Of a stretch of 64,000 bases of DNA, positions 1-64,000 are shown in pieces. Source of the stretch: Natrinema amylolyticum (GTDB lineage: Archaea > Halobacteriota > Halobacteria > Halobacteriales > Natrialbaceae); the NCBI RefSeq assembly GCF_020515625.1, contig NZ_JAIWPJ010000001.1:620001-684000 (forward strand), written 5' to 3'. The notes beneath the pieces are model-generated. The model saw nothing but the letters and a program-made list of their open reading frames with translations. It did not search any database and was not told where the DNA came from. Both the position numbers and the translations under genes were made by a program. Within the stretch, counting starts at the first letter, position 1; the number at the start of each line of letters is the position of its first letter.

Positions 1-1057
1 GGTAGGCGACGCGGACGACGTTGTTCTCGATCTGTTGGGCGGTCAGCATCGAGCCCGCGGTCTGGGTGTGGAACTTGAGCTGTTTGGACTTGGGATCGTC
101 CGGATCGAACCGCTCCTCGATGATGTCGTGCCACATCCGACGGGCCGCGCGGAACTTGGCGACCTCCTCGAAGATGTTGTTGTGGCCGTTGAAAAAGAAG
201 GACAGTTGGGGGGCGAAGTCGTCGACGTCGAGGCCGGCCTCGATCGCCGTCTCGACGTATTCGATCCCGTCTCCCAGCGTGAAGGCGAGTTCCTGGGCGG
301 CCGTCGAGCCGGCCTCGCGGATGTGATAGCCCGAGATCGAGATCGTGTTGAACTTCGGCGTTTCCTCGGCGCAGAACTCGAAGATGTCCGTGATGATCCG
401 CATCGACGGCTCGGGTGGGTAGATGTACGTGTTGCGCGCGATGTACTCTTTGAGGATGTCGTTTTGAATCGTCCCTCGAAGCTCCTCGCGGTCGACACCC
501 TGCTGGTCGCCCACCGCGATGTACATCGCCAGCAGCACCGACGCCGGCGCGTTGATCGTCATCGACGTCGAGACCTCGTCCAGCGGAATCCCGTCGAAGA
601 CGGTCTCCATGTCGGAGAGCGAGTCGATCGCGACGCCGGCCTTCCCGACCTCGCCCGCGGCCATGGCCGCGTCCGAATCGTACCCCATCTGGGTGGGCAG
701 GTCGAACGCCATCGAGAGCCCGGTCTGCCCCTCGTCGAGCAGGTAGTGATAGCGCTCGTTGGTGTCCTCCGGCGTCGAGAACCCGGCGTACTGGCGCATC
801 GTCCAGAGCCGACCGCGATAGCCCGTCGAGTAGACGCCGCGCGTGTACGGCGGCTCGCCCGGGTTGCCCAGATCCTCCTCGTAGTCGAGATCGCCGATAT
901 CGTCGGGCGTGTAGAGCCGATCGACCTCCTGACCGCCCGTATCGGTCGTGAACGTTTCCTTGCGCTCGCCGAACCGATCGAGGACCGGTTCGACTTCCGC
1001 CTCGTGCCACTCCTCCTTGCTGGCACGGATCTCCTCGAGTTCGTCGGGATCGAACAT
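1..1057 (-). CDS. mcmA1: Methylmalonyl-CoA mutase large subunit, N-terminal part (partial)
   Basis: This gene runs off the left edge, so about the first 352 residues are visible. Methylmalonyl-CoA mutase interconverts methylmalonyl-CoA and succinyl-CoA using adenosylcobalamin, in propionate and branched-chain metabolism. The visible part is the TIM-barrel substrate domain: RQYAGF near residue 88, [14 protein letters not shown] near 110-123, [10 protein letters not shown], and a run through [19 protein letters not shown]. Archaeal enzymes split the substrate-binding and B12-binding parts into separate genes, and nothing of the B12 domain is visible here. The start is the ATG at 1055-1057, giving [10 protein letters not shown]. 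Identification is secure; the precise substrate among acyl-CoA mutases (methylmalonyl, ethylmalonyl, isobutyryl) is inferred. Confidence 0.93.
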
Positions 1058-1142
1058 TATAGTTATCGTGGACCGGCCGGGGCTTCAACTTTGATGAACA
1101 CGTCAAGCGTCCGCGGTCGAATCGGCGGTTTCGTTCGGGTGC

Positions 1143-1496
1143 CTAGACGCTGTCGGCCGGGTCGTGTCGCTCCGCCATCCGCGACGCTTCCTCCGCGTAG
1201 CGCTCCCGCGTCGTCTGATCGTCGACGCTCCCGAGCGCGTCGGGCGAGACGAGCAGTCCGGCCTTCGTCTCTCGAGCGGGGCCGGTAAAGCTGGTCAGCG
1301 CCCGCTCGCGGCGGTGGTACCGCCGGCCGTCCTCGGTCGCGTAGACGAGGATGATGAGGTTGAGTTCGTCGTCGCCGTACGTTCGCTCGACGAGCCAGAC
1401 GGGGACCGCCTCGTCCGCGGTGGTATCGCCGGCATCTGACTCGCCGTCGTCGGAATCGGTACGTTCGGCCGTCAAATCGGATCGGTTCGCGTTCAT
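1143..1496 (-). CDS. Haloarchaeal protein of unknown function
   Basis: A 117-residue acidic soluble protein that I do not recognise as a named family. An Asp/Glu/Ser-rich head of about 30 residues is followed by a compact segment with VWLVERTYGDDELNLIILVYATEDG and then a charged helical tail, reading like one small alpha/beta domain. I chose the ATG at 1494-1496 (MNANRSDL); a start seven codons upstream is possible but adds residues outside the acidic head. It is divergent from the small membrane protein beginning at 1553, so the two share a short intergenic promoter zone. Confidence 0.6.
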   Translation of the reverse strand: MNANRSDLTAERTDSDDGESDAGDTTADEAVPVWLVERTYGDDELNLIILVYATEDGRRYHRRERALTSFTGPARETKAGLLVSPDALGSVDDQTTRERYAEEASRMAERHDPADSV

Positions 1497-1552
1497 GAGT
1501 GTTCTCGGAATCGCCACAACCGCTTATGTCTCGGGGCGTCGACGGCCCGGAT

Positions 1553-1801
1553 ATGTCCAGCGAGCCGACCGAGTCGCCGCTGTCGGCCGACGAGACGGGC
1601 GATCGCCGCCGAGCGGCCCGCTACGTCGCGCCGTTTCTCGCGCTCGGACTGCTGAACCTCGGGCTCTTGCTCCGCTGGGGACTGGACCCGCTGTGGGCGT
1701 TCGCCGTCCTCCCGCCGATGCTGTTTCTCTCCGGGATCGCCTGGGTCGCGTTTCGACACGGCTTCGACGAGCGACCCGCCGGTCCGGGATCGAACCGGTG
1801 A
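1553..1801 (+). CDS. Small two-helix membrane protein
   Basis: An 82-residue protein with a hydrophilic N-terminus and two predicted transmembrane helices, around residues 25-43 (VAPFLALGLLNLGLLLRWGL) and 46-65 (LWAFAVLPPMLFLSGIAWVAF), ending in a short charged tail. I placed the start at the ATG at 1553 because the upstream in-frame GTG at 1499 overlaps the promoter zone of the divergent gene. No function can be assigned. It resembles the many short haloarchaeal membrane proteins of unknown role. Confidence 0.6.
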   Translation: MSSEPTESPLSADETGDRRRAARYVAPFLALGLLNLGLLLRWGLDPLWAFAVLPPMLFLSGIAWVAFRHGFDERPAGPGSNR

Positions 1802-1834
1802 CTCGAGTCGGCGTCTCGGTCCCACGGTCGTCAC

Positions 1835-2422
1835 CTACCGACCGGTATCGTACTTGTACGTCGCCGAGTCCGAATCGATGCCGAAGTCCTCGGGGGACTC
1901 CTCGTCGTCCGCCTCGTCGCGTCCCTCGGGGGCGCGCTTGAACGCCTCCCGGAACCGGTCGGGCATCCGGAACTCCGCGACGTCGATCACGAGGGGCACT
2001 GCGTCGAGGTCGACCCCCTCGCGCTTGTCCTCGAGGCGGTCCCGCAGGACGGTCGGCAGGTCGGACTCCTCGATCCGCTGGAAGCCGAACTGGGCGAGGT
2101 AGGCTCCTTCGCCGGTCAGGACGTAGACGGTATCGAACCCCTCGTCGCTGGCGTACTCCACGAGCCGTTCGATGATGTGAGCACCGACGCCCTGTCCGCG
2201 CCAGCCCTCGAGGACGCCGATGCTGGTCAGTTCGCAGACGTCCGCCGACTCTTCGTCGGTCTTGTGAATCCGGATGCGGCCGAACCCGGCCTTCTCGCCG
2301 GACTCCTCGTCGATCGCGACGACGTAGTCACGGGAGCGAAACGCCGTCTCGTCGAGTCCCATCGACTCGATGTGATCCAGCAACCAGACCTCTTCCCTGT
2401 TTTTCGCATCCCGCACGTACAT
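1835..2422 (-). CDS. GNAT-family N-acetyltransferase
   Basis: A 195-residue acetyltransferase of the GCN5-related family, which transfers acetyl groups from acetyl-CoA to an amine. The acetyl-CoA pyrophosphate-binding motif A is visible as RGQGVG at residues 75-80, preceded by the beta-4 strand CELTSIGVLEGW. The motif B region follows as DTVYVLTGEGAYLAQFGFQRI, a layout also seen in N-acetylglutamate-synthase-like GNATs. The C-terminal 30 residues are a disordered acidic tail. The start is the ATG at 2420-2422 (MYVRDAKNRE); an upstream in-frame start would add nine residues of weak character. The substrate is unknown. Confidence 0.85.
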   Translation of the reverse strand: MYVRDAKNREEVWLLDHIESMGLDETAFRSRDYVVAIDEESGEKAGFGRIRIHKTDEESADVCELTSIGVLEGWRGQGVGAHIIERLVEYASDEGFDTVYVLTGEGAYLAQFGFQRIEESDLPTVLRDRLEDKREGVDLDAVPLVIDVAEFRMPDRFREAFKRAPEGRDEADDEESPEDFGIDSDSATYKYDTGR

Positions 2423-2651
2423 AGGTCGGTATAGGAGGTGTGCAGCCAAAAGCGTTTGTGGGCTGCCAGTATTTCGGTCAGTGTCGCGCTCTCACCGTTT
2501 CGCGGTGCCTCCGCTCCCACATCGCCTTCGCCCCACCATTGTGAACAATTAGCTACAGAATGGCGATGAAAGCTCGAATTCATAAATTAATACCCTCTAA
2601 GTGGCTGTACTGAGTTGTATTTCTTCTCTGTAATAGCACATCTGGGCAAGA

Positions 2652-2660
2652 CTTTTTATC
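2652..2660 (+). promoter_or_regulatory. TATA box of the double zinc-ribbon gene
   Basis: CTTTTTATC lies 25 bases ahead of the ATG at 2685, the spacing expected for a haloarchaeal leaderless transcript. The perfect palindrome at 2665-2681 sits between this box and the start codon. Confidence 0.7.
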
Positions 2661-2664
2661 TACC

Positions 2665-2681
2665 ATGCCAATTATTGGCAT
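2665..2681. promoter_or_regulatory. 17-base palindromic operator candidate
   Basis: ATGCCAATTATTGGCAT is a perfect inverted repeat of two 8-base arms around one base. It fills the space between a TATA box (2652-2660) and the ATG at 2685, so it overlaps the expected transcription start. A bound repressor there would block polymerase loading. The regulator is not identifiable from the window; the zinc-ribbon protein itself is one candidate. Confidence 0.6.
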
Positions 2682-2684
2682 ATC

Positions 2685-2954
2685 ATGGCCGAATGCGATC
2701 ACTGTGGCGACGAAGTAGCACGGCTCTTCACGCACCGAGTCCGAACCGAAACCATGACTCACAGGCGGACCCATCGCGTCTGTCAGACCTGTCACCCGTC
2801 CCTGCAGACCGCGAGCGAGACGACGCAGTCGTCGGAACGGCTCGTCGCGGACGGCGGAACTCGCGGCGCTCACTGTCCGGTCTGCTCGGGAGCCACCGTC
2901 GTCGATACCGGCTCGTACGCGTGCGTCGACTGCGGCTGGACCGGGACGCAGTAG
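2685..2954 (+). CDS. Small protein with two zinc-ribbon CxxC pairs
   Basis: An 89-residue protein with two separate CxxC-CxxC zinc sites: Cys4/Cys7 with Cys33/Cys36, and Cys64/Cys67 with Cys80/Cys83. A Ser/Thr-rich linker separates them. This is the haloarchaeal zinc-finger mini-protein type, usually connected with regulation or RNA/protein interactions, although no role can be read from the sequence. The TATA box and palindrome immediately upstream indicate a tightly regulated leaderless transcript, possibly autoregulated. Confidence 0.8.
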   Translation: MAECDHCGDEVARLFTHRVRTETMTHRRTHRVCQTCHPSLQTASETTQSSERLVADGGTRGAHCPVCSGATVVDTGSYACVDCGWTGTQ

Positions 2955-3091
2955 ATCGCTCGAGCGCGAATCGCGAACCGGAACGCGGATCGAGCAGTTC
3001 CGTCGGTCGCCGGCATCGATTCGAATCCGTTCCTACCGTCCCTAACAGCGTAGCCCGGTCACACAATCCGGTCGGCGACGAGTCAGTTATC

Positions 3092-3811
3092 ATGAAAGTC
3101 ACCACGGAATCGCTGGCCGACTGCATCGACCGAATCGAAACCGATCGGAAGACGATCCGGGTGTGTAACCCCGACGACGCGGATGTATCGGTGCTCGAGT
3201 CCTTTTTCGACCCGCACGACGTCGACGTCGAAATCGTCGACGCGCCCGGTCGCCCGGCTCCCGTCGTCGATCTCCGTGCGGACGGTCGGCGCATCGCCTC
3301 GAGCCCGCTCGACGATGTTCGACGCTACGCCCGGGCCTGGGAGGAGTCGATGACCGTCGGGCTGCGGGCCGACCGGCCGGCTGTGGTCACTGAATTGACG
3401 GACAACTACTTCGAATCGTACGACAAACAGCGGATGATCATGGCCTCGCGGATCGTCGAGTTCCGAGCCTGGAACATCGGTAGCGGCGAGCTCCACGCGG
3501 GCTTCCAGCAGCTGTCAAAGCTCGATCACCAGCCCGAGGTCTACCGAAACCTCGCGTCGTCGGCCGTCGACACGCACGTCTACGGCGAACCCGACCGGGA
3601 GCCACTCCCGGAACTCGAGTTGACGGTTCACGAGGGCGACGGCGAGGAACTCCGCCGCCACTGGTGGGTCGCCTACGACGGGAACGGCGACGACGAGGAG
3701 AAGATCGTCCTCCTCGCACAGGAGCGAGGCCCCGACCGGTTCTACGGGTTCTGGACCGAACGGCCCGCCGTCGTCGACGACGTCATCGCTCGCATGGAGC
3801 ACCTCGCCTGA
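3092..3811 (+). CDS. Stand-alone DICT sensory-domain protein
   Basis: A 239-residue protein that fits the DICT domain family, a predicted sensor module found in diguanylate cyclases, two-component proteins and many haloarchaeal regulators. Supporting stretches are FESYDKQRMIMASRIVEFRAW, then GELHAGFQQLSKLDHQPEVYRNLA, then DTHVYGEP, and the closing DRFYGFWTERP. The domain fills nearly the whole chain and no output domain such as an HTH or kinase is attached. I chose the ATG at 3092 (MKVTTESLA) over the long upstream in-frame extension, which has no protein-like composition. The DICT call rests on remembered family patterns. Confidence 0.7.
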   Translation: MKVTTESLADCIDRIETDRKTIRVCNPDDADVSVLESFFDPHDVDVEIVDAPGRPAPVVDLRADGRRIASSPLDDVRRYARAWEESMTVGLRADRPAVVTELTDNYFESYDKQRMIMASRIVEFRAWNIGSGELHAGFQQLSKLDHQPEVYRNLASSAVDTHVYGEPDREPLPELELTVHEGDGEELRRHWWVAYDGNGDDEEKIVLLAQERGPDRFYGFWTERPAVVDDVIARMEHLA

Positions 3812-3856
3812 GTCGCGTCGCGGCTCCGACCCGACGGCACGTGGCCCGTCTCGGTC

Positions 3857-4822
3857 TCACCCGCTCGACTCTCGAGTCCGGCCGCGATCGCGAGCGCGTC
3901 GCGCTCGGTCGAGCAACCGCTCGATCCGGTCGTCCGTCGAGGGGTGCGTCGAGAGCAACCGCCGCCACGTCTCGTCGTCATCGGTGTGAACGTACAGGGG
4001 TGCGAGCAACCCCGCCGACGGTTCCGCGGTTCGCTGGATCGTCCGGAGCGCGCGGGCGAGCGCGACCGGCCGTCCGGTGACGGCGGCGGCCCGATCGTCG
4101 GCGGCGTACTCCCGCCGTCGCGAGTGGGCCCTGACGACCAGCGTCACGAGGAGAAAGCAGACCGCGACGCCGCCCTCGATCAGCCCCAACAATCGACCGA
4201 AGGCCGTCCGCGACCACGACCGCGGATCACCGCGGATCCACGCGACGGCGCGAGCGATTCCCGCGATCGGTACCAGCAGCGGCGTCAGTAAGACGAAGAC
4301 GAGTCCGGCGACCGTTCGGAAGACGCCGTAGGCGAGTGTCTGGACGAACGCGTCGTAGCGCTCGAGGTGGGCGAGTTCGTGCGCCACGAGCGCCTCGAGT
4401 TCGTCGAGCGAGAGGAACCGAAAGAGCGACCGATCGAGCACGACGACGCCGTCGCGTCGACTGCCCAGTGCGAAGGCGTTCGGCATCGGCAGTCGCGCGA
4501 TCGCGACGGTCGGCGAGTCGACACCCATTCGCGACTCGAGATCGTCGAGTCGCCGGTAGAACCGGGGCGCGTGCGATCGCGGTAGTTCGACCGCATCGAG
4601 CCTCGAGAGCAACCGGTTCGTCCCGAACCGATAGCTCAGATAGCCGCCGAAGAGACCGATTCCGACGATCACCAGGAGCGTCGTCGCGGGATCGGGCGCG
4701 GAGGCCCGGAGCACGGACAGCGCCCAGTAACTGAGGGCGGCCAGTCCGAGATACCACAGCAGTAGCAGGCAGCCGATCAGCGCCATCAGGAGGCGCGTTC
4801 CGGCTCCGCGTCGACGGGTCAT
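3857..4822 (-). CDS. M48-family membrane zinc metalloprotease (HtpX-like)
   Basis: A 321-residue integral membrane peptidase. Two N-terminal transmembrane helices (about residues 11-36 and 47-64) precede the zinc site HELAH at 148-152; the third ligand is probably the Glu in RRREYAADD. Two more membrane segments lie between them (about 163-185 and 215-235), as in HtpX/Ste24-type enzymes that clip misfolded membrane proteins. The start is the ATG at 4820-4822 (MTRRRGAG); 70 further upstream codons are open but overlap the next gene. The C-terminus keeps the LLSTHPSTDDRIERL motif typical of the family. Confidence 0.88.
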   Translation of the reverse strand: MTRRRGAGTRLLMALIGCLLLLWYLGLAALSYWALSVLRASAPDPATTLLVIVGIGLFGGYLSYRFGTNRLLSRLDAVELPRSHAPRFYRRLDDLESRMGVDSPTVAIARLPMPNAFALGSRRDGVVVLDRSLFRFLSLDELEALVAHELAHLERYDAFVQTLAYGVFRTVAGLVFVLLTPLLVPIAGIARAVAWIRGDPRSWSRTAFGRLLGLIEGGVAVCFLLVTLVVRAHSRRREYAADDRAAAVTGRPVALARALRTIQRTAEPSAGLLAPLYVHTDDDETWRRLLSTHPSTDDRIERLLDRARRARDRGRTRESSG

Positions 4823-4902
4823 TCGTTCTCGACTCAGGCTACGGACGGGCGACTGAAACGAATATCGAACGTGCGAGTCACTGCCGAGACGGACTCCCGC
4901 GA

Positions 4903-5247
4903 CTACCAGTCCGACGGCCCGCCGTCCGACAGCCGGGTTCGAAGCCGACTCGAACGCGCCACTCGCGCCCAGAGGGCGTATCCGCCGATCGCACCGAGCG
5001 AGGTGAGGAGCAGAAACGAGCAGAAGTACCACGGCTTCGACTGAATCACGATCAGGCCCCTTGCGGGAGCGGGCACGACGCCGAGCGCCAGCAGGTAGAA
5101 CGCAGTGAGGAGCGCGAGCGACGACCGGCGGTGGCCGTGCCAGTAGAGAACGCCGACGAGGACGCCCGAGAGCAGTCCGAGTTGGCCGGAGTGGAGCTCG
5201 GGAATCGTGCTGAAAATCGATGAGAGGACGGTCTCGACGGTCGCCAT
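4903..5247 (-). CDS. Small membrane protein of unknown function
   Basis: A 114-residue protein with about three hydrophobic helices (roughly 20-37, 44-65 and 72-93) and a basic C-terminal tail. It lies 80 bases upstream of the M48 protease on the same strand and could be co-transcribed with it. I do not recognise the family. Confidence 0.6.
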   Translation of the reverse strand: MATVETVLSSIFSTIPELHSGQLGLLSGVLVGVLYWHGHRRSSLALLTAFYLLALGVVPAPARGLIVIQSKPWYFCSFLLLTSLGAIGGYALWARVARSSRLRTRLSDGGPSDW

Positions 5248-5389
5248 GTATTCGTTTCTCCGCCGGGGAAGTCCTATTCGTTCCCCTGTAACTGGACAGC
5301 CACTATGACGGATCGATCCTCGTCGACGATCGCGACGACCCGAACGCCGCGCCGTCGGCGAGCGCGATCGGCGACCGTCCGGCGAGCGG

Positions 5390-6316
5390 CTATCCCGCGG
5401 ACAGCGCCTCCTCGAGTCGTTCCTCGATGTCGTCCAGTTCCTCGCGCAGGTCCTCGCCCTCGGTACCCTCGAGGTCGTCGATCCGGTCGGCGATCCCCCG
5501 GAGCCGCGAGTACTTCTCGTCCTCGTCGACGCCGGTCTTCTGGACGTAGACGTCCTCGTCGACGTCGTAGACCTCGTCTTCCTCGAGGTCGGTCACTGCG
5601 AGGACGACGTCCAACTTGTCTCGATCGACTCCCGTGACCCACTCGCGGGGAATCCCGCGGTCGTCGAGGGCGGCGAAGATCGTTTCCGCATCCGTGGGCT
5701 CGCGACGCTCCCGCGTCGTCCGCCGGACGGTGCCGTACCGGCCGTGGAGTTCCTGATCGGGCCCGAGTCGCTCGAGCAGCGGGTCCCGCGCCGACCGGCG
5801 CACCCGATTGGAGCCGTGCTGGACGTCCGACGCGAGCACGTAGAGATCGGTCAGCGAGTCGGTGTCGAGGGACGCGGGCTCGGCGGCGTCGAGTTCCTCG
5901 AGCAGCGCCGCCAGCAACAGGGCGTCGTCGTGGACCCGTTCGGGCCGGTCCCGCGCGGCCGCCGGGGAAACGAGAAACGGGCTCTCTCCGCCGACGGCAT
6001 CGGCGTCGTAGCTGATCGTCTCCTCGTCGGCGGTGTACTCGTCGGCGAGCGTCACGACACTGGCGTACGGCTCGACGCCCGGCTGGAGGTGGTCGACGGA
6101 GACCGCTCCCTCGTCGAGTTGCTCGAGGAAGACGACGAACTGTTCGCGCCAGAGCGGCCGCATTTCGCCGCTGTCGCCGAACCGGACGACGATCCGGTCG
6201 TCGTCGGTCCGCTCGATCTCGAACGGGCGCTCGGAGACCGGCGTCACCAGTTCGGCACCCGGCTCGAGGGCCTCGCACTGCCGGCGGAGGGTCGTCCAGG
6301 CGTCGTCGGGTTCCAT
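5390..6316 (-). CDS. Haloarchaeal protein of unknown function with acidic coiled-coil C-terminus
   Basis: A 308-residue strongly acidic soluble protein. Roughly residues 1-110 form an alpha/beta domain (EIERTDDDRIVVRFGDSGEMRPLW), residues 125-200 are helical, and the last 60 residues are an acidic coiled coil (RIDDLEGTEGEDLREELDD). A central segment, REWVTGVDRDKLDVVLAVTDLEEDEVYDVDEDVYV, looks like a conserved core. I do not recognise a function. The start is the ATG at 6314-6316; the frame stays open further upstream, but that portion is Arg/Pro-rich and overlaps the HAD gene. Confidence 0.65.
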   Translation of the reverse strand: MEPDDAWTTLRRQCEALEPGAELVTPVSERPFEIERTDDDRIVVRFGDSGEMRPLWREQFVVFLEQLDEGAVSVDHLQPGVEPYASVVTLADEYTADEETISYDADAVGGESPFLVSPAAARDRPERVHDDALLLAALLEELDAAEPASLDTDSLTDLYVLASDVQHGSNRVRRSARDPLLERLGPDQELHGRYGTVRRTTRERREPTDAETIFAALDDRGIPREWVTGVDRDKLDVVLAVTDLEEDEVYDVDEDVYVQKTGVDEDEKYSRLRGIADRIDDLEGTEGEDLREELDDIEERLEEALSAG

Positions 6317-6431
6317 ACGCTGAGTACGGCGAGCGAGGGGAAAAAGCGCGGCCACGAATCTGCCACGCGGGCCGTCGTTCGCACCGTCGGCCGTCGGGTC
6401 AGGTCTCCGTCGGCACCGAGAGTCGACCCGC

Positions 6432-7085
6432 TCACTCGAGGACTGACGGAAGCCCCGAGAGCGACGGGAGGCGATAGGTCGGGGCCACGTCCGCGTCGAC
6501 CGCTCCCTCCCCGGGCCGCGAGAGCAACACCGAATCGATGCCCGCGTTGTCGGCCGCCCGGACATCGACGGCTCGGTCGCCGACGTACAGCGCGTCGTCC
6601 GCCTCGAGGGAGTCCATTGCGGCCTCGATGTTCGTCGGATCGGGCTTGCGTCGGGCCAGCCCGTCGGGGGTCAGCGGACAGCCGTAGACGGTCTCGAACA
6701 GCGATCGGAGCCCGAACCGATCGAGCAGCGTCGAGACGACGGTCGGGTGGTTGTCGCTGACGACGCCGAGGGGCCGGTCGAGCGACCGCACCGCGGTGAC
6801 GTCGTCGTACGCCGACCGCAGCCCGCGTTCTACCTCGTCGCGCTGGGTGCGGACCATCTCGCGCGCGGCCTGGGCGCAGAACGCGTCCGTCTCGATACCG
6901 AGGCCCTGACAGCGGTCAGCAATCGACTCGAGGTCCCCTCGCATGAGCTCCTGAAACGTCTCGGCGGCCGGCCCGGACCGGCCGAGTTTCTCGTACGTTC
7001 GGCCGAGGGCGGCGGAGAGCCGCTCGGACGACGGAGTCTCGACTACGACCCCGTCGAAGTCGAACAGGACCGCATCGTACGTCAT
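6432..7085 (-). CDS. HAD-superfamily phosphatase, phosphoglycolate-phosphatase type
   Basis: A 217-residue haloacid-dehalogenase hydrolase. The four HAD motifs are in order: DFDG with the Asp9 nucleophile and Asp11 acid/base, GVVSDN for motif II, the lysine in RRKPDP for motif III, and YVGDRAVDVRAADNAG for motif IV. The helical cap between motifs I and II has the length of a C1-type cap, as in phosphoglycolate phosphatases and beta-phosphoglucomutases. The likely reaction is hydrolysis of a small phosphorylated metabolite. It is a single gene, with a TATA-like GAATATTC just upstream. Confidence 0.87.
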   Translation of the reverse strand: MTYDAVLFDFDGVVVETPSSERLSAALGRTYEKLGRSGPAAETFQELMRGDLESIADRCQGLGIETDAFCAQAAREMVRTQRDEVERGLRSAYDDVTAVRSLDRPLGVVSDNHPTVVSTLLDRFGLRSLFETVYGCPLTPDGLARRKPDPTNIEAAMDSLEADDALYVGDRAVDVRAADNAGIDSVLLSRPGEGAVDADVAPTYRLPSLSGLPSVLE

Positions 7086-7179
7086 TGTGGCGGAGAATAT
7101 TCACTCGAGGATCATAATGGTGCTGTGATAATCGATCACGCCGCGAGTCCGGGTCTGAGGATGTCACGTCGGGATGAGA

Positions 7180-7197
7180 ACCGGGGAGCTCCCCGGT
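7180..7197. terminator. 18-base GC-rich palindrome downstream of the DUF892 gene
   Basis: ACCGGGGAGCTCCCCGGT is a perfect palindrome placed 19 bases beyond the stop codon of the DUF892 gene on the minus strand. It could form an RNA hairpin and act in 3'-end formation or stability. There is no T-run after it, so factor-independent termination is not shown. Confidence 0.35.
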
Positions 7198-7215
7198 ATC
7201 GGTACGTAACACAGC

Positions 7216-7725
7216 TTACGACGGCGTCAGCCGATCCCACAGCGACTTCATGTCCTTCGCCGTCGCCAGCGTCTCGAGTTCGCGGAAGGCGGATTTCTCC
7301 TCGTCGTAGTTCGACTCGAGCGGAGTCTGGACGTCGTTGCCCATCTCGAGTTGCTCCGCGATGGTCGTCAGCCCCTCGTAGGCCGTCATCTCGACGCGCT
7401 CGGTCATCATCCCCGCGTTCAGGTAGACCATGTTCAACAGCTCGTCGTCCTCGATCTGTGACTCGAGTTCGCGCCGGTCTTCCTCGAGCCCCTTGAGGAT
7501 GGCGCAGTCCCGCGCCTCCGCGGGTCGGTCGAGCGCCGCGAAGACGTCTTCGATGCGCTGGACCTGCGTCCGGGTCTCGTCGCGGTGGTCGGCAAAGCCC
7601 TGACTCATCCGGTCGTTGGTGGTGTTCCGGGCCATCTCGTCTAACGTTTCGACGAGTTCCTGTTCGATGTAGTACTGTTGGGCGAGCTTGTGGACGAACA
7701 GTTCGTGGAGATCGTTCATTGCCAT
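7216..7725 (-). CDS. DUF892 (YciE/YciF-like) ferritin-like protein
   Basis: A 169-residue all-helical protein of the DUF892 family (PF05974), a ferritin-like four-helix bundle linked to stress responses in bacteria. The opening MNDLHELFVHKLAQQYYIEQELVETLDEMA matches the family's start, and the later HRDETRTQVQRIEDVF and MTAYEGLTTIAEQLE provide the carboxylate and His positions a di-iron site would use. The role in metal handling or oxidative stress is family knowledge, not shown here. The first Met is two codons ahead of the family-like MNDLHEL start and either could be used. The neighbouring gene is a small FAD protein. Confidence 0.85.
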   Translation of the reverse strand: MAMNDLHELFVHKLAQQYYIEQELVETLDEMARNTTNDRMSQGFADHRDETRTQVQRIEDVFAALDRPAEARDCAILKGLEEDRRELESQIEDDELLNMVYLNAGMMTERVEMTAYEGLTTIAEQLEMGNDVQTPLESNYDEEKSAFRELETLATAKDMKSLWDRLTPS

Positions 7726-7851
7726 ATGGGTGGACCGCCACCGACCAGTCGCTTAGTCGCATGGCCCGAACACGCAGGTGCGGCGCTATCGGACGGTTTC
7801 GCCGACGAACCGGTGATCACCAAGCCGTTGGTCCCGCGCTCGATCGGACGA

Positions 7852-8409
7852 TTAGGGCACGTCGTCCGGCACGTCGAAGTCGTGGAAGTGCTCGCCCTTC
7901 TCTTTGCTCAAAATATCTAATGCCGCCGACGCGCCGTCGCCCGCGGCGATGACCGCCTGCCACTCCTCGTCCCGGACCATCGCGCCCGTCGCGTACAGGT
8001 TGTCGATACTCGTCTCAGTGTCCAGATCGACGTCGACGGTGCCGTCGTCGGCGAACTCGACCGCGAGGTCCTCGGCCATCGAACGGTCCGCACCGGTCGC
8101 GAGCACGACGTAGTCGGCGTCGTACTCGCCGTCCTCGGTCTCGACCCGGAAGCCGCCGTCACGCGGCTCGACGTCGGTGACCGCCTCGCCCTCGCGGATC
8201 TCCGCACCGCGGTCGCGGACCTGTCCGCGGGTCAGTTCCATGAACTCGCTGCCGCTGATGCTGCGGATCCCGGGATAGTTGAACAGGTGGGCCTTGTGCA
8301 TCCACGTCTCGTCGGTGTCGAAGACCACGGTCTCGAGACCGTTCTTTCCGGTAAAGAGCGCCGCACTCAGGCCGGCGGGGCCACCGCCGACGACGATAAC
8401 GTCCGCCAT
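7852..8409 (-). CDS. Minimal FAD-binding oxidoreductase, thioredoxin-reductase-like without NADPH domain
   Basis: A 185-residue flavoprotein-like chain. The FAD dinucleotide-binding motif GGGPAG is at residues 8-13 and YVVLATGADRS marks the second FAD-contact strand. The C-terminal SIDNLYATGAMVRDEEWQAVIAAGDGASAALDIL corresponds to the closing FAD-domain segment of thioredoxin reductases. Between these parts, the inserted NADPH-binding domain (about 120 residues) and its redox CxxC are missing, and there is no cysteine in the chain. It may take electrons from a separate partner or act in another role. It is divergent from the large FAD/Rieske gene beginning at 8554. Confidence 0.78.
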   Translation of the reverse strand: MADVIVVGGGPAGLSAALFTGKNGLETVVFDTDETWMHKAHLFNYPGIRSISGSEFMELTRGQVRDRGAEIREGEAVTDVEPRDGGFRVETEDGEYDADYVVLATGADRSMAEDLAVEFADDGTVDVDLDTETSIDNLYATGAMVRDEEWQAVIAAGDGASAALDILSKEKGEHFHDFDVPDDVP

Positions 8410-8553
8410 AGACCGGCCGACGACGAACGAGCAAATAAAGAATTTTGATAGGACGCATGACCGTCACGCCGTGGAAGACGATCCACCAGTGACAGGCGAT
8501 CTCAGCCCCCGTTCCTTTTGTCGCGGGTGTGGTGCTGTCCATCGACTGCTCCC

Positions 8554-10125
8554 ATGCCGGACCAGACCCACCCCGAATCACCGCGCGAGGAGTCGCTGTG
8601 GCTCGCTACGACGCCCAAGACCGACTACGGCCCGCTCGAGGACGGCCTGGCCGTCGACGTGGCGGTCGTCGGCGGCGGCATCACCGGCCTGACGGCGGCG
8701 ATCGAGTTGAAAGAGGCCGGCCGAACCGTTGCCGTCCTCGAGTCTGACCGGATCGTCGAGAGCACCACCGGCCACACGACGGCCAAACTGACGTCTCAGC
8801 ACGGACTGATATACGACACCCTGATTTCGGCGTTCAGCGAACGAAAGGCGCGCCAGTACGCCGCCGCGAACGAGGCGGCGATCGACGCGGTCGAACGGCG
8901 CGTCGAGGCGGAGGGAATCGACTGCGACTTCCGCCGGACGGCGGCCTACACGTACGCCGCCTCGTCCGGCGACGTCGAGACGATCCGCAACGAGGTCGAC
9001 GCGGCCCAGCGGCTCGGCCTCCCGGCCTCGTACGTCGAGGAGACGCCGCTCCCGTTCGACGTCCCCGGCGCGGTCCGCTTCGACGAGCAGGCGGCGTTCC
9101 ACCCGCGGAAGTACCTGCTGGCGATCGCCAAGGGAGTTCACGGAGACGGCAGCTACGTCTTCGAGGGGACCCGTGCGCTCGATATCGATCCGGGCTCACC
9201 CTGTCGCGTCGAGACGGAACACGGCGAGGTGGTCGCCGACGACGTGGTCGTCGCGACCCACTTCCCCGTCCTCGATCGGGCCGGCTACTTCGCGCGGATG
9301 CATCCCCACCGCGCGTATCTGCTCGCCGTCCGCATCGCCGGGACACCGCCCGAGGGAATGTACTACAACACGGCCTCACCGTCGGCGACGATGCGGACGT
9401 ATTCGGTCGCTGACGACGCCGAGAGCACGGGCGACGAGGACGGCGACCTCCTGCTCGTCGGCGGCCAGAGCCACAAACCGAGCGTCAGCGGCGTGCCGAC
9501 CTCCGAGCGGTATCGGCGCTGCGAGGCGTTCGCCCGCGAGCACTTCGACGTCGAGTCGGTCGAGTACCGCTGGTCCACGATGGACTACGAACCCGTCGAC
9601 GAGGTTCCCTTCATCGGCCGGATCGATCCGCTGTCGGAGCACGTCTACGTCGGCACCGGGTTCAACGGCTGGGGAATGACCACCGGCACCGCCGCCGGGA
9701 TGATCCTCTCCGATCTGATCGTCGAGGGCTCGAGCCCGTGGGCTGACGTCTTCGACCCCCAGCGGTTCACACCGAAGGCCTCCGCGAAGAGCTTTCTCGA
9801 GGAGAACGCGACGGTCGGTGGGAGTTTCGTCGGCGACCGGATCAAGTCGCTGCTGGCGTCGCTCGAGGCGCGCGGTTCGGACGGCCTCCCCGATCCCGGG
9901 GAGGCTCGCGTCGTCCGGCGAACGGACCAGCCACTAGGGGTCTACCGGGACGGGGAGGGGACGACCCACGCCGTCTCGGCGACCTGTCCGCACATGGGAT
10001 GTCTCGTCCGGTGGAACGACGCCGAGGAGACCTGGGACTGCCCCTGTCACGGCTCGCGGTTCACCCACGAGGGCGAGGTCCTGTCGGGACCGGCGGTCGA
10101 GGGACTGCTGTACCGAGAGCTCTGA
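8554..10125 (+). CDS. FAD-dependent oxidoreductase with C-terminal Rieske [2Fe-2S] domain
   Basis: A 523-residue two-domain enzyme. The N-terminal D-amino-acid-oxidase-type FAD fold starts with VVGGGITGLTAA (GGGITG at 40-45); GTGFNGWGMTTGTAAG near residue 370 is the closing FAD motif. The C-terminal Rieske domain has the two cluster-binding sets C478-P-H480 and C496-P-C-H499, with Cys483 and Cys498 placed for the extra disulfide seen in high-potential Rieske proteins. Such fusions are common in halophiles and bacilli, but the substrate is unknown. The ATG at 8554 gives MPDQTHPES. The intergenic space is shared with the divergent mini-flavoprotein. Confidence 0.88.
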   Translation: MPDQTHPESPREESLWLATTPKTDYGPLEDGLAVDVAVVGGGITGLTAAIELKEAGRTVAVLESDRIVESTTGHTTAKLTSQHGLIYDTLISAFSERKARQYAAANEAAIDAVERRVEAEGIDCDFRRTAAYTYAASSGDVETIRNEVDAAQRLGLPASYVEETPLPFDVPGAVRFDEQAAFHPRKYLLAIAKGVHGDGSYVFEGTRALDIDPGSPCRVETEHGEVVADDVVVATHFPVLDRAGYFARMHPHRAYLLAVRIAGTPPEGMYYNTASPSATMRTYSVADDAESTGDEDGDLLLVGGQSHKPSVSGVPTSERYRRCEAFAREHFDVESVEYRWSTMDYEPVDEVPFIGRIDPLSEHVYVGTGFNGWGMTTGTAAGMILSDLIVEGSSPWADVFDPQRFTPKASAKSFLEENATVGGSFVGDRIKSLLASLEARGSDGLPDPGEARVVRRTDQPLGVYRDGEGTTHAVSATCPHMGCLVRWNDAEETWDCPCHGSRFTHEGEVLSGPAVEGLLYREL

Positions 10126-10160
10126 TCGCGGCTGCGAAAATCGGCGAGAATCGACCGCCG

Positions 10161-10910
10161 TCAAGGGAGCGACACCGCGTCGAGGTCGATCCGGTTCGGC
10201 TCGGGAACCGACTCGACGGACGCGCTCGAGACGGCATAGGTCCCTCGTTCGCCCCCACTCTCGGCTCCGTCGTCCGGAAGCACGATCACGCCCTGCGCCA
10301 GCAGCGGCGCGATCACGCCCGCGACGACGGTCCGAAGATCCGACAGCGGCGCGCGGACGACCACGCGATCGTCCGCGGCCACGTCGGACGTCTCGACGAC
10401 CTCGCGTGCGGTCTCGAGCACTCCCTCGTGCGTGACGGTTCGTTTGCCGTCGGTCAGGATCGTCGTCTCGGAATCGATCGACAGCGGCGGGAACGAGGGA
10501 TTCTCGCTCCAGAGGCCCGCGTCGAAGTGGTGGACGTCCGGCGCGTCGGGTTCGTCGCCGTAGCCGACGCGCTGTGCGCCCCGCGGTAGCTCGTAGCCCT
10601 CGAGTTCATCGACGGGCGCGACGAGGGTCCGGAAGTCGTCCGCGTCGGCGAGATCCGTCGGCGGCTCGAACCGGGTGGTCCCCTCGAGCAGCGTCGTGCC
10701 GAAGAAGGCGAGCAGTGCGAGGGGGCCGTCGCCGACGACGCCGACGGTGACGCCGTTGCGAACGCCCGCGTGGCGCAGGAAGTTGCCGGCCTTCCACGAG
10801 GTCGTACACAGCCAGTGGTAGTCGTACTCCCGGCCCGTCGCGTCGACGAGTCCGATCCGATCGTCGCGGAGCTCGCGAGTGAGCAGGTCGTCGACCGTCC
10901 CAGCGTTCAT
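10161..10910 (-). CDS. Truncated adenylate-forming (ANL) enzyme homologue
   Basis: A 249-residue protein with the N-terminal pattern of acyl-CoA synthetases and other ANL enzymes: DRIGLVDATGREYDYHWL, then the helix TTSWKAGNFLRHAGVRNGVTVGVVGDGPLALLAFFGTTLLEG. Full enzymes have about 500 residues with a TSGTTGxPK ATP loop. Here the corresponding place reads TTILTDGKRTVTHEGV, so the loop is degenerate and everything after the first half of the large domain is absent. It is probably a catalytically inactive relative with binding or regulatory use, conserved as an intact frame. The start is the ATG at 10908-10910. Confidence 0.68.
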   Translation of the reverse strand: MNAGTVDDLLTRELRDDRIGLVDATGREYDYHWLCTTSWKAGNFLRHAGVRNGVTVGVVGDGPLALLAFFGTTLLEGTTRFEPPTDLADADDFRTLVAPVDELEGYELPRGAQRVGYGDEPDAPDVHHFDAGLWSENPSFPPLSIDSETTILTDGKRTVTHEGVLETAREVVETSDVAADDRVVVRAPLSDLRTVVAGVIAPLLAQGVIVLPDDGAESGGERGTYAVSSASVESVPEPNRIDLDAVSLP

Positions 10911-11016
10911 ACTCGAGACTGAGGACCGGGGCGGAAAAAGCGCGCCGACTCGCGTCGCCGGCGTCAGTATCGTGAACCGCCATATGCCGGGACTCGCGTT
11001 CGGTCGTCGGCGGGTA

Positions 11017-11088
11017 GCCGGCGCTCAGTCGGCAGCGATCGCCGGCGCTTAGTCGTCAGCGGTCACCGACGTTCAGTCGTCCGCGGCC
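11017..11088. repeat. Three imperfect 24-base tandem units spanning the 3' end of the DJ-1/PfpI gene
   Basis: Units at 11017-11040, 11041-11064 and 11065-11088 differ by 3 and about 6 substitutions between neighbours. On the minus strand the first unit encodes the gene's last residues (Ala-Ala-Asp-Asp) and its TGA; the next two units each supply another Ala/Asp ending followed by an in-frame TAA and TGA. Confidence 0.75.
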
Positions 11089-11666
11089 GCCGGCTCGGCG
11101 TGGTCGACGTCAGTCCCGAGACACTCGAGGAACTCGGCGAGCCACTCGGGATGGTCCGGCCAGGCCTGGCCCGTCACGAGGTTGCCCTCGCGCGTGACGC
11201 CCTCGGCCCAGTCACCGCCGGCGATTCGTACGTCCGCCTCGAGGGCCGGATAGCCGGTGCAGGTGCGGCCCTCGAGTACGTCCGCGGCCGCGAGGATCTG
11301 GACGCCGTGACACAGCGCGGCGACGGGCTTGTCCGCCTCGAAGAAGTGGCGGACGATCTCGAGGACCTCGTCGTAGGTCCGGAGGTACTCGGGCGCGCGA
11401 CCGCCCGGAACCACCAGCGCGTCGTACTCGGACGGCTCGACGTCGTCGAAGTCGTGATTCAGTTCGAAATTGTGCCCCGGCTTCTCGCTATAGGTCTGGT
11501 CGCCCTCGAAGTCGTGGATCGCGGTCGGACAGGTGTCGCCGGCCTCCTTCTCCGGGCAGACGGCGTGTACCTCGTGGCCGACCATCTGGAGCGCCTGAAA
11601 CGGGACCATTACCTCGTAGTCCTCGACGAAGTCACCGGCGAGGAGCAGGATTCGATTTCCTTGCAT
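11073..11666 (-). CDS. DJ-1/PfpI-family protein
   Basis: A 197-residue class I glutamine-amidotransferase-like protein of the DJ-1/PfpI superfamily, whose members are cysteine proteases, glyoxalase III-type deglycases or redox chaperones. The nucleophile elbow is [10 protein letters not shown], with Cys119 followed by His120; GDFVEDYE near residues 11-18 provides the conserved acidic residue beside it, and [15 protein letters not shown] is the usual central motif. The substrate cannot be told apart. The ATG at 11664-11666 ([11 protein letters not shown]) is chosen over a longer frame whose extension has no family similarity. The 3' end carries the 24-base tandem repeat. Confidence 0.88.
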
Positions 11667-11757
11667 GAGAGTCTCACGCTTATCTACGCCGTCATCGGTA
11701 AAACCTGTATCGGGTGGTTTCGTGACAGGTGTGATCGCTACGACGATTCCGGTCGCC

Positions 11758-12888
11758 TCAGATGACGCCGTGATTCCGGTAGAACCGTCGCGTTCGGGCA
11801 TCGGCCAGCAGCGGGCGGTGAACCTGCAGCGAGGCGACGCCCGGATAGCTGTTGGCCTCGATGATCCGGAACTCGCCCTCGCCGGTGACGACCAGATCCC
11901 AGCCGACGTAGGGGACGTGAGAGAGCATCTCCGCGATCTCGAGCAGCCGATCGCGAATCTGCTCCCAGCCCGGAACCGCCGTCCCCTCGATGCGAGCGCC
12001 GGTCCCGGGGTGGGTCTCGTACCAGTCGACCGCTCCGTCGCGGGGATACTCGGCACCTGCACCGAGACGGCCGGTCTCGCGGTCGATCAGGGCGCTCAGC
12101 CCGCCGTTCGAGAAGTTGTCTACCGGTGCGGAGTCCCGCGTCCCGATCCGGTGAATCGCGATCGGGATAAACGCCTCTCCCGCCCGCTCGTCGTACATCG
12201 TCAGGACCCGGAGCGTGTTCGCCGCATCGGGGAACAGCTCGGCCGCGTAGTCTGCCTGTTCGACGAACTCGCAGACGAGGTAGTTCTCGAGGCCCGCGAG
12301 CGTCTCGGCGAGCTCTGACTCGGTCATCGGTTCGCCGTCGAACAGGTACTCGCCGTCGGTCCGCTCGAGGAAGTGAACGTTGTTCCCGCCGCCGCCGCTG
12401 AACCACTTCAATACGAGCCGGTCCCCCTCTGAGAGCGTCTCGTCGACCCAGTCGATCGGCGTCACTGTCGGCGCCCCGGTCATCGTCTCAGGCGAGTGCT
12501 CGAGTTCGAGGCCGCCGTCGGTGAGGGTCACCCGCTCGGAGGCCGGGTCGAACGCGTGAAACCGCCCGTCCGTGAGCAGCCCGTACACCGCCGGTCGGTG
12601 GTCGGGGAACTCGCCGAGCACCCGGTGGAAGGCGAGTTTGTTGTCGATCAGCGCGTTCCAGTGGCCGTTGATCCGTTTCGTACCGACGAACCGCTGGTAG
12701 TCGGTGAGATACGCGGCGGGATCGTTCGACGCGAAGTCGTAAAGTACGCCGGACGTACTCAGAAAACCGCGACGATAGAGGCGAAGCCGTCGCTGGGGCG
12801 AGAGATCGAACGACGATCCGGTCCGTCGTTCCGACCGGAGTAGTTTACGCACCTGATTCGCCGACCGGTACGTTCGAGCGATGTCCAT
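11758..12888 (-). CDS. Sugar-transfer-associated ATP-grasp protein
   Basis: A 376-residue protein of the ATPgrasp_ST type (PF14397), enzymes that join a carboxylate to an amine or other acceptor with ATP and are often linked to polysaccharide or glycan clusters. Visible elements are [25 protein letters not shown], the nucleotide-binding [19 protein letters not shown], the acidic [10 protein letters not shown], the metal-site region [10 protein letters not shown], and the closing [24 protein letters not shown]. No glycosyltransferase lies nearby, so the partner is elsewhere. The ATG at 12886-12888 gives [12 protein letters not shown]. Confidence 0.8.
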
Positions 12889-12966
12889 CGACGACGACTG
12901 CGGGGGCGGGCCTCATACTTATCGGCGGGGTAACGGCCCGTCCGCAATCGAGAACTGTTTCGCTCG

Positions 12967-14136
12967 TTAGAACGCCCGCTTGATCTTCTCGAAGAAGCCC
13001 TCCTTCACTTCGATCTCGTCGCCGCCGGCCTCGGCGAACTCCTCGAGCGCCTCGCGCTGATCCTCGTTCAAGCTCTCGGGGGTGACGACCTGCACTTTGA
13101 CGTAGAGGTCACCCTGACCGCGACCGCGGAGACGCGGCATCCCCTTCCCCTCGAGCCGGAAGGTCTCGCCGCTCTGGGTGCCCTTGGGGATCTCGAATTC
13201 GGCCGCGCCCTCGAGCGTCGGGACTTCGACGGTGTCGCCGAACGTGGCCTGCGGGAACGAGACCGGCAGCCGGTAGCGCAGGTCGTCGCCCTCGCGTTCG
13301 AACTCCTCGTGCTCGCGGATCGAGACGTCGATCAGCAGGTCGCCGTGGGGGCCGCCCTCGGGGCTGGGCGCGCCCTCGCCTTCCATCCGAAGGGTCTGGC
13401 CCTCCTGAATACCGGCCGGCACCTCGACGGTCAGCGTCGCCTCGTTGCGGACGTAGCCCTCGCCGCGACACTCGCCGCAGGTCTCGGAGTACAGCGTCCC
13501 CTCGCCCTCACAGCGGGGACAGGCCGTCGTCTGCTGGACCCGACCGAGCGGCGTCTGTTGGACCTGGGTCACCTGCCCGCGGCCCTGACACTGCGGACAG
13601 GTCTCGGCGTCCGCCTCCGGCGGATGGCCCTCGCCCTCGCAGACCTCGCACTCCTCGGGCCGCTCGACGGTGAACTGCTTTTCCGCCCCCTCGTATGCCT
13701 CCTCGAGGTCGATCTCGAGTTCGGTCCGGAGGTCTCGCCCTTTGCGCGGCCGCCGGCGGCCGCGTCCACCGCCGCCACCGCCGCTGAAGACCTGTTCGAA
13801 GAGGTCGCCGAGACCGCCGCCGCCCATTCCGCCACCGCCCATGCCGCCGAACGGGCCGCCGCCCATCCCGCCGGCACCGCCGGACTCGCTGGCGTCGAAG
13901 CCGTGTTTCTCGGCCTGCTCGTAGCGGTCGTGGCCCATGCGATCGTAGGCCTCGCGTTTCTCCTCGTCGGTCAGCACCTGCTTCGCCTTCTGGATCTTCT
14001 TGAACTTCTCCTCGGCATCGGGGTCGTCGCTGACGTCCGGGTGGTACTCGGTGGCCTTCGACCGATACGCCTGTTTGATCTCCTCTGCAGACGCGTCGGG
14101 GCTCACGTCGAGAATGTCGTAGAAGTCCTCGCTCAT
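12967..14136 (-). CDS. dnaJ: Molecular chaperone DnaJ
   Basis: A 389-residue Hsp40 co-chaperone that brings substrates to DnaK and stimulates its ATPase. The J domain at 4-70 carries HPD at 32-34. A Gly/Met/Phe-rich linker follows (about 85-130), then four CxxCxGxG zinc-site repeats (CEVCEGEG, CPQCQGRG, CPRCEGEG, CGECRGEG) and the two client-binding beta domains. It is downstream of dnaK on the same strand but 291 bases away with a structured spacer between, so it probably has its own regulation. The start is the ATG at 14134-14136 (MSEDFYDIL). Confidence 0.97.
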   Translation of the reverse strand: MSEDFYDILDVSPDASAEEIKQAYRSKATEYHPDVSDDPDAEEKFKKIQKAKQVLTDEEKREAYDRMGHDRYEQAEKHGFDASESGGAGGMGGGPFGGMGGGGMGGGGLGDLFEQVFSGGGGGGRGRRRPRKGRDLRTELEIDLEEAYEGAEKQFTVERPEECEVCEGEGHPPEADAETCPQCQGRGQVTQVQQTPLGRVQQTTACPRCEGEGTLYSETCGECRGEGYVRNEATLTVEVPAGIQEGQTLRMEGEGAPSPEGGPHGDLLIDVSIREHEEFEREGDDLRYRLPVSFPQATFGDTVEVPTLEGAAEFEIPKGTQSGETFRLEGKGMPRLRGRGQGDLYVKVQVVTPESLNEDQREALEEFAEAGGDEIEVKEGFFEKIKRAF

Positions 14137-14192
14137 TCGTTGTGCAACCGATACTCGTCTGAACCACTTGAAACGAACGTTCCGCAAGTACC

Positions 14193-14304
14193 TTTTTGCG
14201 CCTCGGGTTCGCTCGCGGTGCTCACTCACCGCTCTCTGCTCGCGGGCCGAAGGCCCGCTCGCACGGCTCGAGGGACACGAGGCGTCCCTCGTTGGGCGCA
14301 AAAA
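14193..14304. repeat. Branched inverted-repeat element between dnaK and dnaJ
   Basis: Outer arms TTTTTGCGCC (14193-14202) and GGCGCAAAAA (14295-14304) are exact reverse complements. Between them lie three further hairpins: GCGGTG/CACCGC (14215-14220/14227-14232), GCGGGCC/GGCCCGC (14242-14258) and GAGGGAC/GTCCCTC (14270-14276/14284-14290). The fold would be a multi-branched, clover-like structure. The remainder of the 14137-14427 spacer shows no gene. Terminator, RNA-stability element or a decayed mobile palindrome are all possible. Confidence 0.6.
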
Positions 14305-14427
14305 TCTACGCTAAAAAGGCCGCTCGCTCCCGTTGGTCGCTCGCGGGTGCCGTGCTTACACCCCGACCGCAGCCGTAGCGTCACGTCGTCACTGTTTCCG
14401 CATCGTCTGGTTGGCTGCCGAGGACCG

Positions 14428-16383
14428 TTACTCGTCGTCTTCTTCGTCCTCGTCGAAGTCGACGTCCTCGAAGTCGGCGTCGACGAACTCCTCGTCCTCG
14501 TCACCGGCAGCGCCGGCATCGGGACCGGGGTTCGGACCGCCGCCCATGCCGCCCATGCCGCCGGGGCCCGCGCCGGCACCGGCCGCACCGCCAGCGGCAC
14601 CGCCGGCACCCGCTGCACCGCCGGCAGCGCCCGCACCGGCCTCCTGCTGATAGATCTGCTTGCCGATCTCCTGGAGTTCCTCGCTCAGGGTCTCGGTCGC
14701 GGACTCGATATCGTCGGCGTCGGCGTCGTCGTCGTCGACCGTCTCCTCTAAGTCCTCGATCGCGCCCTCGATGTCGGCGCGCAGGTCGTCGTCGACCTGT
14801 TCGTCGTTCTCCTCGAGCAGCGTTTCGGCGCGCTGGATCGTCGCCTCGGCGGCGTTCCGGGCCTCGATTCGCTCGCGCTTTTGCTGGTCTTCCTCGGCGT
14901 GTTTCTCTGCCTCTTCCTGCATCTCCTCGATCTGTTCGTCGGAGAGGCCGGCACCGCCCTCGATGGTGATCTCCTCAGTGGTGCCGCTGCCCTTATCCTC
15001 AGCACTCACGTTGACGATCCCGTTCTCGTCGATCGAGAAGGAGACCTCGATCTGTGGCGTGCCCGCGGGGGCCGGCGGGATGCCGGTCAGGTGGAACTCG
15101 CCGAGCAGTTCGTTCTCCTCGGCCAGTTCGCGCTCGCCCTGGAAGACCCGGACCTGCACCGTGGTCTGGTTGTCCGCCGCGGTGGTGAACACCTTCGACT
15201 CCTCGGTCGGAATCGTCGTGTTCTTCTCGATGAGTCGCTCGAAGAGGCCGCCCTTGACCTCGATACCGAGCGAGAGCGGCGTGACGTCGAGCAGGACGAT
15301 GTCGTCGACCTCGCCGCCGAGCACGCCGCCCTGGATCGCCGCGCCCAGCGCGACGGCCTCGTCGGGGTTGACGTTCTTCTGTGGCTCCTTGCCCGTCAGC
15401 TCCTCGACCTTCTCGGCGACCTGGGGCATCCGGGTCGAGCCGCCGACCAGGAGGACCTCGTCGATGTCGTCCTTGTCGTAGCCCGCGTCCTCGAGCGCCT
15501 GCTCGGTCGGCGCGACGGTCCGGTCGATCAGGTCCTGCGTGAGCGACTCGAACTTGGCTCGAGTCATCGACTCCTCTAAGTGGATCGGGCCGTCGTCGGT
15601 CGCCGTGATGAAGGGCAGGTTGATCTCGGTCTCCTTGCGCGAGGAGAGCTCGATCTTGGCCTCCTCGGCGGCGTCCTTGAGCCGCTGGAGAGCCTGGCGG
15701 TCCTCGCGGAGGTCGATCCCGTGTTCGGACTCGAACTCGTCGGCGAGCCAGTCGATGATGGCCTGGTCCCAGTCGTCGCCACCGAGGTCGTTGTCACCGT
15801 TGGTCGCGACGACCTCGTAGACGCCGCCGCCGAGATCGAGAATAGAGACGTCGAAGGTGCCGCCGCCGAGGTCGTAGACGAGCACGGTCTGGTCGGAGTC
15901 GTCGTCGAGGCCGTAGGCCATCGACGCGGCGGTCGGCTCGTTGATGATGCGCTCGACCTCGAAGCCGGCGATCTCGCCGGCGTCCTTGGTCGCCTGGCGC
16001 TGTCGGTCGGAGAAGTAGGCGGGGACCGTGATGACTGCCTTCTCTACCTCGTCGCCGAGATAGTCCTCGGCGTCGTGTTTGATCTTCTGGAGGATCATCG
16101 CCGAGATCTCCTCGGGCGTATACTCCTCGCCCTCGATCTCGACGGTGTAGTCCTCCTCGCCGATGTGGCGCTTGATCGAGGCGATCGTCTTTTCGGGGTT
16201 CTGGATCGCCTGGTTCTTCGCCGGTTTCCCGACGAGTCGCTCGTCGTCGGTAAAAGCGACGACGGAGGGCGTCGTCCGTTCGCCTTCCGCGTTGACGATG
16301 ATCTCCGGATCGCCACCTTCCATCACCGCGAACGCACTGTTCGTCGTTCCGAGGTCGATTCCGAGAATTTTGTTGCTCGCCAT
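14428..16383 (-). CDS. dnaK: Molecular chaperone DnaK (Hsp70)
   Basis: A 651-residue Hsp70. The phosphate-1 motif GIDLGTTNS is at residues 8-16, followed by [24 protein letters not shown], the phosphate-2 [12 protein letters not shown], the adenosine motif [12 protein letters not shown], the linker [15 protein letters not shown], then the beta-sandwich and helical lid. The tail is a Gly/Ala-rich spacer ending in a run of Asp and Glu. DnaK folds proteins with DnaJ and GrpE. It is separated from grpE by 213 bases and has its own TATA box at 16409-16418. Confidence 0.98.
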
Positions 16384-16408
16384 CGTGGACGGGTATTGTG
16401 CGCACTTT

Positions 16409-16418
16409 GTTTTAAAGG
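16409..16418 (-). promoter_or_regulatory. TATA box of dnaK
   Basis: CCTTTAAAAC on the minus strand lies 26-35 bases upstream of the dnaK ATG, suiting a leaderless or near-leaderless transcript. It shows that dnaK need not depend on read-through from grpE. Confidence 0.65.
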
Positions 16419-16596
16419 TTACTAGCTGAGCGGAAGCGGCGAATAAAATCCGGACACGCCGGTGTAGCGTCGCGCTCGCGACAGTTTGATCGCAGTAAAA
16501 TCAGCAGTAAATCCGGCGCGTCCTCGAGCAGTCGCCGGGACCGCAACTCGTTGCCAGGGTCACTGGCCGCCGACGGATCGACGAACGCCGTTCGCG

Positions 16597-17610
16597 TTAC
16601 TCGTCCGCTTCGTCCGCCGGGGCGTCCTCGCGGTCGTCGACTTCGCCGCCGAGTTCGATCGCGTCATCCTCGGCGTCGGCTCCGTCGGCCCCGTCACCGG
16701 TAGCGTCGTCGCCCTGTCCGGCCGACTCCGCGGAGCCGTCGCCGTCGGTCTCGGCGAGTTCGCCGTTCGAGACGGTCACCTGGGCGTTCTGAATGACCTT
16801 GTCGCCCATCTCGTAGCCGGGCGTGTAGACGTCGGCGACCGTCCCCTCGGGCTGGTCGCTGTCGACCTGCATCATGACCTCATGGCGCTGCGGGTCGGTC
16901 TCGGTCCCGGGTTCGGGATCGATCTCAGTGACGTTCTCGTCCTCGAGAATCCGGTCGAACTCGCGCAGCGTCATCTCGACGCCGTCCCGGAGCGTGTCGA
17001 CGTCGTCGCTGTCCTCCTCGAGCGCGCGTTTGAGGTTGTCGCGGACGCCGATGAGTCGCTCGACGAGGTCCTCGGTGGCGCGGTCTTTCATCTGCTGTTG
17101 GCGCTTCTTGGCCCGTTTCTTGTAGTTCTGGAAGTCGGCCTGCTTTCGCTTGAGCCGGCTCTCGAGGTCCTCGACCTCCTCCTCGTACTCCTCGAGTCGC
17201 TGCTCGCGGGCCTCGAGTTCGGTCTGAAGCTGCTCGATGGTCGACGCCTGTTCCTCGACGCGCTCGGTCAGGTCCTCGAGCTCCGCGCGCTGGTCGGTGA
17301 CGGTGCCGTTCAGGTCGCGAGCCTCCTCGACGATGGAGCCGACCTTGCGGGCGAGTTCGTCGTCGTACTCCGTGACTCGATCGAGGACCTGCTGGATGTC
17401 CTCGCTCGTTTCGGGCGCGTCCTCGGCGTCCGTAGTCGTTTCGGCGTCCGCGTTCGCGGCTGCCGATCTCGAGTCGTCAGACTCGGGAGTCGGTTCCGAT
17501 TCCCCATCCGTCGACGCCGCGGGATCCACGTCGGCCGTCTCGCCGTCGTCGGATTCCTCCGCGGACGGGACACCCTGGGCTGACGTGTCCGTGCCCTCGT
17601 CTTCGCTCAT
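16597..17610 (-). CDS. grpE: Nucleotide exchange factor GrpE
   Basis: A 337-residue GrpE, the exchange factor that releases ADP from DnaK. The long coiled-coil dimer helix covers about residues 110-180 (LEEYEEEVEDLESRLKRKQADFQNYKKRAKKRQQQ), then the family core DLVERLIGVRDNLKRALEE, and a C-terminal beta domain with GTVADVYTPGYEMGDKVIQNAQVTVS. The first 90 and last 50 residues are Asp/Glu/Ser/Ala-rich and account for the length above the usual 200 residues. The start is the ATG at 17608-17610 behind a good TATA box. Confidence 0.95.
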   Translation of the reverse strand: MSEDEGTDTSAQGVPSAEESDDGETADVDPAASTDGESEPTPESDDSRSAAANADAETTTDAEDAPETSEDIQQVLDRVTEYDDELARKVGSIVEEARDLNGTVTDQRAELEDLTERVEEQASTIEQLQTELEAREQRLEEYEEEVEDLESRLKRKQADFQNYKKRAKKRQQQMKDRATEDLVERLIGVRDNLKRALEEDSDDVDTLRDGVEMTLREFDRILEDENVTEIDPEPGTETDPQRHEVMMQVDSDQPEGTVADVYTPGYEMGDKVIQNAQVTVSNGELAETDGDGSAESAGQGDDATGDGADGADAEDDAIELGGEVDDREDAPADEADE

Positions 17611-17630
17611 GTGCCAGTCAACGAACAGCG

Positions 17631-17640
17631 GTAATAAAAG
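17631..17640 (-). promoter_or_regulatory. TATA box of grpE
   Basis: CTTTTATTAC on the minus strand, 21-30 bases upstream of the grpE start codon, in the spacer shared with the divergent CBS gene. Confidence 0.65.
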
Positions 17641-17792
17641 GGTTGAGGTAGCCAGTCACGGCGGCCGGGGCGGGACGCAGCGCGTTCGCCGCGCGGGAGC
17701 ACTGACTCCGATCGCCGGTTCGACGACCGACATCGGACGCGATTCCCTGCATCGACGGAAAACGTCATACCGACCGTGGCCGTTCTAGGCAT

Positions 17793-18167
17793 ATGGGACA
17801 GACTGACAGGGAAACCGTCGAAGACGTGATGTCAACGCCACTGGAAACGATTTCGGGCGACGCGACGGTGATGGAAGCCACGAAGCGGATGCGCGAGACG
17901 GACATCAACGCGTTGGTCGTTCGAACCTCGCCGCGGGCGATCATTAGCAGTACGGACGTGCTCGACGCCGTCGCCGACGGCCGAGACGTCACGGAGTTGG
18001 CGGTGTCCGACGTGATGACGACCGACGTCGAGACCGCCACCCCGGACCTCTACATGGAAGAGGTCGCCGCGATGATGACCACCTACGGCATCAAACACCT
18101 CCCGGTCGTCGACGACGACTACGTCGGGATGGTCTCCTCGACCGACGTCACCGCTCATCTCTCATAG
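17793..18167 (+). CDS. Two-CBS-domain protein
   Basis: A 124-residue protein built from two CBS motifs. The first begins VEDVMSTPLETISGDATVMEATKRMRETDINALVV and the second ELAVSDVMTTDVETATPDLYMEEVAAMMTTYGIKHLPVVDDDYVGMVSSTDV. Pairs of CBS motifs bind adenosine nucleotides such as ATP, AMP or S-adenosylmethionine and usually regulate a partner. There is no attached enzyme domain. It is divergent from grpE and precedes the helicase gene on the same strand by about 110 bases. Confidence 0.9.
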   Translation: MGQTDRETVEDVMSTPLETISGDATVMEATKRMRETDINALVVRTSPRAIISSTDVLDAVADGRDVTELAVSDVMTTDVETATPDLYMEEVAAMMTTYGIKHLPVVDDDYVGMVSSTDVTAHLS

Positions 18168-18278
18168 ATTCGAGCGGAGAGTCGGTTCGCGGTCCTCGAG
18201 CGAAATCCCACCTCGAGACCCTTCTCGAAGCCGGCGAACACCCGACAGTATTTGTACGTCCTGCCCCGACTGTGGCCC

Positions 18279-19730
18279 GTGACGCGGGCATCGAGCGACG
18301 ACGCGACCCCGATCGAACTCAGGTACGAGGACGGGACGATCCGAATCGACGGCCTCGGGGAGTCGTCGGTATCGCCGTCGGCGCTCCGGTCCTCGGTCCC
18401 CGCCCTCGAGGCCGACTCCCGAACGGACGGCTGGCGGGTTCCCGCCGGCAGCTACGCCGTCCTGCGGGCCGCTATAGCGGAGACGGCCGCCGCGGTCGAC
18501 GATCGCGTCCTCGACCTCGCGCCCCTTCCGGAACTCCGGTCGGCGTACGAACTCCGTGACTACCAGGCGACGGCGCTCGAGGCGTGGCTCGAAACGGATC
18601 GGTGGGCCGACGGCCCTGCCCTCGAGTCCGACTCCCGAACGGACGACTGGCGAGCGCCCGCCGGCGTCCTCGAACTGCCGACCGGTAGCGGGAAAACGGT
18701 CATCGCGCTGAAAGCGATCGAACGGCTCTCGGTGCCGACGCTCGTCGTCGTCCCGACGATCGACCTGCTCGAGCAGTGGCAGCGCGAACTCGAGCGCGAG
18801 TTCGATGTCCCGATCGGTCGCTTCGGCGGCGGAGAACAGCGCCTCGAGCCGATCACGATCTCGACGTACGACTCGGCGTACCTCAAAGCCGATTCCGTGG
18901 GCGACCGGTTCGGACTGGTCGTCTTCGACGAGGTCCACCACCTCGGCGGCGAGGGATATCGTGAGATCGCGCGGTTGCTCGCCGCGCCGGCGCGTCTCGG
19001 CCTGACCGCGACCTTCGAGCGGCCCGACGGCGCCCACGAGGTGATCAAGGAGATCGTCGGACCGCTGGTCCGCCGGGTCGACGTGGACGAGCTCGCGGGC
19101 GACCACCTCGCGAACTACGATGTCAAGCGGCTCGCGGTCTCGCTCACTCCCGAAGAGCGCGCAGAGTACGACCGAAACCAGGAAATCTTCGCGGACTACC
19201 TCGCGAAGTCGGGCATCGACATGCGCAGCGGCTCGGACTATCAGGAACTCGTCAAGCGATCCGGCAGCGATCCCGAGGCCCGCGAGGCGCTTCTCGCCCG
19301 CCAGCGCGCACGAGAGCTCATGCTCGGCAGCGAGAACAAGCTCTCGGCACTGGCGGGGATTCTCGACGAGCACCGCGGCGAGCGGACGATCATCTTTACG
19401 GCTCACAACGATCTCGCGTACGATGTCAGCGAGCGGTTTCTGATCCCGACGATCACCCACCAGACCGGTGCCGCGGAGCGACGGGAGATCTTGGAGCGCT
19501 TCCGCGAGGGGACCTACACCCGGATCGCGACCTCGAACGTGCTCGACGAGGGCGTCGACGTCCCCGACGCCAACGTCGCCGTCGTGCTCTCCGGCAGCGG
19601 CAGCGAACGCGAGTTCACCCAGCGACTCGGGCGAATCCTGCGGCCGAACGCCGACGGCGGGCGCGCGCTGCTCTACGAGGTGGTGAGCGAGGAGACCGGA
19701 GAGGAGCGCGTCGCCGATAGACGGCGGTAA
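18279..19730 (+). CDS. XPB/Rad25-like superfamily 2 DNA helicase
   Basis: A helicase of about 483 residues. Motifs in order: the Q-like YELRDYQATAL, Walker A LPTGSGKT at 133-140, Walker B VVFDEVHH, motif III LTATFER, and motif VI FTQRLGRILRPN. DEVHH and TATFER fit the archaeal XPB/Rad25 group, expected to act in DNA repair or transcription-linked remodelling. I chose the GTG at 18279; the upstream TTG at 18252 sits in a TATA-like TATTTGTA. A 16-residue segment occurs twice (42-57 and 114-129); the second copy sits just ahead of Walker A. The C-terminus ends in EERVADRRR. Confidence 0.85.
   Translation: MTRASSDDATPIELRYEDGTIRIDGLGESSVSPSALRSSVPALEADSRTDGWRVPAGSYAVLRAAIAETAAAVDDRVLDLAPLPELRSAYELRDYQATALEAWLETDRWADGPALESDSRTDDWRAPAGVLELPTGSGKTVIALKAIERLSVPTLVVVPTIDLLEQWQRELEREFDVPIGRFGGGEQRLEPITISTYDSAYLKADSVGDRFGLVVFDEVHHLGGEGYREIARLLAAPARLGLTATFERPDGAHEVIKEIVGPLVRRVDVDELAGDHLANYDVKRLAVSLTPEERAEYDRNQEIFADYLAKSGIDMRSGSDYQELVKRSGSDPEAREALLARQRARELMLGSENKLSALAGILDEHRGERTIIFTAHNDLAYDVSERFLIPTITHQTGAAERREILERFREGTYTRIATSNVLDEGVDVPDANVAVVLSGSGSEREFTQRLGRILRPNADGGRALLYEVVSEETGEERVADRRR
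18402..18449 (+). repeat. In-gene 48-base repeat, copy 1
   Basis: This copy encodes residues 42-57 of the helicase (ALEADSRTDGWRVPAG). It matches copy 2 at 18618-18665 at 43 of 48 positions. Confidence 0.85.
18618..18665 (+). repeat. In-gene 48-base repeat, copy 2
   Basis: This copy encodes residues 114-129 (ALESDSRTDDWRAPAG) immediately ahead of the Walker A strand. It lies exactly 216 bases (72 codons) after copy 1, so the reading frame is unaffected. Confidence 0.85.
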
Positions 19731-19844
19731 CGGCCCCGAACCGGCGTTGTTCGACAATCGAGAGCCAGTCGGCTGGCAGTTCGGACGGATTCGATCGATC
19801 GCTGCCGACGCAGGGCAATCGTCCTGTGGCCGGCCGCGGCGCTC

Positions 19845-20006
19845 TCAGTCCGAGACCGGCTGCATCTCGGCCTGGTCGGAGCGGGAGGCGACGTAGCGGG
19901 CGACTTCGACGTGAGAGTGGTTCTCGACGAGGTGATCCTCGAGCGTCCGGTCGAGCTCGAGCACGTCACAGCAGATCGGACACTCGACCGGCGGTTTGAA
20001 TGCCAT
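19845..20006 (-). CDS. C2H2-type zinc-finger mini-protein
   Basis: A 53-residue protein with a single finger: Cys9 and Cys12 (CPIC) before a short hairpin, then the helix with His27 and His32 or His34 (LEDHLVENHSH). The tail holds EVARYVASRSDQAEM. Single-finger mini-proteins of this kind are common in haloarchaea, mostly uncharacterised. The start is the ATG at 20004-20006 (MAFKPPVEC). A much longer in-frame reading to 20753 overlaps the UDG gene on the opposite strand and is not credible as coding. Confidence 0.72.
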   Translation of the reverse strand: MAFKPPVECPICCDVLELDRTLEDHLVENHSHVEVARYVASRSDQAEMQPVSD

Positions 20007-20213
20007 CTGTTCCTCACCCTCCGCCCGGTCGAGGGAAATCGATGCAGCATGCATATGCCCGCAGATACGCAGTCTCGTGTGGACCCGGACGGGTTCACAG
20101 CGTCGGTGTGATCGCCGCATTGTGAGCGCTCGCCAGCGAGACGTGTTCGTCGGACGAGACGGTGGAATACGCAGCGAAAAGGTGTTTCCTCGAGACGGTC
20201 GTAACCCCCCGCG

Positions 20214-20831
20214 ATGACAGACCAGCCGCCGACCGACTGGGAGTTCGAGACAGTGTTCGCGGACGCCCTCGAAGCGGTGCCGGACGACCAGTTCGACCCC
20301 GACCGATTCGTTCCGGGCGTCGGACCGCTGTCGGCGGACATCGTGCTCGTCGGTGAGGCCCCAGGCGAGCAGGAAGTCAATCAGGGCGAACCCTTCGTCG
20401 GACAGGCCGGGCAGCAACTGGATCGCGCGCTCGAGGCGATCGGCCACGAGCGGCGGGACCTGTACATCACCAACCTGGTCAAGGTTCGGCCGCCGGAGAA
20501 CCGCGATCCCCACGTCGACGAGATCGAGGCCTGGTGGCCGGTGCTCGAGGCCGAGATCGAGCGCGTCGATCCGACCGTGCTCGTCCCGATGGGGAGTTTC
20601 GCGACGGCCGAACTCCTCGATACCGACGAGACGATCACCGATCTGCACGGACGGGAGTTCGAGCGCGAGGTGCCACGCACCTCGGACTCCTCGAGCGGAG
20701 AGGGAGAGACTCCGCGAGAGCGCGACGAGCGGACCGTCGTGCCGGCGTTTCACCCGGCCGCGGCGCTGTACGATCGCAGCAAGGTCGACGCCGTCGAGTC
20801 GGACCTCCGGACCGCCCTCGAGTCGGCGTAG
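20214..20831 (+). CDS. Uracil-DNA glycosylase family 4-like, lacking all cysteines
   Basis: A 205-residue uracil-DNA glycosylase homologue that would remove uracil from DNA. Motif A is VGEAPGEQE (47-54), then GEPFVGQAGQQLD, then YITNLVKVRPPENRDP, and the second active-site motif is PAFHPAAAL near residue 180. Classical family 4 enzymes hold a 4Fe-4S cluster through four cysteines, one in the KCRPP sequence. Here that Cys is Val91 and the chain has no cysteine at all, so no cluster is possible. About 20 Ser/Glu/Arg-rich residues are inserted at 155-172. The start is the ATG at 20214. Confidence 0.87.
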   Translation: MTDQPPTDWEFETVFADALEAVPDDQFDPDRFVPGVGPLSADIVLVGEAPGEQEVNQGEPFVGQAGQQLDRALEAIGHERRDLYITNLVKVRPPENRDPHVDEIEAWWPVLEAEIERVDPTVLVPMGSFATAELLDTDETITDLHGREFEREVPRTSDSSSGEGETPRERDERTVVPAFHPAAALYDRSKVDAVESDLRTALESA

Positions 20832-20966
20832 TCCCCAAACGCCGGACCCGTCACTAGTGTGCTCTCAGATGTGACGGTTTCATCGCGACGACGATCGGCT
20901 CACGCGGTTCCCTCGAGAGATGGCGTTCGCACGTCGGCACTCGCGGCGGTAGCTCGATCCTCGGTG

Positions 20967-21221
20967 TTAGCCGTAGTGTTCCTCGAGGTAGTCGACGATG
21001 TCGTCGCTCTCGTAGAGCGCCTCCTGTCGATCGGTGTCGACCAGATACGGGATCTGATCCTGCCCGCCGAGTTCCGTCAGTTCCCCGTGGGTCTGTTCGT
21101 TGCGTACCTCGCCGCTGGCCAGCCGCGGGTTGTGGACGGTGTAGGAGACGCCGAGGTCGGTAAGCTTCTCTCGGACCTTCCCGCAGTGGGGGCAGCCTTC
21201 CGCCTGGTATAGTTCGAGCAT
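20967..21221 (-). CDS. Glutaredoxin-like protein
   Basis: An 84-residue thioredoxin-fold protein with the dithiol active site CPHC at residues 10-13, the cis-proline segment QIPYLVD near 57-63, and the closing YESDDIVDYLEEHYG typical of glutaredoxin and GST N-terminal domains. It should catalyse dithiol exchange; haloarchaea use gamma-glutamylcysteine rather than glutathione as the small thiol. The start at 21219-21221 (MLELYQAEG) is chosen because the family begins there; the longer frame overlaps the divergent DUF3006 gene. Confidence 0.87.
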   Translation of the reverse strand: MLELYQAEGCPHCGKVREKLTDLGVSYTVHNPRLASGEVRNEQTHGELTELGGQDQIPYLVDTDRQEALYESDDIVDYLEEHYG

Positions 21222-21326
21222 TCCGGGGACGACTCCACCAGCGGAACCCGTAAACGTTGGTGGGGAGCCTCCGGCCGCGGTCCACTGATTGATGGCGCTC
21301 CCGCACGTACGCTCCCCCGATGACCG

Positions 21327-21614
21327 ATGAGTGAAACCCACACCGCGGTTCTCGACCGCATCGTCGACGGGGAGACGGCGGTCCTCCTGCTCGAGGCGGA
21401 GGGAGACGTGATCGGCGAGCGGATCGTCGATGTCGAGACGCTGCCCGAAGACGGCCGACACGAAGGTGCCGTCTTCGAGGTGACCGTCGAGGAGGACGCC
21501 CTGCTCGAGACCACCTATCGCGAGGAGGTCGAACGCGACCGCCGGGAGTCAACGCGGGAGCGGTTCGATCGACTCTCGGAACGACTGTCCGACGTCGATC
21601 GGGACGAGGAGTAG
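21327..21614 (+). CDS. DUF3006-family protein
   Basis: A 95-residue protein. Its N-terminal half (AVLDRIVDGETAVLLLEAEGD, then LPEDGRHEGAVFEVTVEE) follows the pattern of DUF3006 (PF11213), a small beta-barrel found in bacteria and haloarchaea. The C-terminal third is a charged helix rich in Arg, Glu and Asp. The function is unknown. It is divergent from the glutaredoxin gene. The 295 bases downstream (to the carbonic anhydrase start) contain an AT-rich patch near 21770-21820 and no gene that I can support. Confidence 0.75.
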   Translation: MSETHTAVLDRIVDGETAVLLLEAEGDVIGERIVDVETLPEDGRHEGAVFEVTVEEDALLETTYREEVERDRRESTRERFDRLSERLSDVDRDEE

Positions 21615-21909
21615 GGCTCGAACGATCCGCCCGCGAAACGAAAGGTGGGTACCGAACCGGGGGACGGTTCGGGAGTGGGGGGATGACACGGCGGCGACTG
21701 GCGTCCGTCCGGACGGCAGTGTGCCGCCAGCACCACGTTTTCGGGGCCGGGCATTAGCCATAGTGCCAAATTGTGTTGGTTTTGGTAATTGATATGACCG
21801 AGTCCGTTCGCGCCGTAAATAACGCGTTCACCGAGACTCGAGCGAGTCCGATGCGACCGGCGTCGGTTCGATGGGTACCTTCAAGACGGTTCTCGAGACA
21901 GGAACGGCT

Positions 21910-22410
21910 ATGCTACGATCGTTTGACGGGACGGAACCGCAGGTAGCCGACTCCGCGTACGTCGACGAGGCCGCGGTCGTCATCGGCGACGTCGTCGTCG
22001 AGGCGGACGCCAGCGTCTGGCCGAACACGACCCTTCGCGGCGATCACGGAACGATCGTCGTCGGTGAGGGAGCCAACGTTCAGGATAACGCCGTCCTCCA
22101 CGAGGACGCCGAGCTCGCGCCGTACTCGACGGTCGGCCACAGCGCCATCGTCCACGACGCCACCGTCGCCGAGCGCGCGCTGGTCGGAATGAACGCGGTC
22201 GTCCTTGACGGCGCTCACGTCGGCGAGGGCGCGGTCGTCGCCGCCGGCAGCGTCGTCACCGAGGGCACCGAGATTCCCGACTCCACGCTCGTCGCCGGCG
22301 CGCCCGCGGAACCGAAGACGGAGATCGACGACCCCCACCTCGAGGCGACGGCCGACCGGTACGTCGAACTCTCGAGGGAGCACGCGGAGACGTCGGAGCG
22401 ACTCGACTGA
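21910..22410 (+). CDS. Gamma-class carbonic anhydrase family protein
   Basis: A 166-residue left-handed beta-helix protein made of hexapeptide repeats, of the gamma-carbonic anhydrase family. The three zinc-ligand histidines are present at His64 (NAVLHED), His77 (VGHSAI) and His82 (VHDA), with Arg43 and Asp45 in LRGDHG and ANVQDNAV as the usual trimer core. It lacks the long acidic loop of the Methanosarcina Cam prototype, so it is of the CamH-like short type; activity is uncertain. The start at 21910 (MLRSFDGTEP) is preferred to an upstream in-frame ATG at 21871. Confidence 0.9.
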   Translation: MLRSFDGTEPQVADSAYVDEAAVVIGDVVVEADASVWPNTTLRGDHGTIVVGEGANVQDNAVLHEDAELAPYSTVGHSAIVHDATVAERALVGMNAVVLDGAHVGEGAVVAAGSVVTEGTEIPDSTLVAGAPAEPKTEIDDPHLEATADRYVELSREHAETSERLD

Positions 22411-22428
22411 CGCCGGCCGGGGCCGACG

Positions 22429-23475
22429 TTAGCTCGCGCTCTCGTCGGCGGCGTCCGCACCGGAGACGACCTCGCGAACGTCGTCGACTCCCGCTCGGCG
22501 GACCACGGCTCGGACCGGATCCCGCGCGCCGACGAGGTTGTCCGAGTCGCCGTCGAGCACCAGCAGACGGGCCTCCCGTCCGGGCTCGACCAGGCCGTAC
22601 TCGAGGTCGGCGATCTCGGCGCCGTTCACCGTCGCCATCCGGAGGATCTCGGCGGCCGGCAGCTCCGAGAGCTTGGCGAGGAACTCCATCTCGCGGAACA
22701 TCGACGGCGAGTTCAACATCACGTTGTCCGTCCCGAGCGCGAGCGTCGTCCGCTCGTGCAGTTCCTCGTAGGGCGACAGTCCGACGTCGGTCACGAGGTT
22801 CGACCGCGGACAGACGACGATCGGGATCTCGCTGTCCGCGACCCGCTCCAGGTGGACCCGTTTCGGGTGGACCATGTGCACCAGAAAGTCCGGGTCGAGA
22901 TCCAGCGCCGGATTGATGTCGCTCTCGTCGACCTCGCCGGCGTGGATGCCGAACGGCTTGCCCGCCTCGGCGGTCGCCCTCCGCTCCCGATCGAAGTTGG
23001 CGTCGTTCGCGCCGCTCGCGCCGAACCCGTCGCCGGCGCGCATCGCGTCGACGGAGCCGCGAGCGAACGAGAGCGCGTCGATCGAGAGCTCACTCGCGGC
23101 GTCCTCGAGCATGTGGACGCCCTCGACGCCCCCCTCGCGGAAGTCCAGACAGGCGGCCGTCCCCGCCCGCTGCATGAATCGCAGCGACTGCTCCATCGCC
23201 GTTACGAGCTCGTCGCGGGAGGCGTCCCGGAGCAGCCGGTGTTTCAGGCCGTCCGGCGGCGCGACGAGTTCCTCGAGCGAGAGGCCGCCGCCGGCCTCCT
23301 TGGCGATCGAGTCGCCGATGTGGGTGTGAGCGTTGACGAACGCCGGCAGGATGATGTCGTCGCTCTCGACCGACGTTTCTTCGATACCCTCGATGCGGCC
23401 GTCATCGTCGATAACGACCCGTCCCTCGACGGGTTCGAACTCGCGGCCGCGGAGAATCGTTCCCGTTCGTTCCAT
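22429..23475 (-). CDS. Amidohydrolase-superfamily metal-dependent deaminase or hydrolase
   Basis: A 348-residue TIM-barrel hydrolase of the cytosine deaminase/chlorohydrolase type. The metal ligands are visible: His50 and His52 in FVNAHTHIGDS, the His/Glu in GIHAGEVDES, the His in LVHMVHPKRVHLE and the Asp in ALGTDNVML. The N-terminal beta-sandwich (RGREFEPVEGRVVIDDDGRI) is also there. Likely substrates are purine, pyrimidine or guanidino compounds; the exact one is not apparent. It ends just after the convergent carbonic anhydrase gene. Confidence 0.9.
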   Translation of the reverse strand: MERTGTILRGREFEPVEGRVVIDDDGRIEGIEETSVESDDIILPAFVNAHTHIGDSIAKEAGGGLSLEELVAPPDGLKHRLLRDASRDELVTAMEQSLRFMQRAGTAACLDFREGGVEGVHMLEDAASELSIDALSFARGSVDAMRAGDGFGASGANDANFDRERRATAEAGKPFGIHAGEVDESDINPALDLDPDFLVHMVHPKRVHLERVADSEIPIVVCPRSNLVTDVGLSPYEELHERTTLALGTDNVMLNSPSMFREMEFLAKLSELPAAEILRMATVNGAEIADLEYGLVEPGREARLLVLDGDSDNLVGARDPVRAVVRRAGVDDVREVVSGADAADESAS

Positions 23476-23537
23476 ACGGGTCAGTTCGCGGTCAGCGCCT
23501 TCAACCGTTCGGGGTGAGTTCGACGCCGGGCGAACAC

Positions 23538-23744
23538 TCAGTTCGAGTCGTCGATCTCGAGGGGTTCGTACAGCACGGCGATCAGTCCGGAGAGGGCGAG
23601 CAGCGAGAGTCCGGCGACGACGGCCGAATTGGACCAGCTGAGCGATTCGACCGTGAGGAATCCGCCTGCCCAGCCGACCAGTACCACGGCGACTGCAGTC
23701 GCTGCAACGAGCAAGATCGAGAGCCGACTCACAAATTTACTCAT
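23538..23744 (-). CDS. Small two-helix membrane protein
   Basis: A 68-residue protein with two hydrophobic helices, roughly 8-27 and 38-58, followed by the charged C-terminus EPLEIDDSN. The start at 23742-23744 (MSKFVSRLSI) sits directly on the first helix; a longer reading to 23906 adds Arg/Ser/Trp-rich residues with no support. The function is unknown. Confidence 0.65.
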   Translation of the reverse strand: MSKFVSRLSILLVAATAVAVVLVGWAGGFLTVESLSWSNSAVVAGLSLLALSGLIAVLYEPLEIDDSN

Positions 23745-23844
23745 CGCATAGTTCTCTCCACCCAGCGGGGATAAGGCGCGAGCCTGAATTGGCCACCTCG
23801 AGCGATTTATCCGGCTGAATCGGCCACTATAGCCCTGAAGGTCG

Positions 23845-25077
23845 CTATTCGACGAACTGATCCAGCGTCGCGTCCATCCCGTCCCGGACCTCACTGACCA
23901 GCGCACCGTCGATGTCCAGGCCGAGCACGTCCACTGCGGCCCGGCCGACTCGATCGCGCAGGTCGGTCGGCGAGTAGACGCCGAGCCGCCACTGGGAGTA
24001 CTGGGCCGCCCGCAGCGCCTCCACGAGCGGCGACTGTTGGCCCAATCGACGGATGTCGCCGTTGACCATCACGCGGGTCGTCGACTCCGTCATCGACGGG
24101 CGACTCGGCACGTCGAGGATGACGTGTGCCGGATCGACCCCCGCCCGATCGCTGATCTCGCGCTCGAACTCGCGGATCGTCTCGTGGTCCGCCTCGATGA
24201 TCCCGCCCGGCACGTCATCCATCTCGGCCCACACCGCCCGCTTGAACAGGTCCCGCTGGTCTAACCGCCGGGAGAACTCGCTCGTCTCCGCACACGAGCG
24301 CAGGGCCGCGATCAGATCGTGATCGTCCATCCGCTGGAGGGTCTCGGCGTCGAGATCCGTCTCGGAGACCTCGAGCAGCCGTTCGACCGCCCGGCGGAGC
24401 ATCGCCTTGCTGATCCGGGCGACGCTGTGGCTGTAGACGGTCGGGTTCATCAGCGCCCGCGCGACCAGCAGGCTCTCGGCGGTCTGGACGTTCCCCTCGT
24501 CGAGGACGAGTTCGCCGTCGGCGAAGGTGAGCTCTCGGACGAGCCGACCGTGATCGATCGTCCCGTAGGGGACCCCGGTGTGGTGGGCGTCGCGCACCAA
24601 GTAGTCCATCCGGTCCACGTCGAGTTCGCCCGAGACGAGCTGGCCGAACCGGCCCTCGCCGGCGACCAGATCCGCGACCGCTTCGGGCTCGAGGCCGTGG
24701 TCCCGCAGCACATCCCCGACGGCCCCGTCCGCGAGCAGGTCGTGGACGTCGTCGTGATAGCGCCCCGTTCGGCGGTAGGTCAGCGACTCGATGTTGTGGC
24801 TGAACGGGCCGTGGCCGACGTCGTGGAGGAGGGCCGCGGCGTGGATCCGTTCCGCCTGTTTTCCCCCAACGCTGAGGTGTTCGAGGGCTTCGCAGGCGAG
24901 GTGGTAGACGCCGAGGCTGTGCTCGAAGCGAGTGTGGTTGGCCGAGGGGTAGACGAGGGAGACGGTCCCGAGTTGACTGATACGCCGGAGTCGCTGTAGT
25001 TCAGGCGTATCGAGGAGGTCGCGAGCGACACCGTCGACCTGAATGTGGTCGTGGACGCTGTCCTTGATAATCTTCAT
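23845..25077 (-). CDS. HD-domain phosphohydrolase (SAMHD1/dGTPase-like)
   Basis: A 410-residue HD-superfamily hydrolase. The metal-binding residues are clear: the first His in NHTRFEHSLGVYHLA, the His-Asp pair in AALLHDVGHGPFSH, and the late Asp in DVDRMDYLVRDAHHTG. The opening IKDSVHDHIQVDGVARDLLDTPELQRLRRISQLG is highly typical of the archaeal and SAMHD1-type branch, which hydrolyses dNTPs. The substrate is inferred from the family. The start is the ATG at 25075-25077 (MKIIKDSVHD). It is divergent from the small gene at 25187. Confidence 0.92.
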   Translation of the reverse strand: MKIIKDSVHDHIQVDGVARDLLDTPELQRLRRISQLGTVSLVYPSANHTRFEHSLGVYHLACEALEHLSVGGKQAERIHAAALLHDVGHGPFSHNIESLTYRRTGRYHDDVHDLLADGAVGDVLRDHGLEPEAVADLVAGEGRFGQLVSGELDVDRMDYLVRDAHHTGVPYGTIDHGRLVRELTFADGELVLDEGNVQTAESLLVARALMNPTVYSHSVARISKAMLRRAVERLLEVSETDLDAETLQRMDDHDLIAALRSCAETSEFSRRLDQRDLFKRAVWAEMDDVPGGIIEADHETIREFEREISDRAGVDPAHVILDVPSRPSMTESTTRVMVNGDIRRLGQQSPLVEALRAAQYSQWRLGVYSPTDLRDRVGRAAVDVLGLDIDGALVSEVRDGMDATLDQFVE

Positions 25078-25186
25078 TGGTCGTTTTTGGGCCCGTTCGT
25101 ACAAAAACGGTCGTCCGAGACCGTATCGGAGTTGCGTATCCCGGCTGAACTACTACCGGGATCGCCGTGCTACGGTTCGAACTGTC

Positions 25187-25435
25187 ATGACCGATCTGAC
25201 GATTCCGGCGGACGCCGACGCGAATCAGGCGAAAGCGCTCGTCGAGGACCACATCGAAATCGGCGACATCGTCAAGGTTCGCGACGCAGAACGAACGGAG
25301 GATCACCAGATGGACGTCACCGGCGAAGTGACGGGGTTCGAATCCGACTATCTCGAGATCGACGGCAACCCGCCCGGCGAGGGCGGCGTCCGGTACGACG
25401 AAATTCAGACCGTCGGCCAGGTCGAGTCGTCGTAG
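25187..25435 (+). CDS. Small haloarchaeal beta-barrel-like protein of unknown function
   Basis: An 82-residue acidic protein with strand-rich segments: EIGDIVKVRDAE, VTGEVTGFESDYLEIDG and GGVRYDEIQTVGQ. This reads like a small beta-barrel similar to RNA-binding Sm or SH3-type folds, which is only an impression from the strand pattern. The start is the ATG at 25187 (MTDLTIPADAD). I do not recognise the family. Confidence 0.6.
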   Translation: MTDLTIPADADANQAKALVEDHIEIGDIVKVRDAERTEDHQMDVTGEVTGFESDYLEIDGNPPGEGGVRYDEIQTVGQVESS

Positions 25436-25504
25436 TCGATCGCGTCCCCTCGAACCGACACCGGTCGACCGTATCGGACGGTCGGCCGAGGGCGAGACGA
25501 TCGC

Positions 25505-26509
25505 TCACTCGTTGACGAGCAACAACTTTCCGCGGAAGTCCCCGTCCTCCCCGCGACGGTGTGCGGCCGCGGCCTCGTCGAAGGCGAAGCGGTCGTCGAT
25601 GTGCGGTTCGATGGCTCCGTCGTCGACGAGCGCCGCGATATCCGCGAGTTCCTCGCCGATTCGGTCCTGACGCTCGCCGAGTAGTACGGGGAGGATAACG
25701 AGCACGACGCCCAGCTCGAGCGAGTTCGCGTGCATGGGTCCGAGGCCCAGTTCCTGGGCCGCGCTCGACTCCGTCGTCACGACGGTGCCGTAGGGCCGGA
25801 CCGCCTCGAAGGCCGTCTCGAGGTGCTCGTCACCGATCGGATCGACGACGACGTCGAAGCCCTCGCCGCCGGCGTGCTCGTCGACGTACGTCTCGACGTC
25901 GGTTTCGGTGTAGTCGACGGTCGCGTCGGCACCGAGTCGCTCGGCGAGGTCGCGCTTCTCCTCGCTCGAGCCAGTCGCGGTGACGTCCGCGCCGAACCAG
26001 CGGGCGATCTGGACGGCGACGTGGCCCACCCCGCCGCTGCCGCCGTAGACGAGCACGTCGTCGCCGATGTCGACGGTCGTCTTGTCGGCGAGTAGCTCCC
26101 AGGCCGTGAGTGCGACGACCGGCAGCGCCGCGCTCTCCTCGAGCGGGATCGATTCCGGCGCGTGCGCGAACGTCCCCGCGTGGCCGACGACGTAGTCGGC
26201 GAGGCTTCCCTGCCGGCCCGCACCGCCGGGCATACCGTAGACCTCGTCGCCTTCCTCGAAGGCCTCGACGTTCTCCCCGACCGCGTCGACGACGCCCGAC
26301 ACGTCGCAGTGGAGGATCGCCGGGAGTTCCGGGGCGAAGTCGGGTAGTGCTCCCTGCCGGATCTTGTAATCCACGGGGTTGAGACTGGACGCAGCGACCG
26401 CGACGCGGATCTCGTCCGGGCCGGGCTCGGGGATCTCGCGGGTCGTCTCGGTGAAGACGTCCGGGTCGCCGTACTCCTCGATAACGTAGGCAGTCATCTC
26501 CGCAGGCAT
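25505..26509 (-). CDS. NADPH:quinone oxidoreductase, zinc-independent MDR family
   Basis: A 334-residue medium-chain reductase. The N-terminal catalytic domain carries SSLNPVDYKIRQG and ILHCDVSGVVDAVGENV; the nucleotide-binding domain has VLVYGGSGGVGHVAVQIARWFGADV, a variant of the AxxGxxG motif. The cysteines that bind structural zinc in alcohol dehydrogenases are missing, as expected for quinone reductases. It would reduce quinones or enones with NAD(P)H. The start could be the first Met or the fifth residue (MTAYVIEEYGDP), which matches the family better. Confidence 0.88.
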   Translation of the reverse strand: MPAEMTAYVIEEYGDPDVFTETTREIPEPGPDEIRVAVAASSLNPVDYKIRQGALPDFAPELPAILHCDVSGVVDAVGENVEAFEEGDEVYGMPGGAGRQGSLADYVVGHAGTFAHAPESIPLEESAALPVVALTAWELLADKTTVDIGDDVLVYGGSGGVGHVAVQIARWFGADVTATGSSEEKRDLAERLGADATVDYTETDVETYVDEHAGGEGFDVVVDPIGDEHLETAFEAVRPYGTVVTTESSAAQELGLGPMHANSLELGVVLVILPVLLGERQDRIGEELADIAALVDDGAIEPHIDDRFAFDEAAAAHRRGEDGDFRGKLLLVNE

Positions 26510-26598
26510 AGCGAGTCGTCGTTGGGTCGCCAGCCGGGAAAATTCGACGCCTCCGGCGATCGACGAGCGCGACCGGTTCGTCGCCGGGAGTCTCGCAG

Positions 26599-27117
26599 TT
26601 AGCGGTCCCGTTCCCGCTCCCGCTCGCGATCGTGCTCGCGGTCCCGCTCGTGATTGGGCTCGAGCGGTTCGGCCCGAGTCGTGTCGTCCGGCGTCTCGTC
26701 GACTATCGCAGTGTCCGTCGTCGTCTCGTCGACCGACCCGGAACCGATCGCGTCGTCCGGGATCTCGTCGACCGCCACGAGTCGCTCGAGTCGGCGTTCG
26801 AACTCCGCGTCGTCGATCTCGCCCGCCGCGTAGCGGCGTTTCAGTTCCTCGAGCGGATCCGATTCGACGGCGGTCTCTGCGCTGGACGTCGCGTCCGTCA
26901 CATCGTCGTCCTCGTCGTTCTCGAGCAACAGCGCGACCTCCTCACCCCAGAACAGCAAGATCGGCGTCAGCAGGAACCATCCGACGATCGAGATCGCGCC
27001 CGCGAGCGCCTCGAGACCGGCGACGCCGGCGATACTTGTCAGTGCGAACGTCAGGATCGCCACCAGTAGCCAGCTCTCGTTGGCGATGAATCCCCGAATC
27101 CTGTCGTCCATTCCCAC
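26599..27117 (-). CDS. SHOCT-domain membrane protein with Arg/Glu/Asp repeat tail
   Basis: A 172-residue protein. Two transmembrane helices (about 14-35 and 39-59) are followed by an acidic stretch and then a SHOCT motif, DPLEELKRRYAAGEIDDAEFERRLERLV, at about 88-115, a short domain common at the ends of bacterial and archaeal membrane proteins. The last 20 residues alternate Arg with Glu, Asp and His (RDREHDRERERERDR), encoded by a short repeat near 26600-26655. MDDRIRG at residue 3 is an alternative start. The role is unknown. Confidence 0.75.
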   Translation of the reverse strand: MGMDDRIRGFIANESWLLVAILTFALTSIAGVAGLEALAGAISIVGWFLLTPILLFWGEEVALLLENDEDDDVTDATSSAETAVESDPLEELKRRYAAGEIDDAEFERRLERLVAVDEIPDDAIGSGSVDETTTDTAIVDETPDDTTRAEPLEPNHERDREHDRERERERDR

Positions 27118-27265
27118 CGAGTTATTCTTAGCGGAGCTACAAAAAATCCTGTCAAGCCTCGGGTGGTAGTCGGGCGTCGAAACGGGACCTCTCGTGTGCC
27201 GCCACGGTGACTCCCGTTCTCGACGAATACCCCGGCCGTCGGGAAGGAATGCTATCGATCTCGGC

Positions 27266-28387
27266 CTACAGGCCGACCCACTCGCCGCGCTCGTCGCTCC
27301 GTTCGATCGCGTCGAGCACCTGCTGGGCGGCGAGTCCGTCGTCGAAGTTCGGCTCGAACTCGTCGCCGTTCGCGACCGCGCTGAGGAACTCGTAGTTCTC
27401 GTGGACGAAGGTGTGCTCCCAGCCCAGCACGTGACCCGGGGGCCACCAGTGGTCGACGTAGGGGTCGTCTTCGTCGGTGACCAGGATCGTCTCGTAGCCG
27501 CGGTCGCCCTCGCGGAGCACCTCGAGTTCGTTCAGTCGCTCGAGCGAGAATTTGAGACCCCCCTTCGAGCCGTGGATCTCGATCGTGTGGTCGTTCTTGT
27601 GGCCCGTCGCGAAGCGCGATCCCTCGAGCGTCCCGACGGCGCCGTTCTCGAACTCGAGTTGGGCGGTATAGGCGTCGTCGACGGTGACGGGGCGGGTTTC
27701 GTCGCCGTCTTCGACGGGGCGCTCGTCGACGAACGTCTGCAGGTGGCCGCTGAGCCGTTCGATATCGCCCGCGAGGTCGTCGTCGCCGACCAGGAACCGA
27801 AGCAGGTCGACCGTGTGCGCGCCGAGATCGCCCAACGCGCCCGACCCTGCCATCTCCTCGTCGTTGCGCCACGACCACGGGGCTTCGGGGTCGACCAGCC
27901 AGTCCTGTAGATAGCGTCCACGAACGTGGCGGATCTCGCCGAGTTCGCCCGCCTCGAGCAACCGCTTCGCGTACCGGATCGCCGGCACAAAGCGGTAGTT
28001 GAACGCACAGCCGGCGGGCACGTCGTTCCCCGCTGCGCGTGCCGTCTCGGCCATCACGTCGGCCTCCTCGAGCGTCGGCGCGAGCGGCTTCTCGCAGAAG
28101 ACCGGCGTTCCGGCCTCGAGTGCAGCGATCGACGGTTCGCGGTGGACGTGATTGGGACCGAGATTGTAGAAGACGTCCACGTCGTCGACGACCTCGGCCC
28201 AGTCGGTCGAGACCGACTCGAACCCGAGCCGGTCGGCGGCGTCCGACAGCGCGTCCTCGTCGCGGCCGACCAGCACGCTACGTTCGATCTCGGGCGCGTC
28301 CGGGAAGAACATCGGCAGCCGCGCCATCGCGTTCGCGTGTGCTTTGCCCATGAACCGATAGCCGAGCACGCCGACCTCGAGTGTCAT
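27266..28387 (-). CDS. Gfo/Idh/MocA-family oxidoreductase
   Basis: A 373-residue NAD(P)-dependent dehydrogenase of the Gfo/Idh/MocA family, acting on sugars, inositols or related polyols. The Rossmann domain begins TLEVGVLGYRFMGKAHANAM, and the family's EKP motif appears in GTPVFCEKPLAPTLEEA. The C-terminal alpha/beta domain has the conserved GDLGAHTVDLLRFL. The substrate is unknown and no sugar pathway genes adjoin it. The start is the ATG at 28385-28387; a longer frame to 28471 overlaps the divergent promoter region. Confidence 0.9.
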   Translation of the reverse strand: MTLEVGVLGYRFMGKAHANAMARLPMFFPDAPEIERSVLVGRDEDALSDAADRLGFESVSTDWAEVVDDVDVFYNLGPNHVHREPSIAALEAGTPVFCEKPLAPTLEEADVMAETARAAGNDVPAGCAFNYRFVPAIRYAKRLLEAGELGEIRHVRGRYLQDWLVDPEAPWSWRNDEEMAGSGALGDLGAHTVDLLRFLVGDDDLAGDIERLSGHLQTFVDERPVEDGDETRPVTVDDAYTAQLEFENGAVGTLEGSRFATGHKNDHTIEIHGSKGGLKFSLERLNELEVLREGDRGYETILVTDEDDPYVDHWWPPGHVLGWEHTFVHENYEFLSAVANGDEFEPNFDDGLAAQQVLDAIERSDERGEWVGL

Positions 28388-28522
28388 GGACGGTCGTTCA
28401 CCGGCCCGATAGTTAGCACTTTGCGATGTGCGTCGGTACGACCTCTCCTCGAGACCACTTTCGTGTACCACGATACCGTTTCACGTGTACAGTGCCTACG
28501 ACGACCTACTGAAGAGGGACCG

Positions 28523-29119
28523 ATGACCGTAACAATCGATCTCGACGAAACCGAGAGCGTCCACCTGACGAGTACCGCTATCGAGGATCGACCGCCCGCT
28601 CGGCTCGCAGTCACCATCGACGGACGGGTGACGGTGACCGACGCCTTGCTCGCCGAGTTCGAAGGGGCGACGCTGGATCCCGTCCGGGTCACTGTCACAG
28701 TCGGAGACGCGGAACCGATTGCTATCGATCTGACGGGGCCGGCATCGCTCCGCCTTGAGAACGTCGACGTCGGCGTCGCGACGCCGGACGGGGAAGCCAT
28801 CGCCGATGAGGTCGACGCGTTCGAATCGGTCGCGAGAGACGGCTCGGAATCGGTCGACCCGCGTCCGGACGTGATCGCGTTTACCGTCGAGGGATCGATC
28901 CGAGACGTCCCGCCGGCGACGGTCGAGGCGATCGCGGACGGCGATCCGACGCTCGAGTCGATCACGTTCGCCGTCGACGAGACGGTCCGAGGCGACGGCG
29001 GATCGGACAGCGACGTGATTTTCGAACTGTCACTGTTCGGCTATGGGATCGTCGTTCGCCGCGACGGGCGGATCGTCGTCGGCACCACCGGGAGCGGAGC
29101 CGGTATCGACCTCCCCTGA
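28523..29119 (+). CDS. Haloarchaeal acidic protein of unknown function
   Basis: A 198-residue acidic protein with no motif I recognise. It looks beta-rich, with strands such as TVTIDLDETESVHLTST, RLAVTIDGRVTVTD, VRVTVTVGDAEPIAIDLTG and a closing IFELSLFGYGIVVRRDGRIVVGTTGSG. The last stretch is Gly-rich and least charged, and could be a binding surface. The start is the ATG at 28523 (MTVTIDLDETES). The neighbours do not suggest a pathway. Confidence 0.55.
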   Translation: MTVTIDLDETESVHLTSTAIEDRPPARLAVTIDGRVTVTDALLAEFEGATLDPVRVTVTVGDAEPIAIDLTGPASLRLENVDVGVATPDGEAIADEVDAFESVARDGSESVDPRPDVIAFTVEGSIRDVPPATVEAIADGDPTLESITFAVDETVRGDGGSDSDVIFELSLFGYGIVVRRDGRIVVGTTGSGAGIDLP

Positions 29120-29199
29120 CGGCGGCGGTCGAGATCGAACCCGGACTCGAGCGCCGCCTCGGGAGCAGGGTAGACGGAGGTCCGTGCGATGACCCCGTC

Positions 29200-30228
29200 T
29201 CAGTCGTCCCAGTCGATCGCTTCCGTTCGTTCCGCGCGCCGGAGGATGAACGGGCCGAGCGAGCCGGTTCGCTTCGAGATGGTCGCGATCCGCAGAACGT
29301 AGGCCGCGAGCAGGAAGAACGGCACCAGTGCGAGCGTCGCACTGGTACTCACGAGCCACACCAGGTTGTCCACGCCGAGGGTCGCGCCCGAGGCCGACCC
29401 CGCATCGAGATACAACACCGTCGCCGTCGCGGCGACCGCGCCCGGCAGCCCCGCGTACAGTATCGATCGCGTGAGGTGGACGAGTTCCCACTGAAAGTAG
29501 AGCGACTTGAAGTGCTCGAGCGCCGGTCCGAACAGCGTCAGGCTGTCGATCAGGCCGTCGAACGCCGCCAACTGCTCGTCGTCGAGGCTCTCCTCGTGTT
29601 CGTCCCGCAGCCGCCGGACCGCGTAGATCTTCCAGGAGTAGTTGTAGTTCAGTCCCGACCGCAGGACGCCGAACTCGCCGAACTCCGAGGTCTCGAGCTG
29701 CGAGTGGATCTCGTCGGAGTTCCGACGGACGTTCTCGACCAATCGCTCGGTGCGGCTCCGGAGGTCGTCGTCGGTGGTGTCGGCGACCGCCTCCCAAAGC
29801 GCCTCCGCCCGATCGCTGCTGGTCTTCACGAGCGTCTGCAGGAACTGTGCGGGATCGGGCGGTCCGACCCGTCCGAACAGCTCCTCGGCGTCGCTGCGGT
29901 ACGCCATCGCCTCGTCCATCCACGTCTTCTGGTCGCCCAGCCGTCCGAGTTCCTGTGAGAGCACCAGCTGATTGATCGAGACGACGAGCGTCACACCGGT
30001 GAGAATAGCGGCGATCAGCGCCTGAAATGCCGTGTCAATGGGCGTTCCGTTCTCCACCGCCTCGCGAATCGGCAGGGCGGCGATTCCGAGCCCGGCGAAC
30101 GTCGCGAAGGCTCCGACGGATAGAATGCCCGCGAGTGTCCAGCGGTTCGCATCGAGCAAGATCCAGTGGGCGATCCGGTTCTCGCCGGTCCGTCCCCGGA
30201 GCGTGTCGCTCGACAGTGGATCCTCCAT
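29200..30228 (-). CDS. Four-helix membrane protein of unknown function
   Basis: A 342-residue membrane protein. Two hydrophobic helices near 30-52 and 68-90 are followed by a long soluble helical region (about 95-240, rich in Arg, Glu and Leu), then two more helices near 252-272 and 284-312. The soluble middle carries QFLQTLVKTSSDRAEALWEAV and NYNYSWKIYAVRRLRDEH. This layout suggests a membrane-anchored helical bundle, not a transporter. I do not recognise the family. The start is the ATG at 30226-30228. Confidence 0.6.
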   Translation of the reverse strand: MEDPLSSDTLRGRTGENRIAHWILLDANRWTLAGILSVGAFATFAGLGIAALPIREAVENGTPIDTAFQALIAAILTGVTLVVSINQLVLSQELGRLGDQKTWMDEAMAYRSDAEELFGRVGPPDPAQFLQTLVKTSSDRAEALWEAVADTTDDDLRSRTERLVENVRRNSDEIHSQLETSEFGEFGVLRSGLNYNYSWKIYAVRRLRDEHEESLDDEQLAAFDGLIDSLTLFGPALEHFKSLYFQWELVHLTRSILYAGLPGAVAATATVLYLDAGSASGATLGVDNLVWLVSTSATLALVPFFLLAAYVLRIATISKRTGSLGPFILRRAERTEAIDWDD

Positions 30229-30311
30229 ACCGGCCGTTCAGTCGCCGGCCGAAAAGTCGTTGAGCTTGGACTCGGGAATCCGACCGAGATAGCGGCTCGC
30301 GAGTCGGCGAC

Positions 30312-30929
30312 TTACTCGAAGCCGCCGCGGTGGACGATCTCCTCGAGCGGCTTGCGGTCGCTCGGCCGCTCGCGTTCCCGGAGCTCTTCTGGAAGCGTTT
30401 CCGGTGGTGCGCGCTCACCGATCGCGGCCATCGCCTCGACCGCGAACTCGTCGGGGACGTCGAGTTCCTCGGCCGCGCGCTCGTAGTCGAAGCCGGCCAT
30501 TCCGTGGACGGCCAGCCCGCGGCGCGCGCCCTCGAGCGCGAGGTTCTCCCAGGCCGCACCGGTGTCGAAGGAGTGGACGGGAGCCGGCTCGCCGTTGTGA
30601 TCGAACGTCGTCTTCGAGACGATGACCGCGAGAACGGCCGCGTCGGTCGCCCACGCCCGGTTCCCTTCGCCCAGCAGGTCGACGAAGGTGTCCCACTCGT
30701 CGTCCTCGCGGCTCGCGTAGAGGAATCGCCAGTGTTGATTGTTGAACGCGGAGGGCGCCCAGCGGGCGGCTTCGAACAGCGGAAGGTACTCCGACTCGTC
30801 CAGCGGCTCGCCGGTCATCGCACGCGGCGACCAGCGATTGACAAACAGCGGATCGATGTCGTGGTCGGGCTCGCGGTGTGCGGCGACCTCGTCACCGAGT
30901 TCGCGTCGCGTCTCGAGAGAGTCTTGCAT
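30312..30929 (-). CDS. Nitroreductase-family flavoprotein
   Basis: A 205-residue FMN-dependent nitroreductase-like enzyme. RWSPRAMTGEPLDESEYLPLFEAARWAPSAFNNQHWRFLYA is the N-terminal FMN-binding signature, and SFDTGAAWENLALEGARRGLAVHGMAGFD the second half of the active site. It would reduce nitro compounds, quinones or flavins using NAD(P)H. Its promoter has a TATA box at 30957-30967 and a perfect short palindrome at 30978-30990, so it appears individually regulated. Confidence 0.9.
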   Translation of the reverse strand: MQDSLETRRELGDEVAAHREPDHDIDPLFVNRWSPRAMTGEPLDESEYLPLFEAARWAPSAFNNQHWRFLYASREDDEWDTFVDLLGEGNRAWATDAAVLAVIVSKTTFDHNGEPAPVHSFDTGAAWENLALEGARRGLAVHGMAGFDYERAAEELDVPDEFAVEAMAAIGERAPPETLPEELRERERPSDRKPLEEIVHRGGFE

Positions 30930-30956
30930 CGACCGTTTATTCGAACTAGACCGACG

Positions 30957-30967
30957 TATATATTATT
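30957..30967 (-). promoter_or_regulatory. TATA box of the nitroreductase gene
   Basis: AATAATATATA on the minus strand, 28-38 bases upstream of the start codon at 30927-30929. Confidence 0.65.
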
Positions 30968-30977
30968 GGACGAGACA

Positions 30978-30990
30978 GTTACCAGGTAAC
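30978..30990. promoter_or_regulatory. GTTACC-A-GGTAAC operator candidate
   Basis: A perfect 13-base palindrome sits 11 bases upstream of the nitroreductase TATA box, where it would interfere with TFB binding or act as an activator site. A second, weaker inverted repeat, CTGTTG with CAACAG, lies at 31006-31024. Compact palindromes of this type suit winged-helix repressors; which regulator binds is unknown. Confidence 0.5.
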
Positions 30991-31175
30991 ACTCGTGTCC
31001 GGGTCCTGTTGCTTGATTCAACAGTGTCTTCGGACGCAATATGAGTGCGAACGTCTCACACGAGATGCGAGCGCGTGCGGTCGTCGAAACGGAGATTAAC
31101 AGCGAAGAGAACCCCAGATGAAATTTCGGCCGGCGAGGGAATCGGCAGCCGAACGCGGCGACGTGGCGAACCGCG

Positions 31176-32249
31176 TCAGTCGTCGGCGGGCGTCGGCGCA
31201 CCGCGCTCGACGTCGATCTCGCCCGCGTCGAGGTCGGCCTCGACGTTCCGGGCCGCCTGCACCATGTTCGCCATCTTACCGTAGGCGACGTCGCGGGGCA
31301 GCAGCTTCACGCCGCAGTCCGGCGAGACGACGAGTTGTTCCGGCGGTACGACCTCGAGGCCCTTCTTGATGTTCGCCTCGATCTGCTCGACGGACTCGAC
31401 CTCGGCGACGTGAGCGTCACAGACGCCGAGCGCGAGGTCCTTGGAGAATTCGGGATCCTTGAACACGTCCAGTTGCTCGTAGTCGCCGTTGGCGAGTTCG
31501 AGGTCGAACTCGTCGACCGGGAACTCGAGGATCTCGGGGTAGATGCGGGAGTAGTCGCCGTAACAGACGTGGAGGCCGATGCGGACCTCCTCGGGGATGT
31601 CGGCGACGATGTGCTCTAAGGCCTCGCCGACGATGGCGTGGTCGTCGGGCGTGGTCGCGAGCGCGGGCTCGTCGATCTGGATGTAGCGAGCGCCGGCGTC
31701 GACGAGCTTCTCGATCTCCTCGTTGACGAGGTCGGCGAGCTCGAGCGTGAGCTCGTCGTCGTCCTCGTAGGCCTCGTTGAACGACCAGTTCGCGAGGGTG
31801 TATGGGCCCGTGATCGGGACCTTGACCGGGCGGTCGCTCGCCTCGGCGGTGAACTCATACTCGTCGACGAGCCACGAGTCGTCGTACTCGACCTCGCTGA
31901 CGACGCTGGGCTTGTCGAAGTAGTTGTGGCCCCAGACCTTGACCGGGCCGTTGAACTCGTAGCCCTCGATCCGGTGGGCGAAGAACTCGACCATCTCGTT
32001 GCGTCGCATCTCGCCGTCGACGACGACGTCGAGGCCGGCGCGTTCGTGTTCGTCCGTGATCAGGCGCGCGGCGTCGTCTTTCGCTTCCTGCCAGTTGTCC
32101 TCGTCGAAGTCCGCGTCCTCGTCCTCGTAGAGCTCCTTTGCGCGGTTGAGCCACTTGGGCTTCGGGTAGGAGCCGACGACGGTCGTCAGCAGGAAGTGGT
32201 CGGACTCGTGATCGGGCTGTCGGAACTGATCTTTGTTCTCGTTGCTCAT
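31176..32249 (-). CDS. metE: Cobalamin-independent methionine synthase, catalytic C-terminal-type protein
   Basis: A 357-residue MetE core. It would transfer a methyl group to homocysteine to form methionine. Zinc ligands match MetE: His227 and Cys229 in IGLHVCYGD, Glu251 in DLELANGD and Cys312 in SPDCGVKLLPR. The substrate loop PITGPYTLANWSF and YIQIDEPALA are also present. Full bacterial MetE has about 750 residues; here the N-terminal half is a separate gene. The ATG at 32247-32249 overlaps the stop of the upstream gene by four bases, indicating translational coupling. Confidence 0.92.
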   Translation of the reverse strand: MSNENKDQFRQPDHESDHFLLTTVVGSYPKPKWLNRAKELYEDEDADFDEDNWQEAKDDAARLITDEHERAGLDVVVDGEMRRNEMVEFFAHRIEGYEFNGPVKVWGHNYFDKPSVVSEVEYDDSWLVDEYEFTAEASDRPVKVPITGPYTLANWSFNEAYEDDDELTLELADLVNEEIEKLVDAGARYIQIDEPALATTPDDHAIVGEALEHIVADIPEEVRIGLHVCYGDYSRIYPEILEFPVDEFDLELANGDYEQLDVFKDPEFSKDLALGVCDAHVAEVESVEQIEANIKKGLEVVPPEQLVVSPDCGVKLLPRDVAYGKMANMVQAARNVEADLDAGEIDVERGAPTPADD

Positions 32250-33250
32250 GCTGCTTTCACCTCCGCGAGGTCCGCGGCTTCGGCGAGGACCTCGAGTTTC
32301 TCCACGTACTTGCCGTAGGGCAGGTAGAACGTTTCCGTGTTCGTCGTCAGATAGACCGTCTCGAAGTCGGTAACGCCGAGCTGGCCTTCGACCCACTCGA
32401 CTCGGTCGCGGATCGCTTCGGGATCCTCGACGAGCGTGTTCTGGCCGTCAGCGAGGCCCAGTGCGACGTCGTCCGTCGCGCCGTACTCCTGAAGGTTGTA
32501 GATATTATCGTCCTGATTCGCGACGAAGTCGAAGCCGACCGCGTCGATGTCCGCGTCGAGCAGGTGCGCGTAGACCTTCTCCTCGAGCGCGCCCCAGTAG
32601 GGCTGCACGACGACGTCCGCGTCGGTCGCGCTCGCGACTCGATCGATCGCCTCGCTCGCGCGCTCGTCTTCGCCGTCTTCGGGCGCGTTCTCGACCAGCG
32701 AGGGCTCGAGTAGGAACAGCGTCTCGTGGGCGGGGAGGGCGTCGACCTCGCCCTCGAGGAACTCCGCGATCGCGCCGAGGAACTCGGCGTCGTCGCCGTA
32801 GTGCTCGTCAGTGGCGAGATCCGCGAGCGAGTACGGGCCGGGGAGGACGGCCTGCAGGTCGTCGTCCTGGGCCAGTTCGGCGGTCGCCTCGAGCTCCGAC
32901 GCGACGTCGCCGGTGGGCTCGAGGTCGTCCTGGACGACCGGCTCTCGGTAGAAGTTGTTGTTGTCGTAGTAGCGAACGATCCCGCGGGTCTCGACGGCGT
33001 CGGCGACGGCCAGCGGGTGGGCGAGCATGTCGTCCCAGCGCAGTTGGCCCTCGACGATCCGGTCGAGGCCGGCGTCCTGCTGGACGCCGATCACTTCCTC
33101 GCGGGCCTCCTCGTAGGCCGCGGTGATCGCCTCGCCCTCGTCGCCGCTGATGAGGTCGTGTTTCTGGTGCCCCTTGAGGTCCGAGAGGTCGTCTTTCGCC
33201 CAGTCCGGGAGCGGATAGAGCCCCGGCGTGGTCGAAACGTACTCAGTCAT
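32246..33250 (-). CDS. MetE-like protein lacking zinc ligands (N-terminal-half type partner)
   Basis: A 334-residue TIM-barrel protein of the methionine synthase superfamily and first gene of the pair. The barrel pattern is recognisable (TTPGLYPLPDW, VLPGPYSLADLATDEHYGD, TLFLLEPSLVENAP), but where the catalytic partner has His-x-Cys this one reads VVVQPYWGAL, and the late Cys is replaced in YLTTNTETFYLPYG. It cannot hold the catalytic zinc, which is the situation of the N-terminal barrel in full-length MetE. It likely forms a complex with the downstream gene product and may help bind the methyl donor. The start is the ATG at 33248-33250. Confidence 0.82.
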   Translation of the reverse strand: MTEYVSTTPGLYPLPDWAKDDLSDLKGHQKHDLISGDEGEAITAAYEEAREEVIGVQQDAGLDRIVEGQLRWDDMLAHPLAVADAVETRGIVRYYDNNNFYREPVVQDDLEPTGDVASELEATAELAQDDDLQAVLPGPYSLADLATDEHYGDDAEFLGAIAEFLEGEVDALPAHETLFLLEPSLVENAPEDGEDERASEAIDRVASATDADVVVQPYWGALEEKVYAHLLDADIDAVGFDFVANQDDNIYNLQEYGATDDVALGLADGQNTLVEDPEAIRDRVEWVEGQLGVTDFETVYLTTNTETFYLPYGKYVEKLEVLAEAADLAEVKAA

Positions 33251-33484
33251 CGTAGGCCGGGATAGGCTATACCGACGCTTAATATTTTCCATCCAAACTA
33301 ATACATTGGAGTAATTTTTGCGGAGTTCGGCCGATTCCGGGGTCCGGTTTCGAGACGGACGTGAACACGTGCCATGTGGCGGCTACCCGAAGAATGACCG
33401 TCGGAAACGGGACCGAGACGGCTCCCCGTCGAGCAGCGAACCGACTCGAGCCGTCGCGAGACGAGACGATAGCTCTCGGCGGGC

Positions 33485-34705
33485 TCACTCCAGTGCCAGC
33501 AGCGCGTACGTCTCGTCGTTGACCTGCGCGACGACGTAGATCGTGCCGTCGTCGAGGACCGGGCCGGGGCCGACGCGTCCAGCGAACTCTCGCTCGAACC
33601 GGACTGCAGGGCCGCCGTCCGGACTGTCTCCCGGCGTCGGATCCAGAGCGTGGAGGCGATCGCCGCCGACGAAGACAGTGTCGCGACCGTACGCCGGTGC
33701 GGTGTGTCGCCAGTCACCGATGTCGTATTCCCAGTGCCGCTCTCCGGATTTGGTATCGACGGCCTGAAGCTCCTGCCCGTTTGCGACGAGGACGAGTCCG
33801 TCGGCCACGGCGATACCGCGGTCGGCCCAGCCGGTATCGACCCGCCAGTTGATTCCCGAGTCCGAGAGCCCAACCCCATCGTCCATCAGCGCGTACGTGG
33901 TTCCGTCTCTGCAGTTGACGTAGACCGAGTCAGTGTCCGCGCTGGGCGGCGCCGTCGGCTCGGCAGGTAGTTGCCACCGCCGTCCACCCATTCCGTCCAT
34001 GCCCAGCAGATACACCATCCCGGCTTGAGTAGCAATTACGAACCAGTGTGCCATGAAGATGGCAGGGTGGTCCTGGACCTGTCCGAAGACCTCGCGGTCC
34101 CACCGGATCGTCCCGTCGGCGGGATCGAGCGCGACGACTCGTTCCCCTGCACCGCAGATGAGTTGCTCTTCAGCGCGCGTCGAGGGCACCGTCACTCGCC
34201 CGGGCGTCTCGAGTTCCCGTTCCCACAGTTGTTCGCCGGTGTCGGCCTCGAGCGCGCGAATCGCGGACCCGGTCGAAACGTAGGCGATATCGTTCCAGAT
34301 CAGCGGCACTGTCCCGACGCCCTCGACCGTCCACAGTTCCGTCCCCTCGGCGGCGTCGAGGACCCGGAGTGTGTCCGCGTCGGGTTGATAGACGCGCCCG
34401 CCGGCGACGACGGGTGCCTGATTGGTGAATTGTGGAACCTCGACCCGCCAGCGCTCGGTAACACCGTCGACCGGCGCCTCGCCGTCACCGACCTCGCGGG
34501 TGTTGGCCGCGTTACAGCCGAACGTCGACCATTCGCCAGTGGCCCCGCGAGCGCTGTTCCCGGGATCCGGTAGACGGTCGACACCCGACGGCGGCGGCTC
34601 ATCTGGACCTCTGAGTCGCGAGAGCTGTGAACAGCCCGCCAACGCGACGCTCACACCAGTCGCGCCGACGCTCCGCAGCAGCGTTCGTCGAGTGGAGGGC
34701 ATCAC
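33485..34705 (-). CDS. Tat-exported lipoprotein with PQQ-like beta-propeller repeats
   Basis: A 406-residue secreted protein. The N-terminus has twin arginine (RR at 6-7), a short hydrophobic core and a lipobox LAGC with Cys25, so it is exported by the Tat system and lipid-anchored outside the membrane. The rest is an eight-blade-type propeller made of PQQ-like repeats: LWTVEGVGTVPLIWNDIAYVS, LWERELETPGRVTV, IRWDREVFGQVQDHP, HWEYDIGDWRHTAPAYG. No quinone-dehydrogenase active site is apparent, so it is probably a binding or assembly scaffold. The first or the second Met could start the chain. Confidence 0.88.
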   Translation of the reverse strand: MMPSTRRTLLRSVGATGVSVALAGCSQLSRLRGPDEPPPSGVDRLPDPGNSARGATGEWSTFGCNAANTREVGDGEAPVDGVTERWRVEVPQFTNQAPVVAGGRVYQPDADTLRVLDAAEGTELWTVEGVGTVPLIWNDIAYVSTGSAIRALEADTGEQLWERELETPGRVTVPSTRAEEQLICGAGERVVALDPADGTIRWDREVFGQVQDHPAIFMAHWFVIATQAGMVYLLGMDGMGGRRWQLPAEPTAPPSADTDSVYVNCRDGTTYALMDDGVGLSDSGINWRVDTGWADRGIAVADGLVLVANGQELQAVDTKSGERHWEYDIGDWRHTAPAYGRDTVFVGGDRLHALDPTPGDSPDGGPAVRFEREFAGRVGPGPVLDDGTIYVVAQVNDETYALLALE

Positions 34706-34771
34706 CCGAAACCTCTCACCCGTTCGAAAAGAACCTTCTGATGACGTATCTCACCGCTCGAATATCGGCCG

Positions 34772-35344
34772 CTATCGGAGCAACTCGAGCACCGTCAGCG
34801 TCTCGAACGGGAACGACTCGTCGGCGATGGCCACGGCGCTGAACCCGTGTTCGCCGGCCTCTTCGACCACCTCGTCGACCCCCGTCAGGCTACTGACGAG
34901 CAGATAGACGACGCCGTCGGGGGCGAGCACGCGGCCGACGCGCTCGAGGAACGGATCGATGACGGCGCGGCCGTCTTCGCCACCCGACAGCGCGCGCTCC
35001 ATCCAGTCGTCCCACTCGTTTTCGGGATCGGTCGGCAGATAGGGCGGATTGAACGCGACCGCGTCGAACGCCCCGTTTCGGAACGGCGAGACGAGATCGG
35101 CCCGCACCGTCTCGACGCCCTCGGCGCGGGCCTGGCGAACGGCGTATGGATTCAGATCCGACGCGATGACGCGAGCGCCCGTCTCGTCGGCGATCTGTTT
35201 GGCGACGTAGCCCGAGCCGGTCCCGACCTCGAGGACCGTCTCCGTTCCCGCGAGGCGCTCGCAGGCCGCCTCGGCCAGCAGGTGGGAGTCCTCGGCGGGC
35301 TGGTAGACGTCCGGTTCCTCGTCGCGTCGATCCTCGAGCGTCAT
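34772..35344 (-). CDS. HemK2/Mtq2-type protein N5-glutamine methyltransferase
   Basis: A 190-residue S-adenosylmethionine-dependent methyltransferase. The SAM motif is EVGTGSGYVAK (GTGSG at 41-45) and the catalytic NPPY is at 99-102. In archaea and eukaryotes this family modifies the GGQ glutamine of release factor aRF1/eRF1; that substrate is inferred. Its start codon overlaps the stop of the MscS gene by four bases (35341-35344), and the pair lies downstream of ksgA on the same strand. Confidence 0.88.
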   Translation of the reverse strand: MTLEDRRDEEPDVYQPAEDSHLLAEAACERLAGTETVLEVGTGSGYVAKQIADETGARVIASDLNPYAVRQARAEGVETVRADLVSPFRNGAFDAVAFNPPYLPTDPENEWDDWMERALSGGEDGRAVIDPFLERVGRVLAPDGVVYLLVSSLTGVDEVVEEAGEHGFSAVAIADESFPFETLTVLELLR

Positions 35345-36504
35345 TCGTTCTCCTCCAGTGTCGTCATGCGGTGTTCTCGCGATTCGCCGTCGGTCTCTCC
35401 GGACGTCGTCGTTCCCTCGTCGGCGATCCGGAACCCGCCGGTCTCGGCCCGGCCGGAGAGTTCGCGCTGCGGGAACGGGATTTTGATGTCTTCGGCCTCG
35501 AAGGCCCGCTTGATCGCATTGATCGCGGCCGTTCGGGCCCGCCAGTAGCGTCTGGCGCTCGGTTTGTCGATCCAGAACCGCACGCCGAGCAGGACCGCCG
35601 AGTCGCCGAAGGACTTGCCGACCACCTGCGGCGACGGCGCGGACAGCACCTCGTCGATGTCGTCGAGTGCGCTCTCCGCGAGGTCCGCGGCGCGTTCGAC
35701 GTCGGTCCCGTAGTCGACGCCGACCTCGATCTCGAGGCGCAGACGACCCCGCTTCGAGCGATTCGTCACCATGCTCGAGGCGATGACGTCGTTGGGGATC
35801 ATGATGTACTCACCGTCGAACGATCGGATACGCGTGTTGACGATCGAGATATCGGTGACGATCCCCTCGTCGTCCTCGATCTCGATCCAGTCGCCGATCT
35901 CGAAGGGGCGGGCGAACATCAGGACGAACCCCGCGAGCACGGTTCCGAGCGTCTGCCTGGCGGCCATCCCGAGGACGATCCCGAGGAAGCCGGCCCCGAC
36001 GAGCAGGCTGCCGAGGTCTTCGATCCAGATGCCCAAGATGACGACGAGCGAGACCGACCAGATGATGACCTGCGAGAGGCGGTGAGTGACCTGTCGCTGG
36101 TGTTCGGTGACGGCCGCCGTCGAGTCCATCACCTCCTCGATCACTCGGCGGACGAACCGCGTCACGATGACCGTCAGCACGAGCAAGAGGAACGAGAAGA
36201 CCGCGCGCGGAACGGTGTTCCCGCTGGGATCGAGCCCCACATAGAACTGCTGTATCTCGTCGGTTCGGCCCCACACGCCAGTGACGACGGCGGCACTGAC
36301 CGTACACGCGCCGATGAGCAGGGTCATCGAAACGACGTCGGCGTACAGCGGCCTCGCCCGATCGGCCGTCCACGCGTGAACCCGCCGATAGGCGAGCAAC
36401 ACGGCGACGACGAGTCCGACCGCGACGAACGACACCGCGAGTTTCAGTGGCGTCGTCGGAAACAGCTCCGACAGCCAGTTGAGCCGCGTCAGGAATCCGA
36501 GCAT
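35341..36504 (-). CDS. MscS-family mechanosensitive channel
   Basis: A 387-residue small-conductance mechanosensitive channel. About four transmembrane segments precede the pore helix GFLGIVLGMAARQTLGTVLAGFVLMFARPFEIGDWIEI, the most conserved stretch in the family, followed by the beta domain DDEGIVTDISIVNTRIRSFDGEYIMIPND and a C-terminal alpha/beta domain. It protects against osmotic downshock. The start is the ATG at 36502-36504; the much longer in-frame extension to 37986 is Arg-rich and overlaps ksgA, so it is rejected. The final 30 residues are an acidic, Thr-rich tail. Confidence 0.92.
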   Translation of the reverse strand: MLGFLTRLNWLSELFPTTPLKLAVSFVAVGLVVAVLLAYRRVHAWTADRARPLYADVVSMTLLIGACTVSAAVVTGVWGRTDEIQQFYVGLDPSGNTVPRAVFSFLLLVLTVIVTRFVRRVIEEVMDSTAAVTEHQRQVTHRLSQVIIWSVSLVVILGIWIEDLGSLLVGAGFLGIVLGMAARQTLGTVLAGFVLMFARPFEIGDWIEIEDDEGIVTDISIVNTRIRSFDGEYIMIPNDVIASSMVTNRSKRGRLRLEIEVGVDYGTDVERAADLAESALDDIDEVLSAPSPQVVGKSFGDSAVLLGVRFWIDKPSARRYWRARTAAINAIKRAFEAEDIKIPFPQRELSGRAETGGFRIADEGTTTSGETDGESREHRMTTLEENE

Positions 36505-36614
36505 GCGTTCGTCTCTCCGACCAGTCGTCCGCGCAGCTTTGAGTATCCGTTGGTTGGGTTGGTCGCCGCAGCGCCCCCGCGTAACTCGAGCGGCCGACCC
36601 GCCGGCGGTCGCGA

Positions 36615-37454
36615 TCAGCCGTCGGTGGGCTCGCCGACGTCTCTCGCGAGCTGGGCCAGCGCGGCGAACTCGGCCGGAGCCATCGCACCGGCCCGCTTTC
36701 GGAGGACGTCCTCGTCCGCCGCGTCGACGACGGCTTCCGGCGCTTCGAGCCCGGAAATGTGGGCCGTGTTCCGGATCGCGTTGCGGATCGTTTTCCGGCG
36801 CTGGGTGAACAGCGCCTTGACGAATCGCAGGAAGAACTCCTCGTTCTCGACCGCGTAATCGGGGTCGCGCGGAATCGCTCGAACCACTGCGCTCTGGACC
36901 GCCGGCGGCGGCGAGAACGCCTCCTTCGGAATCGACTCGACGAGTTCGACGTCCGCGTAGTGCTGACTCGAGACCGAGAGCCGACCGTACTCCGAGGTGT
37001 TCGGCTCGGCGACCATCCGCTCTGCGAACTCCTGTTGGAACATCAAGACGAGCGGCTTCTTCTCGGGAAAGAGTCGAAAGGCGATCTCGCTCGAGACGCC
37101 GTAGGGGAGGTTCGACACCGACGCCGTAAAATCGGGCAGTTCGACCTCGAGCGCGTCGCCCTCGATGACGGTCAGCTCTCCGGCCTCGATCTCGTCCGCG
37201 AACTCCTCGCGCAGGAACGCGGCGAGTTCGCGGTCGCGCTCGACGACGGTGACCTCGTCGCCGACCGCCAACAGTCGGTCCGTCAGCGCTCCCGTTCCGC
37301 CGCCGATCTCGAGGAGGTGGCTCGTATCGGCGTCGATTTCCTCGAGGTAGGTCGGCAGGCGGTCCAGCACGCGGTCGTCGACGAGGAAGTGCTGGTCGCG
37401 GTCCGGATCGCCGCGGACGCCGGCCCGGGCGATCAGTCCGTCTGGATCTCTCAT
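36615..37454 (-). CDS. ksgA: 16S rRNA dimethyladenosine transferase KsgA
   Basis: A 279-residue enzyme that dimethylates two adenosines near the 3' end of 16S rRNA. DQHFLVD at 20-26, the SAM-binding LLEIGGGTGALTDRLL around 47-62 and the catalytic SNLPYGVSSEIAF near 113-125 all match the family, with the C-terminal RNA-binding domain (FFLRFVKALFTQRRKTIRNAI). The gene lies in the conserved run rpl21e-rpoF-DUF655-ksgA. The start is the ATG at 37452-37454. Its 168-base upstream spacer has a TTTAAGAAGG patch that may serve as a promoter. Confidence 0.95.
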   Translation of the reverse strand: MRDPDGLIARAGVRGDPDRDQHFLVDDRVLDRLPTYLEEIDADTSHLLEIGGGTGALTDRLLAVGDEVTVVERDRELAAFLREEFADEIEAGELTVIEGDALEVELPDFTASVSNLPYGVSSEIAFRLFPEKKPLVLMFQQEFAERMVAEPNTSEYGRLSVSSQHYADVELVESIPKEAFSPPPAVQSAVVRAIPRDPDYAVENEEFFLRFVKALFTQRRKTIRNAIRNTAHISGLEAPEAVVDAADEDVLRKRAGAMAPAEFAALAQLARDVGEPTDG

Positions 37455-37622
37455 TGCCGGCGCTTCGGCTGGGGACGGTGTAAACGCACCGTCTCGCGGG
37501 TCCGTTTCGCTTCGGTTCCCGCTCTCGACGGTCGCCCGAATAGTTTAAGAAGGATACACGAAGAAGCTCGCTCTCAGTGACCGGAACGCGGAAAACTCGC
37601 GACGACACCCGAGTGAGCCGCG

Positions 37623-38219
37623 CTACTGATTCTGTTCCTGCTCCCGTCGACCCACGAACGTCTGATACTTCAGGTCGTCGTCGCGCAGTTCCTCGAGGAT
37701 GCGGTCGACGATGATTTCGTCGGGGTCGTGGAGCCCGGAGACGCGTTCGGACAGTTCCTCGAAGCTCTCGAAGGGTTTGCGCTTTCGCTCGTCCAAGATG
37801 CCGTTGCGGAGCTTCTTGCCGATCCCCGGCAGCAGGTTCAGCTGGTGGAGACGCAGCGTGATCGGCTGGGCGTCGTTGTAGAAGTCGACGAACCGCTCTT
37901 CGTTCTCCTCGACGAGGTCGGCGACGACGTACTCGAGTTCCGACTGAGCGCCCGAGGAGAGGTCCTCGTACTCGACGCGGTGACACTCGGTAACGATATC
38001 GCGTTCGGCCGGCGGTTCGACGACGACCTCGCTGCCGATCGTGAGCCGCTCGTCCTCGTCGAACGCGACCTGATAGAGTTGGAAGTCCTCGATCCCGACA
38101 GCGTAGCCTGCCGGTGACTTCGCGTACTGCGGTCGGCCGTCGTCCGACAGCCCGTGTGCGAGATAGTCCAACACGACCGCGCGCCGAACGTCCGTCTCGT
38201 CGCCATCGGCTTCGCTCAT
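37623..38219 (-). CDS. DUF655 nucleic-acid-binding protein
   Basis: A 198-residue protein of the archaeal DUF655 family, predicted nucleic-acid binding. The N-terminal half has a beta-barrel feel (VLDYLAHGLSDDGRPQYAKSPAGYAVGIEDFQLYQVAF), and the C-terminal half contains helix-hairpin-helix-like LLPGIGKKLRNGILDERKRKPF. Its place between rpoF and ksgA, as in many archaea, suggests a role in ribosome or RNA metabolism. The start is the ATG at 38217-38219. Confidence 0.9.
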   Translation of the reverse strand: MSEADGDETDVRRAVVLDYLAHGLSDDGRPQYAKSPAGYAVGIEDFQLYQVAFDEDERLTIGSEVVVEPPAERDIVTECHRVEYEDLSSGAQSELEYVVADLVEENEERFVDFYNDAQPITLRLHQLNLLPGIGKKLRNGILDERKRKPFESFEELSERVSGLHDPDEIIVDRILEELRDDDLKYQTFVGRREQEQNQ

Positions 38220-38337
38220 TGGTTTACACTACGACGACGGCGTACTTAAAGAGTCGGCTCGCTTTCAGGCGACCGGACATCGAAGGGTTTCGGCGATCCG
38301 CCCTCGAGACGCCGACCGGCTTCGACGGGCGATCGTC

Positions 38338-38694
38338 TCAGGCGTACTTGGCGACGACGTTGAGAATCTCGTCGAGTTCGTCCCCCGACAGCGAGTACCG
38401 CTGCTGTGCGTAGACCGACCGGAGTTCGTCTCGATCCTGGGGCAGCAGGTTGGCGATCTTGTAGGCCGTCGGCTCGTCGACCTTCTCGATGTCCTGCAGG
38501 TCGTCGACGAGCGCCTGGGCCTCCTCAGGCTCGAGGACGGCGAATCGGTTCGCGTGTTCGATCGCTCGCGCGAGCTCGTAGCGCAGCTCGCGATCCTCGT
38601 CCATCGCGCGTTCGGCTTCGATGTCGGCGAGCAGCTCCTTCGTCTCCGAGACCGTCAGGAACTCCTCGTCGACGATCTCTTTGAAGATCGTCAT
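38338..38694 (-). CDS. rpoF: RNA polymerase subunit Rpb4/RpoF
   Basis: A 118-residue RNA polymerase stalk subunit (archaeal Rpb4/F), which pairs with Rpo7/E to form the stalk that binds nascent RNA. LTVSETKELLADIEAERAMD at the N-terminus and the C-terminal HRDC-like helices with KVDEPTAYKIANLLPQDRDELRSVYAQQRYSLSGDELDEIL are typical. It starts eight bases after the rpl21e stop codon and clearly belongs to the same transcript. Confidence 0.93.
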   Translation of the reverse strand: MTIFKEIVDEEFLTVSETKELLADIEAERAMDEDRELRYELARAIEHANRFAVLEPEEAQALVDDLQDIEKVDEPTAYKIANLLPQDRDELRSVYAQQRYSLSGDELDEILNVVAKYA

Positions 38695-38701
38695 CCTGCG
38701 G

Positions 38702-39010
38702 TTAGATCCGGCTCTTTTCCTGATTCTGTGCGCGCATGTGGGCGGCGGTCACGAGCAGCGTTTTCTCCTTGCCGCCGTCGACGATCTCGACCTTGAAGGC
38801 GTCGCCCTGTTTGCCGACGACTTCGCCGGTGTGACCGTCGAATCGCGGGTGGAAGCGACCGTCCGGAATGCTCGGGTCGATCTTCAGATGGACTTTCTCA
38901 CCCTCCTCGTACTCCTGAATCGCACGCTGTGGCGGCGAGGTGCCGCGGTCTCGAGGATCGTTTGCGAGCTTTCTCCGGGTTCCCTGACGAGGGCCATTAG
39001 ATTTCGGCAT
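38702..39010 (-). CDS. rpl21e: Ribosomal protein L21e
   Basis: A 102-residue large-subunit ribosomal protein. The N-terminal basic [22 protein letters not shown] and the core [38 protein letters not shown] are characteristic of L21e. It heads the rpl21e-rpoF-DUF655-ksgA run. The start is the ATG at 39008-39010, with a TATA box about 35 bases upstream. Confidence 0.95.
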
Positions 39011-39040
39011 AGTCGTACGACCGCTTTGTCCGGTGACGGT

Positions 39041-39048
39041 TATAAAAC
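39041..39048 (-). promoter_or_regulatory. TATA box of the rpl21e-rpoF operon
   Basis: GTTTTATA on the minus strand, 31-38 bases upstream of the rpl21e start codon. It would serve the operon including rpoF. Confidence 0.65.
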
Positions 39049-39155
39049 ACACGTATTCCACGCACCGTTTCCGCCTCGGGAGGTGCGTACTTCGTTCGCA
39101 CACCGCTCGGAGGGAAAATCTGCACCGAAAATCGGACGAGCGGAGCGCTTCCGAG

Positions 39156-39270
39156 CCCTCGGTCACGAGGGAGACCGCGCTCGCTTCGCTCGCGCGGGAC
39201 GACCGCTCGAAGACAGGGGAGTGTCTCGACGAATCGTTCGATGACGGCCTACGAGAGAGAGAGAGAGAGA
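39156..39270. repeat. Hairpins and a (GA)9 run between rpl21e promoter and the MBL gene
   Basis: CCCTCG/CGAGGG (39156-39171) and CCGCGC/GCGCGG (39175-39197) are two adjacent hairpins; a simple (GA)9 repeat follows at 39253-39270. No gene is supported in this 281-base spacer. It may hold 3'-end signals for the MBL gene ending at 39292, whose transcript runs into this region. Confidence 0.4.
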
Positions 39271-39291
39271 CGGTTCTCGGTCCCGGGCTGC

Positions 39292-40653
39292 TTACGCGTG
39301 CAGGAAACTCATCGCGTAGAACAGCGACCGTTCGTAGACGTCCGGTTCGATCGAAAAGCGGAGATGGGAGCCGATGTAGGCGTTGTTGAAATGGCCGTAT
39401 CGCGGTCCCTTCAGGATTCGCAGCGTCAGCCGCGGGTCCATCTCCAGACGAACTCGCCGCCTGTCGGTTCGCTCCGGCAGCCCATCGACGATCTCGTGTC
39501 CGCCGCCGTCGGCCGTAAATCGCAGGTAGCGGTCGTCGACCAGCGAGAGGAGGACTTCGGTCTCCGACTCGAACCCGATCCCGCGGCGCTTCGCGTCGAA
39601 GTTCTCGTAGGCCGCCGGCACGTACTCGCGGAAGTCCGCGAGCGTCGGTATCGGATCCGACTCGTAGGTGAACTCCCGGTCGGCCAGTTCGGTCTCGATG
39701 TACGCTCGGCGTTCGTCGGGGTCGACGGGATCGTAGGGAGCGGACTGCTCGCCGGCGGCGACGTCGAACCAGTCGCCGCTATTGAGGAGAACGCACTCGG
39801 CGTCGTCGTCGACCCGCTCCTCGTCCGCGAAGTAGTCTCGCGCCTGCGTTCGCGTCGACCGGGCGACGTACTCGTTCAGGTCCGCGAGATCGCCGGCGAG
39901 CGTGTAACTCCCCGCGAAGGGCATGTAGTACTCGGGCTCGAGCAGTTCGAGGAATCCGACAGCGTTCTCCAGCGACTGGAGCCGGCGATCCTCGCGTTCC
40001 GCGAGCAGTTTCTCGTGAGAGTAGTCGATCCGCCCCTGCGGGTAGCCGCCGGCGAAGGTGTACTGCAGCATCGCGAGGTCGATCTCGCCGTACTGCTGCT
40101 TCACGCGGCCGGCAGCGTGTCGAGACATCGGCCAGCGGCAGTCGTTCAGGTTGAGCACGGTGTGCTCGCCGTCATCGAAGACCGCCATGGAGTCGATCTG
40201 CGTCGAGCCGTCGAACCCCTGCGTGCTGGCGTCTTCGGCCATCCACGGACAGGCGAAGTGATTGCCACAGACCTCGGGATCGCAGTCGTCCGACGCGAGC
40301 ACGTTCACGTGCAGGTCGCCGCCGAGGTGAATCCGCTCGTCGTGAGGGAGTTCGCGGACGTCGAACCCGGCGGCCTCGATATTGTGTCTGAGGAAGTCCC
40401 AGTTGTAATCGTGTATTAGGACCGGAATATCGGAGTCGAGCCGCTCGAGCGTATCCCGATGGCAGTGATCCGGATGGATATGCGAGATATAGACGTAGTC
40501 GACGTCGTCGAACTCTTCGGGCTCGAGTTCGACCGGCGGGTAGTGGGCCCAGGCACCGTAGAACGCACCGTCGAGGATCCAGGGATCACAGAGGATCGAC
40601 GTGTCTCCCGATTCGACGAGGGCCGTTGACGACTTGACGTGTCGGACGCGCAT
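39292..40653 (-). CDS. MBL-fold metallohydrolase similar to the CMAH hydrolase half
   Basis: A 453-residue metallo-beta-lactamase-fold protein. The metal motif HxHxDH is intact: His58, His60, Asp62, His63 in [13 protein letters not shown]. The opening [23 protein letters not shown] and the large C-terminal extension resemble the hydrolase part of CMP-N-acetylneuraminate hydroxylase (CMAH) relatives that lie in surface-sugar clusters, but without the Rieske domain. That resemblance is recalled, not computed. A TATA-like GATTATATTT is at 40677-40686. The product could be involved in modifying a nucleotide-sugar or lipid. Confidence 0.72.
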
Positions 40654-40676
40654 ACGGACAGAAATGATAATCTGCC

Positions 40677-40686
40677 AAATATAATC
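40677..40686 (-). promoter_or_regulatory. TATA box of the CMAH-like MBL gene
   Basis: GATTATATTT on the minus strand, 24-33 bases upstream of the start codon at 40651-40653. The adjacent CTCTCGAGAG at 40686-40695 is a perfect 10-base palindrome. Confidence 0.6.
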
Positions 40687-40815
40687 TCTCGAGAGTTACA
40701 CAGCGTGAGAACTATCACTTATCGAGAACGCAGGGTTCGGAGTTCGATCGGTGGGGCTGTCGATGACCCGCCCATCGGAGCAAGAGTAACCCCGCTCGGT
40801 CCCCTTGGGGACGGT

Positions 40816-41982
40816 ATGGACGACGACTCCGACCGCCGGATCGAGACCAGATCGATTCATGCCGGTCAAGACCCCGATCCCGAGACCGGCGCGCTGATGA
40901 CGCCGATCCACGCCAACTCGACCTACGAACAGGACGCGCCGGGCGACCACCGCGGCTACGAGTACTCCCGCACCGGTAACCCGACCCGGACGGACCTCGA
41001 GGCGAACCTCGCGAGCCTCGAGAACGCCGATCACGGTCGCGCCTTCGCCAGCGGGATGGCCTCGATCAACACCGTGCTCAACCTGTTAGAAGCCGGCGAC
41101 CACGTCGTCACGGGCAACGACGTCTACGGCGGCACCCACCGCATCTTCACGCAGGTCTACGAGGACTACGACGTCGACTTTTCCTTCGTCGATATGACCG
41201 ACCTCGACGAGATCGAGGCGGCGTTCCGCGAGGAGACGGCGCTGCTCTGGCTCGAGACCCCGACCAACCCGCTCATGTCGATCGTCGACATCGCAGGTGC
41301 GGCCGACATCGCCCACGCGCACGACGCGCTGTGTGCGATCGACAACACGTTTGCGACGCCGTACCTCCAGCGGCCGCTCGATCTGGGCGCGGACATCGTC
41401 TCGCACTCGCTGACCAAGTACCTCGGTGGCCACTCGGACGTGGTCGGCGGCGCTCTCCTGACGAACGACGCGGAACTGGACGAGCGGCTCGGCTTCTACC
41501 AGAACTCCGTCGGTGCGACGCCCGGTCCCTTCGAATCATTCCTCGTCCTCCGGGGCACCAAGACGCTGCCCGTCCGGATGGATCGCCACTGCGAGAACGC
41601 CCGCGCCGTCGCCGACTTCCTCGACGATCACCCCGACGTCGAACGGGTCTACTACCCGGGCCTCGAGTCCCATCCCGGCCACGAGATCGCCGCCGAGCAG
41701 ATGGACGACTTCGGCGGCATGCTGAGCTTCGAACTCGACGCGAGCTTGGAGGAAGCGAGCGAGGTCGTCTCGAACACCGAGGTGTTCACGCTCGCGGAGA
41801 GCCTCGGCGGCGTCGAGAGCCTGATCGAACAGCCCGCGCCGATGACCCACGCCGCGATTCCCCGCGAGGAGCGTATCGAAGCCGGGCTCTCGGACAGCCT
41901 GATCCGGGCGAGCGTCGGCATCGAGCACGTCGACGACCTGATCGACGACCTCGAGGGGGCGATCGACGCCGCGCTCGCGTAG
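40816..41982 (+). CDS. Cystathionine gamma-synthase / gamma-lyase family PLP enzyme
   Basis: A 388-residue trans-sulfuration enzyme of the Cys/Met metabolism PLP family. The pyridoxal-phosphate lysine is Lys201 in SHSLTKYLGGHSDV; RSIHAGQDPDPETGA, YEYSRTGNPTRTDLE and LLWLETPTNPLMSIVDI are the other family signatures. It could form cystathionine from an activated homoserine and cysteine, or cleave it. Methionine synthase genes at 31.2-33.3 kb fit a synthesis role. The start is the ATG at 40816 (MDDDSDRRIE). Confidence 0.92.
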   Translation: MDDDSDRRIETRSIHAGQDPDPETGALMTPIHANSTYEQDAPGDHRGYEYSRTGNPTRTDLEANLASLENADHGRAFASGMASINTVLNLLEAGDHVVTGNDVYGGTHRIFTQVYEDYDVDFSFVDMTDLDEIEAAFREETALLWLETPTNPLMSIVDIAGAADIAHAHDALCAIDNTFATPYLQRPLDLGADIVSHSLTKYLGGHSDVVGGALLTNDAELDERLGFYQNSVGATPGPFESFLVLRGTKTLPVRMDRHCENARAVADFLDDHPDVERVYYPGLESHPGHEIAAEQMDDFGGMLSFELDASLEEASEVVSNTEVFTLAESLGGVESLIEQPAPMTHAAIPREERIEAGLSDSLIRASVGIEHVDDLIDDLEGAIDAALA

Positions 41983-42043
41983 GCGACTCGGCGACGCCGC
42001 ACCTGCGTAACCGACGCGAGCGACGCCACACTGTCGGACGTCC

Positions 42044-43039
42044 TTACGCCGACGGCCGCCGTGCGAGTTGCGAGCGGAAGATCGGCTCGAACCCCTCGAG
42101 GTAGGTTCCGACGTCGAGCGAGTCGACCTCGTCGCAGTAGTCAGTAGCGGCCTCGTACTCCCGACACCACTGGTCGACGAACTCGGCTTCGATCCCGGAG
42201 TCGCGAATCCGGCCGACCACCGGGTCGACGGTCGCGTCGGTCGGCTCTGCTCGGATCGCTCGGAGTTCTTCGTGGGAAACGACCCCCGAGTCGAGGGCAC
42301 GAATCACGACGCCCGAACTGTAATCGCCTTCGGCGAGTTCCCGCTCCCAGGTGGCGATCCAGTTGCCGATCCGCGCCATCCGCTGACCGTGAGTGACGAC
42401 CGTCCGAACGGTCGAGAGCTCCCGGGGCTCGAACGCGAGGCCGTTCGCGAGGTCGATATCGGCGAACGGGAAGAGCATCATGTTGTAGACGTCGTACGTC
42501 CGGAGTTCCCGTTCGCCCGCGAGGCCGGGGTACTGGGCCAGCAGTGCCGAGTAGTCGACCGACTGCAGCGCTTGCCGGACGTCGAACCGGAACAGGTCCG
42601 CGAACTCGTCTGCGCGCGGACTCGCCGCGTAACACGCCAGCAGCGCGTCCCAGAGTTCCTGCTGGAATCGAACGTACGTCCCGTCGACGCCCTTTCGAGT
42701 CGGATCGGCGGGTCTGGAATCGAACGGAACCAACAGCAGTTCCTCGAGAGTCGTCCGGTCGCCGTGGCGCTCGGCGACATCGTCGATGACGGTGATGAAC
42801 ATCGTGGCGAGTACTTTCGCGTCGCGGACGCGCTGTCCGTACCCGTCGTCGACACATGACAGTCTGAATTCGGGTTCGACCGTGTCGAACCACCGCCACG
42901 TCGTTCGGCTCCGGTCCCCGATCAGTTCGTCGTATGCGTCGGCGAGCGGTCGAACCGTTTCCGAGAGCGTCCGTTGGGGCGCATGCGAGAACGGATCCGT
43001 CTCGACTTCGAGCGTGGGATACGTCGGTTTGGCATTCAT
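42044..43039 (-). CDS. Class I terpene-synthase-like protein
   Basis: A 331-residue protein that I read as an isoprenoid cyclase. Asp-rich motif: DDVAE at 86-90, inside an alpha-helical FITVIDDVAERHGD context. NSE-type metal motif: Asn226, Thr230, Glu234 in NWIATWERE. Pyrophosphate-sensor Arg180 (ELRTYDVYNMM) lies exactly 46 residues before Asn226, the spacing established for class I terpene synthases. The length matches single-domain microbial enzymes. It would ionise a prenyl diphosphate to make a terpene. The usual Asp after Asn226 is Trp, so activity is uncertain. It is monocistronic with no modifying enzyme beside it; a TATA-like CTCTTTTACT is at 43061-43070. Confidence 0.6.
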   Translation of the reverse strand: MNAKPTYPTLEVETDPFSHAPQRTLSETVRPLADAYDELIGDRSRTTWRWFDTVEPEFRLSCVDDGYGQRVRDAKVLATMFITVIDDVAERHGDRTTLEELLLVPFDSRPADPTRKGVDGTYVRFQQELWDALLACYAASPRADEFADLFRFDVRQALQSVDYSALLAQYPGLAGERELRTYDVYNMMLFPFADIDLANGLAFEPRELSTVRTVVTHGQRMARIGNWIATWERELAEGDYSSGVVIRALDSGVVSHEELRAIRAEPTDATVDPVVGRIRDSGIEAEFVDQWCREYEAATDYCDEVDSLDVGTYLEGFEPIFRSQLARRPSA

Positions 43040-43060
43040 TACCCATAATTTGAGTTAGAA

Positions 43061-43070
43061 AGTAAAAGAG
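43061..43070 (-). promoter_or_regulatory. Putative TATA box of the terpene-synthase-like gene
   Basis: CTCTTTTACT on the minus strand, 22-31 bases ahead of the start codon at 43037-43039, in the AT-rich spacer shared with the divergent MBL gene. Confidence 0.4.
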
Positions 43071-43153
43071 TTTCGCCAATCGTCCTCATAGATTAGTTAT
43101 AGCTATCGAGTGCAGTGGGATCGGAACGAAACCGGACGAATACTCCTTTTGTG

Positions 43154-43885
43154 ATGAGCGTGAACGACTCGAGTATGTCGGCAGACGATGGCGAACACGA
43201 TACAGGCGTACACGTGCTCCCGATCACGGTCGAATACGGCGACCGGCAGATCACGATCACTCCGACGCTCGTCGAAACTGAACGCGGTCTGATCCTGATC
43301 GACGCCGGTCCCCAGGGTTCCCTCGAGGGCGTTCGAACCCATCTGCGATCGCTAGGGTACGAACTCACCGATATCTGGCTCGTCCTCCTGACTCACCACG
43401 ACGCGGACCACGCCGGTGGCCTCGCGGACCTGCTCGAGCGAGTCGATGCGGTCGTCGCGACCCACCGCGACGAAGCGCCGTACATTTCGGGCGAATCGGA
43501 GCCGATCAAGGGCGACGGCGATCGGTATCCGCCCGTCGACGTCGATATCGAGCTGGCGGACGGGGTCCGGCTCCCGACGCTCGCTGGGCCGATGGAAGTG
43601 GTCGCGACGCCCGGCCACGCGCCCGGACACGTCTCGCTGTACCTCCCGGACGGGAACCTGCTCCTCGCCGGCGACGCGCTCGTCGCGGACGGCGGTGAGG
43701 GAACCGACGGTGAGGAACCGCTCGCCGGCCCGAAGCCGCAGTTCACACCGGAGATGGATCGCGCGATCGAGTCCGTCGGGACGCTGGCGGCCCTCGAAGT
43801 CGATCACACCGTCTGCTATCACGGCGGCTACGTAGACCACGGAAGCGACCGGATTCGAGAGATTTACGACCGGCTCCGGGAGTGA
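43154..43885 (+). CDS. MBL-fold metallohydrolase
   Basis: A 243-residue single-domain metallo-beta-lactamase-fold enzyme. The metal motif is LLTHHDADHAGG: His81, Asp83 in place of the second His, Asp85 and His86, a variant common in glyoxalase-II-like branches. Further ligands lie in ATPGHAPGHVSLYLP and LLLAGDALVA. The substrate is unknown; hydrolysis of a thioester, phosphodiester or lactone is possible. The start at 43154 (MSVNDSSMSADD) could also be seven codons later. It is divergent from the terpene-synthase-like gene and may or may not be related. Confidence 0.85.
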   Translation: MSVNDSSMSADDGEHDTGVHVLPITVEYGDRQITITPTLVETERGLILIDAGPQGSLEGVRTHLRSLGYELTDIWLVLLTHHDADHAGGLADLLERVDAVVATHRDEAPYISGESEPIKGDGDRYPPVDVDIELADGVRLPTLAGPMEVVATPGHAPGHVSLYLPDGNLLLAGDALVADGGEGTDGEEPLAGPKPQFTPEMDRAIESVGTLAALEVDHTVCYHGGYVDHGSDRIREIYDRLRE

Positions 43886-44017
43886 GTCGCGGGCTCGAGA
43901 GACGGTGCCAGCAACCGATCTGTGCGCCACGCGACGACTCGCCATGCGAACACGAGAGCGGAGTGGAAACGGACGGAAGCGGAATTCTCATCGGTGTCCG
44001 GCACTAACCGACGCACA

Positions 44018-44452
44018 ATGCGACTCGAACTCCGCGTCTGTCAGCACTGCCTCGACGGCGATCACGGCAACGAGAAGCGGACCGCTCTTCTCAACGACAT
44101 GGTCGACTGCGCCGAACAGATCCAGGAGTACAAGGAAGTCATCGACCTCGACGAGGTCCATATCCGCAAAGTCAGGGACGACGAGCCGGGGAAGCCGGCG
44201 GCGCTGCCGGTCGTCTCCGCGACGATTCAGAACGATCAGGTCGTCCTGAACGATACCCAGCTCGTCGCGGAGGGCAAGGACGGGAACATGCTAGTCTACA
44301 CCAACCCCGACGACGTACTGACGGTGCTCGCGGGGAACTTAGACGAAATCAGTAAGGCCGTCACCGCGGACGTGACCGTCGATCTCTCCTCGGTTGGAGC
44401 GGAGATCGTCTCGCAGGCCGATCTGGGTGCGAACCGAGATCGCGACCAATAA
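44018..44452 (+). CDS. Haloarchaeal protein of unknown function with N-terminal CxxC
   Basis: A 144-residue protein. The N-terminal RVCQHCLDGDHGNEKRTALLNDMVDC holds Cys8 and Cys11 with further His and Cys, suggesting a small zinc site. The rest is an alpha/beta segment with VVSATIQNDQVVLNDTQLV and VYTNPDDVLTVLAG. I do not recognise the family. The start is the ATG at 44018. Confidence 0.6.
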   Translation: MRLELRVCQHCLDGDHGNEKRTALLNDMVDCAEQIQEYKEVIDLDEVHIRKVRDDEPGKPAALPVVSATIQNDQVVLNDTQLVAEGKDGNMLVYTNPDDVLTVLAGNLDEISKAVTADVTVDLSSVGAEIVSQADLGANRDRDQ

Positions 44453-44638
44453 GACGGAGACGATCCGCGCGAGTCTCCCGTCGCCCTCGAAACCACCGAG
44501 CCGCGGCCCCGCGGTTACAGTTCTCGAGCGCCAGCACTGCCCGCTCACCGGAGGTAATTCGCGGTGGGCGACGTTTCCGCACACGCAGAGACGGATCTAT
44601 CGAACCAGTGAACGGCGAAAATACGCAAAAACGGCCGG

Positions 44639-44905
44639 TTAGATGCGGCCGACGTTCTCGACGCCGACGCTTTCGACGCCCTCGACGTCCGCGAAGCTCT
44701 CCTCGACGGTTTCCGTGCCGCCGGATCCGTCGGGAACGATCACGGTCGGGTAGAGCGCGACGAGACCGAACGCGACTTCGTCACGTTCGACGCCGTTGAT
44801 CTTCGCGCCCTCGGGGAGGGCGCTCTCGAGGCGCTCTTGGAGCGCGTCGAGGTCGATATCGGGGCTGTCCGGCATGACCTTGATTTTGGCAGCGACTTTT
44901 CCCAT
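44639..44905 (-). CDS. Translation elongation factor aEF-1 beta
   Basis: An 88-residue archaeal EF-1 beta, the guanine-nucleotide exchange factor for aEF-1[36 protein letters not shown] and [17 protein letters not shown] match the short archaeal form, which lacks the eukaryotic N-terminal domain. It begins eight bases after the stop of the upstream zinc-finger gene and should be co-transcribed with it. Confidence 0.92.
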
Positions 44906-44913
44906 GGGAGACG

Positions 44914-45093
44914 TTATGGTCCGGTGAATCCGCAGTCGGGACACTCGTAGAGGTTGCTCTGCTTGCGACACTTGGCACAGCGGTAGATCTGCTGGCCGCA
45001 GTCGGGACACTTGAACGCAGCGGCGTTGGTGCCCGCGATGTTGAGCCCGCAGGAGACGCAGGAGCGCGTCTCTCGGTCGTCGGTCGTACTCAT
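44914..45093 (-). CDS. HVO_2753-type double zinc-finger protein
   Basis: A 59-residue protein with four CxxC/CxxxC motifs (CVSC, CPDC, CAKC, CPDC), forming two zinc sites. The residue pattern ([37 protein letters not shown]) is the HVO_2753 family of Haloferax volcanii, linked there to swarming and biofilm formation. The pairing with aEF-1 beta is a conserved haloarchaeal arrangement. A strong TATA box lies 22-30 bases ahead of the ATG at 45091-45093. Confidence 0.88.
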
Positions 45094-45114
45094 ACCCCTC
45101 CCTTCCCGCCCGCC

Positions 45115-45123
45115 GTTTTTAAC
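45115..45123 (-). promoter_or_regulatory. TATA box of the zinc-finger/aEF-1 beta operon
   Basis: GTTAAAAAC on the minus strand, 22-30 bases upstream of the start. The remaining 45124-45441 spacer to the divergent Nre gene is about 320 bases with no gene or clear repeat that I can support. Confidence 0.65.
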
Positions 45124-45441
45124 TCTTTTCAAGGCAGGGCCGCCCCTGACAGGGAATACCGTGGCTCGCGGAAGTGGGCGTCCGGGGTTCGACATTCGAG
45201 AGGACGACCGCAACGCGAGACGAGTCCGTCAGCCGCCGGTTCCGAGCGGAGTTTCCGAGTCTGAAAACGCCCTTGCGGGTACTTTACGGATCGGCGAGAA
45301 GCCTCGAGTGAGGTTCGGGGGCCCGACGGCCGACGAACCTCTGCCTCTGACATCTTCCGGGTCGCTGACAGTCACCATTCTGGACAGCGACCGGATTTCG
45401 GAACTCAACATTCAACACCGTGCCGTCCCTACGTCGAGTGA

Positions 45442-46743
45442 ATGCGCCTCGACGACTACATCGAGGACTTAGAGCCCGACGAGGAGGCCGAGCGTCGCCG
45501 CCTCGCCAAGGAGAAGTCCTACGCGATCACGGACCACCTCGAGGAGTTCGAACGGAAGTTCGACGACGCGCTGAGCGGCGATACCCTCGTCGGCTCGACC
45601 TCGCCGTCGATCTTCGTCGGCCGGTCGAACTATCCGGACATCCCCGTCGGACTGCTCTCTCCGGTTGGCGACGAGGACGCCGCCGAGGAGTACGTCACCG
45701 ACGGCGACTGGTACCAGCAGGGGTACGCCATCGACGACGTGCTCCAGCGCCGGACCGGGCTCCTGAACTCGAGCAAGCGCGCGAACGTGGACTCGCCGTC
45801 CATCGCGAGTCGGATGACGCCGAACGTCGACGACGTCTGGGACGGCTTCGTCGGCGTCCAGCGCGAGGTCGCCATCGCCGACCGGCCGGTCGACCTCGAG
45901 ATCGGACTCGACGACAAACCCGACCTCGGACTGGACGCGGGCACGGACGTGGCGACGCCGCGCGGTCCGCGCGCGAACGCCCGGAACGCGGATCTCACCG
46001 AGAACCCTCACGTCCCGCGGCCGGTCAAGAAGACCTTAGAGGACGACGACTGGCAGGCCGAGGGGGCGATGACCTACCTCTACCGGCGCGGGTTCGACGT
46101 CTACGAAATCAATTCGATCCTCTCGGCGGGCGCGCTCGGCCAGACGAAACAGCGTCGACTGGTTCCGACACGCTGGTCGATCACGGCCGTCGACGACACC
46201 GTCGGGAAGTTCCTCCGCGGGCGCATCCGGAACGCGCCCAGCATCGACGAGGTGCAGGTCTGGGCCAACGAGTACGTCGGCAACCGCTACTGGATCGTCC
46301 TCGCGCCGGGCAACTGGGAGTTCGAACTCGTCGAGATGAAAGCTCCCGGCAGCATCTGGAACCCGGACCCCGGGGACAACCTCTGGATGGCCAGCGCCTC
46401 GGAGGGGTACGAGGGCCGCTCGAGTTACGTCGAGGAGACCGCGGGGGCCTACTACGCCGCCCGACTGGGCGTCCTCGAGTACCTCGAGTCGATCGGCAGG
46501 CAAGCGAAGTGTCTCGTCCTGCGGGAGGTGTCGGACGACTACTGGGCCCCGGTCGGCGTCTGGCAGGTCCGCGAGAGCGTTCGCAACGCCTTCGACGGGC
46601 AGTACGGTGAGGCGGAAACCTTCCACGAAGCGGTTTCCGAGGTCGCGACACAGCTGCCGGTCTCCCACGCGCGACTCCGACGCAAGTCCGAACTCGCGGC
46701 CGGATTGCAGTCCAATCTGAGCGCCTTCTCTTCGCTGGACTGA
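45442..46743 (+). CDS. nreA: Nre-family DNA repair protein
   Basis: A 433-residue protein of the archaeal Nre (NreA) family, which in Haloferax takes part in repair of DNA damage with PCNA. The distinctive core is STSPSIFVGRSNYPDIPVGLLSPVG, then DVWDGFVGVQREVAIADRPVDLEIGL, RRLVPTRWSITAVDDTVGKFL and NRYWIVLAPGNWEFELVEMKAPGS. The C-terminus QSNLSAFSSLD resembles a PCNA-interacting peptide (Q-x-x-L-x-x-F). Biochemical activity is still unclear in the family. The start is the ATG at 45442 (MRLDDYIEDLE). Confidence 0.9.
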   Translation: MRLDDYIEDLEPDEEAERRRLAKEKSYAITDHLEEFERKFDDALSGDTLVGSTSPSIFVGRSNYPDIPVGLLSPVGDEDAAEEYVTDGDWYQQGYAIDDVLQRRTGLLNSSKRANVDSPSIASRMTPNVDDVWDGFVGVQREVAIADRPVDLEIGLDDKPDLGLDAGTDVATPRGPRANARNADLTENPHVPRPVKKTLEDDDWQAEGAMTYLYRRGFDVYEINSILSAGALGQTKQRRLVPTRWSITAVDDTVGKFLRGRIRNAPSIDEVQVWANEYVGNRYWIVLAPGNWEFELVEMKAPGSIWNPDPGDNLWMASASEGYEGRSSYVEETAGAYYAARLGVLEYLESIGRQAKCLVLREVSDDYWAPVGVWQVRESVRNAFDGQYGEAETFHEAVSEVATQLPVSHARLRRKSELAAGLQSNLSAFSSLD

Positions 46744-46990
46744 TTCGAGACGGTCGGCCACTGTCGCAGCGACGGACGGCCAGCGGCGCTTCGGCCGGAC
46801 ACCGTTCGGGTCTCGCGCTACTCGCTCTGCGTCTCGAACCCTGTCTCTCAGTGCGTCTCGAATTCCGTTTTTCGTACGCTGCTCGTCTCGAGTTTCAGCT
46901 ACACCGGATTGTCTGGGAGGTTTACTGTCTCGTCGTCCATAATATGACCACTGCTACCGCAAAACATACACCGAGGTAATAAAGCACTCA

Positions 46991-46999
46991 ACTTTTATG
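46991..46999 (+). promoter_or_regulatory. TATA box of the NhaC gene
   Basis: ACTTTTATG lies 23-31 bases ahead of the chosen ATG at 47022, fitting a leaderless transcript. Before it, from 46744, the spacer shows the repeated short string TGCGTCTCGAA (twice near 46830-46865), but no gene. Confidence 0.5.
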
Positions 47000-47021
47000 C
47001 TCCAAGCGCATACCGCAGGTG

Positions 47022-48458
47022 ATGACATTCGACTTTACACCGACGACGGTCGACGATCTCGACCCGGAACGACGGCCATCGTACGCTCTCGCGCTCGTTC
47101 CGGTACTCGCAGTCGTCGCGTTTCTCGGCATCGGGTCAGCCGTGCTCGGGCTGGCCCCTCACGTACCCCTGCTCTGGAGCATCGTCTTCGTCGGTTCGTT
47201 CGGTCGCTTCCTCGGCTATCGCTGGACCGATCTCTCCGACGGTATCTCTAACGGCCTCCTGATGGGGATCCAGGCGCTGCTGATCCTCTTTACGATCTAT
47301 GCACTGATCGCCACCTGGGTCGACGCCGGGACGATTCCGGCGATGATGTACTACGGCCTCGAGTTGCTCACGCCGCGGGTGTTCCTGCCCGTCACGGCGA
47401 TCCTGGCGGCGGTCGTCGCGTTCTCGATCGGCTCCTCGTGGACGACGGTCGGGACGCTCGGCGTCGCGTTCGTCGGGATCGGCGCGGGACTCGGTGTCCC
47501 CGCGCCGATGACCGTCGGCGCAGTCATCTCGGGCGCCTACGCGGGCGACAAGCAGTCGCCGCTCTCGGACACGACCAACCTCGCGGCCGGCGTGACGAAC
47601 ACGCCGCTGTACGATCATATCCGCCGCATGCGAACGGGCACGGCCGTCGCGTTCGGGCTCGCAGTGGCCGGATTCGCCGCGCTCGGCCTCCGGGCGGGCG
47701 GCGAGATTCCGGTTGGCCGCGTGGCTGAAATCCAGACCGCGCTCGCGGGCGCGTACGATCTCTCTGTGCTCGTCTTCCTACCGCTCGTGGTCACCTTCGG
47801 CCTCGCGCTCTACGGCTACCCCGCGCTCCCGACGCTCGTGGCCGGTGTCTTCGCCGGGGTCTTCACTTCGATCCTGGTCCAGGGCACCGGCTTCGTCGCC
47901 GCCTGGGAGGTCTTCATGAACGGCACCGCACCCGAGACCGGGACCGATCTCGTGAACGAGCTCCTCGCGACCGGCGGCCTCACCGGGTCGGCCTGGACGA
48001 TCACCGTCGTCGTCGCCGCGCTCTCGCTGGGCGGCCTCCTCGAGCACACCGGCGTGCTGGCGGTGCTCGCCGATCGGCTCTCGCGGGGCGTGCGCAGCTC
48101 CGGCGGCCTGATCGCCGGCACCGGTGTCTCGGCGATCCTCATCAACGCGCTGACCGCCCAGCAGTACATGAGCATCGTCATGCCCGGACTGACGCTGCGG
48201 AACCTCTACGAGGAGTTCGGCCTCGACAGCGACGAACTCTCCCGCGCCGTCGAAGCCGCCGGGACCCCCACCGGCGCGCTCATCCCGTGGCACGCCGGCG
48301 GCGTCTTCATGGCCACGGCGACCGGCGTCCCGACCCTCGAGTACGCGCCGTTCTACCTGTTCGGATTCCTGTCGCCGCTCGTGTTGTTCGCGATGGCGCT
48401 GACCGGCCGCGGCGTGCCGACGACCGACCGCGCCGAGCGGGTCCAGACGGCCGACTGA
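47022..48458 (+). CDS. nhaC: NhaC-family Na+/H+ antiporter-like transporter
   Basis: A 478-residue membrane transporter of the NhaC family, which exchanges sodium for protons or carries small organic ions. About 11-12 transmembrane segments are evident. The family motif region GVPAPMTVGAVISGAYAGDKQSPLSDTTNLAAGVTNTPLYDHIRRM and SLGGLLEHTGVLAVLADRL are strong matches. Such transporters are important in a high-salt cytoplasm. I use the ATG at 47022; a GTG directly before it is an alternative. The sequence does not say which ion pair it carries. Confidence 0.87.
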   Translation: MTFDFTPTTVDDLDPERRPSYALALVPVLAVVAFLGIGSAVLGLAPHVPLLWSIVFVGSFGRFLGYRWTDLSDGISNGLLMGIQALLILFTIYALIATWVDAGTIPAMMYYGLELLTPRVFLPVTAILAAVVAFSIGSSWTTVGTLGVAFVGIGAGLGVPAPMTVGAVISGAYAGDKQSPLSDTTNLAAGVTNTPLYDHIRRMRTGTAVAFGLAVAGFAALGLRAGGEIPVGRVAEIQTALAGAYDLSVLVFLPLVVTFGLALYGYPALPTLVAGVFAGVFTSILVQGTGFVAAWEVFMNGTAPETGTDLVNELLATGGLTGSAWTITVVVAALSLGGLLEHTGVLAVLADRLSRGVRSSGGLIAGTGVSAILINALTAQQYMSIVMPGLTLRNLYEEFGLDSDELSRAVEAAGTPTGALIPWHAGGVFMATATGVPTLEYAPFYLFGFLSPLVLFAMALTGRGVPTTDRAERVQTAD

Positions 48459-48486
48459 GCGGCGGACCGATTGCGGTCACTGGTTC

Positions 48487-49560
48487 TCACTCCGTTTCGG
48501 CGAACGTCTGCTCGCGATCGATACTAGGCTCGGCGTCGGCCGGCTCGGCCCGCTCGAGCCGATCGACGACCGTCACGCAGGCTTTGAACGTCGCGAGGAC
48601 GACGGGACCGACGAACAGTCCGACCACCCCGAAGAGATAGACGCCACCGACGACGCCCAGCAGGGCCATCGCCGGATGTAAACCCGATCCCCGGTCGACG
48701 AGGTACGCGCGCAGGTAGTTGTCCGTCACGGTGAGCACCGCGAGTCCGTATCCCAACAGGACGGCGGCGCGAACGGGATCGCTCGAGGCCGCGTGGGCGA
48801 CGGTGACCGGTCCCCAGACGAGCCAGACGCCGATCGTCGGGAGAAACGCGGCGAATACGAGAACGACCCCCAGCGTGGTCGCGTACGGGACGCCGAGCAG
48901 TGCGAGTCCCACACCGCCGAGCGCTCCCTGAACGACCGCGACGAACACGTGAGTCCGGAGGACTGCCCAGGTGACGTCGTGGACCGATGTGAACAGTTCG
49001 TCGAGAACGTCGGTATCGAGCGGTGCGACTTCGCGGAGCCAGGCCACGAACGCGGCACCGTCGACCAACAGATAGTACAGCAGAAAGACGACGACGAGCA
49101 CCCCGACCGCGACGTCCATCCCCGTCGTCGCGATATCGACGGTTCGGGCCACCGTCAGTTCCGCGACATCCGGAATCGATCCCTCGAGCTCCGATCGCAT
49201 CGTGGACTCGAGCGCGGTGACCGACTCGTCGGCCATCCCCAGATCGTTCCGAGCCACGTCGCGGCCGGACGCGATGAGCTGGTCGGTATCGAGCGACTCG
49301 AGGGTCGACGCGGCAGTGCGGAGCACGACCAGCGAGACGAGGAGCAGCGGAACAATACCGGCGACGACGGCGACGCCGGTACACGCGAGCCCGGCGAGGC
49401 GTGGGCCGACCCGCGGCTCGAGTCGCTCGTAGGCCGGTCGGAGGACGACTGCGAGCAGACAGGCCGCCAGCACGTACTCCACGAGCGGGAGGACCAGCAG
49501 GGCGGCGAGTCCGCAGAGGGCGGCGACGAGGAGGGCGAGAAACGTCGTTCGGACGTCCAT
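48487..49560 (-). CDS. AI-2E-family permease
   Basis: A 357-residue membrane protein of the AI-2E/PerM family, roughly eight transmembrane helices, with an extended soluble loop at about residues 80-150. The C-terminal region AMALLGVVGGVYLFGVVGLFVGPVVLATFKACV is the family's best signature. Members have been proposed to export signalling molecules or sodium ions, which the sequence cannot settle. It is convergent with the NhaC gene. Confidence 0.85.
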   Translation of the reverse strand: MDVRTTFLALLVAALCGLAALLVLPLVEYVLAACLLAVVLRPAYERLEPRVGPRLAGLACTGVAVVAGIVPLLLVSLVVLRTAASTLESLDTDQLIASGRDVARNDLGMADESVTALESTMRSELEGSIPDVAELTVARTVDIATTGMDVAVGVLVVVFLLYYLLVDGAAFVAWLREVAPLDTDVLDELFTSVHDVTWAVLRTHVFVAVVQGALGGVGLALLGVPYATTLGVVLVFAAFLPTIGVWLVWGPVTVAHAASSDPVRAAVLLGYGLAVLTVTDNYLRAYLVDRGSGLHPAMALLGVVGGVYLFGVVGLFVGPVVLATFKACVTVVDRLERAEPADAEPSIDREQTFAETE

Positions 49561-49715
49561 ATTTCAACGTCTTGAATTGAAAACATAAGTGTTGGTATTT
49601 ATTACTGTATCTCTGACTAAGAGGAGCGATCCGGCCGACCGAGACAGAGGCGAGTCGAGCGACGGCGCGGTCGGACGCGATCCGGTCCGACGTGATCGGG
49701 GCGAGTCGGGTCCCC

Positions 49716-50153
49716 TCAGAGGTTCGCGTACGCCTCGTCGACCATCTCGCTGGTCTCGTCGACGATCTCCTGCCAGTTCCCGTCGTCGGGAGCGATCCCG
49801 AGCAGACGTGCGATTTTCATGATCGAGACGTGGTAGACGACCTGCCGGCCCGGCTCCTCCTCCCAGACGACGACGTTACACGGGAACAGCGCCCCCATCC
49901 GGTCGGTCACGTCCAGCACTCGATCCGCCATCTCGGGATTACAGGCTCCGAGCACGTAGTAGGGATCGCGGTCCGCGTCGACCTTCTCGTTTAACAGTTC
50001 CGAGGGCGAGAACTCGGCCGGCACGCCGAATCCCGCCTCGGTGAACACCTCGCGGGTGTGTTCGATGGCGTCCTCGTGGTCCATCTCGAGCACTGCGCGG
50101 TGCTCGCCGTAATCGTCCGGATCGATCTGCGTCGGGTCGATGGGAAGTGCCAT
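49716..50153 (-). CDS. DUF302-family protein
   Basis: A 145-residue protein with the DUF302 fold (PF03625). Supporting stretches are MDHEDAIEHTREVFTEAGFGVPAEFSPSELLNEKV, YYVLGACNPEMADRVLDVTDRMGALFPCNVVVWEEEPG and the closing KIARLLGIAPDDGN. DUF302 proteins often appear beside redox or metal genes, but the function is not known. The start is the ATG at 50151-50153. Confidence 0.85.
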   Translation of the reverse strand: MALPIDPTQIDPDDYGEHRAVLEMDHEDAIEHTREVFTEAGFGVPAEFSPSELLNEKVDADRDPYYVLGACNPEMADRVLDVTDRMGALFPCNVVVWEEEPGRQVVYHVSIMKIARLLGIAPDDGNWQEIVDETSEMVDEAYANL

Positions 50154-50201
50154 GCGGGAGTGTTGGCTTCCCCGTCCCTTATACGATCGGCACGGACCCG
50201 A

Positions 50202-50897
50202 TTACACCGGGACCGGCAGCCACTCGAGGAATCGCACCACGATCGCCGGATCGAACACCGGGTCGTGGAGGACGAGCCAGTCGAGCAGGACGAGTCCGCC
50301 GCCGTGGGCGACGACGGAGGGGAGAATGGAGTCGGACTTGTAATCGATAGCACCGAACAGGACGTCAGTCGGCCCCGACAGCACGAACTCGATCGGCGGC
50401 TTCGAGGCGTGGTGGAGCATGTAGACGACGGGACTGATGAACACTGCGACGAAGCCGAGGCGCTTGACGCCGACGCAGAGCAGTCCGCGGTAGTAGGTCT
50501 CGGCGGCCAGCGCGAGGACGAAGAGTTTGATCGCGTGCGGGATAAACGCCGCCGGCGCGGCCGACGTCTCCCAGATCGGGTAGAACGCGCGGATCGTGGG
50601 CAGCGTCGAGCCGACGACGTAGAACGGAAGCACGAAGACGGCCAGGAGGATCGAATTTCGGATCGCGACGCGGTCGATGCGCCAGCCGATCCGCTTGCCC
50701 TGCGAGAGCGCGAGTGCGAGCGGTCCCCCGATCAAGAGAACGGCGTCGACGGCGACCCGTCGAGTCAGATCCGCGGGCACCACTCGCATCCACAGAATCG
50801 TCAGTACGGCACCGAGCAGTAGCGACTGCTGGACCCAGGAGAGTCTCACGCGATCGCGGAGCCAGTGTTCGTCGCGCCGTTCCGACTCGGAGGCCAC
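50202..50897 (-). CDS. CPBP (Abi/Rce1-like) intramembrane protein
   Basis: A 231-residue integral membrane protein with six or so helices that fits the CPBP/CAAX-protease-like family. The first catalytic motif, usually EExxxR, reads AETYYR, so the first Glu is Ala and the second Glu with Arg remains. The later VYMLHHASK carries the conserved His pair region, and VVAHGGGLVLLDW the last motif. Protease activity is therefore uncertain. Members are linked to membrane protein maturation or bacteriocin immunity. The start is the ATG at 50895-50897. Confidence 0.7.
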   Translation of the reverse strand: MASESERRDEHWLRDRVRLSWVQQSLLLGAVLTILWMRVVPADLTRRVAVDAVLLIGGPLALALSQGKRIGWRIDRVAIRNSILLAVFVLPFYVVGSTLPTIRAFYPIWETSAAPAAFIPHAIKLFVLALAAETYYRGLLCVGVKRLGFVAVFISPVVYMLHHASKPPIEFVLSGPTDVLFGAIDYKSDSILPSVVAHGGGLVLLDWLVLHDPVFDPAIVVRFLEWLPVPV

Positions 50898-50901
50898 GGT
50901 G

Positions 50902-51189
50902 TCACTCGTCGGCGGTCGGAATCGGTCCGGTTCCGATCACGTCCCGGACGTGACTCTCGAACTCCTGATGGCGCTGAAAGTACGTCTCGTCGACCGACTC
51001 GAGGACGGTCGAGAGCTCCCGCGGTCCGTCGGGCGTTCGGATGACGGCGTCCCCCTCGAGACGGTCCACTTCGCTCTTCTCTTTGGGCCAGGTCAGCCGC
51101 GAACTCACGCGGGCGAGCGGTGCGCCCTCGACGGGAGTGTGCTCTCCGAGCGAGACTGCCGGCTCCGCATCCTCGTCCTCGTCGCTCAT
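50902..51189 (-). CDS. DUF5789-like haloarchaeal small protein
   Basis: A 95-residue acidic protein. Its core, RLTWPKEKSEVDRLEGDAVIRTPDGPRELSTVLESVDETYFQRHQEFESHVRDVIGTGPIP, matches the pattern I recall for the haloarchaeal DUF5789 family. The function is unknown. It ends four bases before the start of the CPBP gene and is probably co-transcribed. The start is the ATG at 51187-51189. Confidence 0.72.
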   Translation of the reverse strand: MSDEDEDAEPAVSLGEHTPVEGAPLARVSSRLTWPKEKSEVDRLEGDAVIRTPDGPRELSTVLESVDETYFQRHQEFESHVRDVIGTGPIPTADE

Positions 51190-51335
51190 AACGGGTCGTT
51201 TGCGAGGACGGTGATTCAAGCTTTCGTTTCAGCGAGTTACACCGAGACCCGCGATCGACGGGTCCCGGAAAACATCTCCGACAGCCGAGGTGTGTCTGAC
51301 GTATCGTTTTGTGACGGGACGCCGAACGGGCGGGT

Positions 51336-52355
51336 ATGACAAGCCTGACGGAGGCCTACGACGGGACTGCACCGGGGGTGACGAGTCGCCGACTGTACGC
51401 GGGGACGGCGCTCGTATTCGTCGGTGCACTCGTGGCCGTCGTGGCCGTACTCGTGGCGACGACCGACCTCTTCGGAGGGTACGCGGTCGAACTCTCGGGG
51501 GAGATGTCCGCCCGATTCGCGACCGTCCGCGCCGCGGGCATGCTGGCCGGGCTCAGCGTCCCGACCGTCCTCGTCGGCGTCTTCGTCGTACTGCCGGCCA
51601 GTCGTCGCGTCCAGGCCGCGGCCGCGATCAGCGCGAGCCTCTGCCTGCTCGGAGTCGTGCTCTTCTGGCACGCCTACCCCGAACACTGGCGCTACGGCAG
51701 CGACCAACTCACGCTCGAGGTCTCCGCGATCTACCTGCTCGGGCTCTTGCCGGCGATCTGGTGTCTGTTTAGCGCCGTGGCCACGTTCAAACAGCGCAAC
51801 GATCCCGGCGGCAATCTCGAGATGAACGTCACCCGTCACAACAAGACCGTCCTCGAAGTCGACGACTCGAGCGAGGCGGGCGGGCTGGGCGGCATCGGCT
51901 TCCTCGGCGGGACGCCGGACGGCGACGTCGAAACGCAGACCAACGCGGACGCCGAGGGCGACGCGACCGGCACCGACGGCACGTCGCTTTCGTACGCCGA
52001 AGACGCCGCGGATAGCCGGTCCTCCCAGCGATCGGCCGCTTCCTCGCGGCGTACCGGTACCACCGGACGCGGATCCGGCTCGGCTCCCGGTCGGGCCGCC
52101 GGCGCTGCGACCAGCGACGGGGGCTCCGCGGCGAGGGACATCACCTCGCCGCTCGAGTCCGGCGACGGCCGCGACGCGGAGATCGTCGAATCGTCGGCCG
52201 AAACGCCCGACGAGCCGACGGATCGCTACTGTGGCAACTGCGAGCACTTCGAGTACGTCCGCTCCTCGGAGGGGATGGTCCCCTACTGTGCCCGCCACGA
52301 AACGGCCATGGACGACATGGACGCCTGCGAGGAGTGGACGCCGAACCGGCGATAG
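51336..52355 (+). CDS. Haloarchaeal membrane protein with C-terminal four-Cys zinc site
   Basis: A 339-residue protein. Four hydrophobic helices occupy the first 155 residues. A long low-complexity spacer rich in Ser, Thr, Gly and Asp follows, and then a C-terminal cluster RYCGNCEHFEYVRSSEGMVPYCARHETAMDDMDACEEWTP, where four Cys (with His) could hold zinc. This arrangement is a recognised haloarchaeal type (I recall it under a DUF7139 label, low certainty). The metal site faces the cytoplasm or outside depending on topology, which I cannot settle. Confidence 0.7.
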   Translation: MTSLTEAYDGTAPGVTSRRLYAGTALVFVGALVAVVAVLVATTDLFGGYAVELSGEMSARFATVRAAGMLAGLSVPTVLVGVFVVLPASRRVQAAAAISASLCLLGVVLFWHAYPEHWRYGSDQLTLEVSAIYLLGLLPAIWCLFSAVATFKQRNDPGGNLEMNVTRHNKTVLEVDDSSEAGGLGGIGFLGGTPDGDVETQTNADAEGDATGTDGTSLSYAEDAADSRSSQRSAASSRRTGTTGRGSGSAPGRAAGAATSDGGSAARDITSPLESGDGRDAEIVESSAETPDEPTDRYCGNCEHFEYVRSSEGMVPYCARHETAMDDMDACEEWTPNRR

Positions 52356-52526
52356 GCCGGCCGAATTTCCGTCTCATTCTCGGCCTCACCGGTCGTTCAC
52401 CTGTTCCGGAATCAGCCCGAGACAGACGTCTACGGCATCATTCGGAGAGTATAACCATCGGTTGTGGTCGATTAGCCACACTATATCTAAGTTGCATGCT
52501 GATGCCCCGTCGGACAGGAACGAGTC

Positions 52527-52796
52527 ATGCCAGAGGAACTGTTTTCCGGTCGATACACCTGGTCGAGTACGACGCCGACCGTCGCCATCGTCAACGCTAT
52601 CGCCGGCATCGAAGGCGTCGAGCCGACCGATCTGTCGACGGTACTCGGGACGACTCTGTACGAGCAGATCAATCCGGAGGCACTCGACACGGTCGTCATC
52701 ACCGGGACGCATCCCGAAATAGCGTTTTCCGTCGACGACTATCGAGTCGAGATCGACGGCAACGAGCTGTCGATCACCGCTCCCGCCGACGCCTGA
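52527..52796 (+). CDS. HalOD1 output-domain protein
   Basis: An 89-residue protein that fits the HalOD1 output domain (PF18545). The pattern PTVAIVNAIAGIEGVEPTDLSTVLGTTLYEQINPEALDTVV with a C-terminal VEIDGNELSITAP is typical. These domains are found alone or fused to sensor proteins in haloarchaea; their target is unknown. The start is the ATG at 52527. Confidence 0.85.
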   Translation: MPEELFSGRYTWSSTTPTVAIVNAIAGIEGVEPTDLSTVLGTTLYEQINPEALDTVVITGTHPEIAFSVDDYRVEIDGNELSITAPADA

Positions 52797-52868
52797 CGGT
52801 CACGTCGCGTCGGTCCTGCTCGAGGCGCGTGCGAGACTGCCGGTGGCGGTTCGTCCGCGACGGCCGAA

Positions 52869-53354
52869 TTAGATCCCGAGCACCCGCCGTCCCATTTCGA
52901 AGCCCCACTGGGGAATCTCGAAGACGACCAGCGCGACGAGGAGGAGTTCGGCGACGGTAACGACTACCATCATCAGATCGGCGCGCTCGCTGCTGACCGC
53001 GACGCCGATCGGGAGGCCGAACTCCTCCTTCCAGACGGGATAGAACAGCGCGATTCCGCGCTTGCTTCCCGCGATATCGAGGACGTAATGCGTCAACACG
53101 CCGATCCAGACGTACTCGAGGTTACCGAACACGTACGGGAAGGCGAGAAACCCGGCCAGAATCGGCAGGTTGTGCAGCGTCTTCCGGTGTTTCCCGAACG
53201 CGGTGTCGACGTCCGGAAAGAGCGCGCCGAGCGACACCGGGACGCCGATCATAACGATCGTTCTGAACGTCTCCAGATCGCCCGCCGGCTCGAGGAGATA
53301 TCCGAGTCCGATACTCAAGAGGACGGCATTCAGCACGTGTCCCTTCTTGTTCAT
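52869..53354 (-). CDS. YdjM-like membrane metal-dependent hydrolase
   Basis: A 161-residue membrane protein of the YdjM/DUF457 type. The opening MNKKGHVLNAVLLSIGLGYLL, ALFPDVDTAFGKHRKTLHNLP and LTHYVLDIAGSKRGIALFYPVWK carry the His and Asp residues of the predicted metal site. About four helices are visible. The enzymatic role is only predicted for the family. The start is the ATG at 53352-53354. Confidence 0.8.
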   Translation of the reverse strand: MNKKGHVLNAVLLSIGLGYLLEPAGDLETFRTIVMIGVPVSLGALFPDVDTAFGKHRKTLHNLPILAGFLAFPYVFGNLEYVWIGVLTHYVLDIAGSKRGIALFYPVWKEEFGLPIGVAVSSERADLMMVVVTVAELLLVALVVFEIPQWGFEMGRRVLGI

Positions 53355-53473
53355 CTAGTCGCATCTGGGAAGTCGACGAGGGAATAGTTTTCTCTCGAGA
53401 GTGTAAGCCGTTCGAACTAGTCCTGGGAGGCAGAATTTACGCTGGCGGCATCGGTTCGGATCGGGGACCGACC

Positions 53474-53986
53474 TCACCGCGCCTCGATCTCGGCGAGCAG
53501 GTCCTCAAGCGCTCGCTCGACGGTCTTCGCGCGAACGGCCGCCCGGTCGCCGTCGAAGACGTAGCGGGAGACGGTCGAGTACGAGTCCTCGGACCCCCAC
53601 GGCCCCGCGTAGGAGATTCCGATGTAGACGGTGCCGACCGGATTCGCGTCCGTTCCGCCGGTAGGGCCGGCGACCCCGGTCGTCGAGATACCCCACGTCA
53701 CGTCCGCGACGTCTCTGATCCCTCGTGCCATCTCGCGAGCGACCGGTTCGGAGACCGCCCCGTGTTCGTCGAGCGCCTCGCGGCTCACCCCGAGGTGGCG
53801 GCGCTTGGCGTCGTAGGCGTACGTCGTCAGGCCCGAATCGAAGTAGTCGCTCGCGCCCGGAACCGCGGTGATCGCCGCGCCGATCAGCCCGCCGGTACAG
53901 GATTCGGCGACGGCCAGCGTCTCCTCGGCGTCGCGCAGCGCGTCGGCGACGTCCATCGGCAGGTCTCGGTCGATGTCGTCGTTCAT
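53474..53986 (-). CDS. CinA C-terminal-domain nicotinamide-nucleotide amidase
   Basis: A 170-residue stand-alone CinA C-terminal domain, an amidase that converts nicotinamide mononucleotide to nicotinate mononucleotide. AVAESCTGGLIGAAITAVPGASDYFDSGLTTYAYDAKRRHLGV and GISTTGVAGPTGGTDANPVGTVYIGISY are the family's signatures, with Ser28 and Thr30 in the active-site loop. The N-terminal COG1058 domain of full CinA is absent. The start is the ATG at 53984-53986. Confidence 0.9.
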   Translation of the reverse strand: MNDDIDRDLPMDVADALRDAEETLAVAESCTGGLIGAAITAVPGASDYFDSGLTTYAYDAKRRHLGVSREALDEHGAVSEPVAREMARGIRDVADVTWGISTTGVAGPTGGTDANPVGTVYIGISYAGPWGSEDSYSTVSRYVFDGDRAAVRAKTVERALEDLLAEIEAR

Positions 53987-54140
53987 GCCCGATTCGACGG
54001 GCGGCGTCGTTGTGAAAGCGAGGGTTGCCGACCCGAGTCGGCCGCGACTCGAGCGATCCGGCCGTGCGCGAGCCACCGACTCGCCTCGTTCGACTCGGAA
54101 ACGGAAAGACAAACGGGACGCGGCTTCCCAGTACACGCCA

Positions 54141-55241
54141 ATGAACTACGAGACGCCGCTGTTCTTCCGCGTGATGGAGTACGCGGACGCGGCGGACCGC
54201 GACGTCATCGACATGGTCAGCGGAAACCCCGACTGGGAGCCCCCTACGGCGCTCCGCGAGGGCCTGAGGGAGTACGCCGACCTCGAGCCCGATCGGTTCC
54301 AGTACCCGCCCAGCGAGGGCTTGCTCGAATTGCGAAAGGAAATCGCCGCGCGCCGGGGCGTCGACGCCGAGCAGATCGTCGTCACGAACGGGGCCGGCGA
54401 GGCGAACTACCTCGCGATGGCGCGGGCCCTCGAGCGCGGGAGCGGCGACGAAATCCTCCTGACCGATCCGGTCTATCCCTACTACCCGGGGAAGACGACG
54501 ATGCTCGAGGGGAGCCAGTCGTACGTCGCGACGGACGACGAGGGGCGACTGGACCCCGACGATGTCCGCGCGGCCGCGAGCGAGGAGACGGCCGCGATCG
54601 TCGTGAACACGCCGAACAATCCGACGGGCGCGGTCTACCCCGCCGAGACGATGCGGGAACTCGTCGGTCTCGCCGAGGAATACGACGCCGTCCTGGTCAG
54701 CGACGAGGTGTACGACCACTACGACCTCTCGGGACAGTTCTCGAGCGCGCTCGAGACCGATTCGCCACACCGGATCGTCACCAACGCGTTTTCGAAGTCG
54801 ATGGCGATCACCGGCGTCCGCGTGGGATATGCGATCTTCCCGCCGGAACTCGTCGACGACGCCAAGAGCCGCCACATGCTGGTCAACGTCGCCACCACTC
54901 GCCCCGGTCAGTACGCGGTCCTGCGAGCCCTTCGCGAGACGGGGCCTGACTACTACGAACGCAACCGCGACCGCCTCCGCGAGCGCGTCGAGACGTTCAC
55001 CGCCGCGCTCGACGCCGCCGGAGCGGAGTACACGCGCCCGGACGGCTCGTTCTACGTGATGGCGCGCTTCGACGGCTATCCGGGCACGCTCGAGAACGTC
55101 GAGCGGCTGATCGACGAGGCCGGCGTGGCCGGCATGCCCGGCGAGGCCTTCGGGAGTTCGCGGACGGAGTGGCTGCGGTTCGCGCTCGTCACGCCGCGCG
55201 TCGAAGCGGCGGCCGAGCGGTTAGCGACGTACTTCGGGTGA
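54141..55241 (+). CDS. Class I/II pyridoxal-phosphate aminotransferase
   Basis: A 366-residue fold-type I aminotransferase. The PLP-lysine is Lys219 in TNAFSKSMAITGVRVGY; NTPNNPTG at 156-163 and FPPELV mark other conserved parts, and the closing FALVTPRVEAAAERL is usual. It would transaminate an amino acid, probably aspartate- or aromatic-type, with a 2-oxo acid. The specificity is not identifiable. The ATG at 54141 (MNYETPLFF) is clearly better than the longer frame overlapping the CinA gene. Confidence 0.9.
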   Translation: MNYETPLFFRVMEYADAADRDVIDMVSGNPDWEPPTALREGLREYADLEPDRFQYPPSEGLLELRKEIAARRGVDAEQIVVTNGAGEANYLAMARALERGSGDEILLTDPVYPYYPGKTTMLEGSQSYVATDDEGRLDPDDVRAAASEETAAIVVNTPNNPTGAVYPAETMRELVGLAEEYDAVLVSDEVYDHYDLSGQFSSALETDSPHRIVTNAFSKSMAITGVRVGYAIFPPELVDDAKSRHMLVNVATTRPGQYAVLRALRETGPDYYERNRDRLRERVETFTAALDAAGAEYTRPDGSFYVMARFDGYPGTLENVERLIDEAGVAGMPGEAFGSSRTEWLRFALVTPRVEAAAERLATYFG

Positions 55242-55320
55242 GCGGCGAGAGCGATCGGCGTCCGTGTCGACCGGTACCGAGACCGACGAATACTCGTGTC
55301 CGGACGGGGAACCGGCGCGT

Positions 55321-56562
55321 ATGAGCGGCATCGACGTCGAGCCGGTCGACGAGGAAGACGAGACGAGCGGGAACAGCGAGGATACGCACACGATCGAGGT
55401 GACGCCGACGGACTCCGTCGACGACGCGGAGGCAGAGGAACGCGAGACCATCGACGTCGAGCCGTCGGACGAGCCGATCGACGGCCCCGACTACGTCCTC
55501 TACGGCGGGAAAGGCGGCGTCGGAAAGACGACGATGGCGGCCGCGACCGCCCTCGACAGCGCTCGCGGCGGCACCCGAACGCTGGTCGTCTCGACCGATC
55601 CGGCCCACTCGCTCTCGGACACGTTCGAGAGCGAGATCCCGTCCGAACCCGGCCGGATCCGCGACGATATCCCCCTCTACGCGGCCGAGATCGACCCCGA
55701 GGCCGCGATCGAAGCGGGAGAGACCCCCTTCGGCGGTGCGGGCGGTGCGAGCAGTGCGGGCGGCGGAGCGGACGATGGGTCGCCTTTCCCCGGCGACGAC
55801 GGCGGTAGCTCCCCGTTCCCCGGTGGCGAGGGTGCCGATGGCGGCCCCCTCGGCGGTCTGGGCGAGATGCTCGGCGGCGACTCCCCGATGGACGCCCTCT
55901 TCGGCGGCGCGATGCCCGGGGCCGACGAGGCCGCCGCGATGCAACTCCTGCTCGAGTACATGGACGACGAGCGCTTCGAGCGCGTGATCGTCGACACGGC
56001 ACCGACGGGACACACGCTCCGATTGCTACAACTCCCCGAGATCATGGACACGATGATGGGCCGACTGATGAAATTCCGCCAGCGCATCGGTGGGATGCTC
56101 GACGGTGTCAAGGGGATGTTCGGCGGCGGCGACGGCCCCGAGGACGACAGCGATCTCGAGGACTTAGAGGTCCTTCGCGAGCGAATCGAGCGCCTGCGAG
56201 CGGCCCTGCAGGATCCCGCGCGGACGGACTTCCGGATCGTCATGGTCCCCGAGGAGATGAGCGTCTTCGAATCGAAGCGGCTGCGCCAGCAACTCGAGGA
56301 GTTCGAGATCCCCGTCGGGACCGTCGTGGTCAACCGGGTGATGGAGCCGCTGTCGAACGTCACCGACGACGTCGACGGGCAGTTCCTGCAGCCGAACCTC
56401 GAGGACTGCGAGTTCTGCCAGCGCCGCTGGGACGTCCAGCAGGGCGCGCTGGCCGAGGCGCAGGACCTCTTTCGCGGCACCGACGTTCGACGGGTCCCCC
56501 TCTTCGCTGAGGAGGTCCGCGGCGAGGGCATGCTCGAGGTCGTCGCGGCCTGTCTGCGGTAG
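55321..56562 (+). CDS. Get3/ArsA-family tail-anchored-protein ATPase
   Basis: A 413-residue ATPase of the ArsA/Get3 family. The deviant P-loop GGKGGVGKTT is at 62-71, with switch regions VVSTDPAHSLSDTFE and VIVDTAPTGHTLRLLQLPEI, and CEFC near the C-terminus as the dimer zinc site of Get3. Single-domain length, the zinc pair and absence of arsenite-binding cysteines favour Get3-type targeting of tail-anchored membrane proteins over arsenic export. About 50 residues are an acidic N-terminal extension, and a Gly/Pro-rich insert lies near 135-185. The start is the ATG at 55321. Confidence 0.87.
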   Translation: MSGIDVEPVDEEDETSGNSEDTHTIEVTPTDSVDDAEAEERETIDVEPSDEPIDGPDYVLYGGKGGVGKTTMAAATALDSARGGTRTLVVSTDPAHSLSDTFESEIPSEPGRIRDDIPLYAAEIDPEAAIEAGETPFGGAGGASSAGGGADDGSPFPGDDGGSSPFPGGEGADGGPLGGLGEMLGGDSPMDALFGGAMPGADEAAAMQLLLEYMDDERFERVIVDTAPTGHTLRLLQLPEIMDTMMGRLMKFRQRIGGMLDGVKGMFGGGDGPEDDSDLEDLEVLRERIERLRAALQDPARTDFRIVMVPEEMSVFESKRLRQQLEEFEIPVGTVVVNRVMEPLSNVTDDVDGQFLQPNLEDCEFCQRRWDVQQGALAEAQDLFRGTDVRRVPLFAEEVRGEGMLEVVAACLR

Positions 56563-56595
56563 TCGATCGAGACCGATCGCTATCACGAAGCCGAT

Positions 56596-57051
56596 TCAGT
56601 TCTCCGGAACGACGGTTACCGGCCGATCGCTGTCGAGTATCACGGCCTGGGCGACGCTCCCGAAGAGTACCTTGCCGACCGGTGACCGGTTCCGGACGCC
56701 GATGACGATCACGTCGCTGTCGTACTCTGCCGCCGCCTCGAGGATCGTCTCTGCGGGGTCGCCGGTCGCCGTCCGCAGCGTCCACTCGAGGTCGGTCGCC
56801 TCGAGCGCGTCGACCGCCGCCTCGACCGACGCGGGGAGGGCCTCGTCGTCGGTCACTCGCTCCATCTCGGCGGCGTACTCCTCGGTGAACCCGCCGGCCG
56901 CCCACTCGGCGTCCGTTCCGGCCCCCTCCTCGCGGACGTGAAGCACGTCGACCGAGACGGCGGTCGCCGCCTCCGGGAGGTCGCTGACGGCGCTCGCTTG
57001 CGCCCGCGACCGCGATTCGCTGTCGTCGACCGGGAGTAGAACGCGGTACAT
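56596..57051 (-). CDS. Universal stress protein (UspA)
   Basis: A 151-residue universal stress protein. YRVLLPVDDSESRSRAQ starts the fold and the ATP-binding G-x2-G-x9-G-S signature appears as IGVRNRSPVGKVLFGSVAQAVI. Such proteins bind ATP or AMP and support survival under stress. The gene is convergent with the Get3 gene. The start is the ATG at 57049-57051. Confidence 0.9.
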   Translation of the reverse strand: MYRVLLPVDDSESRSRAQASAVSDLPEAATAVSVDVLHVREEGAGTDAEWAAGGFTEEYAAEMERVTDDEALPASVEAAVDALEATDLEWTLRTATGDPAETILEAAAEYDSDVIVIGVRNRSPVGKVLFGSVAQAVILDSDRPVTVVPEN

Positions 57052-57106
57052 ACTGACACCTTCGGGCGCGAGACGGATAGTGATTTCAGCCGTCTGGAAC
57101 TCGAGA

Positions 57107-57496
57107 CTACGCGGAATCGTCGCTCTCGCCGTCCCACTCGCCGCCGACGCGGTCGACGCCAATCATCGACTCGCCGGGGTGTTCGGTGAAGACGACCTTC
57201 ATGTTCTCCTCGGGGACGTCGAAGCGGTCCCCGACGTACTCCATCGTCGCGAGTCCGAACGCGCGTTTCCGCTCGAACGACCGACCCCGGCGGATCTCAG
57301 CGTCGAGAAAGAGCAAGGGACCGTCGACGGCGCGCCCGAGGTGGAGGTCGGCCGCCCCGCGCTCCCTGATCGAGACGGCGACGTGGCCCGCCGTCGTCGC
57401 CATCTCGTCCGTGTACAGTTCCGTTACTCGGTCGGCGAGATCGGTCTTTTCCTCGTCCGACAGCGACAGCGTCGTATCGAACTGCAACAGCGGCAT
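57107..57496 (-). CDS. Tautomerase-superfamily protein
   Basis: A 129-residue protein of the tautomerase/MIF fold. The catalytic N-terminal proline follows the initiator Met (MPLLQFDTTLSLSDEEKTDLADRVTELYTDEM), and VAVSIRERGAADLHLG corresponds to the substrate-side strand. The second half (PLLFLDAEIRRGRSFERKRAFGL) is a typical MIF-like repeat. The substrate is unknown. The start is the ATG at 57494-57496. Confidence 0.85.
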   Translation of the reverse strand: MPLLQFDTTLSLSDEEKTDLADRVTELYTDEMATTAGHVAVSIRERGAADLHLGRAVDGPLLFLDAEIRRGRSFERKRAFGLATMEYVGDRFDVPEENMKVVFTEHPGESMIGVDRVGGEWDGESDDSA

Positions 57497-57595
57497 ACCT
57501 CGAGTCGGCCGGCCACCGGCTTGGGCGTTCCGGCGGACGGGGCGGGCGGTCGCTCGTCGCCGGGACGCGTGCTCGGCGGCCGTGTAAGCGACCAC

Positions 57596-57603
57596 TATTT
57601 ATA
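57596..57603 (+). promoter_or_regulatory. TATA box of the SLC13-type transporter gene
   Basis: TATTTATA lies 28-35 bases ahead of the ATG at 57631, consistent with a leaderless transcript and with that ATG as the start. Confidence 0.65.
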
Positions 57604-57630
57604 CGACTGTCCGTGGGAGGGTCCGAGAAT

Positions 57631-59448
57631 ATGGGAGCCGAACGCGAGCGGACCGCTCGAGCGGTGACGCGGCGGCTGTGGCGGTACCTGTGGATCGTCA
57701 ACGCCCGGACAAAGGCGTATCTCGCTCTCGACGCGCCGGCCATGATCGCGGACATGGACGATCTGACGCCCGAGGAACGACGTCTCGCGCGACGGGCGTT
57801 TCCCGACGGCGGATGCGAGCGCGACGAGAGCGGCCCCGGAGTCGGAGACGCGACGGAGACGGCTCCCGGCGACGGCGGGGCCGGCGGGAGTCGCGGTGAC
57901 GACGGCGGCTCCCCGTTCGACGTCGGCGGGACGTACGATCTCCGCCAGCGGGTCGGGTTCGTCCTCGGGCCGCTCCTGTTCGCGCTGATCTTCCTCTCGC
58001 CGACGCCCGACGGCCTCTCGGCCGCGGGGAAGGCCGTCGCCGCCGTCACCGCCTGGGTCGCCGTCTGGTGGATGTCCGAAGCGATCCCGATTCCGGCGAC
58101 GTCGCTGTTACCGATCGTCCTGTTTCCGCTGACCGGCGCGCTCCCAGTCGCGGACACGACGCCCTCCTACGGCCATCCGCTGATCTTCCTGTTCATGGGC
58201 GGGTTCTTCCTCGCGATGGCGATGCAGCGGTGGGGACTGCACCGCCGAATCGCGCTGCGGACGATCGAGGCCGTCGGCACCGAACCCTCGAGGCTCATCC
58301 TCGGGTTCATGCTCGCCACGGCGTTCCTTTCGATGTGGGTCTCGAACAGCGCGACCGTCATGATGATGGTTCCCATCGCGCTGGCGGTCATCTACCAGAC
58401 CGCGGACCTCGTCGACGAGAGTGATCTCGCCGTCGATACGAGCGAGGGGAACTTCTCGTTCGGCGTCGCGCTGATGCTCTGTATCGCCTACGGCGCGTCC
58501 GTCGGCGGCGTCTCGACGCTCATCGGAACCCCGCCGAACGTGCTCTTCGCGGGCCAGGCCGACGCGCTCTTCGATCAGTCGGTCTCCTTCGCCGAGTGGA
58601 TGCTCTACGGCGTTCCCATCTCGGCGATCGGTCTCGTGGCCGTCTACACCTACGTCACGCGCGCCGTGTCGCCGCAGTTCGACGAACTGCCAGCGGGCGC
58701 GGACACGATCGACCGCGAACTCGAGCGACTCGGCCCGATGCAGCGCCAAGAGAAACTGGTGGCCGTCGTCTTCGTCGGGATGGCCGTCGCCTGGATCGGC
58801 TCGAGCCTGCTCGATCCCCTCCTCGGGATCGCGCCGCCGGAGGACGCCGACACCATCGTCGCGATCGGCGGCGCACTGGTCCTGTTCACGCTCCCGACGA
58901 CGACCGCGGACGGCGATCACACCTTCCTGCTCGACTGGACCAACGCCGTCGACATCCCGTGGGGCGTCATCCTCCTGTTCGGCGGCGGCCTCACGATCGC
59001 AAGCGGCTTCGGCGACACCGGCCTCGCGGCCTGGATCGGCGAGCGCCTCGAATTGCTCGCGGGCGTGCCGATGCTCGCCATCCTCTTCGCCGTCGTCGTG
59101 ATGACCATCTTCCTGACGGAGGTCACGTCGAACACGGCGACGACGGCGATGTTGATGCCCATTCTCGCCGGCGTTGCCGTCGGCATCGGCGTCCACCCGT
59201 TCGGCTTGATGATCGCTGGCGCGACCGCAGCTTCTTTCGCATTTATGCTCCCAGTGGCGACTCCACCCAATGCGATCGTCTTCGGCAGCGGGTACATCAC
59301 GCTGCCACAGATGGCCAAGATCGGCGTCGGACTCAACGTCATCGGAATTATCCTGATCACGCTCGTTGCGCTCGGTTGGCTCCCGATCGCGTGGGGGATC
59401 GAAATCGGAACGCTGCCGACGGAGTTCGCTGAGGCGTTCCAGGGGTAG
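57631..59448 (+). CDS. SLC13/DASS sodium-coupled carboxylate transporter
   Basis: A 605-residue divalent anion:sodium symporter, importing dicarboxylates such as succinate or malate, sulfate or similar. The two SNT-type sodium-binding motifs are VSNSATVMMMVPIA and TSNTATTAMLMPI, and the pair PNAIVFGSGYI and GTPPNVLFAG complete the site. About a dozen helices follow a roughly 100-residue soluble N-terminal extension rich in Arg, Gly and Asp. The ATG at 57631 is supported by the TATA box; the preceding GTG at 57613 is less likely. Substrate preference cannot be predicted. Confidence 0.9.
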   Translation: MGAERERTARAVTRRLWRYLWIVNARTKAYLALDAPAMIADMDDLTPEERRLARRAFPDGGCERDESGPGVGDATETAPGDGGAGGSRGDDGGSPFDVGGTYDLRQRVGFVLGPLLFALIFLSPTPDGLSAAGKAVAAVTAWVAVWWMSEAIPIPATSLLPIVLFPLTGALPVADTTPSYGHPLIFLFMGGFFLAMAMQRWGLHRRIALRTIEAVGTEPSRLILGFMLATAFLSMWVSNSATVMMMVPIALAVIYQTADLVDESDLAVDTSEGNFSFGVALMLCIAYGASVGGVSTLIGTPPNVLFAGQADALFDQSVSFAEWMLYGVPISAIGLVAVYTYVTRAVSPQFDELPAGADTIDRELERLGPMQRQEKLVAVVFVGMAVAWIGSSLLDPLLGIAPPEDADTIVAIGGALVLFTLPTTTADGDHTFLLDWTNAVDIPWGVILLFGGGLTIASGFGDTGLAAWIGERLELLAGVPMLAILFAVVVMTIFLTEVTSNTATTAMLMPILAGVAVGIGVHPFGLMIAGATAASFAFMLPVATPPNAIVFGSGYITLPQMAKIGVGLNVIGIILITLVALGWLPIAWGIEIGTLPTEFAEAFQG

Positions 59449-59538
59449 GTTGTAGGAAGACACCGATTACGACCGCGAGCGCCGGAGGCGCGAGCGAGCC
59501 GACGACCGACCCGAAGGGGAGGGAGGAGTGCTTTTGAT

Positions 59539-59610
59539 CGAAATTTTACCGAGGGACATCGCGCTGGCGGCTTCGCCGCACAGCGCGATAGACCGCAGAG
59601 TAAAATTTCG
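59539..59610. repeat. Two-stage inverted repeat between the transporter and purF
   Basis: Outer arms CGAAATTTTAC (59539-59549) and GTAAAATTTCG (59600-59610) are exact reverse complements. Inside is a long hairpin: ATCGCGCTG (59558-59566) with CAGCGCGAT (59581-59589), capped by GCGGC-TTC-GCCGC (59567-59579). It sits between the convergent transporter and purF genes (59449-59615) and may act as a bidirectional terminator, or be a small mobile palindrome. Confidence 0.65.
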
Positions 59611-59615
59611 TTGTT

Positions 59616-61088
59616 CTAGTCGTCCGCGGGCAGTTGGTGCTCGCCGACGTCGGGACGACTCACGTCGCGGTCGGTCTCCTCGCCCTCGATGTCGTAGGGG
59701 TACTCGCCGGTGACACAGCCCAGACAGAGGTCGAGTCGCTCTTTGCCGAGTACGTCGGCGACGGCGTCGGTCGAGAGGTAGGCGAGACTGTCGGCGGCGA
59801 TCTCGTCGCGGATCTCGCCGACGGACTTGTCCGAGGCGATGAGTTCCTCGCGGGTGGCCATGTCGATCCCCATGTAACAGGGCGCGACAATCGCCGGGGC
59901 ACCGATTCGGACGTGGACCTCCTCGGCCCCGCAGTCCTTCAGGAGCTGGACGAGCTGGGTCGAGGTCGTCCCGCGGACGATCGAGTCGTCGATGACGGTG
60001 ACGGTCTTGCCCTCGATCGTGGATTTGATCGGGTTTAGCTTGAGCCGCACCGCGCGCTCGCGCTCGTCCTGTGTCGGCATGATGAACGTCCGGCCGACGT
60101 AGCGGTTCTTCATGAGCCCCTCGGCGAACTCGACGCCGTCGTCGTCCGCCGTCCGCGGCTCGCCGTCGGCCGTCGTCTCGCTCGCGGCGTCGGCGTAGCC
60201 CGAGGCGAAGGCGCGACCGGAGTCGGGGACCGGCATCACGACGTCGGTCTCGACGCCGCTCTCCTCCCAGAGCTTGCGCCCCAGATTTCGCCGGGCCTCG
60301 TAGACGAGCGTGTCGTCGATGACGCTGTCGGGGCGGGCGAAGTAGACGTGTTCGAAAAAGCAGTGAGCGGTGTTCTCGTTCTCGACGAGCTGGTAGGAAT
60401 CGAAGCCCGCGCCGTCCTCCTGGAGAACAACGAGTTCGCCGGGGCGAACGTCGCGGACGAGGTCCCCGTCTAACGTGTCGATCGCCGCCGACTCCGAGGC
60501 GAGAATGTAGCCGTCCTCGAGTTCGCCGATACAGAGCGGACGGTTCCCCTGCGGGTCGCGCACGCCGAGGACCGTGTCGTCGTGGGTGATCGTCAGCGAG
60601 TACGAGCCGTGAATGCGTCCCATCGTGCGCTTGACGGCCCGCACGAGGTCCTCCTCTAAGAGGTTGCGCGCGAGGTCGTGGGCGATGACCTCGGTGTCGC
60701 CGTCGCTGGTGAAGGCGTGGCCCGCGGCGGCGAGTTCGTCGCGGATCTCGTCGGCGTTGACGAGGTTGCCGTTGTGCGAGAGTCCGAGCGAGCCGCTCTT
60801 GAAGGAGACGGAGAAGGGCTGGGCACAGGAGGAGTCGACCGAGCCGGCCGTCGGATACCGAACGTGACCGATCCCCGCTGCCCCGGTGAGCGCGTCGAGG
60901 TCGCCCTCGCCGAAGGCGTCCCCCACGAGCCCCATCTCGACGTGGCTGTGCTGTTGAAACCCGTCGTGCGTGACGATTCCGGCTGACTCCTGGCCGCGGT
61001 GCTGGAGTGCATAGAGCGCATAGTACAACGGACGCGCCGCGTCTCGACCGTCCAGTGAGACGCCAACGACGCCGCACTTTTCGGTCAT
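59616..61088 (-). CDS. purF: Amidophosphoribosyltransferase PurF
   Basis: A 490-residue enzyme that makes 5-phosphoribosylamine from PRPP and glutamine, the first step of purine synthesis. The N-terminal glutamine amidotransferase nucleophile is Cys5 (MTEKCGVVGVSLDG), to be exposed by removal of four residues. LYALQHRGQESAGIV and the PRPP motif TVIDDSIVRGTTSTQL are intact. The C-terminus has the cluster-type CLGCVTGEYP. The ATG at 61088 suits Cys exposure; a second in-frame ATG at 61127 would add 13 residues. Its TATA box is at 61150-61158. Confidence 0.95.
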   Translation of the reverse strand: MTEKCGVVGVSLDGRDAARPLYYALYALQHRGQESAGIVTHDGFQQHSHVEMGLVGDAFGEGDLDALTGAAGIGHVRYPTAGSVDSSCAQPFSVSFKSGSLGLSHNGNLVNADEIRDELAAAGHAFTSDGDTEVIAHDLARNLLEEDLVRAVKRTMGRIHGSYSLTITHDDTVLGVRDPQGNRPLCIGELEDGYILASESAAIDTLDGDLVRDVRPGELVVLQEDGAGFDSYQLVENENTAHCFFEHVYFARPDSVIDDTLVYEARRNLGRKLWEESGVETDVVMPVPDSGRAFASGYADAASETTADGEPRTADDDGVEFAEGLMKNRYVGRTFIMPTQDERERAVRLKLNPIKSTIEGKTVTVIDDSIVRGTTSTQLVQLLKDCGAEEVHVRIGAPAIVAPCYMGIDMATREELIASDKSVGEIRDEIAADSLAYLSTDAVADVLGKERLDLCLGCVTGEYPYDIEGEETDRDVSRPDVGEHQLPADD

Positions 61089-61443
61089 TCCTGTTCGCCG
61101 GGGAGTTTCGCCCCGCCCATCAGTCATGGATGTCCGTGGGTCCCGAGCCGATAAAAATCCTCGTGTTTGTGCGTCGAATTCCGTCCCTGACTGTCGCCAT
61201 TATACACGTTTATGCATGAATCGATAGATTTACTCCAGTTCACGATCCAGAGAGGGAGTCACGCTCCGCCTCAGAAAACATCGGCGGGACGCTGGCTCGC
61301 AGTTATCGGTATCGTTACTCTCGTTCGACTCTCCGAACCTCACTCATTAAGGACGTTCCGTCCGCTTGCTTCATCAACCGCAACATCGCCGGCTTGCGTA
61401 GGTTGTCGGTTTATTAAGATGAAGTGATACGGTAAATCCGTCT
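61089..61443. other. Gene-free spacer upstream of purF
   Basis: This 355-base stretch contains no coding frame I can support. It holds the purF TATA box near 61150-61158 and AT-rich patches around 61200-61230 and 61404-61435. GACGGATTTACCGTAT near the right end (minus strand, 61428-61443) could form a weak stem beyond the regulator gene's stop codon. Confidence 0.6.
61150..61158 (-). promoter_or_regulatory. TATA box of purF
   Basis: ATTTTTATC on the minus strand, about 62-70 bases upstream of the purF ATG at 61088 and 23-31 bases upstream of the alternative ATG at 61127. Its spacing therefore favours either a short leader or the upstream ATG. Confidence 0.55.
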
Positions 61444-63918
61444 TCACACCTGCCGATAGTATTCGAAAACGCTGGCAAGCAATTCGCGCTGACCGACGCG
61501 CAGGTGCTGGTGGAATGTCGGTTGCGTGATCCCGAGGAGGGCTGCGAGATCCTCTCCGTTTTTCTTGCGGGGATTGTCAAAAAATCCCCCGTGGAAGGCG
61601 ACCTGTAACACCTCGTACTGCCGGTCTGTTAGTCGGTTAGCGATCTGCGACCAGGGGCCGTCATCTGACGACTGATCATGTTGAACGTCTCGAGAGAGCA
61701 GTTCTGTACCGGCAAATTCGGTCTCGAACAGTTCCGTGAACTGCCGGAGATTGGTGTCCGCATAGGTTCTAACAACGACCGTTCCGCGGCCATTTGTGGC
61801 GTGCATCGCTACGAGTTGAACTCCCTGTTCAGCGACGTACTCGACGATCGGAGATTCTGTACTCTCAATCTTGAATATCGTTCCATCGCCGCTGTCATCG
61901 AGTTCGACAATCTCTTCGACGGACGGGAAATCTTCAGCCCACGACGTTACTACGGCGGGGGTCGCGTCCTGAACTCGGACGAATAGATGCACGGGTCTGC
62001 TCGACTGGGGCGACCAACTGATGAATTCGACCTCGCATTTGACGGCCGCCGAGAGAGCGACGGGAACTGACCGATCGTCTCGAACCGAGAAGGTGAGTTC
62101 GGCCACGTCGGTACCGTACCTCGTCGAGCGTCGCTGTGCCGAGTTGATCGCAGATCCGATGGTCTCCCCCAGTTCGGCGAGGATAGTCCGTTCGTCGGAA
62201 CCGAACGCATCACGCGTTTCCGCGTACACGATCAGTATATCGTATAGAATATTCTGATACGTAACCGGCACGTACGCGACGGATTTGTACCCGTTTGAAC
62301 GGGCATGTTCAATCCGCTTGGTAGGGAGCGAACTCCGTGCTATCTCAGGGATGATAGTGACCTCTTGGTCCGTTATCGCCTGAGCGAGTATCTCGTCGTC
62401 CGGGTCTCCTCCGAGCGATATCGTCTCGGTCAGTCCGTCACCGTCTCCGATTCCGGCCCGGGCGGCCGACGTTAGCTGATTCGACTCCGCGCTGTATCGC
62501 CCGATCCAGGCGTAGCGGTATCGATCGGCGGCCGCGAATCGCTCACAGACGAGCCGTTCGATATCGTCGCGTGTCGAGACGTGGACGAGCGCTTGGTTGA
62601 CGTCACGTATAACTTCGTTAACGTGATTCAACGCCGCGAGTTCGTCGCGCTTGTCTGTGAGCTCCTGCTCACGTTCGCGGAGCAGACGGTCTCGGTCCGC
62701 CCGGTCCAGTGCCGCGCCCACGTGGGCGGCGAAGATCCGTGCCAGATTGAGTTCGTACTGATTGAACGCGCACCTCTGGGTCGACCCGATATAGAGCAGT
62801 CCGTGGTGTCCCAGTGGCAGTTCGAGTTCGACCGAAAGCGTTCCGGGTGCCTCGTCGCCGTCCCGATACCCGTACTGGCGGCTATTGGCCTCGGCATCAA
62901 GGATATCATCGACGCCGAACGCTGCCTCGATCTTGTCGTCGGGCACCGCCGTTCGCGCAGCATCGGTCGCCGCCACCGGGCGTGTCGGCAACGGGTCGGT
63001 CGCTATCTCGTGGCTGATGAGGTAAGCTCTGCTCGCGTCCGCATCGAACAGTTCACTGACAGTCTCAACGGCAGTCTCGCAGACCGCTTCCCGCTCCGTC
63101 ATCGTCATCAGGTCCCGTGCAGTCGAAAGCAATGCGTCGGTGGCGCGCTCGCGGTAGCGGCGGTCCGTAATGTCGTGCGTGATGACGAGCCCCCGCTCGC
63201 GGTCGTCGATCGTAACGCAGCGGACGCGTGCCTCGACCCAGAACGGGTCCCGTCCGTCCAACTCACAGCGCCAGTCAACGACGGTGCTCTCGTCCTGGTT
63301 TCGCGTCCGTAACCATTCAGCGACACCCATTCCATCGGCCGCTGGAACGGTGGCCTGGAGGTCGTCTATCGCGAGGCCCGCTATGTCAGACTGTGCGATT
63401 CCCCAGTGTTCGCAGGCGACGGTATTGGCATCAACTACCTCGCCAGCATCGATGTCGAGGATCATCGCAGCATCGTCGACGGCGTTGAATAGTTCACGGT
63501 AAACAGCGCGGTTTCGCCTGCCGTCGACGACGGTTCTGACCCGATTCGCGAGGAGTTCGCACTGATCCGACCCAGTTACCCGCCGCATACAGTCCGCCGC
63601 CCCTGCTCGAATCGCGTCGGCGGCCACGGATTCCTCCCCCTCGCCGGTGAACAGGATACAGGGGAGGTCCGGGGTCGTTTCTCGCACTGCGTCGAAAAAC
63701 ACCGAACCGTCGCTATCAGTCACCTGACACCCGCTGACGATGCAATCGATCTCGTTCTCATCGAGTCGCTCGAAGCCCTCACGCGCCGACGACGCCTGCA
63801 GAACGTCGATATCAGGGTGGGCCCGTCCGAAATAATCGGCGACGAGCGACGTCGTCTGCGGGTCGTCGACACAGAGGAGCGTGTAGTTCGGTCGTTTCAT
63901 TTCTCGCTGCCGATACAT
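61444..63918 (-). CDS. Large sensor-regulator: degenerate REC, PAS, two GAF domains and HTH-10
   Basis: An 824-residue regulator of the bacterio-opsin-activator type. N-terminal receiver-like domain (about 10-130), but the phosphoacceptor place reads IVSGC with Gly63 instead of Asp. Then a PAS domain near 140-255 (FNAVDDAAMILDIDAGEVVDANTVACEHW), a GAF domain near 270-405, a coiled-coil linker, a second GAF near 430-590, a bat-type conserved region, and the C-terminal HTH-10 domain (LTDRQYEVLQVAFHGGFFDNPRKKNGEDLAALLGITQPTFHQHL). It probably controls transcription in response to light, oxygen or small ligands. Met7 (MKRPNYTLL) is an alternative start. AT-rich sequence upstream to the window end includes its promoter. 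Confidence 0.85.
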   Translation of the reverse strand: MYRQREMKRPNYTLLCVDDPQTTSLVADYFGRAHPDIDVLQASSAREGFERLDENEIDCIVSGCQVTDSDGSVFFDAVRETTPDLPCILFTGEGEESVAADAIRAGAADCMRRVTGSDQCELLANRVRTVVDGRRNRAVYRELFNAVDDAAMILDIDAGEVVDANTVACEHWGIAQSDIAGLAIDDLQATVPAADGMGVAEWLRTRNQDESTVVDWRCELDGRDPFWVEARVRCVTIDDRERGLVITHDITDRRYRERATDALLSTARDLMTMTEREAVCETAVETVSELFDADASRAYLISHEIATDPLPTRPVAATDAARTAVPDDKIEAAFGVDDILDAEANSRQYGYRDGDEAPGTLSVELELPLGHHGLLYIGSTQRCAFNQYELNLARIFAAHVGAALDRADRDRLLREREQELTDKRDELAALNHVNEVIRDVNQALVHVSTRDDIERLVCERFAAADRYRYAWIGRYSAESNQLTSAARAGIGDGDGLTETISLGGDPDDEILAQAITDQEVTIIPEIARSSLPTKRIEHARSNGYKSVAYVPVTYQNILYDILIVYAETRDAFGSDERTILAELGETIGSAINSAQRRSTRYGTDVAELTFSVRDDRSVPVALSAAVKCEVEFISWSPQSSRPVHLFVRVQDATPAVVTSWAEDFPSVEEIVELDDSGDGTIFKIESTESPIVEYVAEQGVQLVAMHATNGRGTVVVRTYADTNLRQFTELFETEFAGTELLSRDVQHDQSSDDGPWSQIANRLTDRQYEVLQVAFHGGFFDNPRKKNGEDLAALLGITQPTFHQHLRVGQRELLASVFEYYRQV

Positions 63919-64000
63919 AACATACTTTGACAGTCGTTTCCCTAATATATTAGCACCGAAAATCGTATGGACCTCATATCATGGCGAGAAGGTTATTTTA

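Follow-up and report, generated by a model that had tools for sequence, protein, structure and literature searches.

A class I terpene synthase-like protein family of haloarchaea and related Archaea with a probably altered diphosphate-recognition site

A gene of Natrinema amylolyticum, located in a stretch of 64,000 nucleotides that was analysed as a whole (the window), encodes a member of an archaeal protein family which, judged by fold, motifs and selection, is highly probable to be an active class I, i.e. ionisation-initiated, terpene synthase-like enzyme. The computed results concern the fold, the sequence family, how far the motifs are conserved, selection (purifying) and the gene neighbourhood; catalysis, the number of metal ions, substrate, product, the role of Arg223 and regulation are what we infer. 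Archaea make large amounts of prenyl diphosphates. According to one paper, terpenes in Archaea had until then been reported a single time, as predicted clusters (PMC8600319), and the open-access literature searched yielded no description of a class I terpene synthase from Archaea. The gene, its motifs and its two neighbours are given below; residue numbers refer to the 331-residue window protein, P0001, unless stated otherwise.

42044..43039, minus strand: terpene synthase-like gene, 331 aa, ATG at 43039, stop codon ending at 42044
42770..42784, minus strand: Asp-rich motif DDVAE, residues 86-90, where the helix corresponding to helix D ends
42500..42502, minus strand: Arg180, at the canonical pyrophosphate-sensor position, Arg in only 15/94 family members
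42488..42496, minus strand: helix-G break, residues 182-184, with Asp183 at the canonical linker position (-43)
42371..42373, minus strand: Arg223, one turn ahead of Asn226, Arg in 90/94, candidate substitute diphosphate-binding residue
42338..42364, minus strand: NSE-type triad NWIATWERE, residues 226-234, on helix H
43115..43885, plus strand: metallo-beta-lactamase (MBL)-fold hydrolase, divergent, its start 76 bp from the start of the terpene synthase-like gene, PF00753 at 91.1 bits
40639..41982, plus strand: cystathionine gamma-synthase-type gene, convergent downstream neighbour

The original prediction of a terpene synthase-like protein was made from the letters only, and a direct check of the residues found the open reading frame to be real and 331 aa long, with DDVAE at 86-90, NWIATWERE at 226-234 and R180 exactly 46 residues before N226. 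Such a motif combination is rarely met by chance: among 771 neighbouring non-family ORFs of the fetched loci only three have DDxx[DE] and, 120-160 residues further on, Nxxx[ST]xxxE, none of the three with an Arg at -46, and shuffling of P0001 gave the Asp-rich plus NSE pattern in 0.18% of cases and the pattern with Arg at -46 in 0.03%. The class assignment itself is supported by profile, fold and the conservation of both metal motifs, Asp-rich and NSE. PF19086 (Terpene_syn_C_2; terpene synthase family 2), one of the profiles that had been suggested as a check, matches residues 80-253 with 28.1 bits, above the curated Pfam cut-off of 23.7 bits, and at E up to 1 it is found in 29 of 31 diverse family members; methanogen members stay below the cut-off and those of the Methanosarcina type have no match. 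PF00348 gave no Pfam match in P0001 even at E up to 10, and NCBIfam held no useful model for the archaeal family. Among the PDB sequences, phmmer with P0001 reached a best E of only 0.11, and a search with the family profile did not reach any solved terpene synthase. In 14 control genomes PF19086 had no match, from which absence elsewhere is not to be read.

The isoprenoid-synthase fold expected for such a protein, a different fold having been named as a refutation, was indeed obtained. AlphaFold2 models were built from a shallow alignment of eight sequences for P0001 (pLDDT 73.7, pTM 0.75, with locally low confidence in residues 160-186) and for the L007 ortholog, which is 65% identical to P0001 (pLDDT 78.8, pTM 0.78). 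The best VIA matches were 7e4n for P0001 (Z 16.1, rmsd 3.6, 250 aligned) and 9jr6 for the ortholog (Z 18.8, rmsd 4.0, 275 aligned). For both models the listed Foldseek/VIA matches, the VIA list being a realignment of the Foldseek matches with families outside it possible, contain only class I isoprenoid synthases and proteins sharing their fold, namely terpene synthases from bacteria, fungi and plants, prenyl diphosphate synthases and N-prenyltransferases. The top PDB matches were T-muurolol, aristolochene, 10-epi-cubebol and Streptomyces diterpene synthases as well as FPPS/GGPPS, and in these models terpene synthases and prenyl diphosphate synthases are inseparable by fold alone. The Streptomyces type I diterpene synthases 9m25 and Sat1646 (7e4n) and the T-muurolol synthase (9hqd/9hqm), all among the best structural matches, share 12-16% identity with the archaeal models, and since the range of Z is shared with other isoprenoid synthases, the substrate is not readable from these matches. 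In the P0001 model, helix 65-92 has the Asp-rich motif at its end, and helix 207-236 carries the NSE motif. In the better model, that of the L007 ortholog, a break separates helices 169-174 and 177-191 (L007 numbering; +7 for P0001), which interrupts helix G at P0001 residues 182-183. Class I terpene synthases have a helix-G break at the corresponding place. The presumed arrangement of the active site is based on where the motifs sit on these helices.

Conservation was counted in 94 distinct haloarchaeal and methanogen relatives, the most distant having about 19% identity. The second metal motif, Nxxx[ST]xxxE, is present in 94/94, with N226 and E234 invariant and T230 in 90 (Ser in four); in the Asp-rich motif D87 is invariant, D86 is found in 91 (Asn in three) and E90 in 81, with Asp in a further 12. 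D196, D239 and D309 are each conserved in all 94. R233 is Arg in 93 and Lys in one, R223 is kept in 90 and W227 in 89, and Trp231 is near-invariant in the archaeal family. Basic residues kept in at least 75% are R43, K75, R142, R155 (R or K), R212, R223 and R233. Asp183 is Asp or Glu in 73, the Asn following the NSE triad is unconserved, and only 23 relatives have an R[YF] dimer within their C-terminal stretch. Close orthologs have dN/dS values of 0.10-0.27, and on these sequences the gene is under purifying selection. Given the essentially invariant metal residues and a dN/dS of about 0.1-0.27, the protein is very likely an active, Mg-dependent enzyme and not a degenerate one.

The site that differs is that for diphosphate recognition. 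Arg180 had been taken for the pyrophosphate sensor, and although it stands at the right distance from N226, it is ruled out as a family-conserved sensor: position 180 is W in 26 of the relatives, E in 21, R in 15 and L in eight, with others in the remainder. The column is certain, since there is no gap between 180 and 226 and the count in the alignment equals the plain offset from Asn226. Arg180 is therefore probably not functional as a sensor. The Trp noticed in place of Asp at the second position of the triad proved to be a feature of the family (W227), but the metal ligands N, S/T and E are intact; the residue after the NSE Asn is not among these three. Of the suggestion that the protein might be inactive or altered, the second half stands, since conservation is lacking for the sensor Arg, for the Asp that pairs with it and for the RY pair, whereas inactivity is unlikely because the metal ligands are kept and the gene is under purifying selection. 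A degenerate pseudo-enzyme is for the same reasons, dN/dS and invariant ligands, an unlikely candidate. Class I terpene synthases usually have a sensor Arg, an Asp directly after the NSE Asn and an RY pair, but these are not obligatory.

In SdS, the sensor Arg forms bonds with the diphosphate as well as with the Asp immediately after the NSE Asn (PMC8450962), and given this pairing, a Trp for the NSE Asp together with an unconstrained position 180 is what a coupled loss predicts. SmTS1, the sestermobaraene synthase from Streptomyces mobaraensis, has likewise lost both, with Gly180 for the sensor Arg and NQRYSYFKE for the NSE Asp, yet it is active on C25 GFPP (PMC8450962); such a double loss thus does not mean inactivity. 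The comparison is by description, and it has a limit in that SmTS1 has NDLTV for DDxxE, whereas the Asp-rich motif of the archaeal family is standard. Diphosphate recognition has probably been rebuilt in the archaeal family, and Arg223 and Arg233 may carry the diphosphate. Taken as a whole, the family resembles the microbial class I terpene synthases of PF19086 in the profile match over the cut-off, in the size of about 330 aa with a single alpha domain, in the Asp-rich motif near 90, the Nxxx[ST]xx[KR]E near 230, the helix-G break and the 'GD' after the triad; it is unlike them in that the RY pair, the sensor Arg and the NSE Asp are not conserved, in the near-invariant Trp227, Trp231 and Arg223, in its archaeal hosts and in that no NCBIfam model hits it. 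In NDxxSxx(K/R)E, position 233 corresponds to the canonical K/R, and Arg223 is, to our knowledge, specific to the archaeal family.

According to the proposed mechanism, three Mg2+ held by D86/D87/E90 and N226/T230/E234 would bind a linear prenyl diphosphate by its diphosphate group, which would then depart, and the resulting cation would be cyclised or quenched inside the cavity of the helical bundle. The conserved Arg233 and Arg223 would probably take over part of the diphosphate recognition. The most likely substrates would be FPP, GGPP and possibly C25 GFPP, which haloarchaea already make for lipids and carotenoids, and adjacent sensor-regulators would probably control expression in several lineages.

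The same evidence bears on three other readings. The best of them, although unlikely, is a prenyl transferase with the terpene synthase fold that transfers the prenyl group to a small acceptor instead of cyclising it. DabA and KabA transfer a prenyl group to an amino group, and DabA (Z 15.1) and DsKabA (Z 14.5) are among the matches of the P0001 model, with Z values that we rate as the same; altered diphosphate-binding residues could go along with an altered reaction, and in Halobellus limi a SAM methyltransferase is the next gene. What was seen in common between the archaeal family and DabA/KabA is, however, the fold only, the family's profile is a terpene synthase model, and no acceptor-related neighbour conserved across the family was seen. 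Chain elongation by a trans-prenyl diphosphate synthase is the least probable reading and one to which we give hardly any weight. The family does share the fold of GGPPS/FPPS (PF00348), and GGPP/polyprenyl synthases match as well as terpene synthases do, but it is PF19086 and not PF00348 that was found, Nxxx[ST]xxxE replaces the second DDxxD in every relative, which led to the rejection of this assignment, and the genome of Natrinema amylolyticum has three separate polyprenyl synthases over the cut-off.

If the protein were a terpene synthase relative devoid of catalysis, such as a regulatory sensor of prenyl diphosphates, this would account for the RY pair, the sensor Arg and the NSE Asp having been lost and for the regulators that often adjoin the gene. 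Such a dead relative is nevertheless quite improbable in view of the metal ligands retained in all 94 relatives, of purifying selection and of SmTS1, which is active without the equivalent Arg and Asp (PMC8450962). An active terpene synthase-like enzyme remains our preferred reading.

The protein had been taken for a single case, but it belongs to a family with matches in 119 of the 391 genomes sampled from the class, 51 of the 125 genomes of the same taxonomic family, and in other families of the phylum, where the matched genomes include some (G434, G623, G624, G560, G544 and G658; more divergent G720, G703, G547, G685 and G718) that are presumably methanogens, judged by kinship. Named loci with the gene are from Natrinema, Haloterrigena and Natronorubrum, and plasmids add Halorussus, Halobellus, Salinigranum and Halobaculum. 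The plasmid collection gave six matching records, all haloarchaeal and with every relative annotated as 'hypothetical protein', and no close bacterial relative was seen there; viral contigs had no relatives. Across haloarchaea and some methanogens the family is apparently uncharacterised. A divergent Methanosarcina-type relative (L105:2086-3051, minus; L102:5662-6651, plus; L106:5717-6691, minus; L101) has about 320 aa, DDxxD and NxxxTxxxE without a PF19086 match, and about 20% identity to P0001 with the same invariant residues. One locus (L043, genome G044) carries two adjacent, clearly different family genes in tandem on one strand. In three genomes of the same genus (G045, G046 and G047) the match is split near residue 260-280 within one open frame of 419-421 aa, as if by an in-frame insertion.

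In Natrialbaceae, the family gene stands alone between the convergent cystathionine gamma-synthase gene, whose ortholog in Natrinema thermotolerans carries the annotation 'cystathionine gamma-synthase', and the divergent MBL-fold hydrolase. The hydrolase is within two genes of the family gene in 11 loci; the pair is kept in Natrialbaceae relatives and is retained in L044 though the remaining synteny is lost. In lineages beyond Natrialbaceae, regulators are frequent. PAS-GAF-BAT-HTH_10 proteins are at most two genes away in 20 of 62 loci, HalOD1 in 19, FilR1-type wHTH in nine and DUF7344 in six, and at least one such regulator is found in 30 of the 62, which are phylogenetically non-independent. 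The share of BAT proteins among the genes falls from 8.1% within two positions to 0.8% at positions three to four and 0.4% beyond; genomes have 9-43 of them (14 genomes counted), and that of Natrinema amylolyticum has 43 BAT matches. The arrangement varies, with regulators divergent in Halobellus and downstream on the same strand in Halobaculum. The presence of Bat-type, HalOD1, DUF7344 and FilR1-type neighbours is most simply read as a sign of signal-controlled expression. The neighbours showed no tailoring enzyme in common. In Halobellus limi (L152:5908-9235) the family gene is followed by genes for a SAM-dependent methyltransferase and a prenyltransferase/squalene-oxidase-repeat protein, possibly a small terpenoid cluster. 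The window itself also holds, at 61681-62106 on the minus strand, a BAT domain, which is part of a Bat-type regulator encoded by an open frame of 844 aa.

A more far-reaching reading, which we put forward tentatively and hold to be possible rather than probable, is that of an old archaeal family in haloarchaea and methanogens, those of the Methanosarcina type included, that converts the lipid precursors GGPP or C25 GFPP into a terpenoid by means of a rebuilt diphosphate site, with Arg223/Arg233 in place of sensor Arg and RY, the synthesis being switched by Bat-type or other sensor-regulators. If true, this would mean native, regulated terpene natural-product chemistry in Archaea. For terpene chemistry in this domain the gene offers a concrete lead, and an active site without the sensor would test which of the parts that trigger diphosphate departure are really needed. 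With a conserved, unnamed family and its intact metal sites at hand, the question whether Archaea make cyclic terpenes, and what for, becomes testable in cultivable strains.
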